From a virus: 50,657 bases of DNA. Made by a program: the position numbers and the translations under genes. Below are positions 1 to 50,657 of the stretch, piece by piece. Position 1 is the stretch's first letter; the number at the start of each line of letters is the position of its first letter. Under the pieces are notes generated by a model. That model was not told where the DNA came from. It worked only from the letters and a program-made list of their open reading frames with translations, and ran no database searches. The DNA lies in IMG/VR virus record IMGVR_UViG_3300012917_000005, positions 1-50,657 of that record; one strand, written 5' to 3'.

Positions 1-206
1 AAATGTTGTCTAGCTCTAGTCAAATTATAGAAATCATCGGATCTTCCAAAGGGAGTCGAGCAGTAGTACATAGAATCGAAACAGTGGTGTGCTAGAAGCC
101 CGTACGTAAGCTTTTCCTCATTGAGGTATAGTTGGGTACCTTTCCATGAAAATCTCTCTGTAGGAGCCACTGTAGCGTTGTTTTTAACATTTTGAACTTT
201 ATTCAT
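1..206 (-). CDS. Hypothetical protein, 3' end cut by window edge
   Basis: A minus-strand reading frame starts with ATG at 204-206, has an AGGAG ribosome site at 213-217, and stays open to the left edge (68 codons), so the gene is partial here. The product begins MNKVQNVKNNATVAPTER and contains several Tyr, His and Cys residues but no motif I recognise. It diverges from the structural operon. If the window is a circular molecule, the frame continues across the right end and stops after five more codons (TAA at 50642-50644). Confidence 0.55.
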   Translation of the reverse strand, partial: MNKVQNVKNNATVAPTERFSWKGTQLYLNEEKLTYGLLAHHCFDSMYYCSTPFGRSDDFYNLTRARQH

Positions 207-234
207 ATATTTCTCCTTTTATTAAAAATAAAAC

Positions 235-263
235 TTGACATTGGTTAAATAGTATGATATAGA
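235..263 (+). promoter_or_regulatory. Sigma-70-type promoter of the structural operon
   Basis: TTGACA (235-240) is followed after 17 bases by TATAGA (258-263), which also sits in the run TATGATATAGAG. It lies in the 130-base gap between the leftward gene and the first rightward gene, and is the only good promoter seen ahead of the structural operon. Confidence 0.6.
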
Positions 264-335
264 GATAAGACCTGGCCAAGGTAGATTAATTAGTTAATTA
301 AACTTAATATAACATAAAAGGATATATTAATCAAT

Positions 336-557
336 ATGAATTATGATCATAACAAACAAGATAGTTATAATGGAATAATGGGTTCTCCTATGGATGCTAA
401 GAAACATCCTGCCCATAAGATCTCTCATCCTCATGGTAATCATGGAACTCTACCTGACGTAGGTTCTCATGATAACTCCCATGGTAGGTCTTCTATAGGA
501 TCTCCTCTTCTTCAAGGACAAGCAGATAGTGGTAGTCCTTCTGGGATGCCTATGTAA
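336..557 (+). CDS. Small low-complexity His/Gly/Ser-rich protein
   Basis: A 73-residue product opens the rightward operon and overlaps the next gene by one base (TAATG). It is rich in His, Gly, Ser, Pro and Asp, has no hydrophobic core or membrane segment, and is probably disordered. No family is recognised. The frame follows the promoter at 235-263 and is preceded by AAAGGA about 15 bases upstream of the start. Confidence 0.6.
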   Translation: MNYDHNKQDSYNGIMGSPMDAKKHPAHKISHPHGNHGTLPDVGSHDNSHGRSSIGSPLLQGQADSGSPSGMPM

Positions 558-784
558 TGAAAAAGAGTAGAGGTGCTAAAGTACAACACAGTAACATTCA
601 TCCTTCATTTCCTACTCAAGGACAAGAGTCTTCTCCTCCTCAGTCTATGAGTTCTGCTCCTATGAAGGAAGGTAGAGGAATGACCCCAGCAGTAAATCAA
701 GACCCTAATATGGGTATGTCTAATCCAGGATCCTATTCAGGATATTCTGGAGGTAATTACTCTTCAGCTCAGGATGCCTATTAA
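557..784 (+). CDS. Small disordered Ser/Gly/Pro/Met-rich protein
   Basis: A 75-residue product has a basic N-terminus (MKKSRGAKVQ) followed by a Ser, Pro, Gln, Gly and Tyr-rich tail, so it is probably disordered. Start and stop overlap neighbouring genes in the TAATG manner used throughout this operon, which supports it as a real gene. Function unknown. It is compositionally like the previous protein, and the pair may be virion-associated, but that is inference from position only. Confidence 0.6.
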   Translation: MKKSRGAKVQHSNIHPSFPTQGQESSPPQSMSSAPMKEGRGMTPAVNQDPNMGMSNPGSYSGYSGGNYSSAQDAY

Positions 785-1143
785 TGACATACTCAACAGG
801 ACAACCCTATGGAGATAGTCCTCCTAGTCTAGGTCTATCTAAAGTAGCTGGAGTAAGTATCGATAGTTATAAACTTCCCATTAACGATGTAGACAAAGTC
901 AGAAGGAATTTCCCCTGCTATGAAGTCAACCAATACTTCACGTTACAAGACATTCAGTCCGGAGATACTGAAGGAACTACAGACACAGATGCAGAATCAC
1001 ATGGCTCAGCCTATGGTAAACCCTCAGGAGAGTTCGGACAATCAGGAGGAGGTTATACCAAAACCTACAAAGCCTATAAGAATGCCTCTAGATCCAAAGG
1101 AGGAACCATCGGATCAATCAAAGCTCTTGGACGAGGACGTTAG
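784..1143 (+). CDS. Hypothetical protein, probably frameshifted against the next frame
   Basis: The frame starts in a TAATG overlap and encodes up to 119 residues. The first ~45 residues (ending near DVDKVRRNFPC) look coding. The rest is Gly/Ser/Lys-rich and lies in the same DNA as a more convincing frame (920-1237). An overlap of 224 bases is unlike the rest of this operon, where overlaps are 1-40 bases. I infer either one gene interrupted by a +1 frameshift near 890-920 (natural, programmed or an assembly error) or a real overlap. Confidence 0.4.
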   Translation: MTYSTGQPYGDSPPSLGLSKVAGVSIDSYKLPINDVDKVRRNFPCYEVNQYFTLQDIQSGDTEGTTDTDAESHGSAYGKPSGEFGQSGGGYTKTYKAYKNASRSKGGTIGSIKALGRGR

Positions 1144-1237
1144 GACGAATCCAGAGCGAAGCGGGGTAGAGGAAGGTAAATATCCCTATCCAGAAGTATT
1201 TAAGAAAATGCTTAGGGACTTCAGAAATGCGAAGTAA
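920..1237 (+). CDS. Hypothetical charged helical protein
   Basis: A 105-residue product starts MKSTNTSRYKTFSPEILKEL and is rich in Glu, Lys, Gln and Pro, ending in a helical YPEVFKKMLRDFRNAK segment. Its codons and composition look more protein-like than the overlapping 784-1143 frame. There is AGAAGGA 13 bases ahead of the ATG, a loose ribosome site. The frame is open upstream only to a TAG near 889, so it may be the 3' part of the gene that starts at 784. No family recognised. Confidence 0.5.
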   Translation: MKSTNTSRYKTFSPEILKELQTQMQNHMAQPMVNPQESSDNQEEVIPKPTKPIRMPLDPKEEPSDQSKLLDEDVRTNPERSGVEEGKYPYPEVFKKMLRDFRNAK

Positions 1238-1565
1238 ACAAATACATGAAGGCTATCTAATGGTCGATCATAGAGCTTCTCCTGGGCTAACTCCAGAAGA
1301 AGCTGTAAGACTAGGTTATTCTCCTGGTCTTGTTGGAGAGAACCAACTATTTGAGACTAAAACTAATCACTGTTCTCATTGTGGAACTGTAGTAATTATA
1401 AATCCTCTTCGTACGAGGGAGAGATCCTACTGTTCTAAATGTGATAAATATATCTGTGATAACTGCGGTATCAGTTCAAAACTACCAGATTATGTACATA
1501 AAACTTATATTCAACAACAAGAAGAAGGTCTGACCTTCTACGCTAATCAAGGAAACATTAATTAA
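1227..1565 (+). CDS. Zinc-ribbon-type protein
   Basis: A 112-residue product carries paired cysteines: CSHC near residue 50, CSKC near residue 70 and CDNC near residue 80, with seven Cys in about 35 residues and a nearby His. This is the spacing of a zinc ribbon or double zinc finger. The N-terminal part contains LTPEEAVRLGYSPG. Zinc binding is inferred from the motif. The role in a structural operon is unknown. The start overlaps the preceding stop by 11 bases, and the stop shares TAATG with the next gene. Confidence 0.6.
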   Translation: MRSKQIHEGYLMVDHRASPGLTPEEAVRLGYSPGLVGENQLFETKTNHCSHCGTVVIINPLRTRERSYCSKCDKYICDNCGISSKLPDYVHKTYIQQQEEGLTFYANQGNIN

Positions 1566-2101
1566 TGGCTAAACGAAATTTCAACACCTTTGGTGTTACT
1601 TTCCCTGCTACTGCCTTAGCTACTGCTGCAACTACCAGTGGTTATATGGCTATGGTCGGATCATCTACTACGCAAGTTACAGATATCAATGAAATTCTAA
1701 TTACAGGTACTGCATCCGCATCTACTATAGGTGCATTTGCCTTTATTCCCATCTCTACTGCCCAGACTGGCGGTGCATCTGCTTTAGTCGCTCCTAATTC
1801 AGATGGACCTATGCAGTCTAATGCTACACCTGTAATTAATACAACCTTTATCGCTGCTGTTACAACGCAACCTCAAGCATCTAATGGTATTACTGCACCT
1901 AAGATCAACGTAGGTCTTAATACCTTCGGTGGAATCTTACGATGGAATGCAGCTCCTACTCAACAAATGACTTTAATAGGTAATGCTATCTTCGCTGCTG
2001 GTACTCCAGTTACCTTCGGACAAGCAATGCTTCTGAATATGTCTGCTGGTACTGGTGCGTCTACTACAGCTAACATTCATATTATCTACGAACCCTACTA
2101 A
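1565..2101 (+). CDS. Putative virion structural protein
   Basis: A 178-residue product is very rich in Ala, Thr, Gly, Ser and Asn, poor in charged residues and without a membrane segment. That composition is typical of beta-rich phage surface or decoration proteins. It lies in the structural operon with one-base overlaps on both sides. No specific family is recognised, so the structural role is inference from composition and position. Confidence 0.6.
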   Translation: MAKRNFNTFGVTFPATALATAATTSGYMAMVGSSTTQVTDINEILITGTASASTIGAFAFIPISTAQTGGASALVAPNSDGPMQSNATPVINTTFIAAVTTQPQASNGITAPKINVGLNTFGGILRWNAAPTQQMTLIGNAIFAAGTPVTFGQAMLLNMSAGTGASTTANIHIIYEPY

Positions 2102-2481
2102 TGGCTGCTTCTTTCTCCGATTCATATCAACTCGCTCAAGATCCTGTCTTCCAAGGTAGAGTCGGAGCTGGTCTGTTTACCTATTGTCAAGTAGTAGGAA
2201 CAGAAGGTTGGACTGTAGCTTTTCATAGAGAACGTGCACAGTTTGCAGTACAAATCTTTAATGCTACATTAAACGCTCAAGGAATCAATCCTTATCAAGT
2301 AATGTTCTCTCATTCAGTAGCTTCAGATGTTACTGTTTTAGCTGACGCTACTATAAGTGGTACAATTCCTATTACGTCTACTGCTATAGCAGCCACTCAA
2401 GCAGTTTTAGTAACCGATACTCACATTTCTAATGCGATAGCTTCTCAGTTTAATAGTTATATAAGGGTTCCTAACGGATAA
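2101..2481 (+). CDS. Hypothetical structural-module protein
   Basis: A 126-residue product (MAASFSDSYQLAQDPVFQGR) has a mixed helical N-terminus and a Thr/Ala/Ile-rich second half. It overlaps the upstream gene by one base and is followed after six bases by the large repeat protein. No catalytic motif or transmembrane segment is evident. The position suggests a virion or head-completion protein, but I cannot assign one. Confidence 0.6.
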   Translation: MAASFSDSYQLAQDPVFQGRVGAGLFTYCQVVGTEGWTVAFHRERAQFAVQIFNATLNAQGINPYQVMFSHSVASDVTVLADATISGTIPITSTAIAATQAVLVTDTHISNAIASQFNSYIRVPNG

Positions 2482-2487
2482 TAGCCA

Positions 2488-4470
2488 ATGGCTTTAGTCC
2501 GAACTAATGTAAGTACTACTGTTAAAGCCCCTGGTACTGCAACATCAGTTACTACAGCTAGTTTTACACCAGCTGATAATTCATTAGTAGTTGTTTTTGC
2601 TGGTCTTCAATCAAGTAATAACTCTTTAGCAGCTAGTATAAGTGGTGGTAGTCTAACTTGGACTAAACAAGCACAAGCTGGTGTAGATGTATCTAACTTT
2701 GGACATTTCAGTATTTTATGGACAGCACCTGTAACAACAGGTGCATCTATGACTGTAACAGTAGGCAACATGCCTTCAGATGGAACTGCTGAAGGTATAG
2801 TCCATGTTTTCTATTATACAGGACATAATACCAGTACACCTGTAGGAGGAACTGCTTCTGCAACTGCTGCTTTTAACTCGGCAGTTAATTTAACATTAAG
2901 TTCAGCTCCTGCTACGACATCAGAAGTAATAGCAGGTGCATCAGATGATACAGGTTCTGGTGCAGCTAATATTACAACAGGTACTGGTTGGACACAGCAG
3001 ACACATGTTAGTGATACTGCTAATACTGATTCTCAGACTCAGACTAGAACAAGTTCAACATCTACAAACGTATTATGGAATAGTAATGCCGCTGGTACCA
3101 ATGGATGTGCCGTTGCAATAGAAATTGTAGTCGCTACAGCTGCAGGAAATCCATTTGTAAATAATACAGATTTACCCACCAGGGGATTTGTCTATTCTGA
3201 ATGGCAAAGGTGGACAGAGAGTGGACTAACTACTCTTCCTACTCCTACAGTATTAACTCAGACTTTAAGAGTTAAAAGTGATTTTCCTAATCCTTATCCA
3301 GTAACATGGTATAGATCTTGGGAACATAGAGGAAATTCTTTACTTCCAAGACCAACACCATTTCGCCCAATAGATACATATGCGTTTCTACCGATATATT
3401 ACAATGTTAATATTTGGCAGGAAACAGGTAACTCTAGTCTTCCGATACCTCTGACTCCTCAAGGTCAGCCGTTTAATCAAGACTTAAGTCAGAATAATAT
3501 ACCGAATCTTACTTGGTATCAGAGTTGGACATGGTCTGGTAATTCTCTAACAGCAGTCATTAAAAGTCCATTTAGCCAAAATAGTTGGCCTAATCCTCAG
3601 CCAGTAAGTTGGTATCAATCTTGGACACAAAGTTTTCAGCTAGTAATACCATTTAATCAGACGGACTGGCCATTACCAAAGACTTATCAACCATTATTAC
3701 AAACATGGTCTCAAAGTCTAAATCTATTCTATCAATCTGAGGTATTTCCTTTCGTACAGTCGGATTATCCTAATCCACAGAGAATAATTTGGTATCAAGA
3801 TTGGTTTCAGAGTCTATTACAAAGTACTTTAAAACCTGCCTTTCAGGCACCATTTAATCAGTTTGATTGGCCTTTACCTAGAACATATCAGCCTATTGAT
3901 CAATTCTGGTATAATGGTTTACAACTTCTACCTAGACCTACACCATTCTTCCAGAATGTAGATGCACCACTTCCTGTAATTAGTCAGCCTATCGATCAGA
4001 CATGGTTACAAAATCTTCTATTATTCTTTCAGTCAAATACCTTTCCCTTCTCTCAAACAGATTGGAAGAATCCTTATCCAATATATTGGTTTAGAGATTA
4101 TAATCAGAATTTAGTAATCTATCTACCTGTAGGTATAAAACCTTTTAATCAATCTGATTGGCCTCTATCTTATAGTCCACAACCTATTGATCAATATTAC
4201 TATCAAGCTTTAGTTCTCAACTTACCAGAACCTCTCCCACCTCCAGAAATAATATCTTCTGGTCGACAAATAACTGAAGCAGAAGTAATGGCTGAGGTAG
4301 CGCAATGGTGGAAAAGACAAGAAGATTCAAGTTTAATACATCCATCTGAGTTTGCTCGATTAGGGGCCTCCAAAGGTGGTATAGCTAGGGCTAAAGCTCT
4401 AACTCCAACACAAAGATCTAACATTGCTACCATAGGAGCACAAACTAGATGGCCGTCCCCGCGAAGGTAA
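2488..4470 (+). CDS. Large repeat-containing structural protein
   Basis: A 660-residue protein. Residues ~1-215 form an Ala/Ser/Thr/Gly-rich beta-type domain. Residues ~230-590 consist of about ten degenerate repeats of ~35 residues built around PFNQxDWPxP followed by a WYQSW- or IDQxW-like aromatic motif. The C-terminal ~75 residues change character (ITEAEVMAEVAQWWKRQ, then an Arg/Ala/Gly-rich end). Aromatic repeats of this kind suggest an elongated exposed virion component or adhesin, which is inference. It overlaps the next small gene by 22 bases. Confidence 0.6.
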   Translation: MALVRTNVSTTVKAPGTATSVTTASFTPADNSLVVVFAGLQSSNNSLAASISGGSLTWTKQAQAGVDVSNFGHFSILWTAPVTTGASMTVTVGNMPSDGTAEGIVHVFYYTGHNTSTPVGGTASATAAFNSAVNLTLSSAPATTSEVIAGASDDTGSGAANITTGTGWTQQTHVSDTANTDSQTQTRTSSTSTNVLWNSNAAGTNGCAVAIEIVVATAAGNPFVNNTDLPTRGFVYSEWQRWTESGLTTLPTPTVLTQTLRVKSDFPNPYPVTWYRSWEHRGNSLLPRPTPFRPIDTYAFLPIYYNVNIWQETGNSSLPIPLTPQGQPFNQDLSQNNIPNLTWYQSWTWSGNSLTAVIKSPFSQNSWPNPQPVSWYQSWTQSFQLVIPFNQTDWPLPKTYQPLLQTWSQSLNLFYQSEVFPFVQSDYPNPQRIIWYQDWFQSLLQSTLKPAFQAPFNQFDWPLPRTYQPIDQFWYNGLQLLPRPTPFFQNVDAPLPVISQPIDQTWLQNLLLFFQSNTFPFSQTDWKNPYPIYWFRDYNQNLVIYLPVGIKPFNQSDWPLSYSPQPIDQYYYQALVLNLPEPLPPPEIISSGRQITEAEVMAEVAQWWKRQEDSSLIHPSEFARLGASKGGIARAKALTPTQRSNIATIGAQTRWPSPRR

Positions 4471-4586
4471 GTAAATACGCACAGAAGATTGGTAAGCTAG
4501 GGGGTAGACCTAAAAAGGAAAACCTGGCAAGCATAGGTGATAATACTATTAAAACCAGGCAAGCATCCAGTGGTCGTAGTAGGTAA
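4449..4586 (+). CDS. Small basic protein
   Basis: A 45-residue Lys/Arg-rich product (MAVPAKVSKYAQKIGKLGGR...) begins inside the 3' end of the repeat protein and stops at TAA 4584-4586. Its 3' half contains two copies of a 15-base repeat. It is too short for motif assignment. The basic composition and the place ahead of the terminase gene would fit a DNA-binding role, but that is speculation. Confidence 0.45.
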   Translation: MAVPAKVSKYAQKIGKLGGRPKKENLASIGDNTIKTRQASSGRSR

Positions 4587-4599
4587 ACCAGGCAAGCAT
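4520..4599 (+). repeat. Three 15-bp direct repeats, ~32 bp apart
   Basis: AAACCAGGCAAGCAT occurs at 4552-4566 and 4585-4599, and with one mismatch (AAACCTGGCAAGCAT) at 4520-4534. Start-to-start spacing is 32 and 33 bp, three helical turns, so the copies would face the same side of DNA. The copies are read in different frames, which argues for selection on DNA rather than protein. Position about 730 bp before the large terminase gene makes a packaging or protein-binding site plausible. Confidence 0.6.
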
Positions 4600-4732
4600 G
4601 CCCGTAGGATATGAAAAAATAAGAGATTCCTTTATTCGTAAAGGTATGTCTCGTAAGGCTGCTCAAGGTAAAGCAGCTAGAATATGGAATTCAAAACATA
4701 AAGGCTCACAAGCCGTAGGAAGAGGAAAATAA
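4598..4732 (+). CDS. Small basic protein with short helical motif
   Basis: A 44-residue product (MPVGYEKIRDSFIRKGMSRK...) has the segment KGMSRKAAQGKAARIWNSKH, of the type seen in short basic phage proteins near terminase and head genes. The ATG lies at the end of the third 15-bp repeat, and the stop forms TAATG with the next gene. Function unknown. Confidence 0.55.
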   Translation: MPVGYEKIRDSFIRKGMSRKAAQGKAARIWNSKHKGSQAVGRGK

Positions 4733-5046
4733 TGGTTCAATATTTAAGTGGTCCTGATATTGCAGGATTTTACAATACAGTCGGAGCTTCGACTACAGGA
4801 ACATTTAGTGCTACTCAAGGTTCAGCTACAGGAGCTAAAGGAGATTATTTAGATAGTCTTACTATAGTCGCTAGTGCTGCTCCTGGAGTATTTACTTTGT
4901 TAGATGGTGGGACTACAGTTATGACATATACTCCTGCCGCTAATTCAGCATCTAATCTATTCATTAGAGCTTATTCTAAAGTAGGAGCATGGAATGTTTC
5001 TACAGGCGCTACTACTAATGTTGTAGCAGTAGGTAAATTTACTTAA
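4732..5046 (+). CDS. Small putative structural protein
   Basis: A 104-residue product, rich in Ala, Gly, Thr, Ser and Val, contains SLTIVASAAPGVFTLLDGGT. It looks like a single small beta-sandwich domain without membrane segments. The gene fits tightly between neighbours (TAATG before, six bases after). No family is assigned. A virion decoration role is inference from composition. Confidence 0.55.
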   Translation: MVQYLSGPDIAGFYNTVGASTTGTFSATQGSATGAKGDYLDSLTIVASAAPGVFTLLDGGTTVMTYTPAANSASNLFIRAYSKVGAWNVSTGATTNVVAVGKFT

Positions 5047-5052
5047 GTAGTT

Positions 5053-5331
5053 ATGATTGTTTGGGAAATTAGTCTAGGTACAATAGTAACTACAGCTACT
5101 ATTTTGTTTACTGTAGCTGGTTTCTATTGGAAACAAACTATAGATGCGGCACAAATTAAAGAAGATGTACACGATATAAAATCAGAATTAAAAGGTTTAA
5201 ATAAAGTAGTAATTGATATGGCCATACAAACGCAACGCTTAGATAACCAAGCAGAACGTCTTACTTTATTTGAACGTAGATTTGATAAGGTCCTTGAATA
5301 TATTAAAATACATGGTATGTCGGTAGATTAA
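5053..5331 (+). CDS. Single-pass membrane protein with coiled coil
   Basis: A 92-residue product has one N-terminal hydrophobic segment (about residues 5-25, ISLGTIVTTATILFTVAGFY), followed by a charged heptad-like coiled coil (KEDVHDIKSELKGLNKVVID, then TQRLDNQAERLTLFERR). Small proteins of this design are common next to podovirus terminase or lysis genes and are sometimes annotated as holin- or spanin-like. The sequence does not decide between these. It shares TAATG with the terminase gene. Confidence 0.6.
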   Translation: MIVWEISLGTIVTTATILFTVAGFYWKQTIDAAQIKEDVHDIKSELKGLNKVVIDMAIQTQRLDNQAERLTLFERRFDKVLEYIKIHGMSVD

Positions 5332-6917
5332 TGGGCAGACCTAAAGGAAGTCTAAATAAATCTAAGATTAAGTTATCGGATGTAAGAGCAGATCGTAAGT
5401 TCCTTGCTGAGTCTTCTTTAATAGAGTTTATTAATCTAGTTCATCCTAAAAGAGTCTTAGGTAATGTTCATAGAGAAGTAATTAGTTGGTGGTGTAAACA
5501 AGAATCTAAATCTCATCAGCTTCTTCTATTACCTAGAGATCATATGAAATCTACTCTTCTAGCTTATAGATTAGTCTGGGAGTTAACTAAAGATCCTACC
5601 AAGAGAATTCTACTTATATCCAGTACTTCTAATTTAGCTATTAAACAATTAAAGTTTATTAAAGATATTCTTACTAACGATACGTATAGAATCTATTGGC
5701 CAGAGATGGTTGAAAGAGAGGAAGCTAAACGTGAGAAATGGACAGAGAGAGAAATATCAGTTGACCATCCTCTCAGAAAAGCTGAATCTATAAGAGATCC
5801 TTCTATATTTACTGCAGGTCTTACTAGCAATATTGTAGGTCTACATTGTGATATAGCAGCACTTGATGATGTGGTCGTTGAGTCTAATGCTTATTTACAA
5901 GATGGTAGAGAGAAAGTACAAAGTCAATATTCTCTTTTATCATCAATAGAATCAGTAAATGCAAAAGAATGGGTGGTCGGGACTAGATACCATCCTAAAG
6001 ATTTATATTCTAGTCTACAAGATATGGAGATTGAAGATTACGATGAATTGGGCAATGTTTCCAATGCTACCCCTCTATTTGAGGTATTTGAACGACAGGT
6101 CGAATCAGTTGGAGATGGCACAGGAGAATTTCTCTGGCCTAGACAACAAAGAACAGACGGACGATGGTTTGGATTCGACAGTAAAATCTTGGCCACAAAA
6201 AGAGCACAGTACATTAACAAAGTACACTTTAGGGCCCAGTACTATAACGATCCGCACGACATCGATTCGTCCGCAATTAAACGAGATTTGTTCCAGTACT
6301 ACAACCCAGCCTTCCTCGGACAGAAAGATGGAAGATGGTTCTTTAAGAACGAACGTCTCAACGTCGTCGCAGCCGTCGATTTCGCATATTCGTCAGGGAA
6401 AAGGGCGGATCACTCAGCGATAGTAGTCGTAGGCGTAGATGGTAAAGGTAACTACTATATTCTAGATATAGATAGATTCAAAACAGATAAGATATCTGAC
6501 TACTTTAATAGAATATTAAAACTACATGAGAAATGGGCTTTTCATAAACTAAGAGCAGAAGTCTCTGTAGCTCAACAGGTAATAGTCAGAGATCTTAAAG
6601 ATAATTACATCAGACCTTTTGGTTTGTCTCTCTCTGTAGAGGAGTATAGACCTTCTAGATGGCAGGGGTCCAAAGAAGAGCGTATTCAAGCTACTTTAGA
6701 ACCTAAATACTCTAATCTTCAAATGTGGCATTATGCTGGGGGTAATTGTCAAACATTAGAAGAAGAGCTTATATTTACTAATCCTGCTCATGACGATATA
6801 AAAGATGCTTTAGCTGCAGCCGTAGACTTTGCTGTGGTTCCTTTAGATATATTTAGAATGAAGAAAGATGCTCAAATAGTGTTTCAATTTCATAGTAAGT
6901 TCGGTGGAGTTACGTGA
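5331..6917 (+). CDS. terL: Terminase large subunit
   Basis: The 528-residue protein should be the packaging ATPase-nuclease that translocates DNA through the portal. A Walker-A-like LLLLPRDHMKST lies at residues 64-75, Walker-B-like DIAALDDVVVE at 174-184, and a nuclease-type acidic strand AAVDFAYSSGKRADHSA near residue 350 with a further Asp pair near the C-terminus (HDDIKDALAAAVD). Order and length match T7 gp19-type terminases. No separate small terminase is recognisable, although small basic genes lie just upstream. Confidence 0.85.
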   Translation: MGRPKGSLNKSKIKLSDVRADRKFLAESSLIEFINLVHPKRVLGNVHREVISWWCKQESKSHQLLLLPRDHMKSTLLAYRLVWELTKDPTKRILLISSTSNLAIKQLKFIKDILTNDTYRIYWPEMVEREEAKREKWTEREISVDHPLRKAESIRDPSIFTAGLTSNIVGLHCDIAALDDVVVESNAYLQDGREKVQSQYSLLSSIESVNAKEWVVGTRYHPKDLYSSLQDMEIEDYDELGNVSNATPLFEVFERQVESVGDGTGEFLWPRQQRTDGRWFGFDSKILATKRAQYINKVHFRAQYYNDPHDIDSSAIKRDLFQYYNPAFLGQKDGRWFFKNERLNVVAAVDFAYSSGKRADHSAIVVVGVDGKGNYYILDIDRFKTDKISDYFNRILKLHEKWAFHKLRAEVSVAQQVIVRDLKDNYIRPFGLSLSVEEYRPSRWQGSKEERIQATLEPKYSNLQMWHYAGGNCQTLEEELIFTNPAHDDIKDALAAAVDFAVVPLDIFRMKKDAQIVFQFHSKFGGVT

Positions 6918-7159
6918 GCATTGTCACTCGTCTTACTAGACAGTTAGCTTCTAAAGGTGTCAAAGGCTCTAAAAACGTAGCTACAGGTTTATTAAGGAAA
7001 TATGGTGAGCTAAAAGGTAATAAACTTACTAGTAAAGGTAGGAAAAGACAAGCTTTAGGAAAAGCCGGTAGAGCTATATCGCGTGCCGCTAAATACAGTG
7101 GAAATCAAACAGGTGCTTATAAATACAATTCAAAAACTAATAGAGCGGTGAAGAAGTGA
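6914..7159 (+). CDS. Small basic Lys/Arg-rich protein
   Basis: An 81-residue product starts at GTG within the terminase stop (GTGA overlap) and ends in the same manner at the portal start. About a third of residues are Lys or Arg, with Gly and Asn linkers and no hydrophobic segment. It may bind nucleic acid or head proteins, but no family is recognised. Translational coupling to terminase and portal supports a role in head assembly. Confidence 0.55.
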   Translation: MSIVTRLTRQLASKGVKGSKNVATGLLRKYGELKGNKLTSKGRKRQALGKAGRAISRAAKYSGNQTGAYKYNSKTNRAVKK

Positions 7160-8961
7160 CCGGTAAAGTACTAGAACTTCACAATGTAATCCAACCAGAT
7201 ATGTTAGCTACTCGTATTACTGAAAAGTGGGTACAGTGGGAGACATTACGTCAGGTAAAGAAGAATGACTGGGAAGAAGTACGTAGATATGTCTATGCTA
7301 CCGATACTACTCAAACGACCAATAACCAATTACCTTGGAAAAACAAAACAACTGTCCCAAAACTCTGTCAAATCAGGGACAATCTTTACTCTAACTACAC
7401 AGCAACTCTCTTTCCGCAGCGTAAGTGGCTTACATGGGAAGCAAACGAGCGGGATTCTAACTCCAGAGATAAACGGGATGCTATAACCAACTATATGGCT
7501 TGGGTAGTTTCTCAACCATCTTTTAAACATGAGATGGATAAGATTATCATGGATTATATAGATTTTGGTAATTGCTTCGGTACTGTCGAATGGGTAGACC
7601 AAAGAGTACAACTACCAGATAAGACACAAGTAGGATATGTAGGTCCAGCAGTCAGACGGATCTCTCCTCTTGATATTGTTTTTAATCCTACAGCAGAAAA
7701 CTTCTATCAATCTCCTAAGATTGTACGTTCTATTATTTCAATGGGAGAATTAAGAGATTATCTCCAGAGGGTATCTACTGATGAAAATAGACAACGTTAC
7801 ATGGAGTTATTTGATTATCTTAAGAATATTAGATTCCATGCTAGAACGTTCCAAGGAGATTGGATCCAGAGAGATCATCTCTATGCAATGGACGGATTCA
7901 CCTCGTTTCGGGCGTATTTATTACAAGATTTCGTAGAGATCATAACTTTTTACGGCGATTATTATGATTACATCAATGACATATTCGAGAAGAATAGGGT
8001 AATTACAGTAATAGATCGCCACAAGCTGATCTCCAACGAACCAGGTCCTTCATACTTCGGTTATGCCCCTATATTCCATGTTCCATGGCGTAAGAAGCAA
8101 GATAACCTATGGGGTATGGGACCTCTAGACAATCTAGTCGGTATGCAATATCGAATGGATCATATTGAAAACATGGGAGCAGATGTATGGGATTTAGTTA
8201 CATTCCCAGTACAGAAGGTTAAAGGATTCGTCGAAGACTTCACATGGCAACCAGGTGAAAAGATATTTGTATCAGATGAAGGAGATGTAGAACTATTAGT
8301 ACCCGAAGTCAACGTAATGCAATCCGATATGAAGATAGAACGTCTAGAACAATTGATGGAACAAATGGCAGGCGCCCCTCGAGAAGCAATGGGATTCCGA
8401 AGTCCAGGAGAAAAAACTAAGTATGAAGTTCAACGTTTAGAGAATGCCTCCGCACGTATCTATCAAAACAAGATTAAGCAGTTCGAGGAACAAGAAGAAG
8501 AACCTCTTTTAAATGCCCTCCTAGAGCTAGCTAGACGCAATATGGTAGGTGCTACGACGATTAAGATATTTGATGACGAGTTTAAATTAGCTACTTTCCA
8601 GACCCTTACAGTCGATGATATAACAGGTATAGGTCGTATTAAACCTGTAGCTGCTAGACATTTTGCAGAACAAGCAGAACTCATTCAGAATCTTACTAAT
8701 CTTACTCAATCTAATTTATGGCCTACAGTTCAACCTCACTTTTCAGGAGTTAAACTTGCTAAGATATTAGAGAAGACATTCAATTTAGAAGACTTTGAAG
8801 TAGTGACTCCCTACGTAGCTCTTGCTGAACAAGCAGATGGCCAGAAGCAGGCTCAAGCTCTGGAAGAGCAGATGCATCAATCGACTATGACTGCAACAGG
8901 TTTAGGTAATGACTTCGATATGGGACAGAATCCACCTCAAATTCAACCTCAAGGACAATAA
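7156..8961 (+). CDS. Portal (head-tail connector) protein
   Basis: The 601-residue product has the size and design of T7-type portals. It has a helical N-terminal half, a beta-rich stretch ending ITVIDRHKLISNEPGPSYFG, and the long C-terminal helical stem including MEQMAGAPREAMGFRSPGEK at about residues 396-415 followed by the Glu-rich KIKQFEEQEEEPLLNALLEL. The C-terminus is Gln/Pro-rich. The start is GTG overlapping the previous stop. Position between terminase and scaffold is the standard order, so the portal assignment is strong. Confidence 0.8.
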   Translation: MTGKVLELHNVIQPDMLATRITEKWVQWETLRQVKKNDWEEVRRYVYATDTTQTTNNQLPWKNKTTVPKLCQIRDNLYSNYTATLFPQRKWLTWEANERDSNSRDKRDAITNYMAWVVSQPSFKHEMDKIIMDYIDFGNCFGTVEWVDQRVQLPDKTQVGYVGPAVRRISPLDIVFNPTAENFYQSPKIVRSIISMGELRDYLQRVSTDENRQRYMELFDYLKNIRFHARTFQGDWIQRDHLYAMDGFTSFRAYLLQDFVEIITFYGDYYDYINDIFEKNRVITVIDRHKLISNEPGPSYFGYAPIFHVPWRKKQDNLWGMGPLDNLVGMQYRMDHIENMGADVWDLVTFPVQKVKGFVEDFTWQPGEKIFVSDEGDVELLVPEVNVMQSDMKIERLEQLMEQMAGAPREAMGFRSPGEKTKYEVQRLENASARIYQNKIKQFEEQEEEPLLNALLELARRNMVGATTIKIFDDEFKLATFQTLTVDDITGIGRIKPVAARHFAEQAELIQNLTNLTQSNLWPTVQPHFSGVKLAKILEKTFNLEDFEVVTPYVALAEQADGQKQAQALEEQMHQSTMTATGLGNDFDMGQNPPQIQPQGQ

Positions 8962-9260
8962 TGTACACGGAATGGACTAGTCATCTTCCAGACCCAGAAG
9001 ATAAGAAAGAGTTCGAAAAGGCTGTTCTTAGATCTAGACATGTTTTAGAACGTCTAAGTACTATTTTAAGTATGAAAGAACATTCTATACAGATACATGA
9101 AACAGGTCTTAAACAGTTCGAAAGTCCAGCTTGGGACTATAAACAAGCATTCATTAATGGTCATAAAGCCATTATCCAATATATAAAAACTCTCATAGAC
9201 CAGAAAGAGACTAAGAATAATGACCGATATTCTAGACGAGACAAGCCTGCCAATAATTGA
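8961..9260 (+). CDS. Hypothetical protein between portal and scaffold
   Basis: A 99-residue, mostly helical charged protein begins MYTEWTSHLPDPEDKKEFEK. Small proteins of this sort often sit between portal and scaffold in T7-like phages, but I know no experimentally established function. The start shares TAATG with the portal stop, and the last 41 bases overlap the scaffold gene. Confidence 0.6.
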   Translation: MYTEWTSHLPDPEDKKEFEKAVLRSRHVLERLSTILSMKEHSIQIHETGLKQFESPAWDYKQAFINGHKAIIQYIKTLIDQKETKNNDRYSRRDKPANN

Positions 9261-9993
9261 TGAAAGTAAAGATTACTATCAAGAATTAGTAGGAGAGAAC
9301 AGGAAATTCAAGACCAAGGAAGACCTGGCTAAAGGTAAACATGTATCAGATTCGTACATATCTTTATTAGAGAAACGATTAGATGTTTCTAGACAAGAAT
9401 ATATGGATTTGAATCAACAGTATAATGCTAGGGCTAAGATAGAAGAATTGCTAGACCAAGCTAATCTTAGATCTTCTCAGTTAAGTAACGACACACCCAT
9501 AGTGAAAGACGATAAAATACAAGCCCCTCAATTTGATCCTAAACAATTAGATGTTCTCATCTCTAATAAAATACAAGAGAATGAAACGACTAAACGTCAG
9601 CAAGACAATGCTAACTTTGTAAGGGATAAAATTATAAAAGAATATGGTTCTGATTATCAGAACATAGTTAATAGACAGATCAATGAGTTAGGACTTACTA
9701 GAGAGGAATTCAATAGTATGGCTCGTATTCAACCTAAGGTCTTATTAAGATCTTTAGGTCTAGACGAACAGATTAGACAAGATCCTTTTCGTGCTCCTCC
9801 TCAATCTCAACAGAGAACAACTACGACTGGACCTACAGTAGAAAAACGTACTTGGGCTTATTATCAAGATTTGAGAAAGAAAGATCCTAAACTTTGGGAC
9901 TCTAAGAAAATAGCCGTTCAAATGCATAATGATGCTATCGCCTTAGGCGAAGACTTCAGAGATGGAGATTATTACGCATATGGACATACTTAA
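9220..9993 (+). CDS. Scaffolding (capsid assembly) protein
   Basis: The 257-residue acidic, helical protein has the scaffold signature near its N-terminus (FKTKEDLAKGKHVSDSYISL, then LEKRLDVSRQEY) and a long coiled-coil-rich centre. The end is short and mixed in charge. It precedes the capsid gene directly. Scaffold proteins guide shell assembly and leave before packaging. This role is inferred from position and the conserved N-terminal pattern. Confidence 0.7.
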   Translation: MTDILDETSLPIIDESKDYYQELVGENRKFKTKEDLAKGKHVSDSYISLLEKRLDVSRQEYMDLNQQYNARAKIEELLDQANLRSSQLSNDTPIVKDDKIQAPQFDPKQLDVLISNKIQENETTKRQQDNANFVRDKIIKEYGSDYQNIVNRQINELGLTREEFNSMARIQPKVLLRSLGLDEQIRQDPFRAPPQSQQRTTTTGPTVEKRTWAYYQDLRKKDPKLWDSKKIAVQMHNDAIALGEDFRDGDYYAYGHT

Positions 9994-10018
9994 CTAAAAC
10001 TAAAAGGAACAAACTCAT

Positions 10019-10978
10019 ATGGCAGGTTTTATGGATGCCAATACTCAGTTCCTAGTTAGAACTAATCTTTGGTCTCGTCAGATCAAAGAACTCTTACTAG
10101 ATGAACTGAACGCTATGAAGTTTGTCCGTATTTTATCTGACTTCCCTGATGGCTATACGTTAAATATTCCATCGATTGGTGAAGCTACTGAACAAGACTT
10201 TACTGAAGGTCAAGCAATTAAATACTCTGCGATGGATACTGGTAATTTTACCTTTTCCTTCGATCAGTATAAATATTCTGCTAATGCCATCTCAGAGAAG
10301 TTCAAGAGAGACAGCTACTATGCTGCTGATGTTATCGCTGCTTTCGTGCCTCGACAACATCGAGTCTTAATGGAAGGCGTGGAAACACGTATTCTCGCTC
10401 AGGCTAATAACGGACAGACTGCTTCTAACCCCAACATCATCAACTTGGCTGACCATCGTTTCGTCGCCACAGGTGTCAATACTGGTCTGGCTCTACCAGA
10501 CTTCGCTCGTGCACAGTATGCCTTAACAAAGGCTAACGTGCCACTTACTAACTTAGTAGGTGTTATTGATCCTAGTGTCGCTTATACGATTCAGACTCAA
10601 GCCAATCTTGTTAACTTACTCTCCCCGATGCCTATGTGGGAAGGTGTAGTGAAAGAAGGTGCAGTTAGTGGATTTAAGTTTAGGTTTAATCTTTATGGAT
10701 TCGATCTCTACGTATCTAACTATCTTCCTTCTATTGCTTCAGAAACAATTAGTGGTACTGCTGTAACCAGTGGTGTTGCTAATTACTTCTTCTCAGCAGC
10801 TCCTGGTGATACGTTACCATGGGTTGGAGGTTTCAGACAGATGCCTACCGTCTACTCGGAGTTCAATAAAGATCTCCAGCAAGAAGAATATCTGACTATC
10901 ACCGAGTATGGATTCAAGCTCTACCGGCCTGAAAACATGGTCACCATCTTAACCGCTACCGGCGTCGTGCCGAGCTAA
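10019..10978 (+). CDS. Major capsid protein
   Basis: A 319-residue protein, preceded by AAAGGAACAAACTCAT and following the scaffold gene, has the composition and length of an HK97-fold shell protein. It has a polar N-arm, a middle stretch VLMEGVETRILAQANNGQ, and a C-terminal region with VYSEFNKDLQQEEYLTITEY. Codon use is somewhat more GC-rich than in neighbouring genes, as expected for a highly expressed protein. The assignment rests on position, length and pattern rather than on a catalytic motif. Confidence 0.75.
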   Translation: MAGFMDANTQFLVRTNLWSRQIKELLLDELNAMKFVRILSDFPDGYTLNIPSIGEATEQDFTEGQAIKYSAMDTGNFTFSFDQYKYSANAISEKFKRDSYYAADVIAAFVPRQHRVLMEGVETRILAQANNGQTASNPNIINLADHRFVATGVNTGLALPDFARAQYALTKANVPLTNLVGVIDPSVAYTIQTQANLVNLLSPMPMWEGVVKEGAVSGFKFRFNLYGFDLYVSNYLPSIASETISGTAVTSGVANYFFSAAPGDTLPWVGGFRQMPTVYSEFNKDLQQEEYLTITEYGFKLYRPENMVTILTATGVVPS

Positions 10979-10993
10979 CAAGGAGGTAACATC

Positions 10994-11707
10994 ATGGTTG
11001 CTGGCTTTTGGTATAATCAGGATGGTCTCCCCATCCAATACGGCACTCAGAAGGCCGTATCTGACACTGGAGGCGATTATCTCGTCTATGGTGAAACTAG
11101 AGAAGTTGAACAATTAATTCCCTTAGTCCCTATGCAACAGGGCTCTGGTAATACTCCTCTCATTGCAGCTCCACCTACTTCGTTCGTAGGAACAGGTACA
11201 TTTGCTGCAGCGGGAATCACTTCTCCCAACGTTCAAATTCCTTTACAAATCACTGCTCCGATTGTTACTACTACGGGTGGTAATTTAGTCTTCACAAACA
11301 CTAACATCTTCTTCGAGGAAGTTACTGTTGAAAACTTAATTACATCTACAGGTGGTACTAGCATTGCAGTCGGATTAGCTGTAACCTCTCCAGGTTCTCC
11401 TAATTCTACGTTTGTACAGGCTACCCCTAATGCAGGTGCTCATTTAATCACCACCCTAGCTCTCGCAAATATGGTCGCTGGTCAGAGGGTTACATTTACT
11501 GTACCTTCTACTACCGGTCTGCGATGGGATACTGCAACTGCAGTAGGTACTAGCGGTGCTTGGTTAGGCAACGTTCCCCTTATCACTAATGCTATTACTC
11601 CACTGCCTAATTCGGCATGGATTAGCACTATTGCTACAGGTGCGTTTACTAACGGATTGCTTAAGCTTCGTCTTAGGTACACAATCTACGGTAATATTAG
11701 CTTCTAA
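10994..11707 (+). CDS. Putative capsid-associated structural protein
   Basis: A 237-residue product follows the capsid gene by 15 bases and has a very strong ribosome site (AAGGAGGTAA). It is rich in Thr, Ala, Val and Gly with few charges, suggesting a beta-rich virion protein produced in quantity, such as a decoration or head-fibre protein. It is followed by a 14-bp hairpin at 11725-11756. The specific role is unknown. Confidence 0.6.
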   Translation: MVAGFWYNQDGLPIQYGTQKAVSDTGGDYLVYGETREVEQLIPLVPMQQGSGNTPLIAAPPTSFVGTGTFAAAGITSPNVQIPLQITAPIVTTTGGNLVFTNTNIFFEEVTVENLITSTGGTSIAVGLAVTSPGSPNSTFVQATPNAGAHLITTLALANMVAGQRVTFTVPSTTGLRWDTATAVGTSGAWLGNVPLITNAITPLPNSAWISTIATGAFTNGLLKLRLRYTIYGNISF

Positions 11708-11724
11708 TTGGAGCTATTACATAT

Positions 11725-11756
11725 CTGGTCTGGGTCCCTTCGGGGACCTAGACTGG
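11725..11756 (+). terminator. UUCG-capped 14-bp hairpin, likely attenuator or mRNA stabiliser
   Basis: The arms CTGGTCTGGGTCCC and GGGACCTAGACTGG pair along all 14 positions (three G-U wobbles in plus-strand RNA) around a TTCG tetraloop. The wobbles and the stable UUCG loop favour the plus-strand transcript. No T-run follows, so it is a weak intrinsic terminator at best. Its place just after the capsid and its partner would tune downstream expression, comparable in position to the terminator after T7 gene 10. Confidence 0.6.
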
Positions 11757-11778
11757 TACAAATAAAGGATAAATAAAT

Positions 11779-12282
11779 ATGGCTGTTGTTGATCAAGGTC
11801 GACTTATTGATATGGCAGGATTGGACGATAGTATCAACAATACTAGAGTTCGTGCCACAAAGACTCCTATTACAGTAGGAGCAATCACTTTCCCTTCTAA
11901 TCCTATGGGAACTAATTATATTGAAGGTGCAGGTACGCCCATCAGTATTACGTCCAATGCTGCTCAAACACTTACAGCAGAACGACTTCTAACGGGAATA
12001 ATCACTATAAGCACTTCTACTGGTCTTACGGCTACATTTGATACTGCTGCTAATATAGTAGCAGGTGTAAATTTAGTAACTGCTGGAGCTGTTGTAGGTG
12101 ATTATATTACCACTCTTATTTGCAGTGGGGGAGCTAGCACAGTTACTTTAGCTGCTGGTTCAGGTGGTAGTTTTGATACTGCACAAGCAAGTAGAACAAT
12201 TACTACAGGTACTTCTAAATATGTTTGGGTCAGGTTAACTAACGTTACTCCTGGTTCTGAAGCTTATGTGATATACTTCTAA
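11779..12282 (+). CDS. Putative virion structural protein
   Basis: A 167-residue product follows the UUCG hairpin, with AAAGGATAAATAA ahead of its ATG. It is a Thr/Ala/Gly/Val-rich, beta-type sequence with motifs such as TITVGAITFPSNP-like N-terminal strands and VKWVRL-like ending KYVWVRLTNVTPGSE. No family is recognised. Position before a fibre-like gene suggests a tail or capsid surface protein. Confidence 0.55.
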   Translation: MAVVDQGRLIDMAGLDDSINNTRVRATKTPITVGAITFPSNPMGTNYIEGAGTPISITSNAAQTLTAERLLTGIITISTSTGLTATFDTAANIVAGVNLVTAGAVVGDYITTLICSGGASTVTLAAGSGGSFDTAQASRTITTGTSKYVWVRLTNVTPGSEAYVIYF

Positions 12283-13811
12283 TGGCAGATAAGGTCACTC
12301 TAGGTAGCGTAGCTAATATAGATAATAGTCTACTTACTACTATAAATAATAATAATGCTCTAACTACTTCTGCTATTAATAATACATTATCTAGAGATGG
12401 CACTACTCCTAATCAGATGTTAGCTACTCTGGATATGAATAACTTTCAGATAGTTAATCTTCCTTTCCCAAGTACAATCAATTCTCCAGCTAGGTTAGTT
12501 GATGTTACCACTCCAGGATCAATAACTATAGTTACTGCTCTTACAGGTACATCTGGTCATACAGTAGGATTCTTAGATGGAACTAATACTTGGTCAGGGG
12601 TACAGAATTTTAATGCAGGTGTTTTAGGAACTCTTACAAATCCTTCAGGATTTACTACAACGAATGTTTTCAATTCTTTCTCAGTTGGCGTGGATAATCT
12701 AGATGCCAGTGGAGTAGGAAATGTAGCAACTGCTTTAAACGTATACCATAATTTTGGAGGTTCTTCTACCAAAGGGGCTAGACAAGCTTTCACAGTATTA
12801 GCTCAACTTACAAGTCCGACTTCAGCGACTAATACGAATAGAAACTATGTAGGAGCTACATTCACAGGTCAAGCTGTTTCCGGTGATGGAGGTGGTATTG
12901 GAACTGAAAAGGGTGCTATATTTGGTATAAATCCTATAGCATTGTTAAATGCTGCTGCTACCAACATGGCTGCTCTTGTAGGCGGTGAAGTTAATATATC
13001 TGTTGCTTCAGGAGCTACAGTCTTAGATAAATACGGTTGGGCGATAGTTCAACTAAATAGTGATGTTGTTTCTGGTTCTAGAAATGACGGAGGTCTTTAT
13101 CTTGCTAATCAAGCAGGTGCTGTTGGTTGGAAATATGGAATTCAATTTGGAGATACTACTAATCAATTTCCTGTGAAAACTGCAGGTACGCTTATTAAGA
13201 CAGTAGGTGGAGCTACAGTTGTAAATGGTATTGATTTTAGTGCTACTACATTTAGTGGAAGTGCATTTGTATCCCCAGGATTTTCTGTAGGAGGCGGTGG
13301 TGCTTTAAGTTTAGGAACAACAGGTACTTCTAGCGGTATTCTTCAATTTAATGGAATTACTAGTGGTCAGATTCAAGTTCAAACAAATGCTGCTTCAAAT
13401 CTGTTAACCATTTCTCAACCAGTTCAAATAGGTATAATTGGGACTACAGCAGGTACTTTAAATCTTGCAGGACTCACTAGTGGTTCAGCTCAACTGAGTT
13501 GTTCCGCAACAGGTGGAACTCTTCAAGCAGGTGCTGGTAATCTTACTATAGACGCAAGTGGTAATCTAACAACTTCAGGTAAATCTAAGATTGGTAGTAC
13601 TACAGCTCCAGTATCTGGAGGAGATATAAATAATCCTTACTTATATGGAAGTGGTTCAAACTTTGGTATATACTTTGGTGCAGGTGCTCCTACGATATCT
13701 GCTGCTCAGGGATCTATTTATTTAAATACCACAGGAAGTACTACGGCTACTAGGTTATATGTCAATACAACTGGTTCTACTACTTGGACTAACTTTACGA
13801 GTGCTGCTTAA
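12282..13811 (+). CDS. Putative tail fibre or tail spike protein
   Basis: The 509-residue product starts in a TAATG overlap. Its sequence is repetitive, Gly/Thr/Ser/Asn-rich, with beta-strand periodicity throughout (for example GGTLQAGAGNLTIDASGNL) and a C-terminal end GSIYLNTTGSTTATRLYVNT, common in fibre tips. An N-terminal helical segment (MADKVTLGSVANIDNS) may attach to the tail. The receptor-binding role is inference from this composition and from its place before the lysis genes. Confidence 0.65.
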   Translation: MADKVTLGSVANIDNSLLTTINNNNALTTSAINNTLSRDGTTPNQMLATLDMNNFQIVNLPFPSTINSPARLVDVTTPGSITIVTALTGTSGHTVGFLDGTNTWSGVQNFNAGVLGTLTNPSGFTTTNVFNSFSVGVDNLDASGVGNVATALNVYHNFGGSSTKGARQAFTVLAQLTSPTSATNTNRNYVGATFTGQAVSGDGGGIGTEKGAIFGINPIALLNAAATNMAALVGGEVNISVASGATVLDKYGWAIVQLNSDVVSGSRNDGGLYLANQAGAVGWKYGIQFGDTTNQFPVKTAGTLIKTVGGATVVNGIDFSATTFSGSAFVSPGFSVGGGGALSLGTTGTSSGILQFNGITSGQIQVQTNAASNLLTISQPVQIGIIGTTAGTLNLAGLTSGSAQLSCSATGGTLQAGAGNLTIDASGNLTTSGKSKIGSTTAPVSGGDINNPYLYGSGSNFGIYFGAGAPTISAAQGSIYLNTTGSTTATRLYVNTTGSTTWTNFTSAA

Positions 13812-13945
13812 TGGAACAGAAAGTTAAAGCTTTATTAGGTGAATATGCATTTCAAATAGCAGCTCTTATGGCTCAAGTAGAGAAATTACAAGAGGAAATA
13901 AAGAAACTCAATGAAGACAAGCCCCAACGGTCGAAAGCTAATTGA
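13811..13945 (+). CDS. Small coiled-coil protein
   Basis: A 44-residue product runs from the TAATG at the fibre stop to TGA 13943-13945. Residues ~10-36 form an uninterrupted heptad-like helix (MAQVEKLQEEIKKLNEDK). It overlaps the lysozyme gene by 35 bases. Small coiled-coil proteins occur after fibre genes in many podoviruses. Function unknown; an oligomerising accessory factor is possible. Confidence 0.5.
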   Translation: MEQKVKALLGEYAFQIAALMAQVEKLQEEIKKLNEDKPQRSKAN

Positions 13946-14405
13946 ATCTTTTGAAGGTCTTATTCTTCAATCATATGATGATTATAACGATCATATAGTT
14001 CATCAAGGAGACACAGTCCATGGAACTCTTACTATTGGTTATGGGCATACCAGTGCTGCTGGCGATCCTAGCGTATTTCTTGGGCAAGAGATTACACAGT
14101 CTGACGCGGATAGAATCCTCGGATCAGACCTCGGACGAGTCGAACAAGAAGTAAATACTCTTGTTAAGGTTCCTCTAAATCAGAATCAGTTCGATGCTCT
14201 TGTTTCTTTCCATTTTAATACAGGAGCTCTAGGACATTCGTCTACTCTTATTCTTCTTAACGAAGGTAAGTATTCAGAAGCTGCAGATCATCTGTTATTA
14301 TATAACAAAGCCGGTGGGAAAATCTTAGCAGGTCTAATCCGTCGTAGGAAGGCCGAGCAGGAGCTTTTCCTGTCTAAGGCTACTACCCCTACCTGGCACC
14401 TCTAA
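13911..14405 (+). CDS. Endolysin, GH24 lysozyme (muramidase)
   Basis: The 164-residue enzyme should cleave the glycan strand of peptidoglycan. The GH24 pattern is present: LIESFEG with the presumed catalytic Glu15, TIGYGHT at about residues 43-49, and C-terminal NQFDALVSFHFNTGA and AGLIRRRKAEQELF. It ends abruptly at HL. The +1 frame stays open for 27 further codons downstream, so the true C-terminus may be altered (see findings). It has no signal peptide, so release would depend on the following holin genes. Confidence 0.85.
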   Translation: MKTSPNGRKLIESFEGLILQSYDDYNDHIVHQGDTVHGTLTIGYGHTSAAGDPSVFLGQEITQSDADRILGSDLGRVEQEVNTLVKVPLNQNQFDALVSFHFNTGALGHSSTLILLNEGKYSEAADHLLLYNKAGGKILAGLIRRRKAEQELFLSKATTPTWHL

Positions 14406-14487
14406 AAAACCTACCAGTGACGCTCCTACGAGCTTCTGGAGTACTTTTATTAGCATACTAACAAGAATATTTAGAAAAGGAAAATAA

Positions 14488-14721
14488 ATGAACAATGTAC
14501 TTAACGTTTTATCTAGTCTAGTCGGACCTACTCAGCTTGGTGGTTGGGTACGTGCTGCTATTGCTGCTGCAGGGGGCTTTCTAGTCGCTCATTATGGAAT
14601 GCAGTATTGGAATGGTGACGCTGTAATCAGTGGCATCGGTACTGCTGCTTCTGCCGTAGTTGTCGGCTTATGGTCATCTCTGTCTAAGGTAGCGGTTACC
14701 ACCGCTCCTGCTTCAACCTAA
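14488..14721 (+). CDS. Putative holin (small membrane protein)
   Basis: A 77-residue product preceded by AAAAGGAAAATAA has two hydrophobic stretches, about residues 19-38 (GWVRAAIAAAGGFLVAHYGM) and 46-66 (AVISGIGTAASAVVVGLWSS). Size, two membrane segments and position after the lysozyme are what is expected of a holin. No specific family is recognised. The next gene is a second holin candidate. Confidence 0.6.
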   Translation: MNNVLNVLSSLVGPTQLGGWVRAAIAAAGGFLVAHYGMQYWNGDAVISGIGTAASAVVVGLWSSLSKVAVTTAPAST

Positions 14722-15110
14722 TGTTGAGCTTACTCGGTTTAATCCTTCCTGGCTTATTTACTACGATTAGTAGTATAACTAATGCTATTGCCAATGAGAA
14801 GATAATTCTTCTTAAATCTCAGACTGAAGAAGATAAAATAGCTTCTCAGGAAAGAATAAACACTCTCGAAGCTAAGAAAGCAGCTCTATTAGCTGATAGT
14901 CAACATAGTAGTTTAGATATGTGGGTTAGAGCAGGTCTAGCAGTAGGTCCTGCTGCCTACATAACTAAGATCTTTCTCTGGGATAAAGTATTAAAGATGG
15001 GAGTTACAGATCCTGTCACTCCAGATCAATGGCAAGTCTTAATGGCTGTAGTAGGATTCTACTTCATTTATTCAGGTGCAGTATCTGTAGCAAGGATATT
15101 TAAATCATAA
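14721..15110 (+). CDS. 3TM-holin-like protein
   Basis: The 129-residue product has an N-terminal hydrophobic segment, a central charged helix (LKSQTEEDKIASQERINTLE), then the WVRAGLAVGPAAYITKIFLW segment and a final membrane segment VLMAVVGFYFIYSGAVS. The WVR-x-x-LA pattern and three-segment plan resemble the gene-transfer-agent-type 3TM holin family. It would help permeabilise the inner membrane at lysis, or regulate the neighbouring putative holin. Both starts and stops overlap neighbours. Confidence 0.6.
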   Translation: MLSLLGLILPGLFTTISSITNAIANEKIILLKSQTEEDKIASQERINTLEAKKAALLADSQHSSLDMWVRAGLAVGPAAYITKIFLWDKVLKMGVTDPVTPDQWQVLMAVVGFYFIYSGAVSVARIFKS

Positions 15111-16255
15111 TGCAAAAGATGACTCTACTGCAGTTAGTGCAGAATATATTAAGTGCTATGTCTTCTGATGAGGTAAACTCTATAGGAGATACTACTGAAG
15201 CTATGCAAGTAGCTACTATAGTTGAGACTACTTACTTCAATGTAATTAATAGAGCTGGTCTACCTGATCAATGTGAACTGTTTCAGTTAAATCCGTTTAC
15301 TGATGCTACTCAACCAGTCATGATGACTAGACCTGATAATATTGCTAAAATGGAATGGATTAAATATTTCAATACTAATCCTTTTCAAGGTACTCAGTTT
15401 ACAAGTCAATTCGGTGCTTTTAGTCATGGTCTTAATACAGATCTAATTACTAATGTTTGGAAGACTACATCTACAACTTCTAATACTGTCGGTACAGGTT
15501 TAAAGACTTTTACAGTCGCTTCCAGTACGTTACCAGCGTTCGCAGGACAACAAGTAGGTATAGCTAATGGAGGTGTCAATGTAATGGCTGGTACTGTATT
15601 TAGTTATATAGGAACTACTTTGATTGTTAATGTAACTACCATAGGTGGTTCAGGTACATTCAGTGCATGGAATATACAATCTACAGCAGGTCTAGGAGCT
15701 ATTCCTGGTTATCAATATGTAAGTATAGTTCCTGTTAAACAGTTCTTAGATATGACTAGTAGTTTTAATCCTACAGATACTAATGTTAATTCTTTTGATT
15801 TTAGAGTTAACGAACAGAACTTCTTATTCTACTATAGAAACGACCATCAACCTCAATATTGTACTATTCTAGAGAATTTCTATGTAGTCTTCGATTCCTT
15901 TGATGATTCACAAGATAGTACTTTACAAGCATCTAAAACCCAAGCATATGGTCAACTAGTTCCTACTTTCTTAATGGAAGATAACTTTACTCCTGTGATG
16001 GATGGTAAACAATTCCAACTATTATTAAATGAAGCTAAGTCTCTAGCTTTTTATGAACTCAAACAGATGCCTCATCAAAAGGCTGAACAAGAGTCTAAGC
16101 GTCAATGGGTTAATGTCGAGAAGACTAAATCTTTAACAGGTAAACCTACGTATTTTAATCAACTGCCTAACTTCGGTAGACGTGCTGGAACAGGTGGATA
16201 TTCAGGAATGAGGGATACAAATGATCGCTTCCTTGGCGGCTATCTCGCCGGATAG
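15110..16255 (+). CDS. Tail tubular protein A-like adaptor
   Basis: A 381-residue product begins with LLQLVQNILSAMSSDEVNSI followed by a helical segment (GDTTEAMQVATIVETTYFNV) that matches the design of T7 gp11-type adaptors, in which a helical N-terminal domain binds the portal. A beta-rich insertion (about residues 105-205) and a C-terminal helical part (LLNEAKSLAFYELKQMPHQK) follow. The protein directly upstream of the nozzle gene is normally this adaptor. No catalytic function is expected. Confidence 0.6.
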   Translation: MQKMTLLQLVQNILSAMSSDEVNSIGDTTEAMQVATIVETTYFNVINRAGLPDQCELFQLNPFTDATQPVMMTRPDNIAKMEWIKYFNTNPFQGTQFTSQFGAFSHGLNTDLITNVWKTTSTTSNTVGTGLKTFTVASSTLPAFAGQQVGIANGGVNVMAGTVFSYIGTTLIVNVTTIGGSGTFSAWNIQSTAGLGAIPGYQYVSIVPVKQFLDMTSSFNPTDTNVNSFDFRVNEQNFLFYYRNDHQPQYCTILENFYVVFDSFDDSQDSTLQASKTQAYGQLVPTFLMEDNFTPVMDGKQFQLLLNEAKSLAFYELKQMPHQKAEQESKRQWVNVEKTKSLTGKPTYFNQLPNFGRRAGTGGYSGMRDTNDRFLGGYLAG

Positions 16256-16523
16256 AACTAAGATGACATCAGATGATAGAATTCTGGTGTTAGAAATAAC
16301 AGATGGAAAGAAAGCTAATGATAGTCTAGTAGATGCTAATAACAATCTTCATGCTATCTTACTTCAGAATAATCTATGGACTTTAAAGTATGAACATGGC
16401 TTCTTACCTGGTCCTCTTAAAGGTCTATCTTTTACTAATTTTAATCTTCTTCTAAAGCATGTTAAAGAATATATTGAACGAAGAGGTATGAAAGTTAAAG
16501 AAATTGTTGATGTATGGCAATAA
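16221..16523 (+). CDS. Hypothetical protein between adaptor and nozzle genes
   Basis: A 100-residue helical, charged product starts 35 bases inside the adaptor gene and overlaps the nozzle start by 10 bases. It contains YIERRGMKVKEIVDVWQ at the C-terminus. No family is recognised. An alternative start at the ATG at 16263 (MTSDDRILVLEIT) would avoid the long overlap and follows GAACTAAG. I cannot decide between them. Confidence 0.5.
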   Translation: MIASLAAISPDRTKMTSDDRILVLEITDGKKANDSLVDANNNLHAILLQNNLWTLKYEHGFLPGPLKGLSFTNFNLLLKHVKEYIERRGMKVKEIVDVWQ

Positions 16524-18967
16524 ATCCTAGCGTACAGAATAACTTTACTGGCGGTCTTAAGACTGAATTTACTGGTTTGAATTTTCCTGAAAACGCATGT
16601 ACTCAAACCGAGAACTGCGTTTTTACTATTATTGGAGATGTCTTACGTAGAGAAGGTTTTGATTTTGAAGCAAATGCTATTGGTTCAGGTATCGATAGAA
16701 CTAATGCTGCTGTTAATACTTATAAGTGGAATAATGTAGGTGGAGATGGTCTTACTCAGATAATAGTTCTACAAGTAGGTGTTAATATATTCTTCTTTAG
16801 ATCTACTAGTGCTACTTTAACTAATCCATTATCTTCAACTAAATTGGCGTCTACTTTTAGTATATATCCTTTTCTATCTGCAGGAAATACATTAACTACT
16901 ACCCAAGTAGGTCAAGTAGAATGTCAGTTTACAGATGGTAATGGTTATTTATTTATATTTCATCCTGCAATAGATACTGTTTATTGTACTTATAATTCAA
17001 TCAATTCCTCAATTACTCCTATTGTGATAAATTTACAGATTAGAGATGTATTTGGTATTCCTGAAGTTGGTGTTGCAGATAATCTTAGACCAACAGTATT
17101 AAATCCTGAACATCAATATAATCTTACAAATCAAGGATGGACTACAGGTTCTCTTTGGACTGCTAATGGTAAGTTAAATAATAATAGTACTATATGCGTA
17201 GGTGATAAAATAGTTTTAGCTATCACTTCTCAAGTCAATACGACAACAGTCACAAATGGAAGTGTAATTCAATTCTCTTATCAAGCAGCTATAGTAGGTG
17301 ATAATAATGGAAATGTTAATATTACTGCTACTGTACAAGGGACTGTCAGTTCTTATGTGACTCCATTTACCACTGTAACTATTCAAGTTGGACATATAGA
17401 TTATGATTGTCATAGAGTAAATGCAGGATCCTGGTCCGGAGGCAACTTCTTTCCTGCTCCCAATCAAAATATTTCTATGTCTGTAGTTAATGTTGGTTTT
17501 ATAAATACTTGGTTTACTGCCTTAGGTAATTATCCATCTAATTCAGACATATGGTGGTTATATAAAGATATTAATAATGCTTTCACTCCCGCTTCTACAT
17601 TTCAGAATGTTCAACAGAATGTTGGTACAGCTCCAAAAGGTACATATATATTAAATGCATTTAGACAGCTACGTGCTCAAGTATCTAGTGTTCCTAGTTT
17701 AACAGACGTAATAACAACTGTTAGACCCTCTACTGGAGCATGGTTTCAAGGTAGAATCTTTTACACAGGAATTAATGCTTCTCAGCAAGCTATAGGAGAT
17801 GAACCTTATTATACTTGGACAGAGAATATATATTTCTCTCAAACAATAATCTCAGGAACTACTCAGTTTGGTAAATGTTATCAAGTTAATGATCCTACTT
17901 CTCAAACATTATTTGATATATTACCTACCGATGGTGGAGTCATAACAATCCAAGGAGCTGGGACTATTTATGAGTTATTCCCTATTCAAACTGGTCTTAT
18001 TGTTAGGGCTGCTAATGGTGTATATTTTATATCCGGGGGATCTGGAGTAGCTTTCCAAGCTAATGATTATTCAGTAAGTAAGATATCTAATATTCAGAGT
18101 ATATCTTTTACTAAGGCTGTTAATGTTCAAGGTTGGCCTATGTTCTGGAATGAAGAAGGTATTTATTATGTTACAGTCAGACAGAACTCCAGTTCTATTC
18201 GTAGTCCCGATATTAATTTAGATGTTAAAAATCTATGTCTAGGAACTATTCTGTCTTTCTACGCAAACATACCTCTTCAAAGCAAGAAGTTTGCAAGAGG
18301 AGATTACAATCCTTTAGATTACATAGTTCAATTCTGTTTCAGAAGTACAAACGAATCTAGTGTGACTGATAGATATCAGTTTGATAGTATTATTAATTTC
18401 AATATAGCTACTCAAGCTTTCTATCCGTATCAGATAGCTACGTCTTCTACTTCACCGTATATACATGGTATAAACTATGTGGCTGGTCCAGGAGGTAGTA
18501 CGTCTCCTATTCCTATATTTAAGTATATAACTTCGCAAGCTAATCCCAGTCAGAATAATTACTTTTTTACTTTCTCAGAAGAAAGAGATACTACATTTGT
18601 AGATTGGAATACTTCGGGATTTCCTTTGAATTATGTAAGTAATTTTATTACAGGATATAAATTATCAGGAAAAGGATTAGTTAAGTTTCAGCCTACATAC
18701 GTTTATGTTTATTCTAACAATGTTAATAATACTGCCTATAAGATACAAGGCATATGGGATTATGCTATAAATAGAGATTCACATAGATGGGGTGTTCCTC
18801 AAACAATTAATAATTTCCTTAATACTCTTAATTTTAGTAAATTGTTTCGTAAACATAAGATAAGAGGTAAAGGATTAATTCTACAGTTTCAAGTTCTATC
18901 CGTAGATGGTAAACCATTTGATATAATGGGTTGGACTGTAATGGATAACACACAGGAAAGAATGTAA
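16514..18967 (+). CDS. Tail tubular protein B-like (nozzle) protein
   Basis: The 817-residue protein opens with MAINPSVQNNFTGGLKTEFT and QTENCVFTIIGDVLRREGFD, the pattern of T7 gp12-like nozzle proteins, in which an N-terminal strand names the ring and is followed by beta-propeller repeats. The rest is a beta-rich sequence with many aromatic, Asn and Thr residues. It should form the distal tail tube. Length and gene order (adaptor, nozzle, internal proteins) support the assignment. Confidence 0.65.
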   Translation: MAINPSVQNNFTGGLKTEFTGLNFPENACTQTENCVFTIIGDVLRREGFDFEANAIGSGIDRTNAAVNTYKWNNVGGDGLTQIIVLQVGVNIFFFRSTSATLTNPLSSTKLASTFSIYPFLSAGNTLTTTQVGQVECQFTDGNGYLFIFHPAIDTVYCTYNSINSSITPIVINLQIRDVFGIPEVGVADNLRPTVLNPEHQYNLTNQGWTTGSLWTANGKLNNNSTICVGDKIVLAITSQVNTTTVTNGSVIQFSYQAAIVGDNNGNVNITATVQGTVSSYVTPFTTVTIQVGHIDYDCHRVNAGSWSGGNFFPAPNQNISMSVVNVGFINTWFTALGNYPSNSDIWWLYKDINNAFTPASTFQNVQQNVGTAPKGTYILNAFRQLRAQVSSVPSLTDVITTVRPSTGAWFQGRIFYTGINASQQAIGDEPYYTWTENIYFSQTIISGTTQFGKCYQVNDPTSQTLFDILPTDGGVITIQGAGTIYELFPIQTGLIVRAANGVYFISGGSGVAFQANDYSVSKISNIQSISFTKAVNVQGWPMFWNEEGIYYVTVRQNSSSIRSPDINLDVKNLCLGTILSFYANIPLQSKKFARGDYNPLDYIVQFCFRSTNESSVTDRYQFDSIINFNIATQAFYPYQIATSSTSPYIHGINYVAGPGGSTSPIPIFKYITSQANPSQNNYFFTFSEERDTTFVDWNTSGFPLNYVSNFITGYKLSGKGLVKFQPTYVYVYSNNVNNTAYKIQGIWDYAINRDSHRWGVPQTINNFLNTLNFSKLFRKHKIRGKGLILQFQVLSVDGKPFDIMGWTVMDNTQERM

Positions 18968-19456
18968 ATGTTAATGGCAGCGTTTGGTGCGCAAGCAATA
19001 GGAACAGGATTACAGATAGTTGGTGGTTTGAATGCTATGCATGCTCAGAAGGAAGAAGCTGAAGCATCCAAAGGTATAACTATGCTTGAAATGAAAGCTG
19101 ATCAACAGCGTAGACAAGCTATGGAATTAAGTGCTCAGAGGTCTTCTTTAGAAGTAACTCGTAATGCTCAGAGAGCTAGGTCTATGGGTACATTGAATGC
19201 TGAGGTAGGAGGTGCTCAATTAGGTTCAGGCCTTCAAGGAGGGTTAGCTCAAGTACAAGGACAAGCTACGACTAACCAATTAGGTATTAGTCAGAATCTT
19301 CAGATAGGTAGAAATATATTTGATATTAATATGGATATAAGTGCTGCTAGAATTGCTGAATCTAATGCTAAAGGTAAAGAAGCTACTGCCCTAGGTATCT
19401 CCAGCATGGGTTCAGATATTTCTAAATTAGGTAGTTCGTTTGGTCGTGGTCAATAA
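18968..19456 (+). CDS. Internal virion protein, gp14-like
   Basis: The 162-residue protein has a hydrophobic Gly/Ala-rich start (AAFGAQAIGTGLQIVGGLNA), then a Gln/Glu/Ala-rich helix and Gly/Gln repeats. That is the design of the smallest T7 ejection protein (gp14), which enters the outer membrane on infection. It lies between the nozzle gene and two giant proteins, just as gp14 precedes gp15 and gp16. The role is inferred from order and composition. Confidence 0.6.
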   Translation: MLMAAFGAQAIGTGLQIVGGLNAMHAQKEEAEASKGITMLEMKADQQRRQAMELSAQRSSLEVTRNAQRARSMGTLNAEVGGAQLGSGLQGGLAQVQGQATTNQLGISQNLQIGRNIFDINMDISAARIAESNAKGKEATALGISSMGSDISKLGSSFGRGQ

Positions 19457-22400
19457 TGGCTGAAACAGCTCCTATCTCTCTACAAGATACTAATCAGGAT
19501 CAACAGGCTCCTTTAATTGATTTATCTTTAGCTAGAGATCCTCAACCTAATCTTCCTGATGATGTAGTAACTAAAAGAGCTTCTAAGGCTACATTTGGTT
19601 TATTAGATCAAGTTCCTAATAAGCCTTATGATACCTATTATCGTTCAATACTTAATGGTCAAGAGAATCAAACTCGTAGAGAGATTGCAAGTACTTTAGA
19701 TTATCAACGTACTATGCAAAAGTACGATCGTATTCAAGACTTAGCTAAATCTAAAGGTAGTGCTTTAACTTCTGAAGATTTAGATAATTTACAGAACTTC
19801 ATTAATGTTCCTCCTGCAGATCCTAGATCTGTCTTCGAAGACAACTATTCTAAGAAATATATGAATACTCTACGTCAAGCTCCAGGATTTCCTGGTTCAT
19901 GGTATGATACTGTCTATCAACAACAACCAGAGTTAGTAGAGGCTACAGAAGCAGTAGGTAGTGAATATTTAGCTAAGAAAGAATATGCTAGGACTGGCAG
20001 AGAGAATGCTGAAGGTAGATCTAAAGCTCAGTCTTACTTTGGAGATGTAATAGATAGAGCTAAGGAATTCATACCTGGCTATGTTGAATACAATATGCGT
20101 ATGGCTACACCTTCAGGTGAGTCTATGCTTCAAGGATTACTTGGAACACAGTTAAATAACTTAGCTACCGAAGGATTAAGATTACCTTTACCACAGTTCA
20201 AAGAATGGTTTGATTCCAATATGGATAGATTAGGTAATAAAGATCCTGGTCTTGCTGTACAGTTTGCTCATGCCGTAGAAGGGCAATCTTTAACGGATAC
20301 TGTTCTTGGTAATGCTTTTACTCTAGGAGATATTACTGGTCTTTATGGAGCAGGTAAAGGAACTGTAAAGATTGTACGAGGTCTAGCTACTAAAGAATTA
20401 GATCGTAGAGAATTACAAGATATAACTAAGAAATTAGCTCAATCTTCTATAGGAACTGAGAAAGCTCCTCCTCAAGTAGTAGCTAATGCTGCTGCAGGTG
20501 ATCTAGGAGAAGCAGCAGTACATCAAGCTACTGCAGATGTAATGGCTGCTAGGACTGGAGCAGGAGCTCCAGAAGCTCAAGCATTAGATGAGTTAACATC
20601 TCATCTTAAAGCTCAAGAAGATAATATGAGAGCTACTCATGGTCGTTATGGTCAAGAGATAGTTAATCGTGTCTTAGAGAGAGCTCAAACATTCAGAGCT
20701 AATCTTTCAGAAGCTATACGTAACCGTATGAAAGTAGAACGTATTCCTGAGGTAGTAGCTACTCAAGATGCTATTAGAGCCATTAAACAAGAGTTCTTAA
20801 ACGATTACCCAGGAATAGATAGTTCTATTATAAATATTAATTCTTTCTTGAATTTAGAAGGTTTAAGATATAATGAAATAACAGGTACTAGAGAGATAGT
20901 AACTCAACTAGGAAGACAAGTACCTAACGTACATGATATTGTTTTACAAGTAGGTAGACATACAGCAGAGTATTTCGTTAGTAAAGAGGAAGCTGAAGGC
21001 TTTGCTAAGATGTACGGGCTTATCAATCCTCAAATTAAACAGCAAGGATTTGGTTATTATATTGAATTAAGTAAACCTCTTAATGAGACATCTCAAGTAT
21101 CTAGAGATTTCTTAATGGCGACTACAGCATCTAAAGCTCCAGATAGTTATGTTAATGCTTTCTTAGGTTTCTTAAGAACTCCAGACGAGACTTTATCTTT
21201 AGAACAGAGACTTAATCGTAAAGTAGCTGCTTATGGTGGTGCTAATTTGATGGCAGTTGCTAAAGAAGAGATGAAAAGTATTAGAGCTTTAGCTAAATGG
21301 ACTATCCCAGGAACTCCTAAGAGACAACAGTTTGATCAATGGGCAAGTGTTGTTAATTACAGTCGACGCGCTATTGATCCTTTAACAACTGAAAGAGGAT
21401 ATTTCTATCAATCTCCTGCTGAGGTAGGAGATCATTACCAGACTTTCTTTGGTAGACCTCCGTCGGATGGAGAGATACAAGCTTATTTCTCATTCGTACG
21501 TCTAGTAGAAATGGATGCTGTCTTACGTGACATAGGTCTATATAGAAATATGTCTCGTCTAGGTACTGAACATTGGCAATTCTCTATGTTAAATCAAGGT
21601 GGAGAAGAGATTAAATCAGGTTTCTTTCCAGCTATTAAACAGAATATATTTCCTATAGGTTCTGATCCTATTCTTATATTAGGTACTGCCTTGGGTGAAG
21701 AGAAGCTGGGTGTTGTAGGTGGAAGAGGTTTTAATCCTAAGTTCGTCAATCAAGTCAGAGATGATATTGCTGCAGGTACTAGATCTGTTTTTAGAATCTA
21801 TGATCCTGAGACTAGACCTCTGAAAGGATTTCTTAATGGAGATGACTCCCGTATTAGATATGTAATTACTTCTAACGTAAGAGGGGCTGAAAATAAACCT
21901 TTACCATTCAGTAATCTATCACGTCGTGGAGGCGGTCATTTTGATTATGATTATGATCACTATATTAAACAGGCTAGAGTAGGTTGGGATAACGCTTATA
22001 AGAAGTTTATCTATGAAGGTGATTCTACCATCATGCCTATGCTTAACAGAGCAATGGGTAGGGATGTAGCTCAAGCTTTAGATGAAGTTAGAATAGCTTT
22101 ACTTAATAGAGATTCTACAGCAGCTAAAACTGTAGCTGAGTCTCGTATACCTGCTATACCATGGAAAGAAATACAAAGTTGGTTTAATCCTACACGTACT
22201 CCAGCAGGTGAATTAATTCCCGCTCGTCTTAATAAAAGAGAACCTATTCAAGTAATACCTAAAGGAAGTACTATAGCTAGTCAAGATCCTGGTCTGTATA
22301 AAAGAGACTATTACGGTCAGACTAAAACAGGTGGTCCTAGATTTAAGGATGGTACTAGGGAAGGTTCAGACGCTAGAGTAAATCAAATTAAATATACTCA

Positions 22401-24444
22401 ACAACGAGATGCTTATGATTTATACACTATGCGTGATGAAGGAACTCATGGTAATCCTATATGGAAATATGAACCTGCTCAGTTAATCGATCCTATTCCT
22501 ACTCTTAATAGAGGTATTAAGGATATAGTTAATTCTACATTTATGGATGATTATAAGATCTTCTCTGTAGAGCATTGGCTTAAGCAAGCTGAGTCTTTAC
22601 TTAAATTAGATAATCCAGATTCCTGGAAGTCTTCTCCTATGTGGCATTTCAATCACGCTGAGTTTAAGAATGATGCAGATATTCTTCAAGTAAGACAATT
22701 AGAGGATGCTCGATATAAGATTAAACAGTTCATAGGTACTCCGTCTAAAGTACAGAATATGTTAGATCGAATGTCTCAAGATTTAGCAGATGCTATGTAT
22801 AAGAAGTTTGGTCCAGGTGGTAATCAATTAACTAGAGGTCTGATATTAGCTCCATCTTGGACTGTATCTAATCTAACTAAGCCTATAGATCTTATGCATT
22901 ATGTAACTTATAATGCAGTGATTGGTCTATTCTCTCCTGCTCAGATACTTGTTCAATCTATGAACTATGTGACTATGGCTGGTATTGCTGGCTGGAGTAG
23001 AGCTGCTCAAGGAGGTGTTGCAGCTTTATTACATCAGTTTGGAAGACTTAATGAACATCCTGATTGGATAGCTAAGCTTGATGATATAGCTTCTAAGTTC
23101 GGATTTAAACCTGGTGAGTTTACAGAAGCTAGGATGTTAGGCAACCAGTCTGGTATGTTTAATGTCGGTTCTTCTCATATCTTATATGATAATCATTATG
23201 CTCCTAAGTTAATATCTAATGGGGCTCAACAGTTCTTAGATTTAGGAACTATGTTCTTTAGAGGAGCTGAACAACACTCTAGATTTGGAGCTCATTATAT
23301 AGCTTATAAAGAGTTTAGAGATTTACACCCTACTGGACGTATTACAAATGCGGATAGGGCAGCCATTCTGGACAGAGCTGACTTACTATCGGGTAATATG
23401 TCCAGAGCTTCTAAGTCTAGAATTCAATATGGTATAGGTTCTTTCCCATCTCAATTTATGGGGTACCAATTAAGATTAGCAGAATTATTTACTGGTAGTC
23501 GAATGGGAGGTACAGGTACTGAAGCTGCTATTAATAGAGCTAGATTGTTTGGTACATTCGCTCTTGCCTTCGGTGTTCCTACAGCTACAGGTATAGCAAC
23601 TATTCCATTTGATCAGTACTTCAGAAAGACAGCTCTAGAGAATGGTTATGTTGTAGGAGACAGATGGTGGCAGACTACCTTCATGGAAGGATTACCTGCA
23701 GCACTAGGACAGATGGCTACAGGTAACGTTTATGACGTAGGTCAGAGATATGGCGCTCCTGGAATGGATGTCTTTAGAGATGTCTTTACAGGCGATAAGC
23801 CATGGTGGAATATGTTAGGTGGTGCATCCTTCTCTACATTAGCAGGAGCATTCCAATATTCTAATGGTTTTAGAACTGCTATGATGTCCATGATTAGACA
23901 AGATAATGAAGCATTCCCTATGACTATGGAAACATTTACAGAACCTCTTAAGATCATATCTTCTTACAGTGCTGCTTGGAAGACAATGGCAGCTATTAAT
24001 ACAGGAAGATGGATGTCTCGTAATGAAACTTACATAGATAGAACTTCTCCGGCTAATGCTGTATTTATGGGTCTATCTGGATTGCAATCTCAGCAAGCTG
24101 CAGATATTCAAAGACAAACCTGGTCTTTAAAAGATAGAAAAGCATTAGAAGATACTGGTAAGAAAGAGTTTATTAGATACTTTCATAGAGCTTTAAGAGA
24201 TCAAGAAATGAATCCTGAATTAGCTAGATCAGAGTTTGCTCAGGCTAATGCTTATTTAGTTATCTCTGGATATCCGGAAGAGAAATATCATGAAGCTATA
24301 GCCGAAGCTGCTAAAGATAACGAAACATTAATAGAACGTCTTAATTGGGATTTTTATCTCAAAGATATTCCCTACTCTCAGAAAGAGAACTATATGCGTG
24401 CATACAATTCTACTACTCAATTATATCAAGGAAGAGGTAGGTAA
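19456..24444 (+). CDS. Giant internal virion (ejection) protein
   Basis: A 1662-residue protein, the largest in the window. It is mostly helical, with a disordered acidic N-terminus, Ala-rich segments near residues 330-430, and moderately hydrophobic segments near residues 1160-1200 (AGIAGWSRAAQGGVAALLH) and 1365-1390 (LFGTFALAFGVPTATGIATI). T7-like phages place their largest ejection protein (gp16-type) here. No lytic transglycosylase motif is visible to me, so the peptidoglycan-degrading activity of T7 gp16 cannot be claimed. Confidence 0.6.
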   Translation: MAETAPISLQDTNQDQQAPLIDLSLARDPQPNLPDDVVTKRASKATFGLLDQVPNKPYDTYYRSILNGQENQTRREIASTLDYQRTMQKYDRIQDLAKSKGSALTSEDLDNLQNFINVPPADPRSVFEDNYSKKYMNTLRQAPGFPGSWYDTVYQQQPELVEATEAVGSEYLAKKEYARTGRENAEGRSKAQSYFGDVIDRAKEFIPGYVEYNMRMATPSGESMLQGLLGTQLNNLATEGLRLPLPQFKEWFDSNMDRLGNKDPGLAVQFAHAVEGQSLTDTVLGNAFTLGDITGLYGAGKGTVKIVRGLATKELDRRELQDITKKLAQSSIGTEKAPPQVVANAAAGDLGEAAVHQATADVMAARTGAGAPEAQALDELTSHLKAQEDNMRATHGRYGQEIVNRVLERAQTFRANLSEAIRNRMKVERIPEVVATQDAIRAIKQEFLNDYPGIDSSIININSFLNLEGLRYNEITGTREIVTQLGRQVPNVHDIVLQVGRHTAEYFVSKEEAEGFAKMYGLINPQIKQQGFGYYIELSKPLNETSQVSRDFLMATTASKAPDSYVNAFLGFLRTPDETLSLEQRLNRKVAAYGGANLMAVAKEEMKSIRALAKWTIPGTPKRQQFDQWASVVNYSRRAIDPLTTERGYFYQSPAEVGDHYQTFFGRPPSDGEIQAYFSFVRLVEMDAVLRDIGLYRNMSRLGTEHWQFSMLNQGGEEIKSGFFPAIKQNIFPIGSDPILILGTALGEEKLGVVGGRGFNPKFVNQVRDDIAAGTRSVFRIYDPETRPLKGFLNGDDSRIRYVITSNVRGAENKPLPFSNLSRRGGGHFDYDYDHYIKQARVGWDNAYKKFIYEGDSTIMPMLNRAMGRDVAQALDEVRIALLNRDSTAAKTVAESRIPAIPWKEIQSWFNPTRTPAGELIPARLNKREPIQVIPKGSTIASQDPGLYKRDYYGQTKTGGPRFKDGTREGSDARVNQIKYTQQRDAYDLYTMRDEGTHGNPIWKYEPAQLIDPIPTLNRGIKDIVNSTFMDDYKIFSVEHWLKQAESLLKLDNPDSWKSSPMWHFNHAEFKNDADILQVRQLEDARYKIKQFIGTPSKVQNMLDRMSQDLADAMYKKFGPGGNQLTRGLILAPSWTVSNLTKPIDLMHYVTYNAVIGLFSPAQILVQSMNYVTMAGIAGWSRAAQGGVAALLHQFGRLNEHPDWIAKLDDIASKFGFKPGEFTEARMLGNQSGMFNVGSSHILYDNHYAPKLISNGAQQFLDLGTMFFRGAEQHSRFGAHYIAYKEFRDLHPTGRITNADRAAILDRADLLSGNMSRASKSRIQYGIGSFPSQFMGYQLRLAELFTGSRMGGTGTEAAINRARLFGTFALAFGVPTATGIATIPFDQYFRKTALENGYVVGDRWWQTTFMEGLPAALGQMATGNVYDVGQRYGAPGMDVFRDVFTGDKPWWNMLGGASFSTLAGAFQYSNGFRTAMMSMIRQDNEAFPMTMETFTEPLKIISSYSAAWKTMAAINTGRWMSRNETYIDRTSPANAVFMGLSGLQSQQAADIQRQTWSLKDRKALEDTGKKEFIRYFHRALRDQEMNPELARSEFAQANAYLVISGYPEEKYHEAIAEAAKDNETLIERLNWDFYLKDIPYSQKENYMRAYNSTTQLYQGRGR

Positions 24445-26747
24445 TGGCTCCTGTTAATCCACAAGTACCTCAGGTTTCAGATCCTTTCTACCTACATTTA
24501 TCTAGACCTGCTCAAGAACCTACTCCTGATAAATCTGGAGGTACTCTTTTTAAAACAATAGGAACTGCTTTAGAAGATACTGGTAAGTTAGTTGATACCG
24601 GTATCAAAGGATATATTAAAGATGACATAACTAAACAGATGACTTCTATAGATGAAGAGAATATCTCAGGTTTAGAATCTACTAAGGCAGCTATTGAAGG
24701 TGGTACTCAAGTAGCTCAGAACACTCAAGGTAATCAACCTAATGATGTTTTAACAGCACAAGGTAGTGCTGCAGTTCCTTCTGATATTCATCAAGGTATT
24801 AATGCTGTTCAAATGCTTCAAGATGTAAGAAATAATGGTAAGATAACTGAATCCTATAAATTAGGAAGGCAGTATCAGATTCTTAAAGATACTAGAGCTC
24901 AATGGCCTATGTATAGAGATTATATTGATAAAGAATCAGAAAAGATTACGGGTAAAAACATAGCTAATGCTTATGCTAATTCTCTTATAGGAGATCTTAA
25001 TGCAGCTAATGCAGGTAAGCAAAAACAACATGATGAATTACTTTCTACTCTAGAACAAGAAATTAGATCTGGTAATGAACAGGCAGCTTTTCTTAAAAAT
25101 AGATTAATCAGAGGTGAAATATCTGATGATGAAGGGAGAGTATCGGCAGCTAGATTAAATGCTTATAAGTATAATTACACAGTAGACCAACAGCAGAATC
25201 AACGTAAAGAATGGACTATAAAAGATGAGAAAGAAGCTGCTCCTGATTTAGCAGATAAACTTCTACATAAATCATCAGATACTTATGCACATTCTATTTC
25301 TCAACCTGAAGCTTCAGATACAGTTCTTAAGTCTCTTCAGAATGCAACTCTTACTCCTGAACAAGCTCAAGTAGCTTTACAAAAGATACAGTTGCTTAAG
25401 AATGCTGCTAAGACATCTATGGAAAGAGATATAAACGATCCTAAATCAGGGATTAATGGGAAGTCTTTATTTACTATATTAGGTCCAACAGATGCTAAAG
25501 CAAGAATAGATTCTAAATTAGAATACTTTGATCGTATATCAGATCTCTTGTCTAATGGTCAATATGGTCAAATACATTCAGCTACTAATGCTTATAATGC
25601 TATTACATCTACGTCTAAGCTTAGTCTTATGAATGATGCTACTATGGGAGGATTCTTCAGAACTCAATCTGCCCTTGTAGCTGTAGGTGGAGATCCTTTT
25701 GCTAAAGAAGTATCTCAATATTTTATAAATAAAAACTTAGGAGGTTCTCCTGGAGTTAAGACTTGGTTAGAGGATTTCGCTGGTAAACAGATGACTGGAA
25801 CTTCTACCACTAATATGAAAGGTGGTGTAGACCAAGTTAATGCTGCTAAAGATATTCCTGCAGCTACTAAAGCTAAGACTATAGATGAAATGATTCATAA
25901 TGTAGAACGTATATCTGATCCTAAGACTCCAGATAATGTTAAAGTAAATCTTATTAGAGATGCTTATAGTTCTCAAAACTTAGGTTTAGTATCTAAATTT
26001 GAGAAAGAGAATGGATCTAATTTATCTGTCTTCGGTAGAATGACTTCTCCAGATATGGCTAAAGAGATATGGAGATTAGGAGGACAGTCTATTAATAATC
26101 CTCTATGGCAGAACTACAGGTCTTGGGCTACCCAATCCTTCGGTCAAGAGATATTTGCTGGAGAGCTTAGGCAATTATCTGCTGCTCAAGCAGGATTAGC
26201 AGGAACTCCTCATTTTGAACGAGGAGGTATAGGCGGAACAGGACAAGGATCTATTGGTTGGGATACTGTCAATCATAGACTTGTAGCTGATTTTCCTAAT
26301 ATAAGTGCATTCGATAGTATTAGAAAGAATGTTAATAGAATTAACTATGGTCTTCATAATATTAAATCTATAGCTGAGACTGAAGGTACAGATATTAATT
26401 CTTATATGTTAGGTGAATTACAGAGGTTTGGAGCTGTTAATCCTGAAGTTATGAAGGGATTACCTCAACAGATGTACGATTCTATAGCTAAACAGAAACA
26501 GAATGAAGATGCTTTCAAAGCAGCAGTCAAAGAAAAGTATAAGAAGAGAGAGGATACAGGAGAAACTCCATCTCCTAAACCTTCAACACCTACTAGAAAG
26601 TTAGATTCAAATCCAACTCCAACTTCTTCAGATTTAAAACGACATGCAGATGAAGATGTAGAAGAGATTGCAAATAAATATAAGTTAACTCCTGAATTGA
26701 AAGAAGCTCTTCGTCAAAGAGCTTATGATGCCAGAGGTATTAAATAG
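24444..26747 (+). CDS. Putative internal virion protein, gp15-like
   Basis: A 767-residue, largely helical protein is rich in Asn, Gln, Lys and Asp, with a Lys/Pro-rich C-terminal tail ending TPELKEALRQRAYDARGIK. Size and place between two other large internal proteins match T7 gp15-type ejection proteins. No catalytic motif is recognised. It overlaps the 1662-residue gene by one base (TAATG) and the phosphatase-zincin gene by one base. Confidence 0.55.
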   Translation: MAPVNPQVPQVSDPFYLHLSRPAQEPTPDKSGGTLFKTIGTALEDTGKLVDTGIKGYIKDDITKQMTSIDEENISGLESTKAAIEGGTQVAQNTQGNQPNDVLTAQGSAAVPSDIHQGINAVQMLQDVRNNGKITESYKLGRQYQILKDTRAQWPMYRDYIDKESEKITGKNIANAYANSLIGDLNAANAGKQKQHDELLSTLEQEIRSGNEQAAFLKNRLIRGEISDDEGRVSAARLNAYKYNYTVDQQQNQRKEWTIKDEKEAAPDLADKLLHKSSDTYAHSISQPEASDTVLKSLQNATLTPEQAQVALQKIQLLKNAAKTSMERDINDPKSGINGKSLFTILGPTDAKARIDSKLEYFDRISDLLSNGQYGQIHSATNAYNAITSTSKLSLMNDATMGGFFRTQSALVAVGGDPFAKEVSQYFINKNLGGSPGVKTWLEDFAGKQMTGTSTTNMKGGVDQVNAAKDIPAATKAKTIDEMIHNVERISDPKTPDNVKVNLIRDAYSSQNLGLVSKFEKENGSNLSVFGRMTSPDMAKEIWRLGGQSINNPLWQNYRSWATQSFGQEIFAGELRQLSAAQAGLAGTPHFERGGIGGTGQGSIGWDTVNHRLVADFPNISAFDSIRKNVNRINYGLHNIKSIAETEGTDINSYMLGELQRFGAVNPEVMKGLPQQMYDSIAKQKQNEDAFKAAVKEKYKKREDTGETPSPKPSTPTRKLDSNPTPTSSDLKRHADEDVEEIANKYKLTPELKEALRQRAYDARGIK

Positions 26748-28954
26748 TGGGTATCTCCTATGGTGATGGTCGTTGGTTTGATAATGAATATGAAGCTGTA
26801 GCTGATTCTCATAGAGTAGCCTCAGATTTTCATGAACTATATAGTCCTCAAACATCAACTCCTTTATCTGACATCAATCCTGATAAGAACAAACCCATTA
26901 GTTCTAAGGACCAAAGATGGATTATAGATCAGAGTAGAGATTATCAAGATATACCTGGGCGTAAACTTCAACCAGATGCTCCTTTAGGTCCAGAGAATGA
27001 GATAACTCCTCACGGTAATCAGATTGTCTCCAGTGATCCTAATTACCCAATCAAGTATGGACCTATTCAATCAGAACGAGAGCCACTACGTCTTACGGTT
27101 ACTCCTAATATAGATGAGACTCAACCTGCTTTAACTGAGCCTAAAGATATTCACATTATCAGACATGGTACTACAGAAGAGAATGAAGAAGATAAGATTC
27201 GTGGAACTAATGATGATGTTAAGTTAAGTGACGAGGGTCGTAAACATGCCCTAGACGCCGCTGAGGAGCTCCGTGGTAAAGGTATAGAGGCTCTAGTGAC
27301 CTCACCCTTAGCTAGAGCAAAAGAGACATCCCAGATCATTGGTAAAGAGTTGGGAATACCTATCACGGTAAGTGATAAACTAAAGACTTGGAATGTAGGT
27401 GACTTCGAAGGTAAACCCTGTGAAGGTAATAACGATACGTTACAGAATTATGCAGAGAAGAAACCAGATGAAGTAGTACCTGGTGGAGAATCTTATAATC
27501 AATTTAAAGATAGAGCATTCGAAGGTATTAGAAAAGCTATCCTAGCTAACAAAGATAAGAAATTAGGTATAGTCACTCATCATATGGTCGAGAGTTCTTT
27601 AGAAGGTTGGGAGAAGACTGGACAAGATAATCCTAGTCTAGATCTATCTAAGTTATTTGAAGATACAAATCAACCAGGTTCTGTACGTAAGATGACTATG
27701 CAACCTGATAGTACCATTATGCAGCCAGATGATGATGATCGTGATCCATTTGAGATGGCTGCTATGCGTCAAAGGGAAACAGTTAAACCTGGTGGAATGT
27801 CATTAGCTGATTATTCTGAACATACGGGACATAATGTACGTAATTATGCAGGTTATCGTAAAAAGGGTAAAGCAACAGTATACGGCGAAGCTATTGCAAC
27901 TTCGCCATTTAGAGTAATTGGTAATGCCTTATTACGTGGTTCTCAAAACTTAATGGAAGCTCTTAAAACGATCTCAGATAGAGGACATGAAGGTTCTTTA
28001 ACTGATGAAGAAATCGAATCAATATCTCCTAAACTCTTTGAATTTATTAATCTGTTGAATGGACCTGCCCGTCCTATTCCTAATACTTTAGGAATGTTTG
28101 TTGCTCCATCTCTAGGTAAGAAACTATATGCAGAAGGATTGCGTAAATCTGGGAGGTCTCCTGAAGAAGTTAAAGCTCTGACTGGAGTAGAACACGGTGC
28201 AGAAGGAATGCTTCGGGAAGAAATCTCTGATTTACCTTCTAAAGTAGTTAATACAGAACTTTTAAAAAGTCTTACACTTCCTTTAGAATGGGTATTTGAT
28301 CATCCTGAATTATACAAAGTGTACCCTGAACTCAAAGATGTAAAGATATTTTATAATCCTAAACTACCTGAAACTACAGATGCAAGATTTATGTCAGTTG
28401 ATAATGAAATACAATTAAATCCTTCATTAACAGATCCTATGGATATTCATGATGCTATTCTTCATGAAGTACAGCACTGGATTCAAAATAAAGAAGGATT
28501 TGCATTCAATGTTCCTTCTGATGCTCCTGAATCATTTGTAAAAGCATTTGGAACTAGAATGCGTAAGGAAGGAGTTACAGAATCTCCTAAAGAAAGAATA
28601 TATAGACAATTAGCATCTGAAGTAGAAGCTAGGAATACTCAGAAGAGAGCAGGTATGACTGAGTTAGAAAGACGAACATCTCTTGCTAAAGAGACCGAAG
28701 ATATTAAGAGATCTTATCAACTTATCTTTGATGAGAAAGGTAATAGAATAGATGCTTCTATGTCTAAAAATCCCTCTATGGCTAAAGACACAGATTTCAC
28801 AATAAAGAAACGAAAAGAATTAGAATCTGATGCTGCTTTTGAAGCTATGGCTGCTAAGACTAAAGCAAGTCTAACAAAGAAGAGAAAAGAGAATCCTCGT
28901 TTTAGATTTAGAGGAGAAGCTCCAGATTGGTTTAAAGAAGAAATGAAACAATAA
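26747..28954 (+). CDS. Virion-type protein with histidine-phosphatase and zincin-like domains
   Basis: The 735-residue product starts at GTG. Residues ~133-290 form a histidine phosphatase (phosphoglycerate-mutase superfamily) domain: RHGTTE at 139-144 (catalytic His140), TSPLARAKET at 185-194 (Arg190) and THH at 277-279. Residues ~510-645 contain DHPELYKVYPELKD and HEVQHWIQ at 573-580 (HExxH zinc motif) with a downstream SEVEARNTQ (third ligand Glu625 possible), as in zincin-like large-polyvalent-protein domains. It is last in the internal-protein block, so it may be packaged and ejected; that is inference. Confidence 0.7.
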   Translation: MGISYGDGRWFDNEYEAVADSHRVASDFHELYSPQTSTPLSDINPDKNKPISSKDQRWIIDQSRDYQDIPGRKLQPDAPLGPENEITPHGNQIVSSDPNYPIKYGPIQSEREPLRLTVTPNIDETQPALTEPKDIHIIRHGTTEENEEDKIRGTNDDVKLSDEGRKHALDAAEELRGKGIEALVTSPLARAKETSQIIGKELGIPITVSDKLKTWNVGDFEGKPCEGNNDTLQNYAEKKPDEVVPGGESYNQFKDRAFEGIRKAILANKDKKLGIVTHHMVESSLEGWEKTGQDNPSLDLSKLFEDTNQPGSVRKMTMQPDSTIMQPDDDDRDPFEMAAMRQRETVKPGGMSLADYSEHTGHNVRNYAGYRKKGKATVYGEAIATSPFRVIGNALLRGSQNLMEALKTISDRGHEGSLTDEEIESISPKLFEFINLLNGPARPIPNTLGMFVAPSLGKKLYAEGLRKSGRSPEEVKALTGVEHGAEGMLREEISDLPSKVVNTELLKSLTLPLEWVFDHPELYKVYPELKDVKIFYNPKLPETTDARFMSVDNEIQLNPSLTDPMDIHDAILHEVQHWIQNKEGFAFNVPSDAPESFVKAFGTRMRKEGVTESPKERIYRQLASEVEARNTQKRAGMTELERRTSLAKETEDIKRSYQLIFDEKGNRIDASMSKNPSMAKDTDFTIKKRKELESDAAFEAMAAKTKASLTKKRKENPRFRFRGEAPDWFKEEMKQ

Positions 28955-28984
28955 AGAGTTAAAATATCATCTAGACATAAAAAT

Positions 28985-29014
28985 AGCCTCGGTAAGCGAA
29001 AGCCTACCGAGGCT
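28985..29014. terminator. Hairpin terminator between converging operons
   Basis: The 10-bp arms AGCCTCGGTA and TACCGAGGCT enclose a GC-GAAA-GC cap. Read on the minus strand, the hairpin is followed by ATTTTTATG, giving an intrinsic terminator for the leftward genes. On the plus strand there is no T-run, but it is the only hairpin after the structural operon. It probably separates the two transcription units. Confidence 0.75.
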
Positions 29015-29105
29015 TAGTCATGTGTGGGGTATGTGGCTTGTATAACCCCTTGTACGTTTCTTACATCAGGGGCCTGGCCTGATGATCTACTCTCTTCGTA
29101 GATTG

Positions 29106-29639
29106 TTATGCTGCTTCAGATAACCTAATCGCTGGAGGTTCTGTCGTATTAGCAGTAGTTTCGGAAAGAGGAATCACCTTAGCCGGTGGTGTCCAGTCCC
29201 ATGCTTCCAGATCCTCAATTGCATCGATGATGACATTGTAATCAGCACCATTATCTCTGGTGTAATCATAACCTTCTTCGTCTAGACGACAGGCTACAAC
29301 GATACGTTCAATCCTCTTAATCTCTTCACTAAGCTTAGCTACGTACTGATTGTAACCATCCTCATCTCGGACTACAGTAGGATCGACCCAACGTAACCAG
29401 TCAGTTAACTGGTAAACACTCTGGTAATGAAAATCATTCAGGTCGTGATCTTCATCTCCAATACGAAACTTACCAGTCTTCAACCATTCTACAGCTTCAG
29501 CCAGAGTCTTAGGTCTGGGATCTACCAGGCCAAAACGCTTAGCAGCCTCTTCCTGCTTCTTTGTAACAATATTGTTGATCTCTCGGAGGAAGTAGTTCTT
29601 GCTCTGAGCAGTGACATCTTCTTCGTTATTGTACCACAT
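29106..29639 (-). CDS. Hypothetical protein
   Basis: A 177-residue product begins MWYNNEEDVTAQ. The frame is open further upstream, but AAGGAG seven bases before this ATG sets the start and removes overlap with the gene at 29668-29901. The product is acidic and helical, with TLAEAVEWLKTGKFR, YQLTDWLRWVDPTVVR and a C-terminal Pro/Thr tail. No family is recognised. It is the last gene of the leftward operon, about 90 bases before the terminator. Confidence 0.6.
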   Translation of the reverse strand: MWYNNEEDVTAQSKNYFLREINNIVTKKQEEAAKRFGLVDPRPKTLAEAVEWLKTGKFRIGDEDHDLNDFHYQSVYQLTDWLRWVDPTVVRDEDGYNQYVAKLSEEIKRIERIVVACRLDEEGYDYTRDNGADYNVIIDAIEDLEAWDWTPPAKVIPLSETTANTTEPPAIRLSEAA

Positions 29640-29667
29640 GGTAGTCTCCTTAGTTAAAGGAACTAAT

Positions 29668-29901
29668 TTAATGTCTAGGGGGTTGTCTTGATAAGTTGGC
29701 GTGAGCAGACGTAACAACTGTTGGGACCTTATCCAGAGATCCTGTTCTATGGAATCCAATGTGGTCCAACTGTTTGTGGTCGCCTTTAGTGACCTTTCCA
29801 AGTCGTTCAGCATGCGCTCTAGCTGAATTACGAGCTTCCCGACGTCTAACTTGAGCGGGAGTATCTTCCCATTTTGTTTCTTTTGCATAGTTTCTACTCA
29901 T
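29668..29901 (-). CDS. Small basic protein with HNH-like ending
   Basis: A 77-residue product has the pattern KWEDTPAQVRRREARNSARA, then GKVTKGDHKQLDHIGFHR and ANLSRQPPR, close to a widespread short phage family that looks like a minimal HNH-type DNA-binding protein. The LDH motif and the Arg-rich helix are conserved features of that family. No activity is established. It overlaps the preceding 59-residue gene by eight bases (ATG at 29899-29901). Confidence 0.6.
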   Translation of the reverse strand: MSRNYAKETKWEDTPAQVRRREARNSARAHAERLGKVTKGDHKQLDHIGFHRTGSLDKVPTVVTSAHANLSRQPPRH

Positions 29902-30073
29902 ATTTATGTTTCCATGTATTATAAAATGTTTTCTTAAATAGGTCAGTATGTTCAGGCCATTTCATACAAGCTACTATACAAAGTACTGCATATGCTCTAA
30001 TATCACCATCAAATTCTTTTCTTGTAAACTCTATTATTTCTAACTGTTCTTTAGTAAGAGTATTTTTATTCAT
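29894..30073 (-). CDS. Hypothetical 59-residue protein
   Basis: This frame (ATG 30071-30073, TAG 29894-29896) encodes a single helical domain: MNKNTLTKEQLEIIEFTRKE, then DIRAYAVLCIVACMKWPE and KHKYE at the end. It overlaps its upstream neighbour by eight bases and its downstream neighbour by eight. It is reported because the reading frame, spacing and composition look coding, although no family is recognised. Confidence 0.5.
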   Translation of the reverse strand: MNKNTLTKEQLEIIEFTRKEFDGDIRAYAVLCIVACMKWPEHTDLFKKTFYNTWKHKYE

Positions 30074-30401
30074 ATACTCTAACCTTAATTTCCGATTGTT
30101 TACGTTCTTGTTTATTTAAGGCAATTGTAAGAGGTATCTCCAAGTTTAAATATCCATTAAGAGATTTAGCATTCTCCCACATAGGAGCTATCTTTCCAAA
30201 TACAAAATGAACTACTTCTTCATCATCTGTGACCCAATTGTGTCTTCTTAGTTCTTCTTCAATCAAATCCTTAATATGACCTATACTAATACTTGTTTCT
30301 ATTGTTCTAGAATTTTTATCTAGTTTTATAACTTGTTTATCTTTGAAACGTTGTTGGTCGTATACAACGGCATCCTCTTTAATCTTCGTTACGATGTTCA
30401 T
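30066..30401 (-). CDS. Hypothetical protein
   Basis: A 111-residue product starts MNIVTKIKEDAVVY. AGGAG six bases before this ATG sets the start, rather than an upstream in-frame one. Alternating charged strands and helices (TIETSISIGHIKDLIEEELR, then EEVVHFVFGKIAPMWENAKS) suggest a compact globular protein. No motif is recognised. Confidence 0.55.
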   Translation of the reverse strand: MNIVTKIKEDAVVYDQQRFKDKQVIKLDKNSRTIETSISIGHIKDLIEEELRRHNWVTDDEEVVHFVFGKIAPMWENAKSLNGYLNLEIPLTIALNKQERKQSEIKVRVYE

Positions 30402-30516
30402 CTTCTTCTCCTGTCGAGGGTCGCCGTTTAGAGGCGCTCTGCTCTCGCCTGGCTTTCTTCTTCTGCTCAATTTTCAATCTTTCTAATCTGTTGGTTGGAT
30501 GTTTATTCTTGCTCAT
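30379..30516 (-). CDS. Small highly basic protein
   Basis: A 45-residue product begins MSKNKHPTNRLERLKIEQKK and continues with an Arg/Lys/Glu-rich tail. ATG (30514-30516) overlaps the stop of the preceding membrane-protein gene as ATGA. Short basic helical proteins of this sort are common in phage early operons. It could bind nucleic acid, but no function is known. Confidence 0.5.
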   Translation of the reverse strand: MSKNKHPTNRLERLKIEQKKKARREQSASKRRPSTGEEDEHRNED

Positions 30517-30689
30517 GGTAATAACTTATGGATATCGAATGGAGTCGAATACATTAAGATACAGGCTCTACCTAGACATGTAGACATACTATTAATGTAT
30601 ATTAACGCTGTAAGGATTCCTAAAATAAACCATATAAGTCTATGTAGTAGTTTATCTACGATATCGATTATAGCCATAATGTACCTCAT
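30513..30689 (-). CDS. Small membrane protein
   Basis: A 58-residue product starts MRYIMAIIDIVDKLLHRL and has one clear membrane segment (about residues 18-34, LIWFILGILTALIYIN) followed by a Cys-containing tail. Start and stop form ATGA overlaps with both neighbours, so it is probably translated by coupling. Function unknown. Confidence 0.5.
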   Translation of the reverse strand: MRYIMAIIDIVDKLLHRLIWFILGILTALIYINSMSTCLGRACILMYSTPFDIHKLLP

Positions 30690-31003
30690 AAACTTAATTT
30701 AGCCTTTTTCATTACTTCATCTGGAACCCATTTACCTAGAAGGTAAGACCATTTCATCTCTAAAGCATTATATATTCTGTGATAACCATCTATGCAACAT
30801 GGACGTTCTTGCCACATGACAACTAATATAGGTCTTAACATATTAGGAGATCTTCTCTCCATATCTGGATCCCAAACAGCTTCTTTAATTAACCATTTTA
30901 AATCATCTAATTTAAATAGAATTGGTTGAAGGTTTTCAGTTTCTTTCCACACAATATCTAAATCGTATTCGATACCATCATGTGTGAAAGTATTAGTTCT
31001 CAT
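30686..31003 (-). CDS. ParB/Srx-like fold protein
   Basis: The 105-residue product starts MRTNTFTHDGIEYDL; this ATG forms an ATGA overlap with the stop of the endonuclease I-like gene. The second half has LRPILVVMWQERPCCIDGYH followed by RIYNALEMKWSYL, which matches the DG-x-HR motif of ParB-like nuclease/CTPase domains (substrate-binding loop plus helix). DNA or nucleotide binding is inferred from that motif. Confidence 0.55.
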   Translation of the reverse strand: MRTNTFTHDGIEYDLDIVWKETENLQPILFKLDDLKWLIKEAVWDPDMERRSPNMLRPILVVMWQERPCCIDGYHRIYNALEMKWSYLLGKWVPDEVMKKAKLSL

Positions 31004-31341
31004 AATCCTAACAGCCATTCTTCTGGAATGTTCCCTATGGCGTATTTAAATCCATTCTTCATAGCCCATTTAATCTGTTTCTCTTTATATTCATAAAAGA
31101 CTATTCTTAGATCCATATTAGGATGTTGTTTCTTAACTGCTATTAACTTGCATTTATCCTCTGGTCTTAGATAGCCTTTGTATTCAATGTATATTTTTCC
31201 CAGAGGGGTATATAGTTTAAAATCTATAAGATAGTGTCGAGCTAAGACGTAAGGAATCTTTTCAGTTTCGTATTCAAATGTAATCTTAGCTCGACGTAAC
31301 TGATTGACTATATTCTCTTCAGATTTATTCCTCGTCTTCAT
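31000..31341 (-). CDS. T7 endonuclease I-like Holliday junction resolvase
   Basis: The 113-residue protein shows the gp3-type order: SEENIVNQLRRAKITFEYET, then LIDFKLYTPLGKIYIEYKGY (Asp, Glu and Lys of the PD-(D/E)XK core), then LRPEDKCKLIAVKKQHPNMD and RIVFYE. T7 endonuclease I, about 149 residues, resolves branched DNA. The copy here is shorter but keeps the core. It sits in the replication module between the ParB-like and exonuclease-like genes. Confidence 0.7.
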   Translation of the reverse strand: MKTRNKSEENIVNQLRRAKITFEYETEKIPYVLARHYLIDFKLYTPLGKIYIEYKGYLRPEDKCKLIAVKKQHPNMDLRIVFYEYKEKQIKWAMKNGFKYAIGNIPEEWLLGL

Positions 31342-31480
31342 CGTTTAAATATTTACAATCTCTAATAGGTTTCTCACATTCACACCAACCATTTAATAAT
31401 TTACAGTCAGAAGGTTGGCTGTTAACGTTGAATAAGAAATCAGTGTATGATTTGTCCAGTTCTGTTAATCTCGATGACAT
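31325..31480 (-). CDS. Small Cys-rich protein (possible zinc finger)
   Basis: A 51-residue product, ATG 31478-31480 to TAA 31325-31327, has cysteines in the pattern C-x7-C-x-C-x7-C (CKLLNGWCECEKPIRDC). It ends in an acidic tail, DEDEE. It overlaps the exonuclease-like gene by 41 bases and endonuclease I by 17. Four closely spaced Cys suggest metal binding, but this is inference only. Confidence 0.45.
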   Translation of the reverse strand: MSSRLTELDKSYTDFLFNVNSQPSDCKLLNGWCECEKPIRDCKYLNDEDEE

Positions 31481-32297
31481 CAGGTTTCCTTTCTACGTGA
31501 CTAAGGTATCTTGGTCCATCTGAGTAGAGGAAAGTTCGTAGTCTTGGGAAGCAACAGTGTTTGTACTGACTGTAGCTAGCTTTAACATCGAGTTTATAAT
31601 TGCCTGACTTTCCCTCAGGTAATACTCTACATGTACAAGCTGGCGCTCTGCTAAGTCCAACTGTTTCTTTGCACGATCTAATCCTTTGATGGATATGCTC
31701 TTTTCTAAATGAATGTTCATATAGTACCATATGTCCTAGTTGTTTGTCAATAGCTAATATGTATGCAGTGTCTTTTACCAGTACCAGATCGTCGTTAATA
31801 CTAGCGCCCATATAAGCGTCAAGTTGAGATAGATAGCCCCAATCGTCAATCGTGCTTTGATCTTTCCTTTTGAATTTGTCCATCCCACGGCTAGAGGAAG
31901 ATTTAACATCAACAATGTAGCCGTCGATAATGCAGTCTCTATGACCGCAGATATCATCGAGAACAAGTTCATCCTGCTCTCCCGTAACTGTATGTCCTGA
32001 AGCTTTGGCTAGAGTTATAGCTTGAGCCTCTATTATATGCCCAAAGGAGTATTTGAATTCTGCCCATGGTGGTAGAGGCTCGGCTAACTCTGGTGTATGT
32101 ATCGAATGCCATAAAGCTTTAGGACAGACAGGTCCTAGTTTAGACATTCTTAAAGATGGTCTATAGATATCGTTATATTGAGATTGTAATCTTTTGGTTA
32201 TGTTATTGGACAAATCCAGGGCTAGTTCATCCGTGAACCAGCCTCTGGTCGTCAATAGATGTTGTATATCGGTAACCAGAGTATCGATGTTTTTCAA
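31440..32297 (-). CDS. PD-(D/E)XK nuclease, Cas4/RecB-like exonuclease
   Basis: The 285-residue product has the RecB/Cas4-type nuclease order: GHIIE at residues 86-90, GHRDCIIDGYIVDVKSS at 118-134 (catalytic Asp, Asp and Lys132), and Q158-D160-AY. Phage enzymes of this group degrade or process DNA ends during replication and recombination. Several Cys residues (C58 and a later CTC) could form an iron-sulfur site as in Cas4, but I cannot demonstrate this. It clusters with the resolvase. Confidence 0.7.
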   Translation of the reverse strand: MKNIDTLVTDIQHLLTTRGWFTDELALDLSNNITKRLQSQYNDIYRPSLRMSKLGPVCPKALWHSIHTPELAEPLPPWAEFKYSFGHIIEAQAITLAKASGHTVTGEQDELVLDDICGHRDCIIDGYIVDVKSSSSRGMDKFKRKDQSTIDDWGYLSQLDAYMGASINDDLVLVKDTAYILAIDKQLGHMVLYEHSFRKEHIHQRIRSCKETVGLSRAPACTCRVLPEGKSGNYKLDVKASYSQYKHCCFPRLRTFLYSDGPRYLSHVERKPDVIEINRTGQIIH

Positions 32298-32555
32298 TTA
32301 TATTTGTATTCCTTTTATGTAGTGAAATAAGAGTAGGTATAATGCTAATTGACCTAAACCTGCTATTGGTGCAAATGCAGACATGACTACAAATGTCTGT
32401 GCTATTTCCAACCATTTATCCTTCTTCTTAGATGGTTCTGGTTTCTTGGCAGAATCTTTTATTTCCTTTTCAACAGTCTTCCAAAAGTCTATTGTTTCTT
32501 TCATCTGTTGAAGAGGACTTTGTTGAGGACCGAAAGGACTTCCGTATCCATACAT
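32298..32555 (-). CDS. Small membrane-associated protein
   Basis: An 85-residue product starts MYGYGSPFGPQQSPLQQMKE. GGAGG five bases before this ATG sets the start. A charged middle (SAKKPEPSKKKDKWL) is followed by a C-terminal hydrophobic stretch FVVMSAFAPIAGLGQLALYL. One or two membrane passes are likely. It lies immediately downstream of the giant RNA candidate. Function unknown. Confidence 0.5.
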   Translation of the reverse strand: MYGYGSPFGPQQSPLQQMKETIDFWKTVEKEIKDSAKKPEPSKKKDKWLEIAQTFVVMSAFAPIAGLGQLALYLLLFHYIKGIQI

Positions 32556-32582
32556 TGTATCCTCCATTCTAAATGGATTAAC

Positions 32583-32600
32583 GGGGGGATGTGTCCCCCC
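32583..32600. terminator. G6/C6 hairpin downstream of the RNA block
   Basis: GGGGGG and CCCCCC surround a six-base loop (ATGTGT on plus), a very stable stem in an AT-rich genome. Neither side has a T-run, so a processing barrier or exonuclease block is as likely as termination. On the minus strand it lies about 80 bases after the last hairpin of the structured RNA and about 30 before the next gene. Confidence 0.45.
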
Positions 32601-32682
32601 AAACTTAAGGTGGTTGTTTGATTTGTCCAGAGTGCACATCATGTAACACGATTGCATCTCCATTAGTTAAAGTCCCGGACAT

Positions 32683-33824
32683 GAGACTCTAGAAGTCTCC
32701 CTACGGTAGACAACCGTCGAGACCTTGGCTCTTGTCGCGTAGGCCGGTATAGCTTTCCAACCTCGTAAGGGGATCGTCTTCCTGGCGATACGCTTCTCTA
32801 CATCGAGAGGTCTGATGTGTTTGTTCCAGGTTTACTCCCACCGAGTAGTTTTATGATGGGCGTTCCGGCTGGTTCGTTTCCCAGTCCCCGGTTATACCAG
32901 TGTACTTAACCACTGCGTCTCTTTAGATCATTCATCTGTTCATCACAGATCGGCGATCTCTGTAGAGTCTTCGATACTGAGACATCATTCCAGATGACAT
33001 TTTCACGCCTAATGGAAGCGCTAGTCAAACAGTCAAGATCAACTCTTCAGAAGAGTGTCTACTTGCTAATGATGTTACTGCTCAGTCTTTTCAGATCAAC
33101 ATCCTTGTTGAATACAGACCACAGGTTGTTCGGTCTTACAACATCTCTGGAGTTGCAATCCAGCGCATCCGATCACATGGTACTCGCTCTAAACCAATTC
33201 CGAGTTCGACACTTATCTGGTGTCCTCATGAGCGTACCGTTGCTTGTCTGCCACCGTGGCCATATCAAGGTTTAGATCTTACTTGTCCTAATACTAGATC
33301 GTACTTTCACTCAAGAAGGATTTGAACCTTCTATTTATACCAGTTAAGTCTGAGTTACTGTAAGGAGCTACACATCTCCTTAGGATACTAATATTAGTCC
33401 TGCTTATGCTTCTCTGTCAGTTAGACAGTGACTACGGTATCTCCACTAGTCCTTTGCCGTCTCACAGTTTGGACCCTGTGTTCTAGACTAAGCTGACTGA
33501 TCACGTCTGTCACCGGAGGTCTAGATTTGGATACGGTTCAGTCCTACTTCCTTATATTTTAACCTCCATGTAAGGATACACGGGCCTACTTAGCGCTCTC
33601 CTACTGTATAGCCCTCAAAAGCTAGTACGTTACTCACGTAAACGAACCGTGCCTTCCGTACATTTGTTTACAGGAGCGCTTATCGAGAGAGAGGTCATCA
33701 CTCCTCTGTTGGTCTCTTCCAAGGAAGAGCTGTGGATGTTTCTCCACTACTCTCGGATCTGTCTGCTGGCCACTCTCTGCCAGTATTATCTGAAGCTCGT
33801 TCGATTGGAGATCTTCTTGAGATC
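32683..33824 (-). ncRNA. Giant structured noncoding RNA candidate (GOLLD/ROOL-type)
   Basis: No convincing gene is present for about 1.1 kb, yet perfect hairpins lie almost end to end: 32683-32699, 32703-32717, 32898-32915, 32934-32950, 33042-33056, 33125-33142, 33147-33163, 33208-33224, 33361-33382, 33414-33428, 33463-33480, 33714-33729, 33732-33747, 33766-33783 and 33810-33824, and longer helices 33179/33238 and 33482/33525. Loops are purine-rich in the minus-strand sense (GATGA, GAAACA, AGAGAGTG, CUUG), matching flanking genes on that strand. GC content is visibly higher than nearby. Ends are approximate. The class name is inference; GOLLD and ROOL are large phage-associated RNAs. Confidence 0.65.
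33309..33355 (-). ncRNA. tRNA-like element lacking an anticodon arm, within the giant RNA
   Basis: In minus-strand RNA, ACTCAG (33355-33350) pairs with TTGAGT (33314-33309). Between them lie a D-loop-like stretch containing ACTGGTA and a perfect T-arm, GAAGG-TTCAAAT-CCTTC (33331-33315), whose loop is a canonical T-loop. No anticodon stem is present, giving about 47 nt instead of the usual 72 or more. It resembles the acceptor-T half of a tRNA or tmRNA. The flanking hairpins make it part of the larger structured block. Confidence 0.55.
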
Positions 33825-34006
33825 GGAGGACTTGCTTTCTCGACAATCTCAACAACCTCACAGATTGCACATTTCGAAGTAGTTGTATCGTTTAATTGTT
33901 TGGTAGCATATTCAATTGCCTCAGACAGTGTTGCTTTGCAACCAGGAGGTAAACCATTTTTTGATACATGTTTGATAACAACCACAGCATAGAATTTCTC
34001 GTTCAT
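33698..34006 (-). CDS. Hypothetical protein running into the RNA block
   Basis: The 102-residue frame starts MNEKFYAVVVIKHVSKNG. The first ~60 residues look like a compact domain (ATLSEAIEYATKQLND, then CAICEVVEIVEKAS). The last ~40 are Ser/Arg/Glu-rich and coincide with hairpins of the structured RNA, so the tail may be non-native coding. ATGA overlap with the upstream small gene supports the start. No family recognised. Confidence 0.5.
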   Translation of the reverse strand: MNEKFYAVVVIKHVSKNGLPPGCKATLSEAIEYATKQLNDTTTSKCAICEVVEIVEKASPPISRRSPIERASDNTGREWPADRSESSGETSTALPWKRPTEE

Positions 34007-34140
34007 AGATCACCTTTGGGTATGACGTATTTATTACGTCTGTTAGTTCGTTTGATCGTAAGATCTAAGAAATGATATTTAGTCTTCCATCTATTTTCAT
34101 AGATACCTGGATGTTTAATCTCACATGCTGTGGAAACCAT
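34003..34140 (-). CDS. Hypothetical 45-residue basic protein
   Basis: ATG 34138-34140 to TGA 34003-34005 encodes MVSTACEIKHPGIYENRWKT followed by a Lys/Arg/Asn-rich end. It overlaps the next start as ATGA and the upstream gene by 20 bases. Function unknown. It is included because it is collinear with its neighbours and shows the same overlap rule. Confidence 0.4.
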   Translation of the reverse strand: MVSTACEIKHPGIYENRWKTKYHFLDLTIKRTNRRNKYVIPKGDL

Positions 34141-34306
34141 CTAATCTATCCTTTCTCCGTTGAGCATAGAACTCTTGTAAATTAGCATATTCAAGTCTAC
34201 GTTGAATATTTAATTTAGTTTGACGTTCAAATACTCTTTGAAGCTGAGTCCTTGGTAAAGGACCATCAGATTTCTTTATCTTATGTTTAATGGGAGGTCT
34301 TTTCAT
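34121..34306 (-). CDS. Small basic protein
   Basis: A 61-residue Arg/Lys/Gln-rich product starts MKRPPIKHKIKKSDGPLPRT, then forms a probable amphipathic helix (QRRLEYANLQEFYAQRRKDR). GGAGG lies six bases before the ATG (GGAGGATAATATG). Function unknown. Confidence 0.5.
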   Translation of the reverse strand: MKRPPIKHKIKKSDGPLPRTQLQRVFERQTKLNIQRRLEYANLQEFYAQRRKDRLDGFHSM

Positions 34307-34328
34307 ATTATCCTCCTTAGTAGGAATA

Positions 34329-34356
34329 GGGAACTCCCACGGAGATAAGAGTTCCC
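34329..34356. terminator. 8-bp hairpin between small gene and SSB block
   Basis: GGGAACTC and GAGTTCCC form a perfect 8-bp stem with a 12-base loop between the genes at 34370 and 34306. Plus-strand reading ends in CCCTTTCC. On the minus strand TATTCC follows, so it is a weak terminator or an mRNA end-protecting stem for the SSB transcript. Confidence 0.45.
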
Positions 34357-34369
34357 TTTCCTTCGTTAT

Positions 34370-34648
34370 TTAGGCAGCTAACTCAACCGAAGTGTTCTCA
34401 GTTGTGGTAGCCGGAATGTTATCATTCGCAACAACCAAGTCGGTAACCAACATGTCTGTCGGAAACGGAAAGGAGACTACCTTAGTCGCCTCTAGAACGA
34501 AGACATCGCTACGATGCTTAGAAGAATGCTTCTTAGCAGATTCTACGACTGCATCTAATGTCTTCCAACCATTCAGGTCATCGGTGACCTTTTCACCACC
34601 ACGGATATAACCATAGCTAGGATCGTAAGCTAACCAGAACTTATTCAT
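34370..34648 (-). CDS. Hypothetical protein
   Basis: A 92-residue product starts MNKFWLAYDPSYGYIRGGEK and has a Thr/Asn/Glu-rich tail. It looks like a small alpha/beta domain (WKTLDAVVESAKKHSSKHRS, then DVFVLEATKVVSF). GGAG precedes the ATG (GGAGTTAAAGATG). It lies nine bases downstream of the SSB gene, so the two are probably co-translated. Confidence 0.55.
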   Translation of the reverse strand: MNKFWLAYDPSYGYIRGGEKVTDDLNGWKTLDAVVESAKKHSSKHRSDVFVLEATKVVSFPFPTDMLVTDLVVANDNIPATTTENTSVELAA

Positions 34649-34657
34649 CTTTAACTC

Positions 34658-35173
34658 CTAGAATAAAGGGTTATCAGCAGGCACCTTATTGAAGCCTCTG
34701 ATTTCCTTAGGGTCTCTCATATTATCCGATATCTTCGGATCGTAAGGGACTAATTTATCCACTCTAACAGAAACTAGTCTAGCTGCTGTTCCTCCCATCT
34801 TATTACCAGGAGGATTGTAACTATATGTCTCTAATTTAATAGTAACTTCAGAACCGTTACCTACGCCAGTACTTATCGGTAGATTGTTTTCGTCAAGTAT
34901 CATAGGTGCAGCATATAATCTACGTACACCTTTTACCATCTTCTCTGAAGGACAAGAGAAAGACATACTATCTCCATCTTCATCTCGTCTTAGTCTATTC
35001 TTAATACCTTCATATTGTTTTCCGTTTACAGTCTTAATCTCTTTCAATTTCTTAATCTTATTTAAAGACTCTTCATTAGGATAAAGTACCATAGCATACT
35101 TACCGTACATGTCTGGTACAGATACCCTAACCCATTTAGCTTTACCCTGTAGGTAAACGTTATCCGTAGCCAT
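34658..35173 (-). CDS. Single-stranded DNA-binding protein, gp2.5-like
   Basis: The 171-residue protein has the OB-fold pattern of podovirus SSBs: KAKWVRVSVPDMYGKYAMVL near the N-terminus and GNGSEVTIKLETYSYNPPGN, then GGTAARLVSVRVDKLVPYDP near the C-terminus. Unlike T7 gp2.5 the very end (KVPADNPLF) is not strongly acidic, though it keeps a terminal Phe. It should coat ssDNA and contact the polymerase and primase-helicase encoded nearby. Confidence 0.7.
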   Translation of the reverse strand: MATDNVYLQGKAKWVRVSVPDMYGKYAMVLYPNEESLNKIKKLKEIKTVNGKQYEGIKNRLRRDEDGDSMSFSCPSEKMVKGVRRLYAAPMILDENNLPISTGVGNGSEVTIKLETYSYNPPGNKMGGTAARLVSVRVDKLVPYDPKISDNMRDPKEIRGFNKVPADNPLF

Positions 35174-35334
35174 TAGATAAGTTCTACTCTGACTACGGAT
35201 GCATCTAAAGCCTCTGGATTATTTTCATCAAATTGTTCTAAAGCAAATATCCTTGCTTCTGCTTCTGTCTTAGCATCTACATCTACTTCAGCAAACATAG
35301 GTACTTCATATTCAATATGTACTCTGTACTTCAT
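35173..35334 (-). CDS. Hypothetical acidic 53-residue protein
   Basis: ATG 35332-35334 to TAA 35173-35175 encodes MKYRVHIEYEVPMFAEVDVD followed by a helical, acidic segment (AKTEAEARIFALEQFDENNP). It shares TAATG with both neighbours. The strand-helix pattern suggests a ferredoxin-like small fold. Function unknown. Its place between polymerase and SSB suggests an accessory replication role. Confidence 0.5.
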   Translation of the reverse strand: MKYRVHIEYEVPMFAEVDVDAKTEAEARIFALEQFDENNPEALDASVVRVELI

Positions 35335-35483
35335 TATTTATTCTCCTGAATAAAGTTCCAAATATCTAATGCTTCTTTTTTAGCATCGTCTAAAGAAATC
35401 TTATCTACTCTTTGAGTTATGTAATCTATTAGATAGAATTCTTTCTTAAGTAAACGTCTACCCCAAAAGTCGTAATGATACAT
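35334..35483 (-). CDS. Hypothetical 49-residue protein
   Basis: A short helical, Lys-rich product (MYHYDFWGRRLLKKEFYLID) starts at ATG 35481-35483 within the polymerase stop (TAATG) and ends in the same way at the next start. Function unknown, but translational coupling to the polymerase is clear from the overlaps. Confidence 0.5.
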   Translation of the reverse strand: MYHYDFWGRRLLKKEFYLIDYITQRVDKISLDDAKKEALDIWNFIQENK

Positions 35484-37474
35484 TAATGTGTTACCTTCCA
35501 ATTTGTTCCTATTGTTTCTTTACCATCATTCATATAACTACCTGCTAGAGGACACTTAAGTCCGAACATTTCACCTACCTCTCTCAGCGAATCTGATGCT
35601 GTTTCAGCCATCCAACGAGCTTCTTCTAGATCATTGGATGGCATTTCTATTTGCCATTCATCATGGACTAAATTAACTAGGATCGGTTTATCAGACCGGA
35701 TAAATAATTCAGCAGAAGGATAATAGCCACCGCGAATATTACTTTCGATACTCCTTGCCACATCATTAGGGAGTGGTATGTGTCCATATCTCTTCTCCAT
35801 CTTCTCTAACCACAGAATTGTGGCATGTTTCATTACTACAGATTCACCGTTCTGAAGATAGCCAGACATTGCAAGATGCTTGCGTTCACTAAACGTATCT
35901 CCAGGTATCTTAACTCGTCTTCCATCAAGCCCAAAGAAGTAGCCTCTTTTAGCATCCTTGGGGATAATATATCTTTTAAGGTAAGCGAAGCCTTGGTAGC
36001 GCTGCAACAATCTTTCAAGAGCTTCTTCCGTTTCTCTCGCGGAACTCCCAAGGACTTCAGACAGTTTTCCAATGCCTGCTCCGAGCAACAAGGCGTAGAT
36101 GAACCGCTTAGCGGCGGCACGAGATTTACAAACAGGACCGAGTATTCGTTGATTGAGCGAATGAGGGTCCGTTTTTGTTTCTTTACTACCTTTGACGAGA
36201 GCATCTGTGAACTCCACATCATCTATGTAATGAGCAAATATTCTGAGTTGAATGCCTTCCGCGTCAACGCCAACGAGAAGCTTACCTTTAGGGACTCCGA
36301 AACACGAACGCATCTCCCCACCAAGTAACTTGATCTTACCTTGAGTATCAAGTTCATTGGGAATATTGGCCATATTGGGTCGTTGATGGGCCATCCGATG
36401 CGTCCATGCACCGATAGCAATAAATTTACCGTGGATCCTATTGGTCTGTGGATTATATAAGTCAGACCATTCGGTGAGAGTTCTACGTCTAGCTTCGAAG
36501 AGTATCCTTCTGGCAAGAGTACGAGCTGACTTCGGGGCGGTCTCGGGAAGGGTAGATATATTAGTCTCATTTATCTTCCACCCATATTTATCAAAATCTG
36601 CTTTCATTATTCCTTGTCTGTTGGCTTCGATGTGTGTCTTGGTCTTGTCGCTTGGTCGCCAGCCAGCCTTAGAAAGAACATCCACAATTTGTCTATGTGA
36701 GGATGGATTAAACTCTTGGTAGATACATCTACAAAAAGATCCCCCATTGTATTCCGAAAGATCGTTACTCTGTACCCAGCGGAAGTCTTTTCTATGAAGA
36801 GTCCCATGTTTGGTTAACTCTGGATTAATCTCTCTAATTAAAGTGAGATGCGGAGGAAAGGATTTAAGTATATCTTCATCTAAATTCTTTAATTCTAATG
36901 TTACTTTCTCAAGTAGTTTATTACACTTCTTAATATCAAAATAGAACCCATTACCGTGAAGAGAATTAACAATGATTTGGAACTTGTGTTCACAAGTAAT
37001 AGCATTCCTATACTTAGGATTATCGATGTCACTAAGATAGCTAAGGTAAATACACTCACAGATATCGACGTCTCTAATACAATACGTAACCATTTCTTCA
37101 GTAAGTCTAGACCAATCATTGAATTCTCCTTTAAGTAAGTTAAATTCAATACCATAGTCTTCTATTCCATGTCCTTTGCGCGAATAGTTACATAACTTAG
37201 AAATAATAAGGGTATCAATAATATTGATAACATCAATGCAATCATAAAACTGAATAAGATTACACAAGACAGGGTAATCATAACCAAGAATGTTGTGACC
37301 GACCAATCTTTTACATTTTTTAACCAAGGCTTTAAACTTCTCCACTTCTGTTTGATCTTCGTGGAGATTTCTAAATACATAATATTCTCCCGTAGCTATG
37401 TCTTTTAGAACGACACACCATATCTTGGTTGGATTATCTAATTTATCACATTCAGTATCAATTATTAATTGCAT
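35483..37474 (-). CDS. DNA polymerase I (family A) with 3'-5' exonuclease
   Basis: The 663-residue replicative polymerase resembles T7 gp5. Exonuclease motifs are DTE at residues 6-8, NILGYD at 61-66 and YCIRDVD at 131-137. Polymerase motif A is VDAEGIQLR at 403-411, motif B is KRFIYALLLGAG at 456-467, and motif C is HDE at 604-606. The position equivalent to E. coli Phe762 is Tyr460. No extra domain is seen. Processivity may come from a host thioredoxin-like factor as in T7, but the binding loop was not checked. Confidence 0.9.
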   Translation of the reverse strand: MQLIIDTECDKLDNPTKIWCVVLKDIATGEYYVFRNLHEDQTEVEKFKALVKKCKRLVGHNILGYDYPVLCNLIQFYDCIDVINIIDTLIISKLCNYSRKGHGIEDYGIEFNLLKGEFNDWSRLTEEMVTYCIRDVDICECIYLSYLSDIDNPKYRNAITCEHKFQIIVNSLHGNGFYFDIKKCNKLLEKVTLELKNLDEDILKSFPPHLTLIREINPELTKHGTLHRKDFRWVQSNDLSEYNGGSFCRCIYQEFNPSSHRQIVDVLSKAGWRPSDKTKTHIEANRQGIMKADFDKYGWKINETNISTLPETAPKSARTLARRILFEARRRTLTEWSDLYNPQTNRIHGKFIAIGAWTHRMAHQRPNMANIPNELDTQGKIKLLGGEMRSCFGVPKGKLLVGVDAEGIQLRIFAHYIDDVEFTDALVKGSKETKTDPHSLNQRILGPVCKSRAAAKRFIYALLLGAGIGKLSEVLGSSARETEEALERLLQRYQGFAYLKRYIIPKDAKRGYFFGLDGRRVKIPGDTFSERKHLAMSGYLQNGESVVMKHATILWLEKMEKRYGHIPLPNDVARSIESNIRGGYYPSAELFIRSDKPILVNLVHDEWQIEMPSNDLEEARWMAETASDSLREVGEMFGLKCPLAGSYMNDGKETIGTNWKVTH

Positions 37475-37628
37475 ATTGAGATTTTAATTTATTATAATAG
37501 TTACTCTCCTTGTCTATTGCAGACTTAAACTTATTAGAATCTCTATTCTTCATCCACTTAACATCACTAAGTAATTGTCTCATAGTATACCAATCATTTA
37601 AATTAATAGGTCCGATAATGTTACTCAT
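37458..37628 (-). CDS. Hypothetical 56-residue protein
   Basis: ATG 37626-37628 to TGA 37458-37460 encodes MSNIIGPINLNDWYTMRQLL and a Lys/Asn/Ser-rich helical remainder. It overlaps the polymerase start by 17 bases and the preceding gene by eight. It looks coding, but no family is recognised. Confidence 0.5.
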   Translation of the reverse strand: MSNIIGPINLNDWYTMRQLLSDVKWMKNRDSNKFKSAIDKESNYYNKLKSQYAINN

Positions 37629-37968
37629 CCTTCTCCTCTACTGGTATTTGGATAATCTCATGTAATATAAATCTCTTACAAAAATCTTTAGGGTCTACCC
37701 AACGTATTATCTGTCCTTCATTGACAGCTAGTTTAATTGATTTCTTAGTCTTAACTATAACATGATACTCTAATAAGTCAAGACCTAACTTAGGAGAAGA
37801 AGCTAAGAATATAGTAAATCTCTTCATAGGAGATAGCCAATCTTCTACTTTAGGTTCTCCATTATCAGGGGGTTCTTTACCTCCTGTGACTACTCTTAAA
37901 GATTTACGTCTCTTACGTACTTCCTCTTCCTTATCGAGTCTTTCATCTTCAGTATCAGTTATTGACAA
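37621..37968 (-). CDS. Hypothetical protein
   Basis: A 115-residue product starts MSITDTEDERLDKEEEVRKR, a charged helix, then a more globular part with IFLASSPKLGLDLLEYHVIV and IIRWVDPKDFCKRFILHEII. AAGGAGACAAGC upstream of the ATG is the ribosome site. It lies between the 85-nt repeat element and the polymerase. Function unknown. Confidence 0.55.
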   Translation of the reverse strand: MSITDTEDERLDKEEEVRKRRKSLRVVTGGKEPPDNGEPKVEDWLSPMKRFTIFLASSPKLGLDLLEYHVIVKTKKSIKLAVNEGQIIRWVDPKDFCKRFILHEIIQIPVEEKDE

Positions 37969-38001
37969 TGCTTGTCTCCTTTTAGAATGCCTCTAGGACT
38001 G

Positions 38002-38086
38002 CGTAGGAAGCTCACTGGTGAGTTATTTTACATAGGGTGCTACCCTAGTAGCCAAGAGAAAAAGTCTTCTGTGCGACCTTCCTACG
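38002..38086 (-). ncRNA. 85-nt duplicated structured element, copy 1
   Basis: CGTAGGAAG (38002-38010) and CTTCCTACG (38078-38086) form a perfect 9-bp closing stem. Inside are TAGGGT/ACCCTA and CTCA/TGAG hairpins. The element lies in the gap between the small membrane-protein gene and the gene at 37621-37968. A second element of exactly 85 nt at 46264-46348 shares 27 of the first 29 plus-strand bases. A leftward transcript would carry both. The function is unknown; a riboregulator, small ribozyme or mobile hairpin are all possible. Confidence 0.6.
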
Positions 38087-38092
38087 TGCTTG

Positions 38093-38257
38093 TTATAAAT
38101 AGTGAAACAATTCAGGGGATGGTATTATGCGATACATGTAAGCACATGTTCCTGAAGGTAGACAGACAGATTTAACTGCAACTCCCGTTGCAACAATCAT
38201 AGCACCTGCAATGAAACCTAAGATAAAGGTCATTGTATATAGGAGAAATTTCTTCAT
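38093..38257 (-). CDS. Small secreted or membrane-anchored protein
   Basis: A 54-residue product (ATG 38255-38257 to TAA 38093-38095) starts with a signal-like segment, MKKFLLYTMTFILGFIAGAM, followed by a short Cys-containing tail. The start overlaps the UDG stop as ATGA, and GGAGAAATTTCTTC... lies just inside. The 85-nt element begins a few bases after the stop. Function unknown. Confidence 0.55.
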   Translation of the reverse strand: MKKFLLYTMTFILGFIAGAMIVATGVAVKSVCLPSGTCAYMYRIIPSPELFHYL

Positions 38258-38970
38258 CACAGTTTCCAATCTATAGGATCTAACTTATCTTTAGCTAAAT
38301 AGGCATTAACTCTACTAAAGACTCTACTTCCAGAGAATGGATGTTCTCCAGAACAGAAACCTCTAGGACTCGGATGACTTACTTCTATCAAGTCTGAGTA
38401 ATCCTCGTTCACATACTCTGTCAATTCTCTTGCTATACCTCCGCATAGTACGAAGCAGATGCCTTTTTTGTTCAGGCGAGAAATTACCTCTATCGTAAGA
38501 GACCGCCATTCCTGCCAGTGAAGATGTGAGAGTGATAAGAATTGTAGACACGTCGGTATCGCGTTCCACAATAAGACTCCCTGTTCAGCCCATGGCTCTA
38601 GACAACCAGACTTAGGAAAGATAGACCTCTTTCCTTTTTTATCAAAATATTCATAGTGAAGATCGTTATGTAACTCTTTGAAAATATTAACTAATGTAGG
38701 GGGGAATGGATATTCCTTCCTATTTATACAATCCTTAGGAGTACTAAAGGCTAATCCTGTGGCATATTGAGGATTAGGATATGGATCTTGTCCTATGATT
38801 GCTACTTTGACTTGCTCAAACGGAGTAAGATCCAGGCTTGCAAACAGATTAGAACGTCTTGGGCAATAGAATGTACGTTCCACATCAAATCTATCCAATC
38901 TGGTTTGAACATCTTCCCACTCCTTTGATCTCCAAAAGTCTAGATCTTCCCAACTATCTATGTCATTCAC
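38257..38970 (-). CDS. ung: Uracil-DNA glycosylase, family 1
   Basis: The 237-residue enzyme should remove uracil from DNA. The water-activating motif is GQDPYPNPQYATGLAFS (canonical GQDPYH with His replaced by Pro), followed by PFPPTLVNIFKEL, GVLLWNAIPT with the uracil-binding Asn, and HPSPRG near the C-terminus. Length matches bacterial Ung. A phage-encoded UDG is uncommon. It overlaps the primase-helicase gene by eight bases, so it is co-expressed with replication. Confidence 0.85.
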   Translation of the reverse strand: MNDIDSWEDLDFWRSKEWEDVQTRLDRFDVERTFYCPRRSNLFASLDLTPFEQVKVAIIGQDPYPNPQYATGLAFSTPKDCINRKEYPFPPTLVNIFKELHNDLHYEYFDKKGKRSIFPKSGCLEPWAEQGVLLWNAIPTCLQFLSLSHLHWQEWRSLTIEVISRLNKKGICFVLCGGIARELTEYVNEDYSDLIEVSHPSPRGFCSGEHPFSGSRVFSRVNAYLAKDKLDPIDWKL

Positions 38971-40465
38971 CTGTTCCCCCTAGTTCTGAAAGAGTATATG
39001 TTTCGGGATCAAAGACAAGTATGCCCGCAGATCCCGTCTTAGAACAGTATCTATTTTTAGATATGCTAACGAAGGTTTCTCTGCTTCCTTGTATAACATC
39101 TCTAGAAAGGTCAATTCTAATATCGGCAACTTTACCGATGGCTCGGCTACTTCTTGTTTGTCCAAAATCATTGACATGACTCACTACTATTAATCCAAAA
39201 TCTAATTCCTTGACCATCATTTCTAATCTTGTTGAGATTTGGTCGAGAGCTTGTCTTTCATTTTCTCCCGCCAAGAGAGGAATGGCCATGCAAATGTTAC
39301 CGAAAAGAATAAAACGACAGCCACAGGCAGAAACGAGAAACCTAATAGTGTCGCAGAGTGTCTCTGCAGAGTCGCCCCCAAAGCTAGAATGAAGGTACAA
39401 CCGCTCATCCATGCGAATAACCTTGGAGACAGCAGAAAAGATTTCATCTTCTTCGAGACCGCTGTTGGGAAGGTGCGCGGGTCTTTGGAGCTCAAGTCCA
39501 GCAATAGCCTGGAGGTGCCTTCTAGGGCTCTCTTCATGGAGAATACATCCTATGTTATCATCTGTTACCTTTAACAAATGATGTTCGAGGTTGTACATTA
39601 ATTCAGTCTTACCTACTCCTTCAGGAGCAGTAATTAGAACGATCTCCCCTGTTCGTATTCCATACGTCTTTTCGGTTAAGGTAGGAAACGGATAGGGGAT
39701 ACCGTATTGTACTTTACCTTTCAGAATAGTCTTGAAGTCGTCGAAGGAAGAGACGATGGTCTCGGGCAAATATTTGCGGGAATTAAACCATGTGTTCCTG
39801 AGTACTTCACCTTCACCATTCTGAAGGTATTCATTGGCATCTTTCCTTGATGTTAGTTTTACATCAAAGACTTTGCCATAGTCGAAAAGCTTAGAAACTG
39901 CTGCTGTAGCTTCTCGCCCCACTGCATCGCTGTCGAAACAGAGGTAGATTCGATCGAAGCTACTAAGCCAGGATCTACATGCTGTGCAGTCACGTACGCT
40001 GCTAGAAGCAGACTGGACAGAAACCACAGGTTGATGTAGTACTTGGTAAAGGGAACACGCATCTTGTTCTCCTTCGGTAATGGTCACATATTTATGTTGA
40101 CCAGCGTTGAACTTATCTGATCCGAATAGACCTGCTTTGCTAATCTCTCCTATGCTGGAGAAATCTTTGTTGCTAAGCTGTCTAACTTTGTAGCTACCGT
40201 TCGGATAGCGATAGCCAATCGAGACCGGCTTACCGTCGGAATCGATCTTAGTTTTGACGTCATAGAAGCGGAAAGTTTCCGCACTGACGCCACGCCATGG
40301 ACAATACTCATAGGTAAACTCCTTGGTTGAAGGAGAGGTTAATGGCGGAAAATAATGATTACATGAAAAACAAAACCCATGTCCATCATCAAAGGTAGAC
40401 TTAGCATCAGAACTACCACAGACTTCACATGGAATATGAACTTCAACTAGATGGGAAGTAATAAT
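38963..40465 (-). CDS. Primase-helicase, T7 gp4-like, apparent ATT start
   Basis: A 500-residue frame combines a zinc ribbon (CEVC near 13-16 and CFSC near 32-35), a TOPRIM primase core (ITEGEQD near residue 129, FDSDAVGREA near 177) and a RecA-like helicase (TAPEGVGKTELM near 279). Most of the ribbon would be lost if the first normal start (GTG at 40087) were used. The only good ribosome site, AAGGAG at 40470-40475, precedes ATT codons at 40463-40465 and 40460-40462, and an in-frame TGA lies just upstream. It unwinds DNA and primes lagging strands. Confidence 0.8.
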   Translation of the reverse strand: MITSHLVEVHIPCEVCGSSDAKSTFDDGHGFCFSCNHYFPPLTSPSTKEFTYEYCPWRGVSAETFRFYDVKTKIDSDGKPVSIGYRYPNGSYKVRQLSNKDFSSIGEISKAGLFGSDKFNAGQHKYVTITEGEQDACSLYQVLHQPVVSVQSASSSVRDCTACRSWLSSFDRIYLCFDSDAVGREATAAVSKLFDYGKVFDVKLTSRKDANEYLQNGEGEVLRNTWFNSRKYLPETIVSSFDDFKTILKGKVQYGIPYPFPTLTEKTYGIRTGEIVLITAPEGVGKTELMYNLEHHLLKVTDDNIGCILHEESPRRHLQAIAGLELQRPAHLPNSGLEEDEIFSAVSKVIRMDERLYLHSSFGGDSAETLCDTIRFLVSACGCRFILFGNICMAIPLLAGENERQALDQISTRLEMMVKELDFGLIVVSHVNDFGQTRSSRAIGKVADIRIDLSRDVIQGSRETFVSISKNRYCSKTGSAGILVFDPETYTLSELGGTGE

Positions 40466-41156
40466 ATGGCTCCTTCATCATTGCTTTTGATTTATAAATC
40501 GTGACAGGTTTACATCTAAATCCAATATCAATTATATCAGACCAATAGGCAGGTATTCCAACATACATCCATACCCACAGACCCATGTCACACATCTTAA
40601 TATCTGTCTTATCATTTTCCAGATAATGTATTTGTCTATTAGGTATATGTATGTGTACTTTCTTACGTTCATATATTATAGTATTTGAATAGTCTTTGTC
40701 AAGAGAAATTAAAGTATTTCCTCTGATTGCTAACAATTGTCCTTTGATCTTAGCAGGTTGAGCTAATCTACTGGTATTAAGATCAGCCCATTCTTCGAAG
40801 GTAGCTTTCTTGTCTGTTTCCAAGGGAATAGGAAATGTTTCAGTCCCTAAATCCTTAGCCCAGAACTCGAAATTGTTCACTGTGAAACAATTAGCGACTA
40901 AGATACAATTGTCTTCTATCTGTTTAAATTTCTTTTCTCCTTGTATTAAAGTATCACATACAAATAGAAGATTATACATGTTATCTTCAATTGTACTAAT
41001 GTCAGGAGTACAGTACATGCCTTCAATTCGCCATTCTCTTTCTGCAAGTTTCCACCATGCAGTGGATGGCTTAGCTCCTAGCTTATGCCAATTAATCTCA
41101 GCAGGAGAACGTAAGTCTAGGTTATCTACAGTGGGGGTCTTCTTGAAGAGTTGCAT
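40443..41156 (-). CDS. Hypothetical protein
   Basis: A 237-residue alpha/beta protein with many Trp, Tyr and Lys residues (LRSPAEINWHKLGAKPSTAW, then TFPIPLETDKKATFEEWADL). No catalytic motif is recognised. It precedes the primase-helicase and overlaps it by 23 bases. A consensus promoter lies inside it at 40675-40702. A replication accessory role is possible from position only. Confidence 0.55.
   Translation of the reverse strand: MQLFKKTPTVDNLDLRSPAEINWHKLGAKPSTAWWKLAEREWRIEGMYCTPDISTIEDNMYNLLFVCDTLIQGEKKFKQIEDNCILVANCFTVNNFEFWAKDLGTETFPIPLETDKKATFEEWADLNTSRLAQPAKIKGQLLAIRGNTLISLDKDYSNTIIYERKKVHIHIPNRQIHYLENDKTDIKMCDMGLWVWMYVGIPAYWSDIIDIGFRCKPVTIYKSKAMMKEPYYYFPSS
40675..40702 (-). promoter_or_regulatory. 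Consensus promoter inside a gene, upstream of primase-helicase
   Basis: On the minus strand, TTGACA (40702-40697) and TATAAT (40680-40675) are both perfect consensus hexamers, spaced by 16 bases. The start point would be near 40668, about 200 bases before the primase-helicase start. The hexamers encode part of the 237-residue upstream protein, so they must satisfy two constraints. Confidence 0.6.
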
Positions 41157-41180
41157 GTTGTGCTCCTGCTAAAATAAGTC

Positions 41181-41217
41181 GGAGAGTGTATTCAACATTT
41201 CTGAAGATACACTCTCC
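41181..41217 (-). terminator. 10-bp hairpin between two genes
   Basis: GGAGAGTGTA and TACACTCTCC pair perfectly with a 17-base loop in the gap between the gene ending at 41250 and the gene starting at 41156. On the minus strand it is followed by GACTTATTTTAG. It could be a partial terminator or an RNase III-type processing stem. Confidence 0.55.
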
Positions 41218-41249
41218 TATAGGTAGGGCCAGGGTCGAAAGAATACGTC

Positions 41250-42665
41250 CTACCTAATACCGAACTTCTTATTTCCTCCTGTAGCAGGAACAGAAGTAGT
41301 ACCGTGACCTGCACTTGCAGGTTTATTGAGTAATTCTTCAGCAGCTTTAAGATCTGCAGTAGCCTTGTTGTAAGCTGCCAATAATCGAATATGATGATTA
41401 ACTAAGTTTTGCCAACCGACAGCAGCAATCTTAGGATACGTATCTGCAAGATCACACTTCTTTGCAAATGACATCCTCAGACCATTAGCTAATTCTTCAG
41501 CAATACCCATCTGTTGAGACAGACTAGGCCAGTTTTTCTCGAAGTCAGCTACTTGCTGAGTATCCATGATCTCTAGATTGTTGACATCGATGGTTTTCAT
41601 GAAGTTATCCAAGAAGTCTGTACGTTGTTCTGCGTCTATGGTCGGGATGATTGCCGGAGAATCTTTGAGTAAGGTCTCTCCTTCTGTCTTGGTTTCAGTA
41701 GCTCTAGGGATAAGAGATGAAGGTCCGACAGGTTTCTTATCTTGAAACATCCTCGCAGCATCTTCGAAAGTCTTAGCTGTCTGTTTACCTGCAATCTTCT
41801 TAGCTCTGACCTTAGGTCTATCTCTGAAGTTAGCAGGGACTGCAGCTATTCTACCTTCTCTGACTAATTTCTCATAGAAGTTTTTGATAGAGTTCTTACC
41901 TTGAATATTGATTCCAGGTTCAACTAACTCAAACTCCTCGTTTTCTACCTTTTCTTCTGGTTTAGGAGGTACGATTGAAGAGTTGTTACCCAACATATCT
42001 GCTAATTTATTCTTAGCATTAGCTGGGGTAAGGTGACTTCTGTCTTCTCCTTCTTTGTAATCAAAGGTATTAGAACAATAACCCCATTGAAAATCATCAC
42101 CTAATTCATTATCTTTAGCAAAGGAAATAGCATTACCTGTAGAAAGAAATAAGCCAATAGCACCACGATGTCCAATAAGACCAGAGACAATCTCTTCATG
42201 CGTGGAAGGATCTTTAATATTCTCCCACATCTTAGTCATGTCTCCTTCGAAGAGTTTATACTCTTTCTTGAATCTGAGCATGAGTTTCTGTGCTGCTCGA
42301 TATTCTGGAGTATGAGCAGAACTGTCGTTAGAAGAAGGAAATTCTCCTTCTAATACTCCTACAATAAGTGGATTATTTTCAGTATCCGATAACAACACAA
42401 TGGGCTGTTTATCTTCCTCTGGAATAGTATTGGTAATATTAGATAAGTAGAAGATAGCCTTCTGATCCTTCAGTTTGTCCTGGAGACTCATCCACTTATC
42501 TGTAGTAAGATGATCAGCACTGACCAGTTGAAGTTCAGTTCCAGTATGGATGATGGCCCCAGCACCACCTTTGTTTTTCTCTACTTGGATCTTCATCATA
42601 GCCTCTGGTATGATCCATGTAGCTTCTTTAACAAGTAACGTACCTCTGTGTAGATCCGTATCCAT
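41250..42665 (-). CDS. Hypothetical protein of the replication module
   Basis: A 471-residue product starts MDTDLHRGTLLVKEATWIIP. GGAG six bases ahead (CACGGAGAATACCATG) fixes this ATG instead of the longer upstream frame. The N-terminal half contains beta-strand-like GGAGAIIHTGTELQLVSADH and the C-terminal half is helical with a DFEKNWPSLSQQMGIAEELA segment, ending in a Gly/Ala-rich tail. No motif is recognised. The large size and place near primase and polymerase suggest a replication or recombination accessory factor. Confidence 0.6.
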   Translation of the reverse strand: MDTDLHRGTLLVKEATWIIPEAMMKIQVEKNKGGAGAIIHTGTELQLVSADHLTTDKWMSLQDKLKDQKAIFYLSNITNTIPEEDKQPIVLLSDTENNPLIVGVLEGEFPSSNDSSAHTPEYRAAQKLMLRFKKEYKLFEGDMTKMWENIKDPSTHEEIVSGLIGHRGAIGLFLSTGNAISFAKDNELGDDFQWGYCSNTFDYKEGEDRSHLTPANAKNKLADMLGNNSSIVPPKPEEKVENEEFELVEPGINIQGKNSIKNFYEKLVREGRIAAVPANFRDRPKVRAKKIAGKQTAKTFEDAARMFQDKKPVGPSSLIPRATETKTEGETLLKDSPAIIPTIDAEQRTDFLDNFMKTIDVNNLEIMDTQQVADFEKNWPSLSQQMGIAEELANGLRMSFAKKCDLADTYPKIAAVGWQNLVNHHIRLLAAYNKATADLKAAEELLNKPASAGHGTTSVPATGGNKKFGIR

Positions 42666-42714
42666 GGTATTCTCCGTGATAAGATTTGACCTGTCGAGAG
42701 TGTCGTCTTCAAGT

Positions 42715-43095
42715 CTAAGAGTTGAATAGTTCCTGTAGAGACTTTCTCTTTGGTTCTTCAGGAACAGATATCTCATCCCAGGGTGGTTTATCTTTTGTAC
42801 GTGGTACAAGGTCATCGATAGACCACACCTTAGCATACTTCTCATATAGATAGTATCGTTCGTCGTTGGTTATCTTCCCTTCTAGGTAAGTCTTATCTAC
42901 CTGTTCGAGGAATAGATCAGCTACGATAGTCTCTAATTCTTTATCTCTTTCCGGAGTCATATTGTATTTCCTCTTAAGTCTCTTCCTGTAAAAGTAAGGA
43001 ATGAATTGATAATAAGAAACAATGTTTCTAATCATATAGTATATAAGTACAGCTAACATGCCGAAGGCTACTATTAGTCCATACTCTTCACGCAT
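42715..43095 (-). CDS. Small membrane-anchored protein
   Basis: A 126-residue product starts MREEYGLIVAFGMLAVLIYY. ACGGAGA seven bases ahead sets the start and keeps it clear of the RNA array upstream. One N-terminal membrane segment is followed by a basic linker (FYRKRLKRKYNMTPERDKEL) and an acidic helical domain with a Pro-rich end. Function unknown. Confidence 0.55.
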   Translation of the reverse strand: MREEYGLIVAFGMLAVLIYYMIRNIVSYYQFIPYFYRKRLKRKYNMTPERDKELETIVADLFLEQVDKTYLEGKITNDERYYLYEKYAKVWSIDDLVPRTKDKPPWDEISVPEEPKRKSLQELFNS

Positions 43096-43116
43096 GTTAG
43101 TTCTCCGTATATAGGT

Positions 43117-43209
43117 GGACCGCTGGGTGTTTACCTTTCTATTGCCACGTATCTGATACAAGCCAACACCAAATAGCTCGTATAAGCTAGCAAGAGGGTA
43201 CAGCGGTCC
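43117..43209 (-). ncRNA. Structured RNA candidate (three-way junction)
   Basis: GGACCGCTG (43117-43125) and CAGCGGTCC (43201-43209) form a perfect 9-bp closing stem. Inside are GGTGTT/AACACC (43126-43131 with 43165-43170) and TAGCT/AGCTA (43174-43178 with 43185-43189). The size (93 nt) and lack of a T-arm exclude a normal tRNA. It lies between tRNA-Leu and the next gene on the same strand, so it may be processed from the same transcript. Confidence 0.55.
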
Positions 43210-43223
43210 GCTTATAGTCGGTG

Positions 43224-43310
43224 TGGTGCTCTCAGCCAGACTTGAACTGGCACGGTCATACGACCATCGGATTTTAAGTCCGATGCGTCTACCTATTTCG
43301 CCATGAGAGC
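43224..43310 (-). tRNA. tRNA-Leu (anticodon UAA)
   Basis: In minus-strand sense the acceptor GCTCTCA (43310-43304) pairs with TGAGAGC and is followed by an encoded ACCA end. The anticodon stem ATCGGA/TCCGAT carries the loop CTTAAAA (anticodon TAA at 34-36). A long variable arm (GGTCGTATGACC) and the T-arm GCCAG-TTCAAGT-CTGGC complete a class II leucine tRNA. UUA is frequent in this AT-rich genome, so the tRNA probably supplements host supply. Confidence 0.95.
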
Positions 43311-43321
43311 TAGATAAGAAA

Positions 43322-43378
43322 CCAGGTTGCACGAGAAGCTTGGCAACTCTCATACGATCAGTCCGTATGGCAACCTGG
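43322..43378 (-). ncRNA. Structured RNA candidate with 9-bp closing stem
   Basis: CCAGGTTGC (43322-43330) pairs with GCAACCTGG (43370-43378). A second stem, CATACG/CGTATG (43351-43356 with 43364-43369), branches inside, with a further GAG-rich arm, giving a three-way junction of 57 nt. It ends 11 bases ahead of the tRNA-Leu on the minus strand. Possible roles are tRNA processing or a small regulatory RNA. Confidence 0.55.
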
Positions 43379-43385
43379 AATAAGA

Positions 43386-43444
43386 ACTCCGGTGGGAGTC
43401 ACAGACGCCGCTATTGCTCGTACCTGTTTCTCAACCACCGGAGT
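43386..43444 (-). ncRNA. Rod-like hairpin, possible RNase III site
   Basis: ACTCCGGTGG and CCACCGGAGT (43386-43395 with 43435-43444) pair perfectly, continued by short stems GAG/CTC and ACAG/CTGT with small internal loops. The 59-nt rod resembles an RNase III substrate. Two smaller hairpins follow at 43448-43471 (CTCCGTA/TACGGAG) and 43480-43507 (AGTGCA/TGCACT, spanning the stop codon of the next gene), so the whole stretch to the tRNA is structured. Confidence 0.55.
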
Positions 43445-43498
43445 CTGCTCCGTAATGTGGGTTCTACGGAGACTAACATAGTGCACGGTATCTGAGGA

Positions 43499-43696
43499 TC
43501 ATGCACTACGTTTCAGAACTGAATTGAATATATCTCTTAAATGTTCACGTCGTATAGGATTTAATTCTGTTCTAATCCAAACTCTAGATTGTTGAAATAT
43601 CTCTTCACGACAAGACTCACATAACCATTTGAAGGTATATGCACAGTTGTCGTGTTTGACGGTTCTACGCCCGCACTTACAAATGCCAATAGCCAT
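43499..43696 (-). CDS. Small zinc-finger-like protein
   Basis: A 65-residue product starts MAIGICKCGRRTVKHDNCAY and has CKC, a central Cys and CESC, four or five cysteines arranged like a small zinc ribbon. The rest is a basic helix (LNPIRREHLRDIFNSVLKRS). ACGGAGA lies before the ATG. Function unknown; nucleic-acid binding is inference. Confidence 0.55.
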   Translation of the reverse strand: MAIGICKCGRRTVKHDNCAYTFKWLCESCREEIFQQSRVWIRTELNPIRREHLRDIFNSVLKRSA

Positions 43697-44088
43697 TAGG
43701 AATTCTCCGTAGTTTCACCCTCCAGCCAGTGTATAGTATTAGTATTGTACCTTAACATAGCCATATCTCTACTCGGATAGACTAGACTAACTCTTTTCAT
43801 CAGACCATAACTAGATTTATAGGTCTGCTCAAAAAAGAATCTAAGACCCGAGAACTTCATAATCAGTTTATTGTATCTACCCTCTACTAAAACGACTGAA
43901 TACCATTCATCAATACCTTGAGCAAAATCAGACTTCCATGTCGTCTCATTCTCTCTAATGTTGAGAGAAATAGGGTCGAATGGGACATCGTTAGCTATCT
44001 TCCTCCATATAGGATTGAACCTAGTCGAATGCTTCTTAAGATAAGACCTCCTACTTGCTTGTTTTACTGGTCTCCTTCTTTTGGACAT
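43696..44088 (-). CDS. Hypothetical protein with basic N-terminus
   Basis: A 130-residue product starts MSKRRRPVKQASRRSYLKKH and becomes an alpha/beta domain (EWYSVVLVEGRYNKLIMKFS, then YGLMKRVSLVYPSRDMAML). It shares TAATG with the zinc-finger gene downstream. No family is recognised. Confidence 0.55.
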   Translation of the reverse strand: MSKRRRPVKQASRRSYLKKHSTRFNPIWRKIANDVPFDPISLNIRENETTWKSDFAQGIDEWYSVVLVEGRYNKLIMKFSGLRFFFEQTYKSSYGLMKRVSLVYPSRDMAMLRYNTNTIHWLEGETTENS

Positions 44089-44266
44089 TGGAGTTCCTCA
44101 CAGGGTTTTGTTTAAGCCATTCTTTTTCAGGAGAAGTTGTTCCTAAGATTAAACCTTTAGTTCCCTCCGGAGGAACCAACGTCCACCATTCCTTACAGAT
44201 AGCACATGTGCAGCTATAAGGATGGTTACTTGCTTTGTGAAATCTTTCTAACTTCTTCTTGTTCAT
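44051..44266 (-). CDS. Small zinc-binding-like protein
   Basis: A 71-residue product starts MNKKKLERFHKASNHPYSCT and contains CTCAIC, a CxC-xx-C cluster. I chose this ATG because the upstream part of the frame (from 44365) overlaps the 59-residue CPRC protein. Lys/Asn-rich C-terminus. It overlaps the following gene by 38 bases. Function unknown. Confidence 0.45.
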   Translation of the reverse strand: MNKKKLERFHKASNHPYSCTCAICKEWWTLVPPEGTKGLILGTTSPEKEWLKQNPVRNSNVQKKETSKTSK

Positions 44267-44405
44267 AGAGTGAGAACCTCTCTGGATGAACATATTCAAC
44301 AGTACTTCCACCAGGGTCCATACATTGGAATCCTGATGGTGAGGAACATCTAGGACAAGCAACAATAAGCATGTCTCTCCATTTCAGTCTGCTCTTCTCA
44401 CCCAT
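44226..44405 (-). CDS. Small zinc-finger protein (CPxC...C...H type)
   Basis: A 59-residue product has CPRCSSPSGFQCMDPGGSTV followed by EYVHPERF: Cys-x2-Cys, Cys and a final His, a common small phage zinc-binding pattern. ATG 44403-44405, with TACGGAGAGAGTAAC ahead, and TAA at 44226-44228. Its 3' end overlaps the gene starting at 44266 by 41 bases. A nucleic-acid or protein-binding role is likely but unproven. Confidence 0.55.
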   Translation of the reverse strand: MGEKSRLKWRDMLIVACPRCSSPSGFQCMDPGGSTVEYVHPERFSLYEQEEVRKISQSK

Positions 44406-44406
44406 G

Positions 44407-44595
44407 TTACTCTCTCCGTATTATTAGAAAATGTGGACCATACCTATTGGTATAGTAGTCACGAAACCAACGAGCATTGGCTAAGTTCATCCAACAAATA
44501 CACATCGTTTGTTCGCTACGAATGTCTTCGACATTGTAGTTTCCGAATGCATACTTTGGCCTAGGTCTTTCTACCCAACGTTCTAATCTGTCCAC
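44407..44595 (-). CDS. Hypothetical Arg/Tyr-rich protein
   Basis: A 62-residue product is read from GTG (44593-44595), with GAGGAG seven bases ahead. I did not use the upstream ATG at 44628 because the promoter at 44630-44657 would start transcription downstream of it. The sequence (MDRLERWVERPRPKYAFGNY) continues with a CICWMNLANARWFRDYYTNR helix. Function unknown. Confidence 0.5.
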   Translation of the reverse strand: MDRLERWVERPRPKYAFGNYNVEDIRSEQTMCICWMNLANARWFRDYYTNRYGPHFLIIRRE

Positions 44596-44629
44596 TGGTT
44601 TTCTCCTCAGTTGAATTCCCAGTGTCATA

Positions 44630-44657
44630 ATTATAACATAGTAGATAGTTAAGTCAA
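44630..44657 (-). promoter_or_regulatory. Extended -10 promoter in the small-gene cluster
   Basis: On the minus strand, TTGACT (44657-44652) and TATAAT (44635-44630) are spaced 16 bases apart, with TGT immediately before the -10 (extended -10). It shares TTGACTTAA with the promoter at 47806-47833. It overlaps the stop codon of the gene at 44654-44827. Confidence 0.65.
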
Positions 44658-44827
44658 GGACTCAAGTCTCTTATCTTAGCTTTTAATACAATATTCTCAT
44701 GTTCTAGTCTTTTAACTTCTTCAGTTAATTGTTTTAACAATCTTCCTACTTCTATGAAATCTATACGTTGAGCGATACTCATTATACGATGAGAGATAAG
44801 CTCAGCTTTCTGAACTAATGTGTTCAT
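44654..44827 (-). CDS. Small coiled-coil protein
   Basis: A 57-residue product starts MNTLVQKAELISHRIMSIAQ. Residues ~20-52 form a continuous heptad helix (EVGRLLKQLTEEVKRLEHEN). ATG 44825-44827 overlaps the preceding gene by four bases. Function unknown; oligomerisation is likely. Confidence 0.5.
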   Translation of the reverse strand: MNTLVQKAELISHRIMSIAQRIDFIEVGRLLKQLTEEVKRLEHENIVLKAKIRDLSP

Positions 44828-45003
44828 GTAAAGTCTCCTTTTACTGAATCAATCATACCACGATTTTCTGCAATTTTTCTAGGACTGCCTCCTTCAATAC
44901 CTATTATTTCTAATAATTCTATTGCTTGATCTGGTGTTATTTCTTCACCTTTAAACATGAATAATATCTCTAAAAATTGTTCTTCAGAGAAGGTTATGTT
45001 CAT
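44824..45003 (-). CDS. Hypothetical 59-residue protein
   Basis: A product starting MNITFSEEQFLEILFMFKGE has a likely helix-turn-helix-like stretch (TPDQAIELLEIIGIEGGSPR, KIAENRG). GGAG seven bases ahead sets the start at 45003. The Pro-Asp-Gln-Ala repeat-like helix suggests a UBA-like or HTH small fold, but I cannot identify it. It may regulate nearby promoters; this is speculation. Confidence 0.45.
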   Translation of the reverse strand: MNITFSEEQFLEILFMFKGEEITPDQAIELLEIIGIEGGSPRKIAENRGMIDSVKGDFT

Positions 45004-45233
45004 ACATAGTCTCCATCGACTAACCAACCACCTTCAGGCCAGAACTTCCTAGTTCTTTCCATTATGTCAGCAGATATCCTACGATATCGCTCTGGTTCTA
45101 TCTCATCCGGAGAACACATGTTCTCTATGACACATATCTGTTCTCCTTCATCCCAGAAGACTCTAGTAATGGTATAGTTACCTTTACCAGATATGTTTAC
45201 GTAGTGTCCTCTTTGAGGAGTAGACCTAGGCAT
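45000..45233 (-). CDS. Hypothetical small protein
   Basis: A 77-residue product starts MPRSTPQRGHYVNISGKGNY and looks like a small beta-rich domain (NYTITRVFWDEGEQICVIEN) plus helix. It overlaps genes on both sides by a few bases. Function unknown. Confidence 0.5.
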   Translation of the reverse strand: MPRSTPQRGHYVNISGKGNYTITRVFWDEGEQICVIENMCSPDEIEPERYRRISADIMERTRKFWPEGGWLVDGDYV

Positions 45234-45376
45234 TGAAGTCGCTCCAATTCCTCTTCTAGAGATAGAACTTCACTTTTCAGTGCGTTGATTTTATGTATGA
45301 GAACGCGTTCACGCAGTCTTAGATATTCTCTAAGAACTGTATCGCTTACTCGTTTCTGTGATCTGGATCTAGCCAT
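45197..45376 (-). CDS. Small coiled-coil protein
   Basis: ATG 45374-45376 to TAA 45197-45199 encodes 59 residues with an uninterrupted helix (VLREYLRLRERVLIHKINAL, then KSEVLSLEEELERLQ), with a basic N-terminus (MARSRSQKR). It overlaps the next gene by 37 bases and the previous by 31. Function unknown. Confidence 0.45.
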   Translation of the reverse strand: MARSRSQKRVSDTVLREYLRLRERVLIHKINALKSEVLSLEEELERLQCLGLLLKEDTT

Positions 45377-45516
45377 TTATATTGGTTACTCCCATATGAT
45401 TTAGGATATTCCTCTTCAATCTTTTGGCTCGTCTGACTGACCCAAACCATCAAACCTATAGTTAGTGTTGGCAATATTATTGCCGCTACTAATAGCGTTA
45501 TTGTTATCCATCCCAT
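45346..45516 (-). CDS. Small single-pass membrane protein
   Basis: A 56-residue product starts MGWITITLLVAAIILPTLTI, a long hydrophobic N-terminal segment, followed by a Gln/Lys/Glu-rich tail. GGAG eight bases ahead supports this internal ATG. It overlaps the 142-residue gene by 101 bases, larger than usual, so some caution is needed. Function unknown. Confidence 0.4.
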   Translation of the reverse strand: MGWITITLLVAAIILPTLTIGLMVWVSQTSQKIEEEYPKSYGSNQYKWLDPDHRNE

Positions 45517-45844
45517 AATCTTGACTCCATAAGTGAATGGTCTTAGCCATATCACCTTCTTTGAATTGAAGATGTCCCTGAGCGAACTTATTCATAAGTT
45601 CCTCAAGTTCCATCATTTCGCCATAGGTCAATGATCTGCATATATCGGCTATTGTCTCCAATGGATCTGTTTCCATTGAGATGGGAAAATTCTTCTTAGC
45701 ATATACTTTAGCCTTTTCAGCAGCCTCCTCACGCTCATAGCCATGACAGGTATCGCACTGTACTCTATCCTTCGGATCTTCATTAAGGGAACAGTGTCTA
45801 CTATTCTTAGTCTGCATACAATAGTATGGAGCTTGACTACTCAT
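45416..45844 (-). CDS. Hypothetical Cys-containing protein
   Basis: A 142-residue product starts MSSQAPYYCMQTKNSRHCSL, with GGAGG eight bases ahead of this ATG. It contains CDTCHGYEREEAAEKAKVYA and a helical acidic middle (TYGEMMELEELMNKFAQGHL), ending in an Asn-rich tail. CxxC plus two upstream Cys suggests a metal site. Function unknown. Confidence 0.5.
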   Translation of the reverse strand: MSSQAPYYCMQTKNSRHCSLNEDPKDRVQCDTCHGYEREEAAEKAKVYAKKNFPISMETDPLETIADICRSLTYGEMMELEELMNKFAQGHLQFKEGDMAKTIHLWSQDYGMDNNNAISSGNNIANTNYRFDGLGQSDEPKD

Positions 45845-46073
45845 AGTTCCATCCTCCAATGGGTTCCACACGATATGCACGCCACGGTGTCTTAACAACA
45901 TGGAATGCTTTAGAATTAGGGATTAAGTAGTCTTCCAGTTCTATTTGGAAACTATTGATAACTGAACATAGTCGTTCAGCTTCTTCCTTCCCCATATGTC
46001 TATGGACTTCTGCCCAATGACATAACATGCCATGAGCAAATAGAAGGTCAACTACGGGCATATTAAATGTCAT
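45837..46073 (-). CDS. Hypothetical small protein
   Basis: A 78-residue helical product starts MTFNMPVVDLLFAHGMLCHW and has a second helix, EEAERLCSVINSFQIELEDY. It overlaps both neighbours by four to eight bases. No family recognised. Confidence 0.5.
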   Translation of the reverse strand: MTFNMPVVDLLFAHGMLCHWAEVHRHMGKEEAERLCSVINSFQIELEDYLIPNSKAFHVVKTPWRAYRVEPIGGWNYE

Positions 46074-46495
46074 GGTTCTATGTTCCTCTGTTGAATCTCA
46101 ATCATTTTATGGATCAGATAATCTTTCAACATCTGATCATGTGACAGTCCTTGCATTAGAAGAAAGTCATTGATTGCTTTCAGCGTAGCTGGTCTTAATA
46201 CAGGTTTGGCTAAGATCGTAAGAGCAGCATTGGAGGACTGCTTATAGGATGGCTCTTCATGCCCGTAGGAAGCTCGCTGGTAAGTTATTTTAGTATGCCC
46301 GCTACTAGGGTGCCAGCATAATTTACCTTCATGGGTGGGCATCCTACGTGTATATTTATCTGTTGCTGAATGCGGTGTCTCCCAACATACAGTACGAGCG
46401 TTGGCACATGAATATGTAATAGAAAATATAAGAGCTACAGCTAGAGTAAGAAATATCCAGTAAGATACCTCAGATAGATTATCTTTCCAAGACAT
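46070..46495 (-). CDS. Membrane/secreted protein containing the 85-nt repeat element
   Basis: A 141-residue product starts MSWKDNLSEVSYWIFLTLAV. CACGGAGATGAAC before the ATG sets the start. An N-terminal hydrophobic anchor is followed by Cys residues. The stretch of about residues 50-77 is encoded by the second copy of the 85-nt element, and a helical C-terminus follows. The element may have inserted in frame into this gene. Function unknown. Confidence 0.45.
   Translation of the reverse strand: MSWKDNLSEVSYWIFLTLAVALIFSITYSCANARTVCWETPHSATDKYTRRMPTHEGKLCWHPSSGHTKITYQRASYGHEEPSYKQSSNAALTILAKPVLRPATLKAINDFLLMQGLSHDQMLKDYLIHKMIEIQQRNIEP
46264..46348 (-). ncRNA. 85-nt duplicated structured element, copy 2
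   Basis: CGTAGGA (46264-46270) pairs with TCCTACG (46342-46348). It is exactly as long as copy 1 at 38002-38086 and shares 27 of the first 29 plus-strand bases and the motif TAGGGTGC. The middle is diverged, with TATGC/GCATA as the internal hairpin. It lies inside the 3' half of the 46070-46495 reading frame, whereas copy 1 is intergenic. Confidence 0.6.
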
Positions 46496-46521
46496 GTTCA
46501 TCTCCGTGATGTTGTACAGGT

Positions 46522-46568
46522 GGAGAGTACGCACAGAGGCAGCATTCCAGAGTAGCTCTGATCTCTCC
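46522..46568 (-). promoter_or_regulatory. Structured leader of the 46070-46495 gene
   Basis: GGAGAG (46522-46527) pairs with CTCTCC (46563-46568), and CAGAG-TAG-CTCTG (46548-46560) forms inside. This two-stem structure lies about 27 bases ahead of the start codon and, with the long hairpin at 46589-46650, fills the leader. It may control translation or processing. Confidence 0.4.
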
Positions 46569-46588
46569 TTATGGCGGCCCGTACAGCC

Positions 46589-46650
46589 AATAACCTACGA
46601 CTCTACTGACTGGGGTCTCTGGGGAAATTGTCAGTAGAATGTAGGTTATT
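46589..46650 (-). ncRNA. Long rod-like hairpin, likely RNase III-type processing site
   Basis: AATAACCTAC pairs with GTAGGTTATT (46589-46598 with 46641-46650). After a small internal loop, CTACTGAC pairs with GTCAGTAG (46603-46610 with 46630-46637). The 62-nt rod with a 19-base loop sits between two genes on the minus strand, like the RNase III cleavage sites between T7 early genes. Confidence 0.6.
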
Positions 46651-46672
46651 CTATATAACCTGTTAGGCTATT

Positions 46673-47065
46673 CTAATTGTACATCTCTACCTCAAACCAT
46701 TCAGGTTTGATCCATTTTAATGGAGGAGCTTTGAGCTTATGTTGTTTTAGATGATGTTCTTCTCTATTACTAAATGCTGATCTACCTCCTGGTTGTTTAC
46801 TACCTTGAGGTAGGATTGCACATTCATAGATACATTCAGGATATGTATCTTCTCTACCAGTTAAATCAGTATTGGTTACAGTTACAAAACCTTTAATAAA
46901 ACAACCTAAGGTGAACAGACGCTTACACTGTTGCTTAGCAGCTTTAGTAGTCTTAGCTCTAAGCTTATGTCCTCCTTCCTTAAGGAATCCTTCCCATGCT
47001 CTAGCTAAGTGATACTCTTGCATATCCTTAGCTCTTGCTCGTCTCTGTTTAAGCCTTTCGTTCAT
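46673..47065 (-). CDS. Hypothetical basic protein
   Basis: A 130-residue product starts MNERLKQRRARAKDMQEYHL, a strongly basic helix, followed by a compact domain with four Cys (KQQCKRLFTLGCFIKGF, later CIYEC). The start follows GGGAGGTAAGC. It is followed by the rod-like hairpin at 46589-46650. Possible nucleic-acid binding; function unknown. Confidence 0.55.
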   Translation of the reverse strand: MNERLKQRRARAKDMQEYHLARAWEGFLKEGGHKLRAKTTKAAKQQCKRLFTLGCFIKGFVTVTNTDLTGREDTYPECIYECAILPQGSKQPGGRSAFSNREEHHLKQHKLKAPPLKWIKPEWFEVEMYN

Positions 47066-47219
47066 GCTTACCTCCCAACAGACCGATATAACGATACCAA
47101 GAACGAGATATTTCTCCAGATTTGATACCTTTCTTAATTTTAGTGAGGGTGACGTTAATTATTCTACGTTCATCGCCAGGGCTATAAGTCCTATAGATCT
47201 TAGGTTTCTTTATTCTCAT
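47049..47219 (-). CDS. Hypothetical 56-residue basic protein
   Basis: ATG 47217-47219 (GGGAG six bases ahead) to TAA 47049-47051 encodes MRIKKPKIYRTYSPGDERRI and an Arg/Lys/Ile-rich domain (INVTLTKIKKGIKSGEISRS). It overlaps the next gene by 17 bases. The helical end with WYRYIG suggests a small globular fold. Function unknown. Confidence 0.5.
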   Translation of the reverse strand: MRIKKPKIYRTYSPGDERRIINVTLTKIKKGIKSGEISRSWYRYIGLLGGKHERKA

Positions 47220-47221
47220 GT

Positions 47222-47374
47222 TCATCTCCCAGGAGGAGGATACTGAGGAGGATACCTAGGTGCATCTGGTTCACAGTACCAATACCAACCAGAGGCAGTT
47301 CTAGTCCAGTAACACCTAGCATCTGCTATGCTGGGCATTAACATAGTAAGAATTATCAACCATATAAGTTTCAT
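47222..47374 (-). CDS. Small secreted Cys/Trp/Tyr-rich protein
   Basis: A 50-residue product starts with a typical signal peptide, MKLIWLIILTMLMPSIADA, with likely cleavage before RCYWTR. The mature part has two Cys and is Trp/Tyr/Pro-rich. CACGGAGAAAAAG before the ATG sets the start. It might act at the host envelope, for instance in exclusion or lysis timing, but that is a guess. Confidence 0.55.
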   Translation of the reverse strand: MKLIWLIILTMLMPSIADARCYWTRTASGWYWYCEPDAPRYPPQYPPPGR

Positions 47375-47435
47375 CTTTTTCTCCGTGATTAGCCCCGTAC
47401 TGTGCACCATATAGATGCACAGTGTCGAGAACAAC

Positions 47436-47756
47436 CTAAGAGATTGGTCTGATTAAACCTATATTATCTCTCTTACGTTTGAACTGATCATAACTCAGAG
47501 CAGTAGGTTTCTGAGTTATGTAATGTCTAGTTATCTCTGTATATTGATCAAAGTAGAAGTCCGTATCGTAATCACCATTCGATAACTTAGGCCATTGTTT
47601 AAGATTGTGTTCCTCTAAGAATGTCTTCTGATACTCTGGTTTAATACAACCAGGTATTACTCCACGTGATCTAGTTACTACACGTGACGTAGGATGAAGA
47701 ATGATGAAGTTAAATCTTCTAGGTCTACGACCTACCTCAGATACGTATGCTAACAT
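47436..47756 (-). CDS. Hypothetical protein, first gene of the leftward operon
   Basis: A 106-residue product starts MLAYVSEVGRRPRRFNFIIL and is Arg/Tyr/Lys-rich, ending TALSYDQFKRKRDNIGLIRP. GGGAGACTAGAAC precedes the ATG. The promoter at 47806-47833 lies about 50 bases upstream. First-transcribed phage genes often modify host functions, but no family is recognised here. Confidence 0.55.
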   Translation of the reverse strand: MLAYVSEVGRRPRRFNFIILHPTSRVVTRSRGVIPGCIKPEYQKTFLEEHNLKQWPKLSNGDYDTDFYFDQYTEITRHYITQKPTALSYDQFKRKRDNIGLIRPIS

Positions 47757-47805
47757 GTTCTAGTCTCCCACATTCCTGGTCAGCAATTGCTTTCCCAGTA
47801 TCCCC

Positions 47806-47833
47806 AGTATAAAGGAAGGAATAATTAAGTCAA
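47806..47833 (-). promoter_or_regulatory. Leftward early promoter
   Basis: On the minus strand, TTGACT (47833-47828) and TATACT (47811-47806) are separated by 16 bases. The -35 region is identical over nine bases (TTGACTTAA) to the promoter at 44630-44657. It would start the leftward operon just before the gene at 47436-47756, back to back with the rightward promoter at 47885-47913. Confidence 0.6.
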
Positions 47834-47884
47834 GGTCTAGACAAGACTATCTTAACTTTTATTACATAATATGTAAAATAAAGC

Positions 47885-47913
47885 TTGACAAGGCTTATTC
47901 TCTTATATATATT
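47885..47913 (+). promoter_or_regulatory. Rightward early promoter
   Basis: TTGACA (47885-47890) and TATATT (47908-47913) are spaced by 17 bases. Transcription should begin near 47920 and run into the MazG-like gene. Together with the leftward promoter it makes a divergent control region of about 230 bases without a gene (47757-47986), which is otherwise AT-rich. Confidence 0.65.
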
Positions 47914-47950
47914 AAGAAGACCAGTCCGATAGATAATAGATATATAGATA

Positions 47951-47973
47951 GCGCGTATAATACGGCGCGTATT
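47951..47973 (+). promoter_or_regulatory. Repeated GCGCGTAT motif in the MazG leader
   Basis: GCGCGTAT occurs at 47951-47958 and 47965-47972, 14 bases apart, and CGTATAATACG (47954-47964) is a perfect inverted repeat around a central A. The pair lies about 35 bases after the predicted transcription start. An operator or a translational control hairpin are both plausible. A related ACGCGTATTA occurs near 50546-50556. Confidence 0.4.
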
Positions 47974-47986
47974 AATAGGAGATTAT

Positions 47987-48247
47987 ATGAAGAGACCAGA
48001 GTTATTACCTACTACATTTAAAGGTAGTTTATATAAACTAACAGAAGAGTGTGGAGAGGTCTTACAAGCAATAGGTAAGCTACAAAGACATGGTATAGTT
48101 ACTAAAGATCCTAAATATGATAAGATCTATGATAATGGTTTAGATTTAATGAATGAATTAAATGATCTTAAACACTCGATTGCTGAGACAGAGAGACTAT
48201 ACCAGACAGCGGATAGAACAATTGTTAATGGACAGCCTACTGAGTAG
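47987..48247 (+). CDS. MazG-like nucleotide pyrophosphohydrolase
   Basis: An 86-residue helical product has the paired acidic motifs of the all-alpha NTP-PPase superfamily: LTEECGEVLQAIGKLQRHG (E-E-x-x-E) at about residues 18-36 and LMNELNDLKHSI (E-x-x-D) near residue 55. Phage MazG proteins hydrolyse NTPs or alarmones. AGGAG eight bases before the ATG. It is the first gene after the rightward early promoter. Confidence 0.65.
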   Translation: MKRPELLPTTFKGSLYKLTEECGEVLQAIGKLQRHGIVTKDPKYDKIYDNGLDLMNELNDLKHSIAETERLYQTADRTIVNGQPTE

Positions 48248-48281
48248 AGTCTGACCATGACGTGCGAACCAATGCGACCTA

Positions 48282-48422
48282 TCACGATAGTGACCTGCGA
48301 AGCAGGACTACGATAGTCCTATTATAGGACTCTCAACCTATGGTTGTCACAACCTCTGTTCATGGTTTGAACTCTTGTTCATGTTTTGTACGTTACAGCG
48401 GTAACGCTCAAACAGAGAACAG
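48282..48422 (+). ncRNA. Hairpin-rich leader with mutually exclusive stems
   Basis: Consecutive stems share arms: CCTGC/GCAGG (48294-48306), GGACTA/TAGTCC (48305-48319), AGTCCTA/TAGGACT (48315-48331), then CAACC/GGTTG (48334-48346) and GGTTG/CAACC (48342-48354). TCAC-GATA-GTGA (48282-48293) and CGTTAC-AGCG-GTAACG (48391-48406) are independent, and GGTTTGA pairs with TCAAAC around the latter. No gene lies between 48248 and 48637. The shared arms suggest an attenuator or switch. Confidence 0.55.
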
Positions 48423-48503
48423 ATGAATGAGTAGGATATAAGTCTTATGTGCGACAGAACAGCACAGTCTGCTAAATCATTGGTAGATAAGGACTATTTG
48501 CAC

Positions 48504-48531
48504 TTGACACAGTAATTGATGGGTCTATGAT
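48504..48531 (+). promoter_or_regulatory. Promoter for the right-end operon
   Basis: TTGACA (48504-48509) and TATGAT (48526-48531) are spaced by 16 bases, about 105 bases upstream of the gene at 48638. It lies just after the hairpin-rich leader, so the last three genes can be expressed both by read-through and from this promoter. Confidence 0.6.
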
Positions 48532-48637
48532 GAGGACAATAAGAAAAGGCTATGACTAGATCATAGAGTTGTTTGTCATCGTTAATCGGATCGAAGGCAT
48601 TGCCGCCACCTTGCCCGTTCAGGCAAAGGAGAAAGCA

Positions 48638-48844
48638 ATGAAAGAATACAATGAGGCTATAGGTACTCATAACGTAGTATTGCGTATTGAGTATCTATTT
48701 GTGCGTTGTTACCCCAAACATAAACTAAACCTTACCTATGTCGCGCAGTTATGGGATGAAGCTAGATCGCATGGTGCAAGATACCTCACTCAAGAGTTAG
48801 AGAATTACATCATGCAAGTAGTTAATCCGCATAGGAAAGGATAA
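48638..48844 (+). CDS. Hypothetical protein
   Basis: A 68-residue product starts MKEYNEAIGTHNVVLRIEYL. AAAGGAG six bases ahead fixes this ATG; an upstream TTG at 48569 is less likely. Helical, with CYPKHKLNLTYVAQLWDEAR and HGARYLTQELENYIMQ. Function unknown. Confidence 0.55.
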   Translation: MKEYNEAIGTHNVVLRIEYLFVRCYPKHKLNLTYVAQLWDEARSHGARYLTQELENYIMQVVNPHRKG

Positions 48845-48848
48845 GGCA

Positions 48849-49055
48849 ATGACAGTCATATTTACTACAATCAAAGAGATAGAGGACAGTGTTCTTAGCT
48901 GTCGCCCTACTGGGAAATCTCTGTCATATGTAGAGGGTAAGTTACCTCCTCACTATCCCGTTCCTGTTATTCGTTATGTCGCAGTGCATCACGTAGATAG
49001 CATTGCTTTATTTCGTTTAACAGGTGAAGGAGCGATCTTCGAATACATGTTCTAA
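48849..49055 (+). CDS. Hypothetical protein
   Basis: A 68-residue product (MTVIFTTIKEIEDSVLSCRP) looks like a small alpha/beta domain. AAAGGATAAGGCA precedes the ATG, four bases after the previous stop. Function unknown. Confidence 0.5.
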   Translation: MTVIFTTIKEIEDSVLSCRPTGKSLSYVEGKLPPHYPVPVIRYVAVHHVDSIALFRLTGEGAIFEYMF

Positions 49056-49116
49056 CAACATACGACGGGCAAGATGAAGGCAATGCTTACGATCCAAAAC
49101 AGACGGAGTTACTACT

Positions 49117-50439
49117 ATGTTTACAGTAGAACAGGTTAAGACTGAGTTTCAGGCTAATCGGGGACGTCTACTCAATCTGTCGGATGTTGAGATATCCGAA
49201 CAGCTTGATTTGATGGAACCAGGGTCTGACTTAGATGATGTCTTTGCCGCTCTTATGGATATGGAACCATCAAGCGGCGACACGACAGACGTGATAGGTA
49301 GCATACACATTGCTTCTCTTGCCTCTACACTGGCAAGAGAACTCGACGCAGATGTGGAGTTTGATAAGCATACTCGTGCTGCTCTCGAAGCATACGAGGT
49401 TATCAAGCGTGCTCCAGTCGTCATGTTGTGGGATTTCAAGCGTGTCTTTGGTGATGAGAAGGTATCCCAGTTCCCGATACCGGGATCATTCATCAAAGAC
49501 GGAGTATTGCTCGATGCTGATGAAAGACCCATCAGTCAAGGCAATGTTCAACGTAAGCCTGATAAGTATAAGGTTAGTGTTAAGGTGAACGACGCTGAAA
49601 CTAAAGACCAGCCTCGGTCATTCTATAAAGAACTAGCCTTGGATACTAAGCAGGGTCGGCAGATAGTAGAGATACTAGATCAGCTTACCTTAGCTAACGA
49701 TAAGACTACTCGCACTAATGCGAAAGAACCTTATCGTTCTATGTCTGCTACTAAGAGACTGAGCGAGACCAACAAATGGAAGGTTCGTAAGTCTCGGTTA
49801 CCTAATCTAGCTAAGCAAGCAATGCAATGTTATTTCCAATATGAGACCATATCTAATATGGATAAGGTTCTCGTTGGTTATAACTCGACTACTCATATGG
49901 TCGATAACGTAGAACACGTCGATCTAGATGAGGTTAATACCCCGTATTGGATACAGGATAAGAACAACCCTGCTAACGTGGATACTTATACGGTATCAGA
50001 GTTCTTAAGACTTGATCCATTACAGGCTAATCTCAATGGTGGTACATACGATGCACTGATAGCCACCATTGCTCGTGCTCCTAAGAAACCAACGACTACT
50101 CTGCCTGAGATCAAGACACCCGAGGAGCTTACTACTCACTGGGCAGTCGAGGCAGCATTCATGGATCAGCGCCACTCAGATTGGCGTAAGCGTGAGACAG
50201 CCATCATTGCTGCCTTACGTGCTGATCCTCATGCAATACGATCCTTCGGTAATGTCCAGATGGCTACTGATGGCGTTTGGAAAGTAATACAGCCTCTCTA
50301 TGATGCACTTATTCAAGAGGACATCCGAGCAGAGGCTAACGAGCGTAAGGAGAAGGCTAAGAAGCTAGCAGAGAAGCACAACGAACAAGTCAAGGCTAAC
50401 CAACAGCCTAAGACTAACCTAGCCAATCTAATGAAGTAA
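49117..50439 (+). CDS. Hypothetical 440-residue protein of the right-end operon
   Basis: A large, charged, mostly soluble protein. The N-terminal third is acidic and helical (LNLSDVEISEQLDLMEPGSD). The centre is basic (NKWKVRKSRLPNLAKQAMQC). The C-terminus is a long Lys/Glu/Ala coiled coil (ANERKEKAKKLAEKHNEQVK). CGGAG precedes the ATG. Codon use is more GC-rich than in most other genes, and a strong terminator follows. No family is recognised; a host-takeover or DNA-associated role is speculation. Confidence 0.6.
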   Translation: MFTVEQVKTEFQANRGRLLNLSDVEISEQLDLMEPGSDLDDVFAALMDMEPSSGDTTDVIGSIHIASLASTLARELDADVEFDKHTRAALEAYEVIKRAPVVMLWDFKRVFGDEKVSQFPIPGSFIKDGVLLDADERPISQGNVQRKPDKYKVSVKVNDAETKDQPRSFYKELALDTKQGRQIVEILDQLTLANDKTTRTNAKEPYRSMSATKRLSETNKWKVRKSRLPNLAKQAMQCYFQYETISNMDKVLVGYNSTTHMVDNVEHVDLDEVNTPYWIQDKNNPANVDTYTVSEFLRLDPLQANLNGGTYDALIATIARAPKKPTTTLPEIKTPEELTTHWAVEAAFMDQRHSDWRKRETAIIAALRADPHAIRSFGNVQMATDGVWKVIQPLYDALIQEDIRAEANERKEKAKKLAEKHNEQVKANQQPKTNLANLMK

Positions 50440-50489
50440 ATATAAATTGAGGTAGCTAGACGATCCCATTAACTAGCCTAAACTAATAA

Positions 50490-50519
50490 CCCCTAGGTTT
50501 AACCGCCTAGGGGTTTTTT
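50490..50519 (+). terminator. Strong intrinsic terminator
   Basis: CCCCTAGG and CCTAGGGG form a perfect 8-bp stem with an eight-base loop, followed by TTTTTT on the plus strand. It ends the right-end operon about 50 bases after the 440-residue gene. Confidence 0.9.
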
Positions 50520-50657
50520 ATTGTCTAGCGTAATATCTAATCATATACTACGCGTATTACATAATATTACTTAATCTATGACATTAAGATATTAATAGTA
50601 TACATTATAATTCATAGTATTCTTATACATTATAGTTATTATTAATAGATACTAATG
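50520..50657. other. AT-rich terminal stretch without genes
   Basis: About 138 bases to the window edge are strongly AT-rich with repeated TATTA/TAATA words and a single ACGCGTATTA, similar to the motif at 47951-47973. No gene is visible. An origin or a packaging end are possibilities only. If the molecule is circular, the leftward gene at 1-206 would terminate here (TAA at 50642-50644). Confidence 0.4.

Follow-up and report, generated by a model that had tools for sequence, protein, structure and literature searches.

A predicted large structured phage RNA with recurring hairpin modules and a conserved Pro-Pro-stop mini-ORF at its 3′ end

Results

Genomic context and limits of the block

The window, i.e. 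the whole stretch of 50,657 nucleotides analysed here, carries on its minus strand, in 5′ to 3′ order, a DNA polymerase gene, small genes, a gene for a ssDNA-binding protein, further small genes, a block of structured sequence, one small gene and an exonuclease gene (Table 1). Over 32605–33697, the block aligns with four close relatives at 72–87% nucleotide identity. The original prediction had described a gene-free unit at 32683–33824. The lack of a believable gene was upheld for the block itself, about 1.1 kb, but not for 33698–33824, which is the C-terminal part of the upstream small gene 33698–34006 (an overlap of 127 bases). At the other end, position 32683 proved too short a limit: as the block terminates in a mini-ORF, the unit runs on to 32605. 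The announced enrichment in GC exists (0.43–0.48 against 0.37–0.43 in adjacent sequence) but is modest, and other genes of the phage equal it.

Table 1. Position of the features of the locus in the window
Feature	Coordinates	Strand	Basis
DNA polymerase gene, query used for the clade	35483..37474	minus	PHROG 17
gp2.5-like ssDNA-binding protein gene, upstream flank	34658..35173	minus	PHROG 112, E 1.4e-5
Small protein gene just upstream of the block	33698-34006	minus	reading frame retained in relatives
Structured RNA block (predicted), about 1.1 kb	32605..33697	minus	extends from the small-gene stop to the mini-ORF end
Helix AGCGCUCCU/GGAGAGCGCU, likely the 5′ domain of the RNA	33592..33680	minus	consensus structure of five relatives
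Module A, GGAGGTTAAAA (relatives: GGAGGCTAAAA), Shine-Dalgarno-like	33557..33567	minus	in other clusters too, between covarying stem sides
Module B hairpin, TCCGGTGACAGACG..ATCAGTC	33495..33517	minus	GAC/GTC to GGC/GCC exchange (both ways) across relatives
Helix ACUCAG/UUGAGU enclosing the T-arm-like hairpin	33350-33355 with 33309-33314	minus	consensus fold
tRNA T-arm-like hairpin GAAGG-UUCAAAU-CCUUC	33315..33331	minus	T-arm statistics and clade covariation
Module C, GGTGGCAGA	33247..33255	minus	recurrent in relatives
Module D hairpin GACAC-CAGAUAA-GUGUC	33208..33224	minus	nine genomes, exchanging stem pairs
Anticodon-arm-like hairpin CUGGA-UUGCAAC-UCCAG	33147..33163	minus	relatives: stem UAUAG/CUAUA, pairing maintained
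Module E hairpin ACGG-UUGUCUA-CCGU	32703..32717	minus	12 genomes
Final hairpin ahead of the mini-ORF, GAGUCUCAUGUCCGGGACU, module F-like	32668..32691	minus	consensus fold, shared motifs
Shine-Dalgarno of the mini-ORF, GGAG (GGAGG in close relatives)	32658..32661	minus	sequence
Mini-ORF, GTG start, 14 codons, MLHDVHSGQIKQPP-stop (CCA CCT TAA)	32605..32649	minus	conserved ending across the clade
Hairpin GGGGGG-ACACAU-CCCCCC, 4 nt past the mini-ORF stop	32583..32600	minus	no U-run; no match in terminator scan
Gene for a Lys/Glu-rich protein of 85 aa whose C-terminal segment is hydrophobic, proposed third piece of the cassette	32298..32555	minus	follows the mini-ORF throughout the clade
Cas4-type exonuclease gene, downstream flank	31440..32297	minus	PHROG 1990, E 3.5e-20

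Distribution of the block

A search with the nuclease gave four close loci and one with the polymerase 73 loci, mostly contigs of about 50 kb or fragments of such contigs; a later polymerase profile search gave 80 loci and was the source of the held-out contigs used below. The nearest named phages belong to the subfamily Cobavirinae of the Zobellviridae (Roseobacter and Lentibacter phages), with identities of about 30–38% for the polymerase and up to 63% for the terminase. Judging from the metagenome setting, the samples of the clade are presumably mostly soil. Nearly all loci with enough sequence display an ORF-free gap of 0.5–2.7 kb downstream of the polymerase gene. The block is conserved across polymerases down to about 44% identity, the predicted RNA measuring about 1–2 kb in the clade, and no DNA similarity of the block to named phages was found.

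The genomes of the clade have tRNA-Leu and tRNA-Ile genes elsewhere. That of the window, a tRNA-Leu (UAA) at 43227–43310 (minus), is far from the block, and the same tRNA is found in relatives L016, L038, L044, L052, L060, L062, L063 and L077.

Structure and covariation

The dense perfect hairpins from which the original prediction started are well borne out. Dinucleotide shuffles of 32683–33824 (minus strand) yield 5.5 ± 2.3 non-overlapping perfect hairpins with stems of 5 bp or more, and the real sequence has 20. For stems of 6 bp or more the shuffles yield 1.5 ± 1.1 and the real sequence has seven; none of 200 shuffles attains the observed count at either length. Folding energy, suggested as a check, gave a mixed answer: the minimum free energy improves little on that of shuffles (z about −1.95, both strands alike), so that single-sequence energy alone is not decisive and the weight falls on covariation. 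This second suggested check came out positive, with both-sided changes in 51 pairs among the relatives, where column-shuffled alignments have 19. For the nuclease gene next to the block, taken as control, the observed and shuffled numbers are three and 11.

Entire stems are swapped within the block in the alignment of five close relatives, and their consensus fold contains helices with compensatory pairs across 33,680–32,668. Among these, helix 33382–33376/33367–33361 has six compensatory pairs and zero mispairs, while helices 33537–33530/33441–33434 and 32863–32855/32842–32834 have four compensatory pairs each. The covariation test scores both strands alike and so does not set the strand; the minus strand is assigned to the RNA because of the orientation of the T-arm consensus and because of the mini-ORF, both described below. 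The large structured phage RNA postulated on the minus strand is strongly supported by this conserved, compensating structure, and from the comparison of sequences we hold it almost certain that the minus strand encodes a conserved structured RNA from 33,697 to 32,605.

Recurring hairpin modules

With the blocks grouped into 36 sequence clusters, 66 9-mers are common to at least six clusters, against 0–2 in shuffles. The most widespread shared word, GGTTCRANTCC, is the consensus of the tRNA T arm. It occurs 53 times in 84 kb on the RNA strand, never on the reverse strand, and three times in 221 kb of control sequence. The corresponding hairpins possess the 5-bp stem, the 7-nt loop and the residues of a tRNA T arm (G53 U54 U55 C56 R57 A58 N59 U60 C61), with A57 and A59 in the window; C56 is present in 57 of 62 relaxed matches. 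Their stems covary: in 46 distinct hairpins 93.9% of the cells are paired, 66 cells are changed on both sides against 20.8 ± 3.8 in shuffled controls, and covariation reaches 0.646 against 0.145. A single RNA may hold up to three or four such hairpins at varying positions, and 17 of 56 genomes are devoid of hairpins of the strict pattern.

A full tRNA cloverleaf with acceptor, D, anticodon and T arms was sought in the window block with Rfam and ARAGORN and rejected, only arm-like hairpins being present; in the blocks of the relatives ARAGORN gave almost no matches. A tmRNA, with tRNA-like domain and tag ORF, was found by neither ARAGORN nor Rfam. In L036, L037, L050 and L032, anticodon-arm-like hairpins with the loop NUGNAAY directly precede T arms, as if a partial tRNA had been retained.

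The loop is fixed in each of modules B, D, E and F; the last three also have exchanging stems. In module B, whose general form is TCCGGTGRCAGACG..ATCAGYC, R and Y change together (17 genomes listed). The loop of module E, YUGUCUA, is closed by exchanging 4-bp stems in 11 of 12 genomes and by an imperfect one in the twelfth (L058), and module F corresponds to the word GTCTCATTARC. Modules D, E and F lie about 35 to 1,670 nt 5′ of the mini-ORF, the position of module D relative to it ranging from −35 to −1668. Fixed loops combined with changing stems and positions are what one would expect of parts that fasten a large tertiary fold together or recognise a shared partner. Module A is a perfect Shine-Dalgarno (GGAGG) set within a conserved hairpin and lacking a start codon; it could possibly be a second ribosome contact.

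In 84,980 bacterial and archaeal genomes the module B signature gave seven matches, all within ORFs and about as numerous as expected by chance. None of the seven has a Pro-Pro-stop mini-ORF nearby, and they show at most one stray T-arm sequence (L093).

A Pro-Pro-stop mini-ORF at the 3′ end

In 56 of the 56 discovery genomes with enough sequence, the block closes on its 3′ side with a mini-ORF whose last codons are Pro-Pro-stop; locus L064 was left out of this count as its sequence ends before the site. The mini-ORF has 11–33 codons and is preceded by GGAGG in half of the clade and by GGAG, AGGA or GAGG in the remainder. Arg (23 cases) or Gln (22 cases) comes before Pro-Pro in 45 of the 56 together, and the remaining peptide is unconserved. 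Among the 56, Arg is encoded by each of its six codons and the first Pro by each of its four, an exchange which implies that selection acts on the peptide. Such a mini-ORF is found in 3.3% of shuffled blocks. There is also a preference at the nucleotide level, the last Pro codon being CCT in 47 of 56 and the stop TAA in 55 of 56 while the first Pro codon is free. A 3′ motif, CCNCCTTAA, considered as an anti-Shine-Dalgarno mimic, was dropped, as it is the Pro-Pro-stop of the ORF with its exchanging codons.

The mini-ORF rule was applied unchanged to new contigs from the profile search. It identified a mini-ORF at the expected place in 17 of 18 held-out genomes, each time in a single reading frame, which in one genome offers two starts, the independent cases being somewhat fewer than 18 since some contigs are near-duplicates of each other. 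Thirteen of the 17 also have T arms, and none occurs on the reverse strand. The exception, the distant relative L160, has no block, its ssDNA-binding protein gene, two small genes and nuclease gene being packed together. Likewise, CRP-4 and CRP-5 have no block between their closely packed ssDNA-binding protein, small and exonuclease genes, and the examined stretches of CRP-4, CRP-5 and CRP-13 contain no Pro-Pro-stop mini-ORF. The joint absence of block and mini-ORF from the outgroups CRP-4, CRP-5 and L160 indicates that RNA and mini-ORF are gained or lost together. On this comparative evidence, translation of the Pro-Pro-stop ORF is very probable. The T-arm-like hairpins and the 3′ Pro-Pro-stop mini-ORF, the two most telling features of the locus, were both absent from the original prediction.

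The small membrane-protein gene downstream

Between mini-ORF and next gene lie 13–192 nt, frequently with a strong hairpin, which is weak or absent in L013, L018, L030, L047 and L073 and strong in other relatives. The next gene encodes a small protein, usually of 85–118 aa (71 in L014), with a variable N terminus, a Lys/Glu-rich middle and a hydrophobic C-terminal segment; in L048 and L077 such a protein is encoded by the next-but-one gene. A strict hydropathy threshold for membrane segments is passed by 44 of 55 of these proteins and narrowly missed by most of the others. No Pfam or PHROG family was matched. CRP-5 and L160 have genes of another type at the corresponding position. In about half of the genomes the N terminus of the small protein is rich in polyproline and tyrosine.

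Search for known RNA families

The original prediction had named GOLLD and ROOL as possible classes, and neither assignment held. At Rfam gathering thresholds the window contains only one tRNA, far away from the block, and the blocks of 11 relatives contain no match; relaxed searches gave chance matches only, for the block at E up to 10 and for L066 and L040 at E up to 5. The GOLLD covariance model (RF02032) has no match in the window, by direct search as well, nor in the 11 relatives at gathering. The ROOL model (RF03087) has none in the window or the relatives, its direct search being weak alone, with 0 of 14 control genomes matched, and the OLE model (RF01071) has none in a direct search whose control was also without match.

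Discussion

The locus described here appears to combine a large RNA with a short translated sequence whose end is its only fixed property. Termination in E. coli is disturbed by a C-terminal Pro-Pro, with cleavage at the stop codon and ssrA tagging of the chain as consequences (PMC3834316); the dipeptide is among those that favour trans-translation, and protein ends avoid it (PMC3985003). Since the Pro-Pro-stop alone is fixed in the mini-ORF and is kept in all members at the junction of RNA and message, it is best read as a programmed pause. A real ribosome pause at this stop is probable by analogy with the effect documented in E. coli, from which the host of this phage may differ.

We propose a cassette of three linked pieces, the RNA, its 3′ Pro-Pro-stop mini-ORF and the small membrane-protein gene, in which the pause would process or tether the RNA, and give this proposal an even chance. 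The RNA would be a patchwork of modules (T-arm-like, B, D, E and F) that may form parts of a tertiary fold or bind a common partner. Ribosomes would load at the Shine-Dalgarno of the mini-ORF, pause at its stop owing to the Pro-Pro end of the peptide and so occupy the junction between RNA and downstream message. The pause would most likely set the 3′ end of the RNA through stop-codon cleavage or retain the ribosome on the RNA, and the small protein may anchor the complex at the membrane. Assigning the pause to 3′-end processing or ribosome tethering is tentative; it would account for the joint occurrence of mini-ORF and RNA and for the variable downstream hairpin and spacing. Stable downstream structures suppress stop-codon cleavage in E. 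coli (PMC3834316), and the hairpin that follows the mini-ORF stop thus speaks against cleavage in the window itself.

The main rival to processing or tethering is control of the next gene by the pause. The block would then be a very long, purely cis-regulatory leader, in which a ribosome stalled on the Pro-Pro-stop leader peptide alters structure or termination and thereby controls the operon of membrane protein and nuclease, in the manner of TnaC or SecM. TnaC arrest also uses a peptidyl-tRNA-Pro at the stop codon (PMC3985003), and the mini-ORF immediately precedes the small protein gene, from which a strong hairpin often separates it. However, this hairpin is neither universal nor terminator-like, with no U-run in the window, and TnaC-like attenuation is down-weighted for that reason. 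Moreover, the spacing to the next gene varies, a modular RNA of 1–2 kb far exceeds the need of any leader, and the peptide 5′ of Arg/Gln-Pro-Pro is unconserved, unlike that of sensing arrest peptides. We consider a leader of this kind unlikely, albeit a serious contender.

The T-arm-like hairpins could also point to a trans-acting tRNA mimic, a decoy for tRNA-modifying enzymes or for tRNA-cleaving defence nucleases, the mini-ORF just marking the end of the RNA. The T-loops indeed keep the full tRNA consensus, with a frequency of C56 beyond the structural needs of a T-loop, and some T arms follow anticodon-arm-like hairpins. Yet there is no complete tRNA fold in the blocks, where Rfam detects no tRNA and ARAGORN almost none, strict T arms are missing in 17 of the 56 genomes, and the universal Pro-Pro-stop is left unexplained, which makes such a mimic improbable. 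A DNA-level element made of DNA hairpins, such as a replication origin or packaging site, would suit a position among replication genes and hairpins that fold on both strands; it is very improbable given the confinement of the T-arm consensus to the strand in the direction of transcription (53 against 0) and the apparently translated ORF in which the block terminates. A decayed tRNA array or other non-functional spacer, which the T-arm sequences and the tRNA genes elsewhere in the clade might evoke, is hardly credible, as stems maintained by compensatory changes already contradict decay, modules B, D, E and F are not tRNA and conservation extends over polymerases down to about 44% identity.

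Broadly speaking, this predicted RNA counts among the giant ornate RNAs, but neither sequence nor model assigns it to any of the families compared. GOLLD is likewise giant (over 800 nt), ornate and phage-encoded, and it is reported to bind ribosomes in pull-downs and sometimes holds tRNAs in a linker (PMC12286853). The RNA described here differs from it by its 3′ mini-ORF, to our knowledge without counterpart in GOLLD, and by modules that shift place between relatives. ROOL is a large phage RNA too, often near tRNAs, but measures about 0.6 kb and has no known Pro-Pro-stop ORF. A divergent GOLLD or ROOL, which similar size, phage origin and elaborate structure might suggest, is scarcely to be believed, as neither model matches the window or its relatives at a useful threshold.

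Other comparisons concern the companions of the RNA. OLE RNA works with a membrane protein (PMC12286853), OapA, and in our case a small membrane-protein gene comes directly after the block. OLE, however, is a bacterial RNA of about 0.6 kb, and the protein encoded here falls into none of the Pfam or PHROG families; that it might bind the RNA is conjecture. Like tmRNA, which is concerned with stalled ribosomes, the RNA would unite tRNA-arm-like parts and an ORF in one molecule, but it has no complete tRNA-like domain, and its ORF, equipped with a Shine-Dalgarno and a start of its own, terminates in a stall signal. With YbeL-PP and TnaC it shares a C-terminal Pro-Pro, or Pro, before the stop, which slows termination and can yield stop-codon cleavage (PMC3834316, PMC3985003); here, in contrast, the signal is the sole conserved part of the mini-ORF and is joined to a structured RNA of 1–2 kb. 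No description of such a cassette was found in the open-access literature. We know of no giant ornate RNA that carries a stalling minigene.

Returning to the cassette proposed above, its furthest extension would be a new class of giant phage RNA carrying its own ribosome, i.e. a particle of RNA, ribosome and membrane protein made during infection and built on exchangeable tRNA-arm-like and other loop modules; this we regard as possible but rather doubtful. For GOLLD, ROOL and comparable giant phage RNAs, no function is known to us. In the present clade, two proline codons that are universally conserved and simple to mutate would offer a probe of the part that stalling plays in the making or working of the giant RNA. 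As far as we know, a Pro-Pro-stop maintained by selection where a structured RNA ends would be without precedent, and the set of RNA building blocks would be extended by the recurring T-arm-like modules.
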